Positions 1 to 28,891 of a DNA stretch of 28,891 nt are shown piece by piece. This DNA comes from a virus. Location: IMG/VR virus record IMGVR_UViG_3300034109_000861, positions 1 to 28,891 of that record; one strand, 5' to 3'. A program made the position numbers and the translations under genes. Below the pieces are notes generated by a model. The model was not told the DNA's origin. It saw nothing but the letters and a program-made list of their open reading frames with translations, and made no database searches. Every line of letters starts with the position of its first letter. Position 1 is the stretch's first letter.

Positions 1-945
1 TAAAACATGAAAAGCAGAAAAGTCAGAAGAATCTCCCCTAGATACATCTGCACATACAACATAAGTACAATCACTTTCAGGATACTTCCAGACCCATAAA
101 TCTCCAGTCTCACCTCTTTTTTCTATCGGATCTTTTACGTAATTATTCTCATACCATACTAATATACTGCCATCTACCACAGTATGTCCGGATGTCAAGA
201 AGTCACCATCACATTCTTGGGCTGCTGCTTTTTCTCCTAGTAATATGTCTTGTTCCTTTCGCCACTTCCAATCTCTTTCCGGATGGACAGTCCATGGTAA
301 AAATATAGAAGTAAAATCTCCCCCATTTAAAGATTCCTGCCAAACTCTATGAAATAAATTACCTACTCCATTAGGTGTGGATAGTAATATACAACTACCT
401 CCCGTCGCTAATGTAGATTGTGCAGCTGTCCAAATTTCTTCCGAATTAGAAATGTGAGCTGCCTCATCTATAACTAGTAAAGACAATGCTTCAGATCTTG
501 CAGAATCAGGACTTGATGATACTGCTTTAACACTAGATCCATTATTTTTAAATCTAAGCATCATTTTATTGTCCTCCAATGTCTCTTGTTTTAGCCATGA
601 AGGTAAAAAATCATGCATCAATCTAATCTTATGGACTAAATTTTTTGCTACATCTTGTTTGGTTGCAATAATAAGAACTTTATACCCGCTGTTAAATATC
701 ATACTATGCAAAATGAATGCAGCTGATAAAGTTGATATTCCTAACTGCCTTCCTTTGTTTATGATAATATACCTTTCATTATGCATCTTTTCTAATGTGG
801 TCTCTTGGAATGGATAAAGACCAAATAATATACGTCCTTTTGTAGGATGCTCTATTTTGCAGTATTTTTTAGTGAAATAAGTTGAATCTTTTGCACATTT
901 TTTATACTCCTGAGCTATTGCTAGTTTTACTTTATTTGTTGACAT
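1..945 (-). CDS. Phage terminase large subunit (T4 gp17-like), 3' part cut by window edge
   Basis: This is the packaging motor: an ATPase that drives DNA into the prohead and a nuclease that cuts the concatemer. I translated it directly; 315 codons are open from ATG at 945 to base 1 with no stop, so the C-terminus lies outside the window. Visible motifs are a Walker A-like GRQLGIST near residue 65, a Walker B LLVIDEAAHI near residue 157, and the coupling motif STPNG near residue 189. Near the cut edge is CADVSRGDSSDF, which matches the first acidic motif of the RNase H-like nuclease domain of gp17. The start overlaps the end of the upstream gene by 14 bases, which suggests translational coupling. 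The missing part should hold the remaining nuclease acidic residues. The family assignment is secure; the exact start is likely but has no Shine-Dalgarno support. Confidence 0.95.
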   Translation of the reverse strand, partial: MSTNKVKLAIAQEYKKCAKDSTYFTKKYCKIEHPTKGRILFGLYPFQETTLEKMHNERYIIINKGRQLGISTLSAAFILHSMIFNSGYKVLIIATKQDVAKNLVHKIRLMHDFLPSWLKQETLEDNKMMLRFKNNGSSVKAVSSSPDSARSEALSLLVIDEAAHISNSEEIWTAAQSTLATGGSCILLSTPNGVGNLFHRVWQESLNGGDFTSIFLPWTVHPERDWKWRKEQDILLGEKAAAQECDGDFLTSGHTVVDGSILVWYENNYVKDPIEKRGETGDLWVWKYPESDCTYVVCADVSRGDSSDFSAFHVL

Positions 946-1564
946 CTATATTTAAATCTTCTTCTTTTATATTATATGTTCCCATGATATCATCTCTTAA
1001 ATTACTAAAATCAGATCTAATCTTATCTAAAAATGATTCTTTATTTTCAATTGACCATTTTTCAATAGATCCGTCTGCATGAGAATATCCCATGTTATCA
1101 AATGATCTTAATAAAATTTCTACTTCTTTAGATGCCTCTTTTAAAAATGATACCGCATTCTCTTTCTTTTTATCATGAACATAAGTATCAAATTTTCCAT
1201 TTAGCTTCAAGTCTGCTTCATATTTTATTGTACATTCTAAACATCTTCCTGTCTTTTTTCCCAATTTATAATCTGCTTGACCGAAAAGTTTGCCGTCACA
1301 TGTATCTAAACAATTAGGAAATTTACTTATGCTATCTAATTCTTTTAGTATTTCTCTAACTCCCTTAGATCTTTTTACTTTATACCCATCTCTTTGTTCC
1401 CATTCGGTTACATGACCCATAGGTGAAACATCTTCCCATATATCTCCTACTTTTCTTATTTCGGAATCTTCCTTCTTTCTATATCCTATAGTTGTTCTGT
1501 TCTGGGTTTTGTGTTCTCCTATTAGAAGTTTTTTTACCGCTTCTACATTTCTTAATTTACTCAT
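932..1564 (-). CDS. Cys-rich 210-residue protein in the small-terminase position
   Basis: Function is not certain. The protein is hydrophilic and charged. It has a Cys pair C85-x3-C89 and a second pair C108-x2-C111 about 20 residues later, which could bind zinc. The second half (about 112-160) looks helical, with many Lys and Glu residues. It opens with [14 protein letters not shown], a pattern I recall from conserved proteins of marine T4-like phages, but I cannot verify that here. It lies immediately upstream of the large terminase and overlaps it by 14 bases, as small terminase subunits often do, so a DNA-recognition subunit is the leading guess. An alternative is an unrelated zinc-binding phage protein. 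It has one of the few good ribosome sites in the window, AAGGAG about 8 bases before ATG at 1564, although those bases also code for the end of the previous gene, which it overlaps by 8 bases. Confidence 0.6.
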
Positions 1565-4500
1565 AGTTTTCTCCTTTTTCTAATTTTGTAACTCTTTTAG
1601 TTAAATCCTTTATTAAATCATATAATTCCTGTATAGCTTTTAGATTATAAACCGAAAGTTTATCATAGTTAACAGCTAGAACTCCTTTTTGTCCTTCTAT
1701 CTTAAACTCTTTTAATAAACCTGTTTTAAGTCCGTCGGTTATATCTTGAGCTATAATACCTACTTCTTTACCCTCTAAGTTAGATGGAATCCTATGAGAT
1801 GAAGATGTTTTATTTACTTCTAAAATAACACCTTTCATTTCATCTGTATTCCAATTATAATTAACAGGTTTTATCGTATATAGTTGCTCTAATACAGAAT
1901 CTATTTCCTCTATATCTTTTTTTAGTCTCCTATCTGAGAATGCTGGAAATGGACCTCCTGATGAGCTTCCTTTTTGCCCTTTCTCTCCTTTGAATCCGGT
2001 TGGACCAGTTGGACCGGGAGGGCCCGGAGGGCCGGGGTCTCCTGGCAATCCTTGTTCTCCTGCTCCCGTAGGACCTATTGAACCTTGCGGACCGGGTCCG
2101 CCGGAAGGGCCGGGAGGGCCGGGTCCACCGGGAGGGCCAGTAGGGCCAGGGGTACCTGAACCGGTTGGACCGGTAAATCCTTGAGGACCAGTAGGGCCAG
2201 GTCCTCCGGGAGTACCTGTGCCAGTAGGGCCGGTAAATCCTTGAGGTCCGGGTCCACCACTAGGTCCAGTAAATCCTTGAGGTCCGGGTCCACCACTAGG
2301 TCCAGTAAATCCTTGAGGTCCGGGTCCACCACTAGGTCCAGTAAATCCTTGAGGTCCGGGTTCTCCGGTAAATCCTTGAGGACCTATACCTGCTAATCCA
2401 GTAAATCCTTGAAATCCTTGGTTGCCTTGCGGGCCAGCCACAGAGCTTGGATTACCTGTAGGTCCTTGGTTGCCTTGCGAGCCCTGAAAACCTTGAGGAC
2501 CGGGAGCTCCCGGAGGGCTTATTATACTAGGTCCTTGTCTTCCTTGAAAACCCTGTGTACCTACTGTGCCTTGTAGTCCTGTTGGACCTTGGTTTCCTTG
2601 AGGTCCCGGTCCGCCGGGTTCTCCTGTAGGGCCTTGAAGTCCTACTCCTGACAAACCTGTAGGGCCTTGATTACCTTGTGTACCTGCTGTTCCTTGAAAA
2701 CCTGTTGGTCCTTGATTACCTTGTGGTCCTTGCCTTCCTTGAAAACCCTGTGTACCTACTGTGCCTTGTAGTCCTGTTGGACCTTGGTTTCCTTGAGGTC
2801 CTATATCCCCTTTCTGACCTTTGTCGCCTGTTAAACCAGGTTGGCCTTTAAATCCTATACTTCCTTTAGTCCCTTTATCGCCTTCACTTCCCTTATCTCC
2901 TTTATATCCTTTATAGCCAATTTCCCCTTTACTTCCTTTAAAATCTCCTTTAATTCCTTTATCTCCTTTAACTCCTTTATCTCCCTTACTCCCCGTAGGT
3001 CCAGGAGGACCTATTTTAGAACTTGGTATAGGAGATGGACTAGGAGCAAAAATTCCTATATTTTCAGGAGATGACATATTATGTACTAACACATCTTCTA
3101 CAAAAAAATTTTCATTTTTCTCTACGCTTAAATTATATACAGTACTAGATGTTGCGTATGAATAAATATTAGATATCTTTTCATAAGATAGTGTTTTGTA
3201 ATTAAAGAGTTCATCGTTTACAGATAAATCTTTAGCTTTTTTCCAATATTTATCATACCATCCTTTAACGTAAAATGGATGTTCTTCAGTACATTGTATA
3301 TTATTATTTATAACATATAAATAATTTGATTTTCCTACATGTTTATATATTATAGTATCTTCTTGTAGTGTTTTATTATCTATGTTATAAGACATGATTG
3401 ATTGACCTACTAAAGCTTCCTCTATTGTTATGTAAACATTATTCAATGTTAATATTTTAGTAGACGGAATAAAACAAGTTGGGCCTACTGATCCTGAAAA
3501 TCCTTTGTCTCCTTTGTCTCCTATTTCTCCTTTATCTCCTACACTGCCCTTCTGACCTATAGTTCCTTGTAGACCCGTTATGCCTTGATTACCCTGAGGT
3601 CCTTGATTACCCTGAAATCCGGTAAAACCTTGTAGTCCTTGATTACCCTGATTACCTTGCGGTCCTTGATTGCCTTGGAAACCTTGTGTACCTACTATTC
3701 CTTGAAAACCTTGTGTACCTACTGTACCTTGTATGCCCTGTATTCCCTGATTACCTTGCGGTCCTTGGTTGCCCTGCGGCCCTTCTACAGAACTTGGATT
3801 ACCGGTAAGACCTTGGTTTCCTTGTAGTCCTTGATTGCCTTGTGTGCCAATTGTTCCTTGAATACCTGTCGGACCTTGATTTCCTTGTGAGCCTTGATTA
3901 CCCTGCGCTCCGGTAGTACCCTGTAGTCCAGTAGGGCCTTGATTACCTTGCGGTCCTTGATTGCCTTGGAAACCTTGAGTTCCTACTGTTCCTTGAATAC
4001 CTGTCGGACCTTGATTTCCCTGTAAGCCTATAGTTCCTTGTAAACCTGTTGGTCCTTGATTGCCTTGTGTGCCAATTATTCCTTGAATACCTGTCGGACC
4101 TTGATTTCCCTGTGAGCCTATAGTTCCTTGTAAACCTATTGGTCCTTGATTGCCTTGAGAGCCTTTGAAGTTTCCTTTTTCTCCTTTCGGCCCTTTTTCA
4201 CCACCGCCAGCTATAGAAACAAATCCTTTAAAACATTCTCCAAAAGTTATTTCTATAGTATTTTCGTCTATGGCAGTATAATTTTCGGGGATAACGGAGT
4301 TCCCGTCATAGGAGTATATAGTAAATACAGGGTATTGTATTCCTGTACCGTGGTTAATTGTAATAACATTACAACTATTTAAAGAACCAGTAAATACGGT
4401 ATCTCCTAATTCACCTTTAGACCCACTTATTCCCTTAAGCCCTTCCTCCCCCTTCTGTCCTTTGCTTCCTTTAAAATTTCCTTTTTCTCCTTTGTTACCC

Positions 4501-6536
4501 TTTCCGGAGGAGCTAGCTATTAGAGCTTGAAATGCGGGGCTACTATTGAACGTGTTTATTAAAAGCTGTTCGTCAATAGTAACATCAACATTAACTTTAA
4601 CTCCATAGATGGTTGTAGAAAAATTAGCAGAAACTCCGTTAGCATTTAAATATTCTATTTCAAAAATATATTCAGTATCTATTTTTGCTATTGGTAAATT
4701 ATCCAATGGAATATCAATACAAAATTCATTAGGAGTTCCTCCGTCTGATGCACTTGGAAATATATCAATGTCAGAAACATTCCATTGCCCTGCATTTATA
4801 ATAAAATTAGGCTTTATATTATCTTCAGATGTGGCTTTAAATGTAAAAGTCTTCTTTATTTCAGACTTATTATTACCGCCTATTAAAGATCCTAAGAAAG
4901 TACCAAAGGAGTTCTTTTCTGATGTGCCAGATGGGGATGATGCATTTACCTTATTTATAGATAATGGAGATTTTTCTACATCCGGTCCTTGAATGTATAT
5001 GTCAAGTTGTGGAGTTTTTCCATTAGCGTCTTTTTCGGAAAATGCAGATATTTGTACAGTATATTCAGTGTTAGGAACTGATTTGGATAAGAAAGAATCT
5101 TTTACTGTTATATTTACTACTTCATTTTCTTGCTTATTGTGCTGTACGTCTAAGGCGTTTATTATATTTCCGCTGTTGGCAGATGTAGTTACTCCCCCAG
5201 CACCTAAGTTTTGATAAGATGAATTTTGCTTTCTAAACTTATTAATATCAAAATAGCTAGATATGTCAGAGCTGTCCTTTATATTTCCTACTTTCTTATT
5301 CTCTATACCCCCATTAGCAGAAAAATCATAAGAAGTAGGATCTGTTAATTTACTTGTTTTGGGTATTTTAAATTCTCCTAAACTAACTGGACTTCCTACC
5401 CCTCCGGCGGCTTTTGCCGAAACTTTTACTCTATCAACATCTCCGGAAACAGGTTTAGCATTTTTAACACATATTTTAGCGTATCCTGTTTTCTTTTGTC
5501 CATCGCTTGTATTTGGACTTTTAAAATAGTCTATACATATATTTGATGAATCGAATTTTGTAATATAAATTTCAGATGGTTCTCTTTTTTTATTTACATA
5601 GGACTCTCTATAGAAAAACTGTTTATCTACCTTTATTTGAGTACTACTAATTACCTCTACGATGGTTGCTGTGTAAGAAGGAACTGTTGGGGAATAACCA
5701 GAAGGTAAATCTCCGGGTAAATACTTGGAAATGTTAGGAGTTAAAGAGATAGTTCCTTTCTCCATTTCTTTTTTAAATGGAGCGCCGGTATTAGCTACTA
5801 TTGTGCTAAGGTTATTTGCGTCAGTTGTTATAGAAAAGTTACCGGAATTAGCTAAACTTCCCGATGTATTTACGGTAGGTGAGGATTCAATAGGTACTCC
5901 TTCAAATAATGTAGGTATATTAGAGGAATAGTTGGAAGAATATTGAGAAGGGGGTGCGGAGGATACATAAGATAAACTAACTGCATGACAACTTCCTGTA
6001 GCTCTGCTTCCGGAAAAGTTTTGAAAAGCTCTTGTTTCAGGAGTTAAATCTACTTTGGGAGGTATAGTATATTTTATATCTCCTACTGTTTTTTTCTTAA
6101 TATTACACAACAATTTACCTACCCATATAATATTAGGTGACGATAAATTTGTTACTTTTCTATTTCTTAGTACATCGAAATTAGCTGTACCTGCTATATA
6201 AATTTCACAATTTCCTATGGGTACCTTATCTCCTATGGTAACAGTTACAATAGCGGATCCATTAGAATTTGCAACATTTTTTATTTCGTGTGGAATTAAA
6301 TTGCCCTCCGAATCATAGACTTCAACAAAAACTTGAGTTCCTTTAACTAAGTTTTGCGTTGGGTTGATTCCTATTTCATTAGACCCTTTTAAAAATTCCG
6401 CAGGTAGAGATAAGCCAAAATAATTAGAACTTAAAGCATCACCATCAAAAAGAGTAAATTCATTTATATAGCTCTTTATCCCAGAGCTAGTTAATTTTTT
6501 ATTATATTCAGATGATGATGTTACTCCAGAAGCCAT
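1557..6536 (-). CDS. Collagen-like tail fibre with internal Hint domain and C-terminal peptidase S74 chaperone
   Basis: This 1659-residue protein is very probably a host-recognition fibre or long adhesin on the virion. Residues 1 to about 678 are a Ser/Asn/Thr-rich, beta-rich region that probably includes the virion-attachment part. Gly-X-Y repeats run about 679-712, a small globular segment with two Cys about 713-778, more Gly-X-Y about 779-1020, and a Hint (intein-like) domain 1021-1153. A Pro/Ser linker follows, then Gly-X-Y about 1178-1528, and a peptidase S74 intramolecular chaperone from S1534 (motif SDRRLKKDI) to the end, with a closing heptad-like coiled coil ([18 protein letters not shown]). 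In known S74 fibres the chaperone trimerises the stalk and then cuts itself off before the Ser. Stalk triplets are rich in Gln, Asn and Thr (GNQGPTG, GFQG). The start at 6536 follows the stop of the upstream gene by 3 bases and has no Shine-Dalgarno. Confidence 0.9.
1560..1937 (-). other. Peptidase S74 intramolecular chaperone domain
   Basis: This encodes residues 1534-1659, the last 126 residues of the fibre. Features seen are the self-cleavage motif SDRRLKKDI with the predicted nucleophile S1534, a conserved-looking VGIIAQDI segment, a [17 protein letters not shown] segment, and a terminal coiled coil. These match the family of phage fibre and spike chaperones that fold a trimeric stalk and then release themselves between the residue before Ser and the Ser (here F1533/S1534). 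Confidence 0.92.
2230..2360 (-). repeat. 36-bp tandem repeat in the collagen-like stalk
   Basis: Three head-to-tail 36-bp units (2230-2265, 2266-2301, 2302-2337) differ at one base in the first copy, and a partial fourth copy begins at 2338. Each unit encodes twelve residues, four Gly-X-Y triplets ([12 protein letters not shown] in one register). Because the unit is a multiple of nine bases, gain or loss of copies would change stalk length without breaking the reading frame or the triplet register. Confidence 0.93.
2530..2801 (-). repeat. 77-bp direct duplication, 195 bp apart
   Basis: The segments 2530-2606 and 2725-2801 are the same 77 bases with one mismatch that I can see. The 195-bp offset is 65 codons, so the reading frame is kept. 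Both copies encode Gly-X-Y residues ([19 protein letters not shown]). This looks like a recent duplication or recombination within the stalk. Confidence 0.88.
3078..3476 (-). other. Hint / bacterial-intein-like domain within the fibre gene
   Basis: This segment encodes residues 1021-1153 of the collagen-like fibre (133 residues). It starts with [10 protein letters not shown] (splicing block A, nucleophilic Cys1). It contains CTEEHPFYV (block B, with the T-x-x-H signature at T1083 and H1086), and ends in [19 protein letters not shown] (blocks F/G, terminal His-Asn). The size fits a mini-intein without a homing endonuclease. The residue after Asn is Met, followed by Ser-Ser, so the +1 Cys/Ser/Thr nucleophile needed for classical splicing is absent. 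By the known chemistry of bacterial-intein-like domains it should cleave at one or both ends and is not expected to splice efficiently. Gly-X-Y repeats end at GPT immediately before Cys1 and restart about 25 residues after the terminal Asn. Confidence 0.9.
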
Positions 6537-6539
6537 TTA

Positions 6540-9500
6540 TTATGATATTAATTGGGAATGTCCGTTATCCTTTACAATAAATAGTTCCTTTGCTACATAA
6601 TCTTTAACTACATCTAAATGTGATATGCATAATATAAATCTAAAATATGAAGTAAGCTCTTCCAAGAATAATCCTACGTTAGCAATATTATCAGAATCTA
6701 ATACACCAAATCCCTCATCTATGAAAAAGAAGTCAGGTTTTGGGAGTACAGTAACATGATTTAATGCTGCTCTTATGGCTAAGGATGATATAAATCTTTC
6801 CATGCCAGATGCTAAAGATAGAGGCCATTTAGGTCCATTTACATAAGATATAAATACTTCCAATGTTTTATCAGATAACTCAAATTGAATATTGAATGCT
6901 GCTACATTTTTTAGAGCATCATTGACAACATTTTCTAATACAGGTAAATAATTTTTAATAATGAAAAGAGGAATTCCATCTCTTCTAGTAGCCTTCTCAA
7001 AAACAAAATAATTATTATAAGTTAAAGTGTCATCCTTAAACTTTTTAATTTTTATTTTGATGTCTTTGATTTTTGATTCATTGCTAGTTATTGTAGATTT
7101 ATGCCCTCCGATAGTATAAGCTAATTGATATACAGCATCATCTATTAATTTTTTCTCATCTAATAATTTGGCTATTTCTCTATCTATCTCAGCGTTTTTC
7201 TGCTCTATGTCCTTGTAGGATTCTTGCTCTTTTAGCTTTTCGGAGTAATCTAAAATCAAGTTTTTTGAGATTTGTATTTTCTCCTTAATAATATTTGCTT
7301 GGCTTTCTATATTGTCTAAATTAGATTTAAGCCTATCTGTTTCATTTTTCTTATCGTTGTACTTTTTATATAGAGAGTCTGCTGTTTCTAAATTCTTTAC
7401 AATTTCTCCTAATTCGTTTTTACTTTGTTTGAGTTTATCTAGTTTGTTTAGTAACTCCGGATATTCTTTTTTAGCTTTTTCTCCATCTAATGCGTACTTG
7501 TTGTTTTTTACGCAATACACACAGTTAGGATCATGCTCGTAACCTTGTAGATGGTCTATTAACTTACCACTAGATTTTATTTCAGATTCAGCTACTGCAA
7601 TGTCCCTGTCAAAATCAGATAATGTTTTTCTTATCGTAACTAAATCAGAAGATACGTCAGCTACTTCTCCCATAGATTCTAATTCGGATAAATGCGTTTT
7701 AAGGGCATTTCTAGCCTCTACAAACGACTTTCTCTTATCTTCTAAGGATGAACTAAGGGTTGCCTCATTTCTGCTCTCCTCGTCTATTTTTGTGGCGTAG
7801 TTTACAGATTGCTTAGGGTATGGAGTAAGTTCCTTTCTTTTGTTTTCTATTTGTATGGACAGGACATCAGAACTCTTTTTATTTAACTCTAAGCTAGTTT
7901 CAACTTGTGTTAGCTTAGACTTTATATCTATTATGTTATTTTCATACTCCGTTACAGATTCGTTGTATTTTTGTTTTTGGTGATTCTCAATTTCATATTT
8001 TAATTGTTTGAGATGCTCTTTAGATGTATCATTTAATTTCTCAAAGATGTCTATATCAAAATACTTGTACAATAAATCCTTTTTGTCTTTTTGAGTCTTG
8101 TCAATAAAGTCAGATTTATTATGTTGATCATACATTGTTATAAGCATGAAATTCTCATAACTTCCTAGATACTTTCTAATGCTGTCATTTGTTTCATATC
8201 TTTGCTCGCCGTTTAAAGAAGTTCCATCCTCTTTATAGAAATTAACGATAACTTTTACTTTCCCATCTTTTCCTTTCTTGCCATTACGCTCTATAAAATA
8301 AGACTCTCCTGCAACGGATAATTCTAATTTACAGGAAAAGAAATCAGAAGATGTATTCATTACTTCGGCTCCACTACTTGTTTTACTACATTTGTCAAAA
8401 ATACAGTAAGTCATAGCGTCTAATAAAGTAGATTTTCCAGAAGCATTTGGTGAGAATAATCCAACTAGTCCTCCTAACTCTCCTAAATTAAATACATTGC
8501 CCTCTCCGTAGGAAAACATATTAGAAAATTCAAATCGTATAGGCTTCCATGTTACACCTATAAACTCGGAAGGCTCATCTAATTCTAAGGAAGCTGTTTT
8601 ATGTATATCTAAGAATTTATCCGCTTGGTATTCCTGTTTTAACTCGTTTTGAACATATCTCTCTAGCATTGAGTGTCTCCATTCGAAGTCTCTTATTATG
8701 TTCTCTTTGTCTAGTGATACTTCTCCTTTACCATTGTCTATAATAAATTTAGTTACTTTTGGTTTTTTTATACGGAGAACATTATATTTTTTTTCTAAGG
8801 CTAAACAAAAGGAGTCTATAAATTCTTGAGTGCAATTTTCGGCGGTGATAGCTACATTAAGATTATATGGTAAATCTCCAGGTATTTTTTCAGCTACTTT
8901 ATCATTTTTCAATTTAAATGTATAATATCCATTTGAAGATGCTATCTTAATGAACTCACTTGTATTCTTATTTAAATCCCATTCTATAATTCCATGTGTT
9001 AAATCTTCTCCAAAGTTCTGTTGTATTAAACTAGATGGATAAGCTGCTGTCTTTTCTAAATTGAGATATTGATGTTTATGAATGTCTCCCAATAATATGT
9101 AATCATAATCTGCATGTTCTAATACATCTAAATAATTTCCTTCTAATAGATATCCGTATGCTGTTGCCGAGTTCTTTACCGGTCCATGATACATTAATAT
9201 CTTGGTTTCTGCATCAAAAGATTTTGCGGGGATTACATTTTCAATTTTATCTTTGACATGTAATAAACTAAATCCTATTTGTTCATATTGATATACATTT
9301 GTTTCATTCAAGAAATGTAATGTAGGTAAATTTAAAGTATTTATGATAGGAGTTAATGCATCTAATCTTGTTTTATTATTTAGATTTAAGTCATGATTTC
9401 CTAATATTACTATGGTAGGAAGCATGTTACATAATGTAGATAATAGATTAGATACTACTGAGAATAATTCTGGAGACATGTTTGTTTTTGAATGTACTAT

Positions 9501-9671
9501 ATCCCCGCCCAAAAATATAATAGAATTAGGCGTCATTCTCTCCTCAATGATTTTATACAATTTTTCAAACACTTCTATGTATTCCTCATGCCTTTGATAA
9601 TTGTAAACATGAATATCTGAAATGTGGAAAATCTTATCGACTTTTCTTCCTGTGTCCTTTATTAGAATCAT
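6540..9671 (-). CDS. Fused Mre11-type nuclease and Rad50-type ATPase (gp47/gp46, SbcD/SbcC-like)
   Basis: This single 1043-residue protein joins two normally separate subunits. The N-terminal calcineurin-like phosphoesterase shows all metal-site motifs: SDIH (D19, H21), GGDIVH (D57), GNHD (N92, H93), YHGPV (H162) and GDIHKHQ (H198, H200). From about residue 375 comes the Rad50/SMC-like ATPase: Walker A NASGKST (G412-K413-S414), a long coiled coil, a zinc hook CVYC (C717, C720) near the coil apex, and a return coil. It closes with the ABC signature LSLASGMERF (about 957) and Walker B FFFIDE (D985, E986). In phage T4 the gp46/gp47 complex resects DNA ends for recombination-dependent replication and helps degrade host DNA. 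The start overlaps the primase stop by four bases (ATGA). No stop codon or frameshift is seen between the halves, so the fusion looks genuine. Confidence 0.95.
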   Translation of the reverse strand: MILIKDTGRKVDKIFHISDIHVYNYQRHEEYIEVFEKLYKIIEERMTPNSIIFLGGDIVHSKTNMSPELFSVVSNLLSTLCNMLPTIVILGNHDLNLNNKTRLDALTPIINTLNLPTLHFLNETNVYQYEQIGFSLLHVKDKIENVIPAKSFDAETKILMYHGPVKNSATAYGYLLEGNYLDVLEHADYDYILLGDIHKHQYLNLEKTAAYPSSLIQQNFGEDLTHGIIEWDLNKNTSEFIKIASSNGYYTFKLKNDKVAEKIPGDLPYNLNVAITAENCTQEFIDSFCLALEKKYNVLRIKKPKVTKFIIDNGKGEVSLDKENIIRDFEWRHSMLERYVQNELKQEYQADKFLDIHKTASLELDEPSEFIGVTWKPIRFEFSNMFSYGEGNVFNLGELGGLVGLFSPNASGKSTLLDAMTYCIFDKCSKTSSGAEVMNTSSDFFSCKLELSVAGESYFIERNGKKGKDGKVKVIVNFYKEDGTSLNGEQRYETNDSIRKYLGSYENFMLITMYDQHNKSDFIDKTQKDKKDLLYKYFDIDIFEKLNDTSKEHLKQLKYEIENHQKQKYNESVTEYENNIIDIKSKLTQVETSLELNKKSSDVLSIQIENKRKELTPYPKQSVNYATKIDEESRNEATLSSSLEDKRKSFVEARNALKTHLSELESMGEVADVSSDLVTIRKTLSDFDRDIAVAESEIKSSGKLIDHLQGYEHDPNCVYCVKNNKYALDGEKAKKEYPELLNKLDKLKQSKNELGEIVKNLETADSLYKKYNDKKNETDRLKSNLDNIESQANIIKEKIQISKNLILDYSEKLKEQESYKDIEQKNAEIDREIAKLLDEKKLIDDAVYQLAYTIGGHKSTITSNESKIKDIKIKIKKFKDDTLTYNNYFVFEKATRRDGIPLFIIKNYLPVLENVVNDALKNVAAFNIQFELSDKTLEVFISYVNGPKWPLSLASGMERFISSLAIRAALNHVTVLPKPDFFFIDEGFGVLDSDNIANVGLFLEELTSYFRFILCISHLDVVKDYVAKELFIVKDNGHSQLIS

Positions 9672-10576
9672 AGTAAATTTGTTATTGCTGAATACTCGTT
9701 AATTTCAACTGCTCCTTCTATAGCATGCCATGTATCATCATATCCTAAATCACTAGGATCTTTTGTTCCCAAGTCAACTAGTTTGGTAGGAATACCGATA
9801 GCTCCTAATTCCAAACAATACTTTATCGCTTGTTTCTTTTTATCCGGGTCAATGGCAACATATACTAACGGAGTTTCTTCCATGAGTAGTCTGTGTTTTA
9901 ACTTCTCTGATATTATACTCCCCGTTAAATAAGTCACATTTCTTTTTACCGATACGCTGTCGAAAAAACCCTCTACGATAACTATGGGGAATTTAAAATC
10001 TAGGAAAAATTCATTGACTATAATATCATTTATCTTAACAGGAGCACCTAAATATTTATAAGGCGAAAGACCTGTAAAATCCCTGCCTTCAAAAAAATTA
10101 AGTGTGCCATTTTTATCATAAGAGGGTAAAATAATTCTTCCTGCGTACTTACCTGTTAAGCAATACCCAACCTTATGTCTTACTATGTCCTGAGTTGTGA
10201 ATGAAGGCTTAAACCTCCTTAAGAAGTTCAATACGGATTTGTGAGGAACCTTATCTAATGATACATATTCATCGGGCAACTTCAATAAAGTGTTGGGAAT
10301 GTCTACTTGAGTATCATCTTTCATTTGATAATACTCTAAAACATTCCTAAGTTGATCAATTTGATTCTTTGTTGCACCATATTTGTAGAAAAGATTACTT
10401 ATACTTCTCCCCTTAGTTTCGCAAATCCAACAATGGTACTTTTGATTAGTTAAATTTACACTTAACTTCTTTTTGTGGTGATTACAGAAGGGGCAGTGAA
10501 ATACAATGTCTGATTTACCCGCTGATTCCGAAGAACCTAGCACTTCCTCTAAAACCGATAATAATCTAAAACGCAT
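9668..10576 (-). CDS. DNA primase with zinc finger and TOPRIM domain (gp61/DnaG-like)
   Basis: This 302-residue primase would make RNA primers for lagging-strand synthesis. The N-terminus holds a CHC2-type zinc-binding module with C28-x2-C31 and C49-x2-C52 (HCPFC and HCWIC). The TOPRIM catalytic core shows IVIVEGFFD with E202, and AIDPDKKK with D243 and D245, which are the metal-binding acidic residues. Between them lies the segment RIILPSYDKNGTLNFFEGRDF, whose sense resembles phage primases; it is split here by context only and not by sequence. The length is close to T4 gp61. No helicase domain is fused, so a separate replicative helicase should be encoded elsewhere. It sits between a Holliday-junction resolvase 6 bases upstream and the Mre11/Rad50 fusion, which overlaps it by 4 bases, forming a replication and recombination cassette. 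No Shine-Dalgarno sequence is seen. Confidence 0.9.
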   Translation of the reverse strand: MRFRLLSVLEEVLGSSESAGKSDIVFHCPFCNHHKKKLSVNLTNQKYHCWICETKGRSISNLFYKYGATKNQIDQLRNVLEYYQMKDDTQVDIPNTLLKLPDEYVSLDKVPHKSVLNFLRRFKPSFTTQDIVRHKVGYCLTGKYAGRIILPSYDKNGTLNFFEGRDFTGLSPYKYLGAPVKINDIIVNEFFLDFKFPIVIVEGFFDSVSVKRNVTYLTGSIISEKLKHRLLMEETPLVYVAIDPDKKKQAIKYCLELGAIGIPTKLVDLGTKDPSDLGYDDTWHAIEGAVEINEYSAITNLL

Positions 10577-10582
10577 ATATAG

Positions 10583-11008
10583 TTATTTTTTTTCTTCAAA
10601 CCATTGCTTAGGTATCGAATAAGCCGCCCATTTTATATTGTGTTTATTGCACCACTCGGCGTAAGTGGTTTTAGCTCCTTTTGAAATTCTTACATGAGGA
10701 TCCTGGAATACAATCCTAATATCTAAATGAGGGTTACATGAAATAATGTCCATCATCTTTTTTCGTTCTTCTAAAGTCCATCTTCCTTTAGCTTCTATGA
10801 TAATATTATTAGGTAACTCAAAATCTGCTAAATAAGTTCTAGGAGTTTCCGGTTTTATATACTTAATAACTTTTTTCTCATACAAATCTTTAGGGTCTAC
10901 TCCCAAAGATCCCGATATTTGTAAAGCAATTGACTTCTCGAAATTGGATCTATAACCTTCTTTCTGTGCTAGTCTAGTCTTAAATGAATTGTTAAAAAAT
11001 CCTGCCAT
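10583..11008 (-). CDS. T7 endonuclease I-like Holliday-junction resolvase
   Basis: This 141-residue nuclease should cut branched DNA, resolving replication and recombination junctions before packaging. It resembles phage T7 gp3 throughout. The four catalytic residues line up with those of T7 (E20, D55, E65, K67): E24 in SNFEKS, D62 in YLADFELPN, and E72 and K74 in IIIEAKGRW. The segment LDIRIVFQDP and the end KHNIKWA also match the family pattern. I chose ATG at 11008 over a TTG four codons earlier (11020), because the TTG start would overlap the previous gene and because MAG at the start recalls T7 gp3. The upstream gene ends one base before this ATG. T4 uses the unrelated endonuclease VII for this job. 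Confidence 0.93.
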   Translation of the reverse strand: MAGFFNNSFKTRLAQKEGYRSNFEKSIALQISGSLGVDPKDLYEKKVIKYIKPETPRTYLADFELPNNIIIEAKGRWTLEERKKMMDIISCNPHLDIRIVFQDPHVRISKGAKTTYAEWCNKHNIKWAAYSIPKQWFEEKK

Positions 11009-11009
11009 G

Positions 11010-12665
11010 TTAATAATCAAATTTTACAATAACATTTAAATCTACATCATCTCTTTTCTTTATAGCTTGTCCCATTTTACCTACTGCAATTAGTTCGTTA
11101 GATTTGTTATACAAGCCGATGGTAGTTATATAAGGAGATAAAGAACCTGTGAAATCATCTAAATACTCTGCACTCTTAACAGTTTTAGTAGAGGAAGGGT
11201 TCAATGTGAGATTAAAATCACCCCTCTTAATTCTACATAACATCTCAAACTCATACAAAGTTAAGCTATTTTTATAATATAACAACCAATTATTAGATAA
11301 AATTTCATGATATTTTTTATCTACGCTTGTAATTACTAAGTTACCTGTTCTATAAAATACATTTCCTACTCTACTTGTCTGGTAACATGAGATAGAAGAT
11401 GTATTATAAAGACTTGTTACATTTTGAGATGTTGCCGCTTTATTATAAAATCTTAATTCATCAATAAGTCCTGTATATCCATTTCTTCCATCAAAAGAAG
11501 ATGCTCCTATCATGATATCACTTACATTGACAGTTTCATCTTTGACATCCGCTCTCGATGAATTTAATGCTCCATCAACATATAATCTAACATTTGAACC
11601 TGTCTTAACTAAACATACATGATGAAAATTATTATCTAAAATGGAATTAGAAGATGTTAATTGTAATGTTGAAAACCCATCTGACCTACTAAAAGATAGT
11701 TTTCCTGGTTGTGGATGGGTGTGATTATGTACCGAAAACTCATAAGGGTAGTAATCCACTGGGTAGTATTTAAAGGAAGAAGATGAAAAAACATCGGTTA
11801 CTACTAGATTCCCTTTATTTACTCTTTTTAATCTTCCGAATTCTTCTCTGTATAATATGGATTTTTTGTCAAGTATTGTATTTTTATTACTAGTCAATAC
11901 GCTTTGAGATACCGGTGCCTTTAACCAAAAACTTATGGTGAAATTGTCTGCTGATTCAAAACTGACGGTATCAAAGTTTTTAGTGTGAATATAACCATCC
12001 CCATAAAATTCCGCAGCTAATCCTGTTCTAGTTCCGTTAATAGGAATACCACTTGAATAGGCTACTTGGTATGACTTTGATTTTTCTTGTGGTTCAATTA
12101 CTTCGCTTTCGTATCTTATAAACAAAGTCTTTTTTCCTCCTCTGCCGTATCTATAAGCTTTATGCGCATCCTGGAATCCCCAATATCCACATAAATTATC
12201 TGTATTTAGGAAAGAACTTGTATTTATATTCTTGTCATATAAGTTATTGTGTCCATCGTCTACTAAAAGTACATTGTTGTTTAGTCCTTTTAAATATAAT
12301 GTGGTTTCTTTAATCTTGTCTCCGTAATTTAAAGAAGGAATAGAAAGTAAACTAGCTGTTAAAAATAAATTCTTAGTAGTTCTATTTCTGTCCCATCCCT
12401 CTAAAGAATTAGCCCATGCAAAACCTCTCTTATAATACAAGTGGTTTAGTGAATTATAAACAATATACTTATAAGACCCATCTGTATTTTTAGGATAAGT
12501 GATATCTTTTGATGAACTGATATGAATAGGGCCTTTATAGTAAAGACCTTGCTGTACTTGATAACCTTGTTTTGAATAACTTCCGGTGAGGATATAATAC
12601 TCCTTGTTTACTTCAAACGGGGTAATATTAAAATCCTCACCTCTTATTGGCGCGAATGTACTCAT
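11010..12665 (-). CDS. LamG-domain virion protein, paralogue of the next two upstream genes
   Basis: This 551-residue protein is likely a tail or baseplate decoration that binds carbohydrate. The N-terminal 220 residues are of unknown fold. A LamG/concanavalin-like jelly roll occupies about 225-420; diagnostic stretches are NFTISFWLKAP, NFHHVCLVKTGSNVRLYVDG and TGLIDELRFYNKA. The last ~45 residues (YITTIGLYNKSNELIAVGK and onward) match the ends of the two upstream proteins and probably form a shared attachment or trimerisation module. It starts one base after the upstream stop. A depolymerase role is possible, but no catalytic motif was recognised. Confidence 0.82.
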   Translation of the reverse strand: MSTFAPIRGEDFNITPFEVNKEYYILTGSYSKQGYQVQQGLYYKGPIHISSSKDITYPKNTDGSYKYIVYNSLNHLYYKRGFAWANSLEGWDRNRTTKNLFLTASLLSIPSLNYGDKIKETTLYLKGLNNNVLLVDDGHNNLYDKNINTSSFLNTDNLCGYWGFQDAHKAYRYGRGGKKTLFIRYESEVIEPQEKSKSYQVAYSSGIPINGTRTGLAAEFYGDGYIHTKNFDTVSFESADNFTISFWLKAPVSQSVLTSNKNTILDKKSILYREEFGRLKRVNKGNLVVTDVFSSSSFKYYPVDYYPYEFSVHNHTHPQPGKLSFSRSDGFSTLQLTSSNSILDNNFHHVCLVKTGSNVRLYVDGALNSSRADVKDETVNVSDIMIGASSFDGRNGYTGLIDELRFYNKAATSQNVTSLYNTSSISCYQTSRVGNVFYRTGNLVITSVDKKYHEILSNNWLLYYKNSLTLYEFEMLCRIKRGDFNLTLNPSSTKTVKSAEYLDDFTGSLSPYITTIGLYNKSNELIAVGKMGQAIKKRDDVDLNVIVKFDY

Positions 12666-12666
12666 A

Positions 12667-15600
12667 TTAATACTTAAGTTTTACAGTAAATATAGATTCT
12701 TCTGTAAAGTTTTTTAGTATGGGTTTAGCTAGTTTTCCCACTGCAACAAGTTCTCTTTGAGCATTATAAAGACCTACTGTAGTGATATAAACTTGAGGAT
12801 TATTTACAAAATTCTCATAAATTTCTCCATTGGTTTCTGTAAGTCTTTTGGTAAGTTCCATACCTTCTAGTGAATTAGGGTCTAATGGCATAGATAAGTC
12901 TCCCGGTCTTCTAGAATCCTCTTTCTTATTGTAAATAAAGTAACTGTTATTATTTGTAAAATTAAATTCTCTGTTATTAATTCGGATAAAATAGTAATCG
13001 TTGTATTCTCTGATTACTCTTCTAGCTTTCATTCCTAAATAATCCCCGCTAATATCCTGTACTAATGCAGATCCCGAAAATGATTTATATAACTTAATTG
13101 CATTATATCCTTCAATTTCCGATGCGTTAGATGTTGCAAAAGATGCCGACAAGTCTAATTTATTTCCATCTAAAATGACTACACCTAAAGAAGGAATTAA
13201 TTTACCGTAATAATGAGGTTTAGATTCATTATAAACTCCTGTTTCTAAAGTTCCTGAAACTATATTATAAGAATATCCTACATCTGTATAGTCTGGATTT
13301 ATATTTATTTTAGAATCGTCTATCAATCTAAGAACTCTATTAGTACCTGCTAATTTTACATTAGAGCCGGTGTGTGTAGCTCTAGTTCCTCCACCTGCCA
13401 AGAATCTAGATCCGGATAGATGTGCAATATTTAGTTCTAAAACACCTGCATCTAACCTATCTTTCAATCTCTTCGACTGATAATTTATAACATATATACT
13501 ATCAGTTTCTTTTCCTGTAAGATTGAATTTAATATCAGGTCTACCTAAAACTAAATTTCTATACTGGCTATAAATAGCTCTAGTAGGAGTTATATTAATT
13601 TTATTTCCTTCGTCTAAAGATCCGGAACCTCCACTATGACCATAGGCTATGCTAAATTGAATAGAAGATGTTAATGATGTTTTAGGATTTTCATCATATA
13701 CATGTGTATAATATCTACTATAATTCTCAGAAGTACTACCTGTAAAGAAAGTAACTAAATTTCTTTCGTCATTTGAAAAAAGACCTTCTGTAATATCAAA
13801 TATATATTTTCTATTGTCTATAGGATTAATTCTTTTTAACCAAAAAGTTTCCGGAACCCTTAGCGTGGTAGTAGTAGTAGTAGTCGTTGGAGAAGGTGGC
13901 GTAGGACTAGGGCCGCTAGGCCCTGGTCCAGGAGAAGGGGAGGGCCCTTCAGGTTCAGGAGAAGGGGAGGGCCCTTCAGGTTCAGGAGAAGGAGGTGATC
14001 CACCTCCAGTTGTTCCAGTTGTTCTAGTGTATCTGAATAGATAATAATTACCGAACTGTCTTGTTCCCGGAGGAGCATTATCTTCGGGTCTTTGTAAAGA
14101 AAAAGTGAACGGAGAAGGAGTAATCCATCCGGGAATAGTGCTAAAAGTTAATGTATTAATAGTTGACGAATTTACGAAATAGCTTTTATTGTCTATTTCG
14201 TATGTGTAAGAAGAAGCTGAAGGACCAAGTTTTAGTAAATTAGAATCAATAAAAGAAGGCAAAGGTTTGCTTCCATTTACATTTACCGCAGGTCTAAGTT
14301 GTGTAGTTGCATCAACTATTAATCCATTTTCTACAAATTGTATTTGAACTTTTAAAGTACCTGTCTTTATTTCACCTGTTTTATCTCCTTCTCCTTCCGG
14401 TCCTAGACAAGTTGGATCAGATGGATATGAACCAATATTGTATCTTGGGTTTTTTCCTCCTTTATCTGTAACGTTCTCTTTTATAACGGAGTCTATAGAA
14501 GCTTGAAATATATCGTATGGTTTGCTGTTATCAAAAGCAACATTTGCGATAAGTCTATTAACTTTGTTATTTGCGTCACAGAAAGATATATATACTTCCC
14601 TAATCTTAGGTCCTCCGCATGTAGGGTCAGGAGGATTTTGGTCTATACCGATTGATACTTTTGGGTCATTTATAGATAATCTAACGCTTGTTAAAATACC
14701 ATTTTGACCAAGTAATTGTTGTTTATACTGATTTAATTTAGTATTAAAATCATTTTCATTTGTATAAGCAATTATATTTGTTACTGTTTTTACAACTCCA
14801 TTGTCGCAGTATTTAAGAATTACTTCTTTTGCTTTTGATAAGTTATCTGTTGGTGATGTGGATCCGCAAGAGGCGTCTCTATTAAAAGGAGTAAAATCAG
14901 TTTCAGGACTTGTGAAACCTAAACCTCTAAGAGTATTTTCATAATCTAGTTTTTTTCTATTTTTTTCATCTACATTATTAGATATAATTGTAGTCTGACT
15001 CTTTTGTGGAGAACCTTTATCGCAATAAATGGCATATAAAGTGTCAGAATTTCCGGTTTGACAATTAGGAAATGATAATGGAGGGGTAAAATCTACATAT
15101 ACTCCCTTGTATTGAGTTTCTAGTTCTCTTTGTATTGAAACTCTTTGCCTACTCTTATCATCGTTTATTTTAGTAGGGTCTGATGATACTGATATTGTTC
15201 TTAATTCAGTTTTTACTTGATCCCCATTGCAATATACAATATACAAAGATACATTTTGTGAAGATGGAGGCGGAGTGGGTGTGGTAGAGCATGGTACTGT
15301 ATTTACGGGGATAACTGAAGGACTACTCCTAATAGATAAGGGGTCAACACCCGAGGTATTAATTAATTTTTCATAAATACTAAGAGCGGCTTGATTCCTG
15401 TCTGTACTTAACGGGAATGTTTGTTCGGAGGTGGTTGCAACTCCTCTTAAGCAATAACCATAATATAAAGTAAAGGTGCTAGATGGAGGAGGGCCGGGTA
15501 AAGTAACTGTAGTAGAAATACAGGGAAATGGAGCGGCTGGTTCATCTATTCCTACCGTATAAGTGTAGTCTGTGTTTAATGGTTTTTGAGAGTCAAAAGT

Positions 15601-15861
15601 ATTTAAAAAACTATTTACTTTATTATCTATGTCAAAAGAAGTTCCTGATATAACAAAAGAATTATTTATCAGATTTCCATTTGAACATGCTCTTATATTT
15701 ATTGTTTTAGTTACACTATTAGTTATAGGGTTATTGGGATTAGAGAACCATGTATTATAAGAGATTAAATAATCCACCCTATTAAAACCTATACTATTTA
15801 AATAGCTTTGTTTATCTTCTTCTGATAAATAATAATATACTTCAAAGTCCATAAAATCCAT
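12667..15861 (-). CDS. Large modular tail fibre-like protein with six Cys-paired repeats
   Basis: This 1064-residue virion protein has three zones. Residues about 50-485 hold six diverged repeats of 55-75 residues. Each opens with a strand ending in a Cys (often YC) and closes with a second Cys, usually after Pro: pairs C59/C114, C137/C191, C211/C267, C280/C332, C352/C415 and C428/C485. A beta-rich region follows, then a Pro/Ser/Glu linker and an eight-Thr run about 630-670. The last ~375 residues are clearly homologous to almost the whole of the next upstream gene product. The common part includes FSIAYG, TDSIYVIN, LNIAHLSGS, THTGSNV, LRLIDDSK and YITTVGLYN. The start is either ATG at 15861 or the in-frame ATG at 15852; neither has a Shine-Dalgarno. 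Function is inferred from size, repeats and location. Confidence 0.8.
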   Translation of the reverse strand: MDFMDFEVYYYLSEEDKQSYLNSIGFNRVDYLISYNTWFSNPNNPITNSVTKTINIRACSNGNLINNSFVISGTSFDIDNKVNSFLNTFDSQKPLNTDYTYTVGIDEPAAPFPCISTTVTLPGPPPSSTFTLYYGYCLRGVATTSEQTFPLSTDRNQAALSIYEKLINTSGVDPLSIRSSPSVIPVNTVPCSTTPTPPPSSQNVSLYIVYCNGDQVKTELRTISVSSDPTKINDDKSRQRVSIQRELETQYKGVYVDFTPPLSFPNCQTGNSDTLYAIYCDKGSPQKSQTTIISNNVDEKNRKKLDYENTLRGLGFTSPETDFTPFNRDASCGSTSPTDNLSKAKEVILKYCDNGVVKTVTNIIAYTNENDFNTKLNQYKQQLLGQNGILTSVRLSINDPKVSIGIDQNPPDPTCGGPKIREVYISFCDANNKVNRLIANVAFDNSKPYDIFQASIDSVIKENVTDKGGKNPRYNIGSYPSDPTCLGPEGEGDKTGEIKTGTLKVQIQFVENGLIVDATTQLRPAVNVNGSKPLPSFIDSNLLKLGPSASSYTYEIDNKSYFVNSSTINTLTFSTIPGWITPSPFTFSLQRPEDNAPPGTRQFGNYYLFRYTRTTGTTGGGSPPSPEPEGPSPSPEPEGPSPSPGPGPSGPSPTPPSPTTTTTTTTLRVPETFWLKRINPIDNRKYIFDITEGLFSNDERNLVTFFTGSTSENYSRYYTHVYDENPKTSLTSSIQFSIAYGHSGGSGSLDEGNKINITPTRAIYSQYRNLVLGRPDIKFNLTGKETDSIYVINYQSKRLKDRLDAGVLELNIAHLSGSRFLAGGGTRATHTGSNVKLAGTNRVLRLIDDSKININPDYTDVGYSYNIVSGTLETGVYNESKPHYYGKLIPSLGVVILDGNKLDLSASFATSNASEIEGYNAIKLYKSFSGSALVQDISGDYLGMKARRVIREYNDYYFIRINNREFNFTNNNSYFIYNKKEDSRRPGDLSMPLDPNSLEGMELTKRLTETNGEIYENFVNNPQVYITTVGLYNAQRELVAVGKLAKPILKNFTEESIFTVKLKY
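13931..13995 (-). repeat. 27-bp tandem repeat in a Pro/Ser/Glu linker
   Basis: Two exact 27-bp units (13931-13957 and 13958-13984) and a partial third encode a nine-residue unit of the EPEGPSPSP type. A short ACT/ACC triplet run next to it (about 13862-13885) encodes eight Thr. Both unit sizes are multiples of three, so copy changes alter the linker length only. Confidence 0.88.
14405..15715 (-). repeat. Six tandem Cys-paired protein repeats
   Basis: This is the coding region of residues about 50-485 of the 1064-residue fibre-like protein. The units share a pattern, not a DNA sequence: a strand ending in Cys, a charged turn (CDNG, CNGD, CDKG), a helix-like middle rich in Lys and Asp, and a closing Pro-x-Cys. 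Divergence at both DNA and protein level suggests old duplications. Confidence 0.72.
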
Positions 15862-15895
15862 TGCACACTATGTTTTTGCTATTAAATATTGATTC

Positions 15896-16993
15896 TTAGA
15901 AATCCAATTTTACTTTCAAAAGAGCTTCTCTGGTAAAACTTTTCTGTAAAGGTTTTGACAGTTTAGCTACTGCGAGTAATTCATAAGAATCAGAATACAT
16001 GCCTACTGTTGTAATATATACTTTAGGATCATTTATAAAAGTGGGTTGTGAGAAGTCTCCTTCTGAACCTGTTATAAATGTTGGATTGTTGCTAAAATTA
16101 TATCTGTCATTCCTAATTCTTACAAAATAGTGAGTAGATTTCACTTTTTCAGAACTTCTAGCTTGAAATCCTAATTTATCTCCTGATAAATCTTGGAATT
16201 TAGCAGAACCGGACATAGACCTGTATAATTTAAAAGCATTATCTCCGGCGACTTCAGAACCTGATACTGTTCCGAACGAAGCGGATTTGTCAAGTGCTGT
16301 ACCGTCCATTACAACAATACCTAAGTTAGGAAATACTAAACCAAATTTTTGAGGATTGCTAGGATTATATACACCTGATTCTAAGGATCCTGATACTAAG
16401 TTGTAAACTTTTCCAGCTGTAGTTACAGAGGCGGGATTGGATTTAGAGTCATCAATTAGCCTCATGTATCTCCCATTTCCGGCTAGTCTAACATTAGATC
16501 CGGTATGCGTAGAATTTTGTCCGGGTCCATTAATAAATTGAGATCCAGATAAATGAGCTATGTTAATTTCTAAAGTGCCTACATCTAATGATTCTCTTAA
16601 TCTAGCTCTATTTACATTAATTACGTAAATACTGTCTGTTGATTTTCCATTAACCGTAAATTTTCTCTCACCAGGATCTAGACATAATTGTTTGTATTGA
16701 CCATAAATAGCTCGAGTAGGAGTGTCGTTTATTTGACCTCCTTCATCAGCAGAGCCAGAGCCATTATATTGACCGTAAGCAATGCTAAATTGAGCTTCGG
16801 AGCCTAGGGCATTTGAAGAGCTATTAAAAATTTCGTAATAATATCTCTTTTGAGTAGCCGTTTGTCCGGAAGATGTAAAAAAAGTTGTTAAATTACCGTC
16901 ATTATTTGAAAATAAAGCTCTAGTAATTACTTCCTCTTGGTTAGGTACAATATCGGCTGTATTGAATGTAGTAAATATATCTGTATTTGCCAT
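15896..16993 (-). CDS. Virion structural protein, paralogue of the C-terminal part of the 1064-residue fibre
   Basis: This 365-residue protein matches the last ~375 residues of the next downstream gene along its whole length. Shared stretches are FSIAYG, TPTRAIYGQY, TDSIYVIN, EINIAHLSGS, THTGSNVRLAG, RLIDDSK, YNLVSGSLESGVYN and YITTVGMY. It probably represents the bare core or attachment module, to which the downstream paralogue has added a repeat-rich arm. The protein is rich in Ser, Gly and Asn, has no signal peptide or membrane segment, and has no recognised enzyme motif. The leader is A/T-rich without a Shine-Dalgarno, 14 bases after the upstream stop. A role in the tail or baseplate is inferred from its neighbours. 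Confidence 0.8.
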   Translation of the reverse strand: MANTDIFTTFNTADIVPNQEEVITRALFSNNDGNLTTFFTSSGQTATQKRYYYEIFNSSSNALGSEAQFSIAYGQYNGSGSADEGGQINDTPTRAIYGQYKQLCLDPGERKFTVNGKSTDSIYVINVNRARLRESLDVGTLEINIAHLSGSQFINGPGQNSTHTGSNVRLAGNGRYMRLIDDSKSNPASVTTAGKVYNLVSGSLESGVYNPSNPQKFGLVFPNLGIVVMDGTALDKSASFGTVSGSEVAGDNAFKLYRSMSGSAKFQDLSGDKLGFQARSSEKVKSTHYFVRIRNDRYNFSNNPTFITGSEGDFSQPTFINDPKVYITTVGMYSDSYELLAVAKLSKPLQKSFTREALLKVKLDF

Positions 16994-17007
16994 TTTTATT
17001 TTATTGT

Positions 17008-17691
17008 TTATTCAGTTATTCCAGCTCCAGGAGTTGTTCCTGTAGTAATTCTATTCACTGTTAAGCTAATGGATACTCTACCTCCGGTTTCGTTTCCTAC
17101 TATTGCTAACGTAGCCTTTCTTTGATTTAGCGTAGAACCCTTTGCTTTTAAAGTGAATCCTAATCCAGTTACGCTTATAGCTTGTGCAGCTTCTGTATCT
17201 GTAATCGTTCTAGGCGTTGAAGGAGCTACGTCTTGACCATTATTTTGTGCCGGAGTTCTAGTTACACCAACAAAGGAAGCAACATCGCTATCAGATAAAG
17301 TTGCGGTATATCCAAAAGTAGTATTTCCGCCTTCAAAATTTATAGTTCTTGGAGATATTGTTATTTCTTCTCCGTTTGTTAGAGTCACTGCTGTTTGACC
17401 TACAGATATAATTGGTATTCTAACCGTTCTCTTAGGTAATGTAACCAATTTATACTTCATCATTTGAGTTTCATCCACTACAGCTTCTGTTAATGGCATG
17501 TTCTCTAAGGTAATTCCATAATATGCCGTACCTAGTGGATGATCTGTATTCCATAATGAATAATCAATTTCATCATCGGCTAATGCAAAATGTGTAATTT
17601 GGAATTCATTTCTTCCTCGTGCAAGTAATTCCCGTCCTCTGCGGGTTAAAATAGCATCTACTGTTATTTGGTTATTGTTTAGGTATCCCAT
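17008..17691 (-). CDS. Putative virion structural protein, 227 residues
   Basis: I do not recognise a named family with certainty. The N-terminus (MGYLNNNQITVDAILTRRG, then HFALADDEIDYSLW) resembles structural proteins I recall from uncultured myoviruses. Residues about 90-225 are beta-rich, with an Ig-like composition (Thr, Val, Ile, Gly), ending in a flexible Thr/Gly tail. It lies between the 1525-residue wedge-like protein and the three paralogous fibre-like proteins, so a connector or small tail protein is plausible. The 39-base gap upstream contains a motif shared with another gap in the window. No Shine-Dalgarno was seen at ATG 17691. Confidence 0.75.
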   Translation of the reverse strand: MGYLNNNQITVDAILTRRGRELLARGRNEFQITHFALADDEIDYSLWNTDHPLGTAYYGITLENMPLTEAVVDETQMMKYKLVTLPKRTVRIPIISVGQTAVTLTNGEEITISPRTINFEGGNTTFGYTATLSDSDVASFVGVTRTPAQNNGQDVAPSTPRTITDTEAAQAISVTGLGFTLKAKGSTLNQRKATLAIVGNETGGRVSISLTVNRITTGTTPGAGITE

Positions 17692-17700
17692 TTTGTTTGT

Positions 17701-17713
17701 TTTATAATAAATA
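17701..17713 (-). promoter_or_regulatory. Shared 13-base motif TATTTATTATAAA upstream of the 227-residue gene
   Basis: On the minus strand the 13-base string TATTTATTATAAA lies 9 bases before the ATG at 17691, within a 39-base gap. The same 13 bases occur in the 33-base gap before the gene at 28506. It includes TATAAA, partly like the T4 late promoter core TATAAATA. It might be a phage late promoter or an A/T-rich translation enhancer. In such AT-rich DNA, chance remains possible. Confidence 0.3.
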
Positions 17714-17730
17714 CTTTGAAATATAATATT

Positions 17731-20700
17731 TTACACTATTATTTGATTCGCGCTAACTTCTCTGTATTCTACCACAGGTCCACCGTCAATAGTGTCCGTT
17801 GTATCCACATTAAAATCTAATCCGGTTAATTTACAGCCAGTGAATCTAAGTCTATTAGGTACAGAGTCTTCAACGTATTGGTAGTTAGTAGGAACTAGAG
17901 AAGATGAATAGTAATTTTTTGTGTTTATCAATGTCGCCAGGTTTAGATTTTTTTGATATTGTGAAGAATAATTTACGGCGGTGCTAGATGAGTAATGATA
18001 TACTACTTTTTTATATGCTAAATTAGTTTTTTCAGATTCTATAATAGATTGAGTAACATACAATTTATTCCTATAAATATTTCCAGCATCATTTATTACA
18101 TATTCATTCTTATATAAATATTCTTTTAGTTGCAATTTAGTTAGTGTAGAATTAAAATTATGGAAACTAGATGACAAAACATAACTATATGCATTGTTGG
18201 CATTGTAAAAATTATTGATATTGAAATTAGTAACTTTACCCACTATATTTTCTATCTTATAACATGATGAATCCAATTTAAAATCATTTGATATTACATT
18301 TGTGTTTCCATCATAAAAATTAATCTTTCTTCTATTTAATATTCTATCTTTGTATGTTCCATTTCTTTTAAATCTATAAGCAATGTTTTCTTCTGTAGAT
18401 CCGCTAACATGCAACACATTTCCTATAAACGATAAATGCCTGTTTAAAGTTGCGTATGTTTCAATTAAATTCCTTTCATCATCAAAATAGTATAATGATT
18501 CCATGTTTGAATTAATGTCATTTTCATCATTTATTCCATTTGTATTATATAAGCTGATGATTCCTTTTACATAATCTAATGTTCCTATGTTTGATATGTT
18601 AGAGATGTTATTTAGATGTAAAGATGAATTTTCTGAATCTACATTGAATACATCATTATCTAGATTGATTGTTGATTGTATTTCTTCTAATTTTCCATTT
18701 TCTGATATAGAGTACATGTATTTCATATCTCTATTCATTTCTATGGTGTCCATTAGATTTTCATATTTGTATAAGTATGTTTCCCCGCCAAATTCATATA
18801 ATTTTCCATTTTGATTCACTTTATGAGAATCTAAATCTGAAAATAATAAAGAGTATCCATCATAATAATCTAAAGTGGATGTTATTTTCTCATGCTTAAA
18901 GTCGGGAGTCACAGTTACAGGCAATTCTGATTTATATTTTCTGTACTCTAATTCCACGTCAGGAGGCATGTCCGTACTCGTGCTATATTTTATTTGTTCA
19001 AAATCAGGTAATAGGTTAAAATCTAAGGATGCTGTATATTTTTTATGTGATATTTCTACCGGAGGTGCATAGCTTATAGAACCTGTGTACAAAATATATT
19101 CTCCTACTTGACTATCGGTTTTTATGATTGTTTTTTCATATTGCGGATTAGTCATAGAAGGGTTTTTTCTTGCGACTTTAGCCCTTTCTAATATATTTTC
19201 CTCTAATAAAATACCTGCAATAAGATTTGCTCTAGCTGGAACTAATTGCTTTATCTGCTCGAATATAGAATAATCATACAGTGAAAATATTTCTATGTAT
19301 TTGTTGTAGTTGTTTCTATTTTTATACTTCTTCCAATAATTTTCTCTGTTTATTCTAAGGTTATTGTATTCATCCCTATATAAATCAGAAGGGTCTCCAA
19401 TCAAATTATCCAAATCTATACCTCCATATTGATTTGCTATATCTCTATTTACTTGATCCGTTGGGCTAAACACTACGGCTAACTTATTTGAATCAACAGG
19501 GTCTGTATCAAAGGTGTTTATCTGTACTCTTTTTTCCGGAGATAATTGATTAGTATAAAAAGATTCTTCTATTCGTATCTTGTCGCTTTTTATGACACTT
19601 GCTCCTATGGAAGGTGAGTAGCTGTAATAAATTTCTGAATAAGGTTTATATTGATTTTCTTGAGACCCCGTAAATCCTCTAAAACTAGCTGTAGTGTATT
19701 GTGATTTTAGTCTATTAGGATGACTAGAAGATACGAATCTATAAGTAGAATGGTCATATCTAAGAGCATCTACACCCATAGGATAAAACCTATTTAATGT
19801 GTCAAAAGATGATGTATAAGAAGAACCATGATAAGCTGCTGGATTTAGTGTATGTTCTTCAAATACTTTTTCTGAATATATATCACTGTAGTCCTTATAT
19901 GCTTGTAAAAATCCTCTATATCTACTTGCTCTAACTCCTGCGTGTTGACTACCCGTAGATCCTCCTAATATGATATTGTGAGGAGTAGACAAAGAACTTG
20001 TAGAACCCCAAGAAAATGCTATATCAGAAGATGCAGTAACAATCATGGAACCAGAAAAACTAATCCAATTTTCAAAATTACCGCTAGATTTTTTCCATTC
20101 AATATGTATTGAACCTGTTTTTTTAGTATTTGTTATATTTCTATCTGTATATATCCTAACATTCCAAGCGTCTCCATCAAAAAATGGATAATATTGGGAT
20201 TGTATTGTTTTTATAGAAAAAGAAGATGTTGAATTAGATGTGCTTTGTGCGTTCTTATATCTTAAAAAGCCGTAAGCATAACTTCCACTCCTCGATGAAG
20301 TAGAAAAAGCTCTGTAACTTACTAATTCTAAATTACTATATACTTTATTACTATTTTTAGAATCCTCTATAGACCATAAACTCATACTAAGACTAGATGA
20401 ATTCGATGTATTGAATCTAAATTCTGAAACTCTAGGGGCGGATACTTGATTTTCGTTAGGGGATATAGATTGTCCCCACGGAATTTTAACGAATTGATTT
20501 CCGTCAAATTTTAACAAGTATTGATACCTATAACTTTTATGCGTAGGATTATATTTAGGAGGTCTTGCTCCGCCATACTCCTTAATACTAATTAATGTTT
20601 GAGGAATACCATATATAGATAGTAATGATTTTAAACTTCGTTCCGTACCTTTTGTTTTTAGGAGAGTAGGTATATTATTTACTATTCTCCTCCAAATTTG

Positions 20701-22308
20701 ATGTGTTAAATATTCATGGGCCTGAGAAGCTAAAGTTCCTGTCTCTAAAAAACTTCCTGTATTATCTGTTCCTAATTTATATAACCAAAGATTACTAAGT
20801 TGATATCCATTATTTACCTCCCAACCTAAAGACTTAGCATAGGTCTTTAAAAGTTCATTAGGAATACCTCTTTTAGGATGTTCGTCTCTCCTGTGAATGG
20901 ATGTTAATTCTTTGGTGAAAGCATACAAATTATCAAAATGCTGACCAATCATATCAAGAAAAACAAAGTATTCCGAATTGTCTGAGTCATTGACAATGTG
21001 ACCTGGAGTTGCTTCGTATAATGTGTTGTAATTTGTACTATCAAACTTTCTAGCTTTCGACAAAGATGACGAATACCAATAATTGTATGCAGAAGATGTT
21101 ATATGATAATTGTAATATTTATTTTGAGCTATATACTTTGGCGCCGGAGTAATACTGCCTGTTATGTCATAGGAAAAAATACTTCCAGAAGAATAGTATA
21201 GATAATTCTCAAATTCATCGAAACTATTCTTAACTTGATAAGATCTTTTTACTATTTTGTTATGGTCCGCAATACCAAAATTACTTCCTGAAGAATTGCT
21301 TGATTTTATTGCATTACTTTGACTATTGTAAAATTCAATTAATTGTAGTTTATAATTATAGTTTTTTAACCTTTCTTGTGCTGATCCGTAAAATACAAAA
21401 TTAGAAAACGTAGAGTAATCTATATTTAAAGGAACAGAAGCTGATGAAGATATAACTCTATTTATAATTGTATTAGCTGTTTCATAATTTGAATCTAATA
21501 GAGTATCCCAATAATGGTAAATATTTTCGTCTTTAGAAGGGAGTAAGCTATTCCATGTATTATAATTAGTAGATTCACCACTTGGAGTATTTACGGAATA
21601 ATTAGGTGTTAAAGTCCTAGGCTCACTAACTATTTCAGGAGAAGTAACCGTAAAGGAATCAAAATAATCCTCGGCTACTTTATAGCAAATATGTAATAAA
21701 TTTCCTGTTTTTAAATTTTCTATAGGCCTTAATAATTTAACATAAATAACATACTCATTATCACAATCAACTTTTATGTTTATAATTGAGTAAATTTTAT
21801 TTTCTCCTAAATTTAGTACAATATTATTAATAAAGCCTAAAGTTCTTAAATAAGAAACTTTATTTTTGAATAATTCTAGTTTACTTATTACATCCGGATT
21901 ATTTTTTAAATAGGTCGGCCGAATAGCTAATTTTAATTCTAACTCATCTGGGCTAATCTCTTGAATATAAAAATACTGATTATCTATGTTTCCAAAAATG
22001 TTATAAAGAAAGTTAAAACAAATTTTATAAGTTCCCTCAAATATTTCTGAATCAAAAAATAATTTACATACATCAAAATTTATATCATCGTAAGTAGAAT
22101 CAAAATCATTTCTTACATTATAAGCTGACTTAACTAAATCATAACTTGTATTATAAACATGGGAATCTATGGAGAATGGATTTTTTATTTCATCTACTAT
22201 TGCTTTTGATATGTCCAAACTCATGAATGGCTCATAATCGAATGATACTCCTTCAATTAATGATGACGAATCTTTTATCTTATCTTTATTTACGAATCTA
22301 TCTATCAT
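17731..22308 (-). CDS. Giant baseplate/tail protein with tail-protein-I (gp7)-like segment and LamG-like insert
   Basis: This 1525-residue protein probably belongs to the baseplate wedge. Residues about 445-580 are helical and include DMIGQHFDNLYAFTKEL, then WRRIVNNIPTLLKTKGTERS and LLSIYGIPQTLI. This recalls phage tail protein I (P2 gpI), the counterpart of T4 gp7, in which a helical stretch with a K-G-T/S turn precedes a short loop. Residues about 593-830 look like a LamG/jelly-roll insert, beginning LLKFDGNQFVKIPWG and containing NIILGGS and YRGFLQAYKDY. The remainder (about 950-1525) is Asn/Ser/Tyr-rich and unassigned. The gene follows gp25-like and gp6-like genes, the order in which wedge genes W, J and I occur in P2-type tails. 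T4 gp7 has about 1030 residues. The gpI/gp7 link is an inference; the structural role is solid. Confidence 0.72.
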   Translation of the reverse strand: MIDRFVNKDKIKDSSSLIEGVSFDYEPFMSLDISKAIVDEIKNPFSIDSHVYNTSYDLVKSAYNVRNDFDSTYDDINFDVCKLFFDSEIFEGTYKICFNFLYNIFGNIDNQYFYIQEISPDELELKLAIRPTYLKNNPDVISKLELFKNKVSYLRTLGFINNIVLNLGENKIYSIINIKVDCDNEYVIYVKLLRPIENLKTGNLLHICYKVAEDYFDSFTVTSPEIVSEPRTLTPNYSVNTPSGESTNYNTWNSLLPSKDENIYHYWDTLLDSNYETANTIINRVISSSASVPLNIDYSTFSNFVFYGSAQERLKNYNYKLQLIEFYNSQSNAIKSSNSSGSNFGIADHNKIVKRSYQVKNSFDEFENYLYYSSGSIFSYDITGSITPAPKYIAQNKYYNYHITSSAYNYWYSSSLSKARKFDSTNYNTLYEATPGHIVNDSDNSEYFVFLDMIGQHFDNLYAFTKELTSIHRRDEHPKRGIPNELLKTYAKSLGWEVNNGYQLSNLWLYKLGTDNTGSFLETGTLASQAHEYLTHQIWRRIVNNIPTLLKTKGTERSLKSLLSIYGIPQTLISIKEYGGARPPKYNPTHKSYRYQYLLKFDGNQFVKIPWGQSISPNENQVSAPRVSEFRFNTSNSSSLSMSLWSIEDSKNSNKVYSNLELVSYRAFSTSSRSGSYAYGFLRYKNAQSTSNSTSSFSIKTIQSQYYPFFDGDAWNVRIYTDRNITNTKKTGSIHIEWKKSSGNFENWISFSGSMIVTASSDIAFSWGSTSSLSTPHNIILGGSTGSQHAGVRASRYRGFLQAYKDYSDIYSEKVFEEHTLNPAAYHGSSYTSSFDTLNRFYPMGVDALRYDHSTYRFVSSSHPNRLKSQYTTASFRGFTGSQENQYKPYSEIYYSYSPSIGASVIKSDKIRIEESFYTNQLSPEKRVQINTFDTDPVDSNKLAVVFSPTDQVNRDIANQYGGIDLDNLIGDPSDLYRDEYNNLRINRENYWKKYKNRNNYNKYIEIFSLYDYSIFEQIKQLVPARANLIAGILLEENILERAKVARKNPSMTNPQYEKTIIKTDSQVGEYILYTGSISYAPPVEISHKKYTASLDFNLLPDFEQIKYSTSTDMPPDVELEYRKYKSELPVTVTPDFKHEKITSTLDYYDGYSLLFSDLDSHKVNQNGKLYEFGGETYLYKYENLMDTIEMNRDMKYMYSISENGKLEEIQSTINLDNDVFNVDSENSSLHLNNISNISNIGTLDYVKGIISLYNTNGINDENDINSNMESLYYFDDERNLIETYATLNRHLSFIGNVLHVSGSTEENIAYRFKRNGTYKDRILNRRKINFYDGNTNVISNDFKLDSSCYKIENIVGKVTNFNINNFYNANNAYSYVLSSSFHNFNSTLTKLQLKEYLYKNEYVINDAGNIYRNKLYVTQSIIESEKTNLAYKKVVYHYSSSTAVNYSSQYQKNLNLATLINTKNYYSSSLVPTNYQYVEDSVPNRLRFTGCKLTGLDFNVDTTDTIDGGPVVEYREVSANQIIV

Positions 22309-22328
22309 ATCTAATTATTGAAGTAATT

Positions 22329-24581
22329 TTAATTATTCTTTCGGGAGAATGGATCGTAAGGAGGATTACCTCTACTACCTCCTGTACCACTACTGCCACC
22401 TGTACTACGGCCATTCGTTCGCATGAATGGAATGGGTCCACCACCGCCCGTGCTACCACCACCTGTGCCACCACCACCTGTATTATCACCGCCTGTATTA
22501 TTACCAATATTTTGATAACTTAGAAAGTCTATGGTATTTCCCGGAATGCCTCGTGTTAAATCTATGGAACTAGTATCTTGTCCTCCACTACCTCCCCCTC
22601 CGCCAGGAGTTTCTGTTGTAGGGCAGTTAAAATTATTTAAATCTATGAAAACATTAACTAAAGGAGGAGCTTGATTTCTATCTATAAGAGTAGAATTACC
22701 TCTATATTGGTAACTCTTATTTCCGCTATTTAAAAATAAAGTGCAGATTTGATTAATACTACCTATACTTAGAGAAGTGTATATTTTATCATTTTCGTCA
22801 GTACAAGATACAAGTTCATATATTACTATTTTAGTAGTATCTCCGCCGCCGCCTGAAGGGCCTCCACCTCCAATGCCCGGACAATTTGTAACTCCTTTTA
22901 TTTCTAGTAAATCAGTAAGTATTGCTATAGCTAGTGTGGTGGGATAGAAATTTGGTTCTAATTCATCCCAATAATAAGAAAGACGTTTTGTAACGCTATA
23001 ATAAATTTGATTAGCTTTAGGTTGTGTGGCGATATACCCAGGTATATCATTTGAATTACATGGAATCATTCTCCAGTATTTATTACCTGCTCCTGTACTA
23101 GTACCTCCTGTTCCTCCACCTGTATCTGTTCCTCCTCCGGTACAAGGACCTGTTCCTCCACCTGTATCTGTTCCTCCTCCGGTACCAGGACCTGTTCCTC
23201 CACCTGTATCTGTTCCTCCACCTGTATTTCCTCCTCCGGTACCAGGACCTGTTCCTCCACCTGTATTATCTTTAGGGCATTCAGGACAAAGAGAATTAGT
23301 TCCAGATGCTCCTGTAGGTCCAGCAGGTCCTTGCGGTCCTATGGGACCAAGTCCGCCAAGTTGACCATTTTGTCCCGGCTGACCATTCTGTCCGGGTAAT
23401 CCGTTAGTTCCATTCTGTCCATTAACTCCGGGTTGTCCATTAGCTCCAGCAGGTCCATTAGCTCCATCTTTACCATCCTTGCCATCTTTACCATCTTTAC
23501 CGGCGGGTCCAGCAGGTCCTTGAGGTCCAGGTAAAGGTATTGAGCCTCCTCCTACTACATTCAATCCATCTTTACCGTCTTTACCAGGTCTTCCTTCAGA
23601 GCCACTAACGATAATAACAAAAGGTTCTGCCGGGATGTTATTAATAATTGTCGAAGGTATGTTATTAATAATTGGAACCATAGGGTCAATAATGTTTCTT
23701 ACTTTTTTCCTAACAGCAGGTGTCCAAGATGAAGATAAGTCAAGACAATTCCCATTATTATTTGTGTTTATAAAATAGTAAGTGTATCCTTCCAAGGGTC
23801 TTGCTCCAACTTCAGCAATTTTAACAAATGTACCTAATGGGTAAGTAGCTAATTCGGAGAAATCTACTCGTTCAATAGATACTACGTCGTTATATGTTTT
23901 ATTTCTTTCAAACATCATAACTTCTAATGTCTCATTGTTAGGAATAAGACATACCGAGATATCTGTTAATGCTTGATTATTACCTCCAATAAAATAATTA
24001 AAATTTGCATCAATTATTTTAGAAAGTATAAAATCAGAAACGATAACTTTTTCAGGTCTTATAAAATAATACCCAGGATCTACAGATAAGGTAGTCCCTT
24101 GTAATTTGTAACTTATTGGAACATATTTTATTCCTTTAAGATTTACTTTTAATTTTGGTTTATTGGCTTTTTTTATATCTTCAGTGGAATATCTATTTTT
24201 ATTTTGTCCCTCTATTTCAGGCAATCTTTCATTTATTGTTCCGAAGATGACTTTTTCTACATTCCCTTCGTATCTTCTAACAATTTTATAATTTACATAA
24301 TCATCAGTTTCACTAGATGTGTTAATTTCATTTTTTGGGACGGGAAGAGATATTTCTAATTTATTATTTACATCTAATGCATCTCCAATTTTTATTAATT
24401 CTTTAGACTCTTCCGTAGTAAATCTTCCGGACATGTATTTTCCATACTCGTCTACATGATATTGACCTTTATATATGTCTCCATTTAAATAAGTAAAATC
24501 TCCAGTAGATAAGTTAGGACCTGATCTTTTATTGTTTGGATCTGATAATCTATGTATATTTATGATATTATTCTCTTCCAC
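22329..24581 (-). CDS. Collagen-like, Gly/Thr-rich virion protein
   Basis: This 750-residue protein is likely a fibre or adhesin. The N-terminus has DIYKGQYHVDEYGKYMSGRF, a G-x-Y-H-x-x-x-x-G-x-x-M-x-G pattern that I recall from phage structural proteins. Residues to about 325 are beta-rich. Gly-X-Y repeats with many GKD and GQN triplets run about 327-428, followed by CPECP (C432, C435). A low-complexity Gly/Thr region about 437-495 follows, then two small Cys-containing segments separated by Gly-rich spacers, and a Gly/Ser-rich tail. The chosen start is GTG at 24581, overlapping the upstream TAG by one base; an in-frame TAA lies two codons upstream and the next ATG is far downstream. Parts of the low-complexity sequence are tandemly repeated in the DNA. 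Confidence 0.82.
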   Translation of the reverse strand: MEENNIINIHRLSDPNNKRSGPNLSTGDFTYLNGDIYKGQYHVDEYGKYMSGRFTTEESKELIKIGDALDVNNKLEISLPVPKNEINTSSETDDYVNYKIVRRYEGNVEKVIFGTINERLPEIEGQNKNRYSTEDIKKANKPKLKVNLKGIKYVPISYKLQGTTLSVDPGYYFIRPEKVIVSDFILSKIIDANFNYFIGGNNQALTDISVCLIPNNETLEVMMFERNKTYNDVVSIERVDFSELATYPLGTFVKIAEVGARPLEGYTYYFINTNNNGNCLDLSSSWTPAVRKKVRNIIDPMVPIINNIPSTIINNIPAEPFVIIVSGSEGRPGKDGKDGLNVVGGGSIPLPGPQGPAGPAGKDGKDGKDGKDGANGPAGANGQPGVNGQNGTNGLPGQNGQPGQNGQLGGLGPIGPQGPAGPTGASGTNSLCPECPKDNTGGGTGPGTGGGNTGGGTDTGGGTGPGTGGGTDTGGGTGPCTGGGTDTGGGTGGTSTGAGNKYWRMIPCNSNDIPGYIATQPKANQIYYSVTKRLSYYWDELEPNFYPTTLAIAILTDLLEIKGVTNCPGIGGGGPSGGGGDTTKIVIYELVSCTDENDKIYTSLSIGSINQICTLFLNSGNKSYQYRGNSTLIDRNQAPPLVNVFIDLNNFNCPTTETPGGGGGSGGQDTSSIDLTRGIPGNTIDFLSYQNIGNNTGGDNTGGGGTGGGSTGGGGPIPFMRTNGRSTGGSSGTGGSRGNPPYDPFSRKNN
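23107..23266 (-). repeat. 42-bp tandem repeat encoding Gly/Thr-rich spacer
   Basis: Units start at 23107, 23149 and 23191; the third carries a 15-bp insertion, giving 57 bp, and a partial fourth starts at 23248. Each encodes a Gly-Gly-Gly-Thr-rich 14-residue stretch. All length steps are multiples of three, so the frame is kept. Confidence 0.88.
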
Positions 24582-25705
24582 TATTTACTAACTTTAAAAT
24601 ATATAGAATCATCAATTGTTTTTTCAATGTCTCCTCCATCCATCTTCACTTTAATTAGAACTTTATAATATCGATTAGGAAGGAATGTATTAAAATCTAA
24701 TTTGAAATAATTTCCTTTATTGTCACAACTTATTACATTTCTATCATCAAATGGAACAACATACATAGATGTTTGTTCATCTTGTATTGCATAATAAGAA
24801 GATGTTGGTAATCTTTTACTTGACATGTAATTTGATGATGTAGAATATGTCTTAACTGGGATTCTATCTCTTACTAAGAATCTAAACTTTGTTTTATCTG
24901 TTGGGTAGTAAGATGCTTTTTTATTTTTGAAATGTAGAATGAAATCTTCGTTTGGTACTTGAGAGAATAAGGATGTTCCTGAAAAGTCTGTATCATTCCA
25001 TACAATGTCTAATCTTGGAATGAATATAGTATTAGTTTCCCTGCTGAAAAATTTAATAGATCCCATTACTTCACAACTTTTCTCATCGCTGTCACTTCTT
25101 TTTAAGATAAGACCATTATTCGGAATGGAGCCTGAAATCCATTTATGAACAATTCTAGTGATATCCATTCTTAAATCCGGACTTTCTTGATCAAAAGATT
25201 GCGACGCTACGAAACCACTTTGATGATACCACGTACCACCTCCCTTTTGTGTTACGTATGAGCCGGTAGTTCCTGCGACAAATGAACCGGAAGTCCACCG
25301 TTTACCTGTCATATTAAAAGAGCCATTTCTATAAGTCCATGAAACACCCTCTTTAATTTGAGGAGAAGAGTTGTAGTATCCTTTTCCTTGACTCCAAGAT
25401 TCGCTAACAGGATATGCGTATAAAGAGTAAGTCAAAGCTAAATTATCGGCCTGTGCTGAAAATAAATTTAAATAGTATTTGCTTGACTTTCCAATAGTTC
25501 CATTCTGAATTAATTTATTTATTTCGTTAGAATCTATTTGGAGTAATATCCTAGAATTATAATTGTAATTATAGAAAATATCATTAGCATCTGCAACATT
25601 ATGAGATATCTTTTCTAACTCTATTATTGAATCTAAACCTGAATTTAAATCAGGTTTCCCTTCATATATAGTGGCGTCTCTTATTGGATATACTGAATAC
25701 TGCAT
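24581..25705 (-). CDS. DNRLRE-like structural protein between gp6-like and collagen-like genes
   Basis: This 374-residue protein begins with YPIRDATIYEGKPDLNSG, a pattern like the start of DNRLRE/CBM96-type carbohydrate-binding domains (a D-A-T/Y strand followed by a NxG turn). Further family-like pieces are YSLYAYPVSESWSQG, MDITRIVHKWISG and NGLILKRS, together covering about residues 1-220. The rest (about 250-374) is beta-rich, with an Ig-like end (FLPNRYYKVLIKVKMDGG). No catalytic motif or membrane segment was seen. The position right after the gp6-like wedge gene suggests a baseplate-peripheral protein, perhaps binding cell-surface sugars. The stop shares one base with the next gene's GTG. 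Confidence 0.72.
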   Translation of the reverse strand: MQYSVYPIRDATIYEGKPDLNSGLDSIIELEKISHNVADANDIFYNYNYNSRILLQIDSNEINKLIQNGTIGKSSKYYLNLFSAQADNLALTYSLYAYPVSESWSQGKGYYNSSPQIKEGVSWTYRNGSFNMTGKRWTSGSFVAGTTGSYVTQKGGGTWYHQSGFVASQSFDQESPDLRMDITRIVHKWISGSIPNNGLILKRSDSDEKSCEVMGSIKFFSRETNTIFIPRLDIVWNDTDFSGTSLFSQVPNEDFILHFKNKKASYYPTDKTKFRFLVRDRIPVKTYSTSSNYMSSKRLPTSSYYAIQDEQTSMYVVPFDDRNVISCDNKGNYFKLDFNTFLPNRYYKVLIKVKMDGGDIEKTIDDSIYFKVSK

Positions 25706-25706
25706 T

Positions 25707-27593
25707 TTATGTCAAATTTACTACTCTTCCTAATATGTCTCTGTTCTTATACTTAACTTCAAAAATTGAAGGATCTAATGCGGGGTATAATATATTATTC
25801 CTAGTTGCTGTAGCTATATCATAGTAATTACCGGAATATCCTTCATCCTCCTTGTATTTATTATGTATATCAAATGCTAGTATATTTTTCACTCCCTGTA
25901 CATCTTTGATTAAGCACATAACTTCACTTATATAAATAGGTTGACCTATCTGCATTTTATCATTAGAAAAGTAATCTCTAAGATTAGATAAGCATTGTAA
26001 AAGAACTTCATTTGAATTATATGTAGCGGATGTTAATATTTCAAAACTTATAGCTATGTTTATAATAAAAGCATCTCTTATATTTATAGCGTCAGTTAAC
26101 ATCCTGTATTGTAATAGATAATTTTTAAGATTCATTTTTACTGCCATATTTAAAGGGCTAAAGTTCTTATTATTATCGTATCCTAATAAATACAAATTAA
26201 GTGATAATGGATTTGGAATAAAATCAAATGTTCCATAAGCTCTAGTTTGAGCATCCCTTTCAATGTGAGCTTTAGCTACTGCTCCAAACTTCGGAGGCAA
26301 AGTGTAACATCTGACCATGTAGTCATCTTTTGTTACTGCTCTGTTCTGAGAAGCAAAGTGATTTATAGCTTCTTCTCTTAATGTTTCTATTGGTTTATCT
26401 GATATACCTCCTCTAGCTGGTTCCGGATTGTTTATGACAAGGGAACCTATAGATGCATTATATAAAGTCGAGTCTAAAGCACCTAAAGGAGTTAGTACGT
26501 TTATTGATGATATAGTAGTTATTGAGTTTGCTGAAACGTTATCCGGAATACCGCCTCCGATGGCGTATTGTACTGTAAGAGTGGTGTTAGAAGGAGCTGA
26601 CCCGTAAGTTTTTGTGTATAAAAAATTTTCCGGGGATATACTTAAATCAACAACTCTTTCAAAATAATTTAATCCAGACCCTACATTAAAAGGATTAGGA
26701 ACAATTTCTTCATCGACTTCACTGCTAACGCCACCTCCAAATTGTATTTCAGTTCTATCATCTAATCTAAGCCTAGTTACAAATCTTCTTTCTGTTTGTA
26801 AATAAGTTAATAAGTAAGGTGCAGAATCTCTGTATTGCGACAAATTTTGGTCGTTATGCGGTAAATTTTGTACAGGAATTGGTATGGTATCTTGAGCTAA
26901 ATAAGGCACTTCATACCACTTATTTCCATCTGAATCTGTTACGCTTAATATTTCAAGAACATTATTTTCAGGTAAGGTGATTTTATCATAAGGTTTAGGT
27001 GCTGCAAAACTAAACTGTCTTGATAAAATAGTTCCAGATACTGCTTTTACTTTTTTCCTAAATAGATAATTTTCTACTTCTCCTGCATTATCAATAGAAT
27101 AAACAGATATTTCGGTAGGGTCTAAAGAAGAACTGTACCTAAAATCGACAGATTCAATTGTTCTAAATGTTATATTTTCTCCACTTGTAGCTACTAAACT
27201 AGAATCTATAGATAAAGCATACTTGAAATCAGGTTTGTTATTAGGTCCATTTCCGGTAGAAGGAACTACTTGATAGATATCTAAATCTACTGATGCTCCT
27301 GTTATTAAAGATGGCTTAAATCCTAAAGAGTTAGCAATATTGTATAAATTTATTTTTTCTTGTACAGTGGATAATAATGATTCTCTTAACTGAATATCAG
27401 TGTAAAATGATAGAACATCTCCTACATAAGAAGCTAGTTCTATAAACATCATACCTGGAGAGGCTTCATTAAAATCATTATATGTATCAGGAAAGTAATT
27501 TTTAGAAAAATCTATTAAAGATTGTCTGAATTCTCCAAAATCTTTATTTACATATTTTACATCCTTACTAATTAAATTACTTCTTTTACTCAT
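25707..27593 (-). CDS. Baseplate wedge protein, gp6/J-like
   Basis: This 628-residue protein matches the T4 gp6/P2 J class of baseplate wedge subunits. These dimerise to form the ring that holds the wedges together and link the hub to the tail fibres. The N-terminal signature (VNKDFGEFRQSLIDFSKNYFP, then FNEASPGMMFIELASYVGD) is typical, with the helix VLSFYTDIQLRES. The C-terminal half shows PARGGISDKPIETLREEA and NRAVTKDDYMVRC, then a conserved-looking INIAISFEI and ISEVMCLIKDVQGVKNI. T4 gp6 has 660 residues, so this is full length. It starts two bases after the gp25-like gene, as J follows W in P2-type clusters. The leader (ATATTATAAAAATG) is A/T-rich without a Shine-Dalgarno. Confidence 0.93.
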   Translation of the reverse strand: MSKRSNLISKDVKYVNKDFGEFRQSLIDFSKNYFPDTYNDFNEASPGMMFIELASYVGDVLSFYTDIQLRESLLSTVQEKINLYNIANSLGFKPSLITGASVDLDIYQVVPSTGNGPNNKPDFKYALSIDSSLVATSGENITFRTIESVDFRYSSSLDPTEISVYSIDNAGEVENYLFRKKVKAVSGTILSRQFSFAAPKPYDKITLPENNVLEILSVTDSDGNKWYEVPYLAQDTIPIPVQNLPHNDQNLSQYRDSAPYLLTYLQTERRFVTRLRLDDRTEIQFGGGVSSEVDEEIVPNPFNVGSGLNYFERVVDLSISPENFLYTKTYGSAPSNTTLTVQYAIGGGIPDNVSANSITTISSINVLTPLGALDSTLYNASIGSLVINNPEPARGGISDKPIETLREEAINHFASQNRAVTKDDYMVRCYTLPPKFGAVAKAHIERDAQTRAYGTFDFIPNPLSLNLYLLGYDNNKNFSPLNMAVKMNLKNYLLQYRMLTDAINIRDAFIINIAISFEILTSATYNSNEVLLQCLSNLRDYFSNDKMQIGQPIYISEVMCLIKDVQGVKNILAFDIHNKYKEDEGYSGNYYDIATATRNNILYPALDPSIFEVKYKNRDILGRVVNLT

Positions 27594-27595
27594 TT

Positions 27596-28108
27596 TTATA
27601 ATATTTCAGCGGCTAAATCATTACCCGAATTATAGATTACTACTGTTCTATTGGCGCCTCGTTCTGTAACAGAAAATGTTATTCTCACATTAACTGAATT
27701 TTCTTGCTCTGAATACCCGTAGTTTTGATTACCTCCAATACCTACACTTAAATCTTTAAGAACTATATAAGGAAGCCAAAATCCTATATCTTCCTCTAGT
27801 GAAGACTCTAAAAAACCTCTATTAAACGAACTGTTTTGCTCAAAAACAAAATCTCTGAGAATTGTTCCAAAATTAGGTTGCATATATCGCTCACTTTTTC
27901 TAGTCATTAGTAAATTTATTAAATTACTAATTGCTTGCTCTTCGGTAGTGTAGGATAGTTTAAAAGGTCCTACATCTCTTGATGGTTTTTTGTTGTAAGC
28001 TTCTAAAGCACTTTTAACAAATGTATTTCTATTAAAAGGTAATAAAATTCCAACGGCTTTGTCTAATTTCGTATCAGGCGGATATGCCTTGTATATTATT
28101 CTAGCCAT
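27596..28108 (-). CDS. Baseplate wedge protein, gp25/W-like
   Basis: This 170-residue protein belongs to the gp25/GPW/TssE family, which nucleates sheath assembly at the baseplate. The core segment (EEQAISNLINLLMTRKSERYMQPNFGTILRDFVFEQN, about residues 56-92) is the family hallmark, with the ER-x-M-x-P-x-FG-T pattern. T4 gp25 has 132 residues, so this is slightly longer at the N-terminus. It overlaps the upstream gene by one base and precedes the gp6-like gene, as expected for a baseplate wedge cluster. Confidence 0.93.
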   Translation of the reverse strand: MARIIYKAYPPDTKLDKAVGILLPFNRNTFVKSALEAYNKKPSRDVGPFKLSYTTEEQAISNLINLLMTRKSERYMQPNFGTILRDFVFEQNSSFNRGFLESSLEEDIGFWLPYIVLKDLSVGIGGNQNYGYSEQENSVNVRITFSVTERGANRTVVIYNSGNDLAAEIL

Positions 28109-28506
28109 TATTTTATTTTTTCTGCTTTTTTCAATATCGGTGTATAATTTCTAGAAAGTAATTTACTCATTAGATTACCTCCTTCTGATGAAGGTAATAC
28201 AACTTTTCCATCCATATCAACTAAAGGTTCGTGTGAATAGTTAGATATACTCATATTTTCAGTAGTTACTGAAGGACCATAATCCATATCCGAACTGTTA
28301 AAAGGCGTAGTTCCTGATAGAAGAGAGTCTAAAGAACTATTAGATTTAATTGGTCTTTGTTCTCTAGTATAAGTATTTTCTACTACCTTGCTTGTATTTT
28401 TACTATTTAAATTATTAAATTCTTCTCTAATTATAGATTTTATCTCCTTTTTTAATTCTTGAGATATTTCTTTTACTAAGTATTTTATAAGTGAATTCTT
28501 TTCCAT
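28108..28506 (-). CDS. Unknown small coiled-coil-like protein
   Basis: The function is not recognised. The 132-residue product starts with a charged helix of about 40 residues (LIKYLVKEISQELKKEIKSI and onward) with heptad-like spacing. A Ser/Asn-rich, probably disordered middle follows, with VDMDGKVVLPSSEGG near residue 100 and a basic C-terminus. It shares one base with the start of the gp25-like gene. It could be a baseplate or tail assembly factor by location only. The motif TATTTATTATAAA lies just upstream of ATG 28506. Confidence 0.7.
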   Translation of the reverse strand: MEKNSLIKYLVKEISQELKKEIKSIIREEFNNLNSKNTSKVVENTYTREQRPIKSNSSLDSLLSGTTPFNSSDMDYGPSVTTENMSISNYSHEPLVDMDGKVVLPSSEGGNLMSKLLSRNYTPILKKAEKIK

Positions 28507-28507
28507 G

Positions 28508-28520
28508 TTTATAATAAATA
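28508..28520 (-). promoter_or_regulatory. Shared 13-base motif TATTTATTATAAA upstream of the gene at 28506
   Basis: This is identical to the motif at 17701-17713 and ends two bases before the ATG at 28506, in a 33-base gap. That is too close to the start codon for an ordinary leadered transcript from a -10 element here, so an A/T-rich ribosome-access element is as likely as a promoter. Confidence 0.28.
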
Positions 28521-28539
28521 TTTAAACTGTATAATAAAT

Positions 28540-28891
28540 TTAAAAATTAACCTCTACTATTTTATTTAAGTCCACTAATTCGTGAGATAAATGAGCGTAA
28601 TTATCTTCGTATAAAGTAACTTCTAGTTCTTTTCTTATACAATCTGAATTAACTAATATCTTTTTTTCTACAAGCATTGATTCTTCTAGTATAAACAAGT
28701 TGGTTGAAAGTAATTTTTCTATATCTGTATTATACTTGAATTTATCTCCTACTATATACCAACCGGGTTTACAATTTTCTTTTATAACTAATATCAAATA
28801 AACAACATCTGATACTATTGCTAAGGTTCTTTTACTTTTAAGAATAGAAACTATCTTAAATAAATGACCATAGCATTTACCATCAGGGTAT
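28540..28891 (-). CDS. Unknown protein, 5' part cut by window edge
   Basis: The frame is open from the right edge of the window to a stop at 28540. A TTG at 28797 could serve as a start for 85 residues, but the frame continues upstream without a stop for the 31 full codons to the edge. The reading there is YPDGKCYGHLFK, then IVSILKSKRTLAIVSDVVYL, joining ILVIKENCKPGWYIVGDKF. The upstream part reads like ordinary protein, so the gene most likely begins outside the window. No family is recognised, and the visible part has no membrane segment of clear strength. Confidence 0.6.
   Translation of the reverse strand, partial: YPDGKCYGHLFKIVSILKSKRTLAIVSDVVYLILVIKENCKPGWYIVGDKFKYNTDIEKLLSTNLFILEESMLVEKKILVNSDCIRKELEVTLYEDNYAHLSHELVDLNKIVEVNF

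Follow-up and report, generated by a model that had tools for sequence, protein, structure and literature searches.

Hint domains are known to process themselves in hedgehog proteins, inteins and bacterial-intein-like domains (BILs). For the type A BILs, the reported route comprises a thioester at Cys1 and cyclisation of Asn at the C-terminal junction, leading mainly to cleavage and to some ligation (PMC4031507, PMC7664689). These domains are described as splicing without a +1 nucleophile, the freed C-terminal amine attacking the thioester, with cleavage products dominating (PMC4031507), and cleavage is also reported as predominant for BILs in a second source (PMC7664689). The hedgehog domain is described as combining an N-S acyl shift with an outside nucleophile, cholesterol (PMC7664689). 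In the phage literature sampled, inteins are placed in enzymes, terminases and one minor head protein and are not presented as a step of fibre maturation; among open-access PMC titles and abstracts, none was found to deal with a Hint in a phage fibre, by which absence from print is not implied.

The window, i.e. the whole stretch of DNA analysed here (28,891 bases), carries tail and baseplate genes, an Mre11/Rad50-like gene composed of metallophosphatase and AAA domains, and a partial terminase, according to its open reading frames, Pfam and PHROG. The gene considered below encodes a collagen-like fibre into which a Hint domain is set.

Architecture of the fibre and identity of its Hint domain

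The features of the fibre are collected in Table 1. The Pfam family Collagen (PF01391, E 9e-72) flanks the Hint on both sides, and residues 1-680 presumably form the part attached to the tail. Charged triplets also lie on both sides of the Hint, and the distal collagen has lysines at residues 1184, 1187, 1190, 1193, 1196 and 1200, just past K1174. S74 domains are reported to be self-detaching chaperones of tail fibres and spikes (PMC7824862), so the mature fibre chain should be shorter at its far end regardless of the Hint, and the S74 domain is predicted to provide a second self-cleavage besides that of the Hint.

Table 1. Features of the collagen-like fibre, with positions in the window
Feature	Position	Strand	Basis or remark
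Collagen-like fibre ORF, 1659 aa	1557..6536	minus	Pfam Collagen (11 stretches) and Peptidase_S74; PHROG tail fibre families
N-terminal non-collagen domain, residues 1-680	4497..6536	minus	82-100% identity across 14 IMG/VR loci
Small non-collagen TVFTGSL domain within collagen, about residues 713-778	4203..4400	minus	Sequence; dN/dS 0.02, window vs L007
Gly-X-Y run of 34 triplets, residues 919-1020	3477..3782	minus	Last residue is T1020
Hint domain, residues 1021-1153	3078..3476	minus	Pfam, NCBIfam, predicted fold
Cys1 (C1021), block A nucleophile	3474..3476	minus	Cys in 13/13 rows of the 13-row alignment
Block B, T1083-E-E-H1086	3279..3290	minus	His in 13/13 and Thr in 10/13 rows of the 13-row alignment
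Block G, H1152-N1153	3078..3083	minus	Both in 13/13 rows; N1153 codon 3078-3080
+1 residue, Met1154	3075..3077	minus	Met in 8/8 close fibre loci; Thr in 10 non-fibre alignment rows
Pro/Ser-rich linker, residues 1154-1175, including K1174	3012..3077	minus	22 residues, between Hint and distal collagen
Distal collagen-like region, residues 1176-1525, with short breaks	1962..3011	minus	Sequence
Peptidase_S74 chaperone, residues 1534-1599	1740..1937	minus	PF13884, E 6.6e-10, 39.6 bits, cut-off 22; motif SDRRLKK at 1534

Elsewhere on the minus strand of the window, a second protein with a collagen-like stretch, Gly/Thr-rich repeats and a GTG start is encoded at 22329-24581; it gave no Pfam match up to E 1, hence no Hint match. 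The protein encoded at 11010-12665 has a lectin domain of the concanavalin A-like kind (Laminin_G_3, 2.6e-19) and is perhaps a receptor binder, and a phage endonuclease I (PF05367, 3.6e-34) at 10583-11020 adjoins a primase-like gene.

For the isolated Hint, both PF14890 Intein_splicing (4.2e-11, 43.3 bits, cut-off 35.8) and PF07591 PT-HINT (1.7e-6, 28.8 bits, cut-off 27.7) were matched, and the NCBIfam models TIGR01445 (intein_Nterm) and TIGR01443 (intein_Cterm) also scored above their cut-offs. With the whole 1659-residue protein as query, PF14890 (33.3 vs 35.8), PF07591 (23.4 vs 27.7) and TIGR01445 (20.2 vs 24.5) fell under their cut-offs and TIGR01443 (18.8 vs 15.6) stayed over, the lower scores being read by us as an effect of the long repetitive protein. 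The best PHROG matches of the isolated domain were a helicase (3.5e-5) and a virion structural protein (2e-4), with others weaker. Within the 133 residues, neither an endonuclease family (Pfam) nor a sterol-binding region was matched.

The conservation given in Table 1 refers to a 13-row alignment of three fibres, three terminases and seven collagen-bearing tail proteins, from which the other Hints retrieved (L017-L020) were left out. At the block-F position of this alignment, Asp is found in 10 of the 13 rows and Asn in the three fibres, Asn being present also in L017-L019. Residues 1021-1153 are a real, well-formed Hint domain, far beyond chance, and the place in which it is found is unusual. 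The first-pass annotation had described this domain, its boundaries and blocks, and collagen on both sides of it, in agreement with Pfam, NCBIfam and the sequence, and its coordinates and residue numbers proved exact (C1021 at 3474-3476, N1153 at 3078-3080, M1154 at 3075-3077).

Structure prediction had been set beforehand as a test that could overturn the assignment, and the Hint fold was recovered in both of two AlphaFold2 runs. An all-beta fold was predicted in each; the first run yielded a single good model out of five (mean pLDDT 76.9, the rest 60-37), and in the second, with 13 sequences, all five models lay at 66-79 (best 78.6). The predicted fold is the horseshoe-shaped, all-beta fold of the Hint superfamily. 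In each of two fold-comparison runs 84 of 996 chains reached a Z of at least 8, and the best 50 of these 84 matches were, by title, BILs, inteins, intein endonucleases or hedgehog. The top structural match was in both cases BIL2 (6y75, Z 19.9 and 20.4, with 28% identity in the second), about 2 Z above the inteins; the Clostridium thermocellum BIL (2lwy, Z 18.9 and 19.2, in the second run 1.6 A over 131 residues) and the Ssp DnaB intein (Z 18.6 and 18.4) were tied. The earlier claim of a likeness to BILs is borne out by their place at the top of both comparisons, at Z about 20, and the choice of a BIL rather than an intein rests as much on the +1 residue and the setting as on the fold.

Conservation and apparently optional presence among related fibres

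In an IMG/VR scan with the Hint, 15 loci were obtained, namely eight fibres (L002-L009) and seven terminases (L010-L016). The eight fibres represent three protein variants, six of them being identical in protein (0 or 3 base differences) and L007 and L009 being 89% and 78% identical to the window, respectively. All eight keep Cys1, TEEH, HN and Met at +1, and the earlier description of the +1 residue as a non-nucleophilic Met holds for the window and for every one of these loci. The catalytic conservation within this close family is weak evidence, because the variants are few and 104 of 133 Hint positions are identical overall between the window and L009.

The dN/dS of the Hint was 0.07 (L007) and 0.13 (L009), compared with 0.05 for the N-terminal domain, 0.07-0.11 for S74 and 0.02 for the TVFTGSL domain, indicating that the Hint is maintained under purifying selection, by which catalysis and structure cannot be separated. 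Low dN/dS is equally expected of a structural domain, and conservation in the close family does not tell the two roles apart. The Hint fold could have been co-opted as an inert globular spacer or binding module that no longer cuts. With S74 removed and no globular head seen beyond the Hint, the latter would be the most distal globular domain of the fibre, and the Hint of phage LR756508, in which the block-B His is changed to Gln, shows that catalytic residues can be lost. The window Hint, however, is 25-34% identical to the six non-fibre Hints with which it was compared and still keeps its whole core catalytic set (Cys1, block-B Thr/His, His-Asn), and it begins and ends exactly with Cys1 and Asn, collagen reaching to residue -1; we consider an inert domain rather unlikely, if the most serious of the alternatives.

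The fibre N-terminal domain was found in 14 loci, of which 7 are on Hint-holding contigs and 6 end in collagen at the contig end without a Hint; the remaining one, L040, runs to S74 without a Hint, and frame breaks make its assembly suspect. The S74 domain was found in 28 loci. By tblastn a Hint was detected in 7 of them, but not in L040 or in the other 20, which are truncated upstream; most of these 20 are uninformative, since the Hint is expected 299-385 residues before S74. Two loci, L052 and L053, extend from the TVFTGSL domain through S74 without a Hint (in L053 over 279 residues with no Cys), and in 6/6 Hint-bearing fibres measured the Hint lies within this interval; for both loci, collapse of repeats in assembly or a Hint elsewhere in the cut-off fibres is a caveat. 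Seven phage records were searched with PF14890. The fibre Hint was the sole match in four Hint-bearing contigs (one of 142 kb, the others shorter), the contig of L010 was matched at two places, and no match was obtained in the 98.6-kb (L064) and 16-kb (L053) contigs, whose fibres end at the contig end; the family was also matched in 6 of 14 control genomes. The Hint-less relatives have different collagen and offer no precise empty site. Taken as it stands, the Hint cassette seems to be optional in related fibres.

The fibre of L009 (387-785 and 1926-2312) is a mosaic, with its S74 part at dS 0.19 to the window and its Hint at dS 1.09, and fibre modules seem to recombine.

A decaying selfish mini-intein, inserted into the fibre and perhaps descended from an intein of a phage terminase, would also account for a Hint at this place. 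In the IMG/VR scan no non-fibre match is nearer than the terminase Hints (L010-L016), which share VEKNENFF...L.HN with the fibre Hints, but the window domain has only 133 residues without an endonuclease match, is located in variable collagen rather than in an enzyme, with no conserved motif or precise empty site, and evolves under purifying selection. Its +1 residue is Met and not Cys, Ser or Thr, identically in three divergent variants. Furthermore, one metagenome study reports that 0 of 36 tail fibre/collar/protein matches in variable islands were inteins (PMC7468147), and in a tree with weak forks and long branches the fibre Hints group with neither the terminase inteins nor others. A selfish origin appears very improbable to us.

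The tree in question comprised 20 Hint rows and no reference BIL; 10 of its 17 inner branches were open, several branches were long, and no well-supported set contained the fibre Hints. Descent of the fibre Hint from a terminase intein was considered as a candidate on this tree and was set aside, the fibre Hints being placed with no group.

Junctions, linker and predicted processing

The Gly-X-Y run stops at T1020, the residue directly before Cys1, and collagen restarts at residue 1176. In the window and two divergent variants the N-flank ends in GDKGFSGS[VI]GPT, and the C-flank of the three variants extends from Met via FAPSP to SSKIGPPGP. In IMG/VR, a DNA pattern for FFVxx[VIM][LF]VHNM and a pattern for the linker were each found in the same eight Hint-fibre contigs only. 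A gene fusion in which Met1154 was an old gene start was rejected, as in IMG/VR the linker pattern was confined to those contigs and no stand-alone ancestor was found. For an internal translation start at ATG1154, no clear ribosome site was seen when the sequence was viewed by eye.

The residues that mark a type A BIL are present in the window, namely Cys1, TxxH, His-Asn and a +1 residue other than Cys, Ser or Thr. From the type A BIL chemistry, cuts at T1020/C1021 and N1153/M1154 would be expected, with some re-joining at the linker. We favour, with moderate confidence and on the strength of sequence and predicted fold, the reading of the Hint as an A-type BIL-like module acting in cis on the fibre chain and not as an ordinary selfish intein; judged from the sequence, it probably performs at least one self-cleavage. 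The cis-acting module is supported by the curated family cut-offs passed by the domain alone, by the BILs ranking first in both fold runs, by the exact junction of collagen and Cys1, by the low dN/dS, by the reported cleavage and splicing of type A BILs, and by Cys1, block-B His and His-Asn kept in 13/13 rows despite only 32 of 126 positions being shared between the window and the Hint of Erwinia phage Y3. Against it, a fibre that sheds its distal collagen would lose a large part of itself, which makes the advantage doubtful, and some related fibres appear to be without a Hint, the fibres have Asn in block F and LR756508 has Gln in block B.

As a BIL-like module, the Hint would act first by an N-to-S acyl shift at T1020-C1021 that yields a thioester. 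Cyclisation of N1153 would then release the distal chain, which would begin with M1154. Most of the thioester would be hydrolysed, so that the proximal stalk, ending in GPT, and the distal collagen-S74 chain would be separate, and by a minor path a nearby amine (M1154 or a lysine) would attack the thioester and re-join the two parts. The mature fibre would then no longer contain the Hint and would have been cut, or joined again, at a flexible Pro/Ser hinge, and S74 would remove itself from the far end. The first-pass annotation had held that ordinary splicing should not complete; this applies to the branched-ester route and is too strict for type A BILs, which are reported to be able to ligate (PMC4031507). 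Since S74 self-cleavage is predicted, an uncleaved chain of 1659 residues is not expected in virions, and the full-length-protein test proposed earlier against Hint processing is confounded. The S74 domain, the Hint-less related fibres and the Hints in other phage structural proteins were all absent from that annotation.

As a conjugation module, the Hint might pass the T1020 thioester to a lysine (for example K1174, or one on a neighbouring chain or another protein), the resulting isopeptide bond locking chains together or attaching the stalk to a partner. BIL2, the top structural match, is reported to form Lys isopeptide bonds (PMC8616854), a precedent not named in the first-pass annotation for the cross-link that it had suggested. 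K1174, the closest conserved candidate downstream, is kept in the three variants, and the collagen past it has further lysines. K1174 is not singled out, however, as nearly the whole linker is conserved; such a conjugation module is improbable in our estimate.

If the Hint is active, two domains of the fibre would cut themselves independently of each other, the Hint and S74, and post-translational steps would decide how long, flexible or covalently linked the fibre is. The domain would also be a natural Hint working beside a collagen triple helix, which might be useful for protein ligation.

Hints of other phages and comparison with known systems

Using tblastn with the window Hint, 9 of 50,697 phage records were matched, and with the Y3 Hint as query 55 records were matched, 48 of them Erwinia phages. 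The collagen beside Y3-type Hints was checked in eight IMG/VR copies (L079-L086), and in all eight the tail protein has one 29-triplet Gly-X-Y run and a C-terminal Hint with Cys1 and block-B Thr/His. The C-terminus of these proteins is likewise uniform (8/8), with HN followed by TD[IM]xAxAEK, at most one further residue, and the stop.

The 484-kb phage LR756508 is distantly related to the window phage, with a baseplate protein 40.9% identical, and keeps the order of primase, Mre11/Rad50-like gene and, after further genes, a homologue of the window ORF 932-1564 (E 4e-15). Between these kept genes there are a Hint-ending protein and a region weakly resembling the fibre N-terminal domain (25% over 130 residues, E 5e-4, with just four stretches searched). 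The former is a 433-residue open frame (L087 9496-10794) that ends in the Hint, its HN being followed by Lys-His and the stop, and it gave no collagen match. Gln replaces the block-B His, and on this sequence the Hint of LR756508 may be inactive. Terminase, endonuclease I and S74 queries gave no match on the LR756508 locus stretches.

Microcystis phage Mel-JY01 has 49.7% identity to the window phage in the same comparison. The gene following its AAA-domain gene is annotated as hypothetical and is, in our reading, a DNA methyltransferase; no Hint was found in the Mel-JY01 stretches fetched. An annotated prolyl 4-hydroxylase is present in this phage (L067 3093-3692), and a 2OG-Fe(II) oxygenase (PF13640) was found at L077 and L078, on the contig of L032, which is from a related phage, and in none of the other 5 of the 6 records searched. 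Hydroxylation of collagen fibres is a possible role for these genes.

In a Ruminococcus phage (Ca. Heliusvirales), three Hint matches lie within 4.2 kb (L018 250-657, 1594-2001 and 4001-4408). Wider searches were negative: no stretch of a nine-row Hint alignment was conserved enough for searching, a pattern scan of genome contigs gave 72 matches and no relative of the fibre Hint, the LR756508 Hint matched 5 stretches in IMG/VR and no relative, and in the phages collection nothing matched the fibre N-terminal domain.

Placed together, the collagen-associated Hints could represent a recurrent phage device in which a Hint arms the end of a collagen stalk with a reactive thioester, to be passed to a lysine without ATP, an idea that we hold to be a long shot. 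Equally doubtful are the acceptors that it would call for, namely a lysine of the same chain (K1174), of a neighbouring one or of another virion protein, or else an amine on the host surface. If it were true, the phage would build covalently locked or covalently anchoring fibres, and the C-terminal Hints of the Y3 type, and perhaps that of LR756508, would be versions with only a short tail to discard.

Among the known systems, the Hedgehog C-terminal autoprocessing domain (1at0) shares the Hint fold at Z 17.0, lower than the BILs, and differs in that no sterol-binding region was matched in the window Hint. The large-subunit terminase inteins (L010-L016) have the C-terminal motif in common with the window and are its nearest non-fibre Hints in the IMG/VR scan, whereas their +1 residue is Thr, they are inserted at SRQ/TGLS, which we take to be the terminase ATPase motif, and LAGLIDADG was found in 2 of the 3 rows scanned.

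Erwinia phage Y3 gp110 and its kin resemble the window fibre in combining collagen with a Hint that has Cys1, block-B Thr/His and HN, and the GenBank note on the Y3 tail protein (KY984068) already reads 'contains intein domain'. The Y3 type differs by its C-terminal Hint, a near-constant tail of 9-10 residues, Thr at +1 and about 165 residues between collagen and Hint. The Tetrahymena thermophila BIL2 (BUBL1 locus; 6y75, 6tmm) is the best match both in structure and by PDB sequence (1.4e-5), yet it belongs to a ciliate polyubiquitin locus, where it lies between ubiquitin-like domains and where the Lys isopeptides are reported (PMC8616854). Compared with the C. thermocellum type A BIL (2lwy), the window Hint has a different setting, a collagen-like phage fibre that also bears an S74 chaperone, and it shares with that BIL the predicted fold, Cys1, TxxH, the terminal His-Asn and a non-nucleophilic +1 residue.
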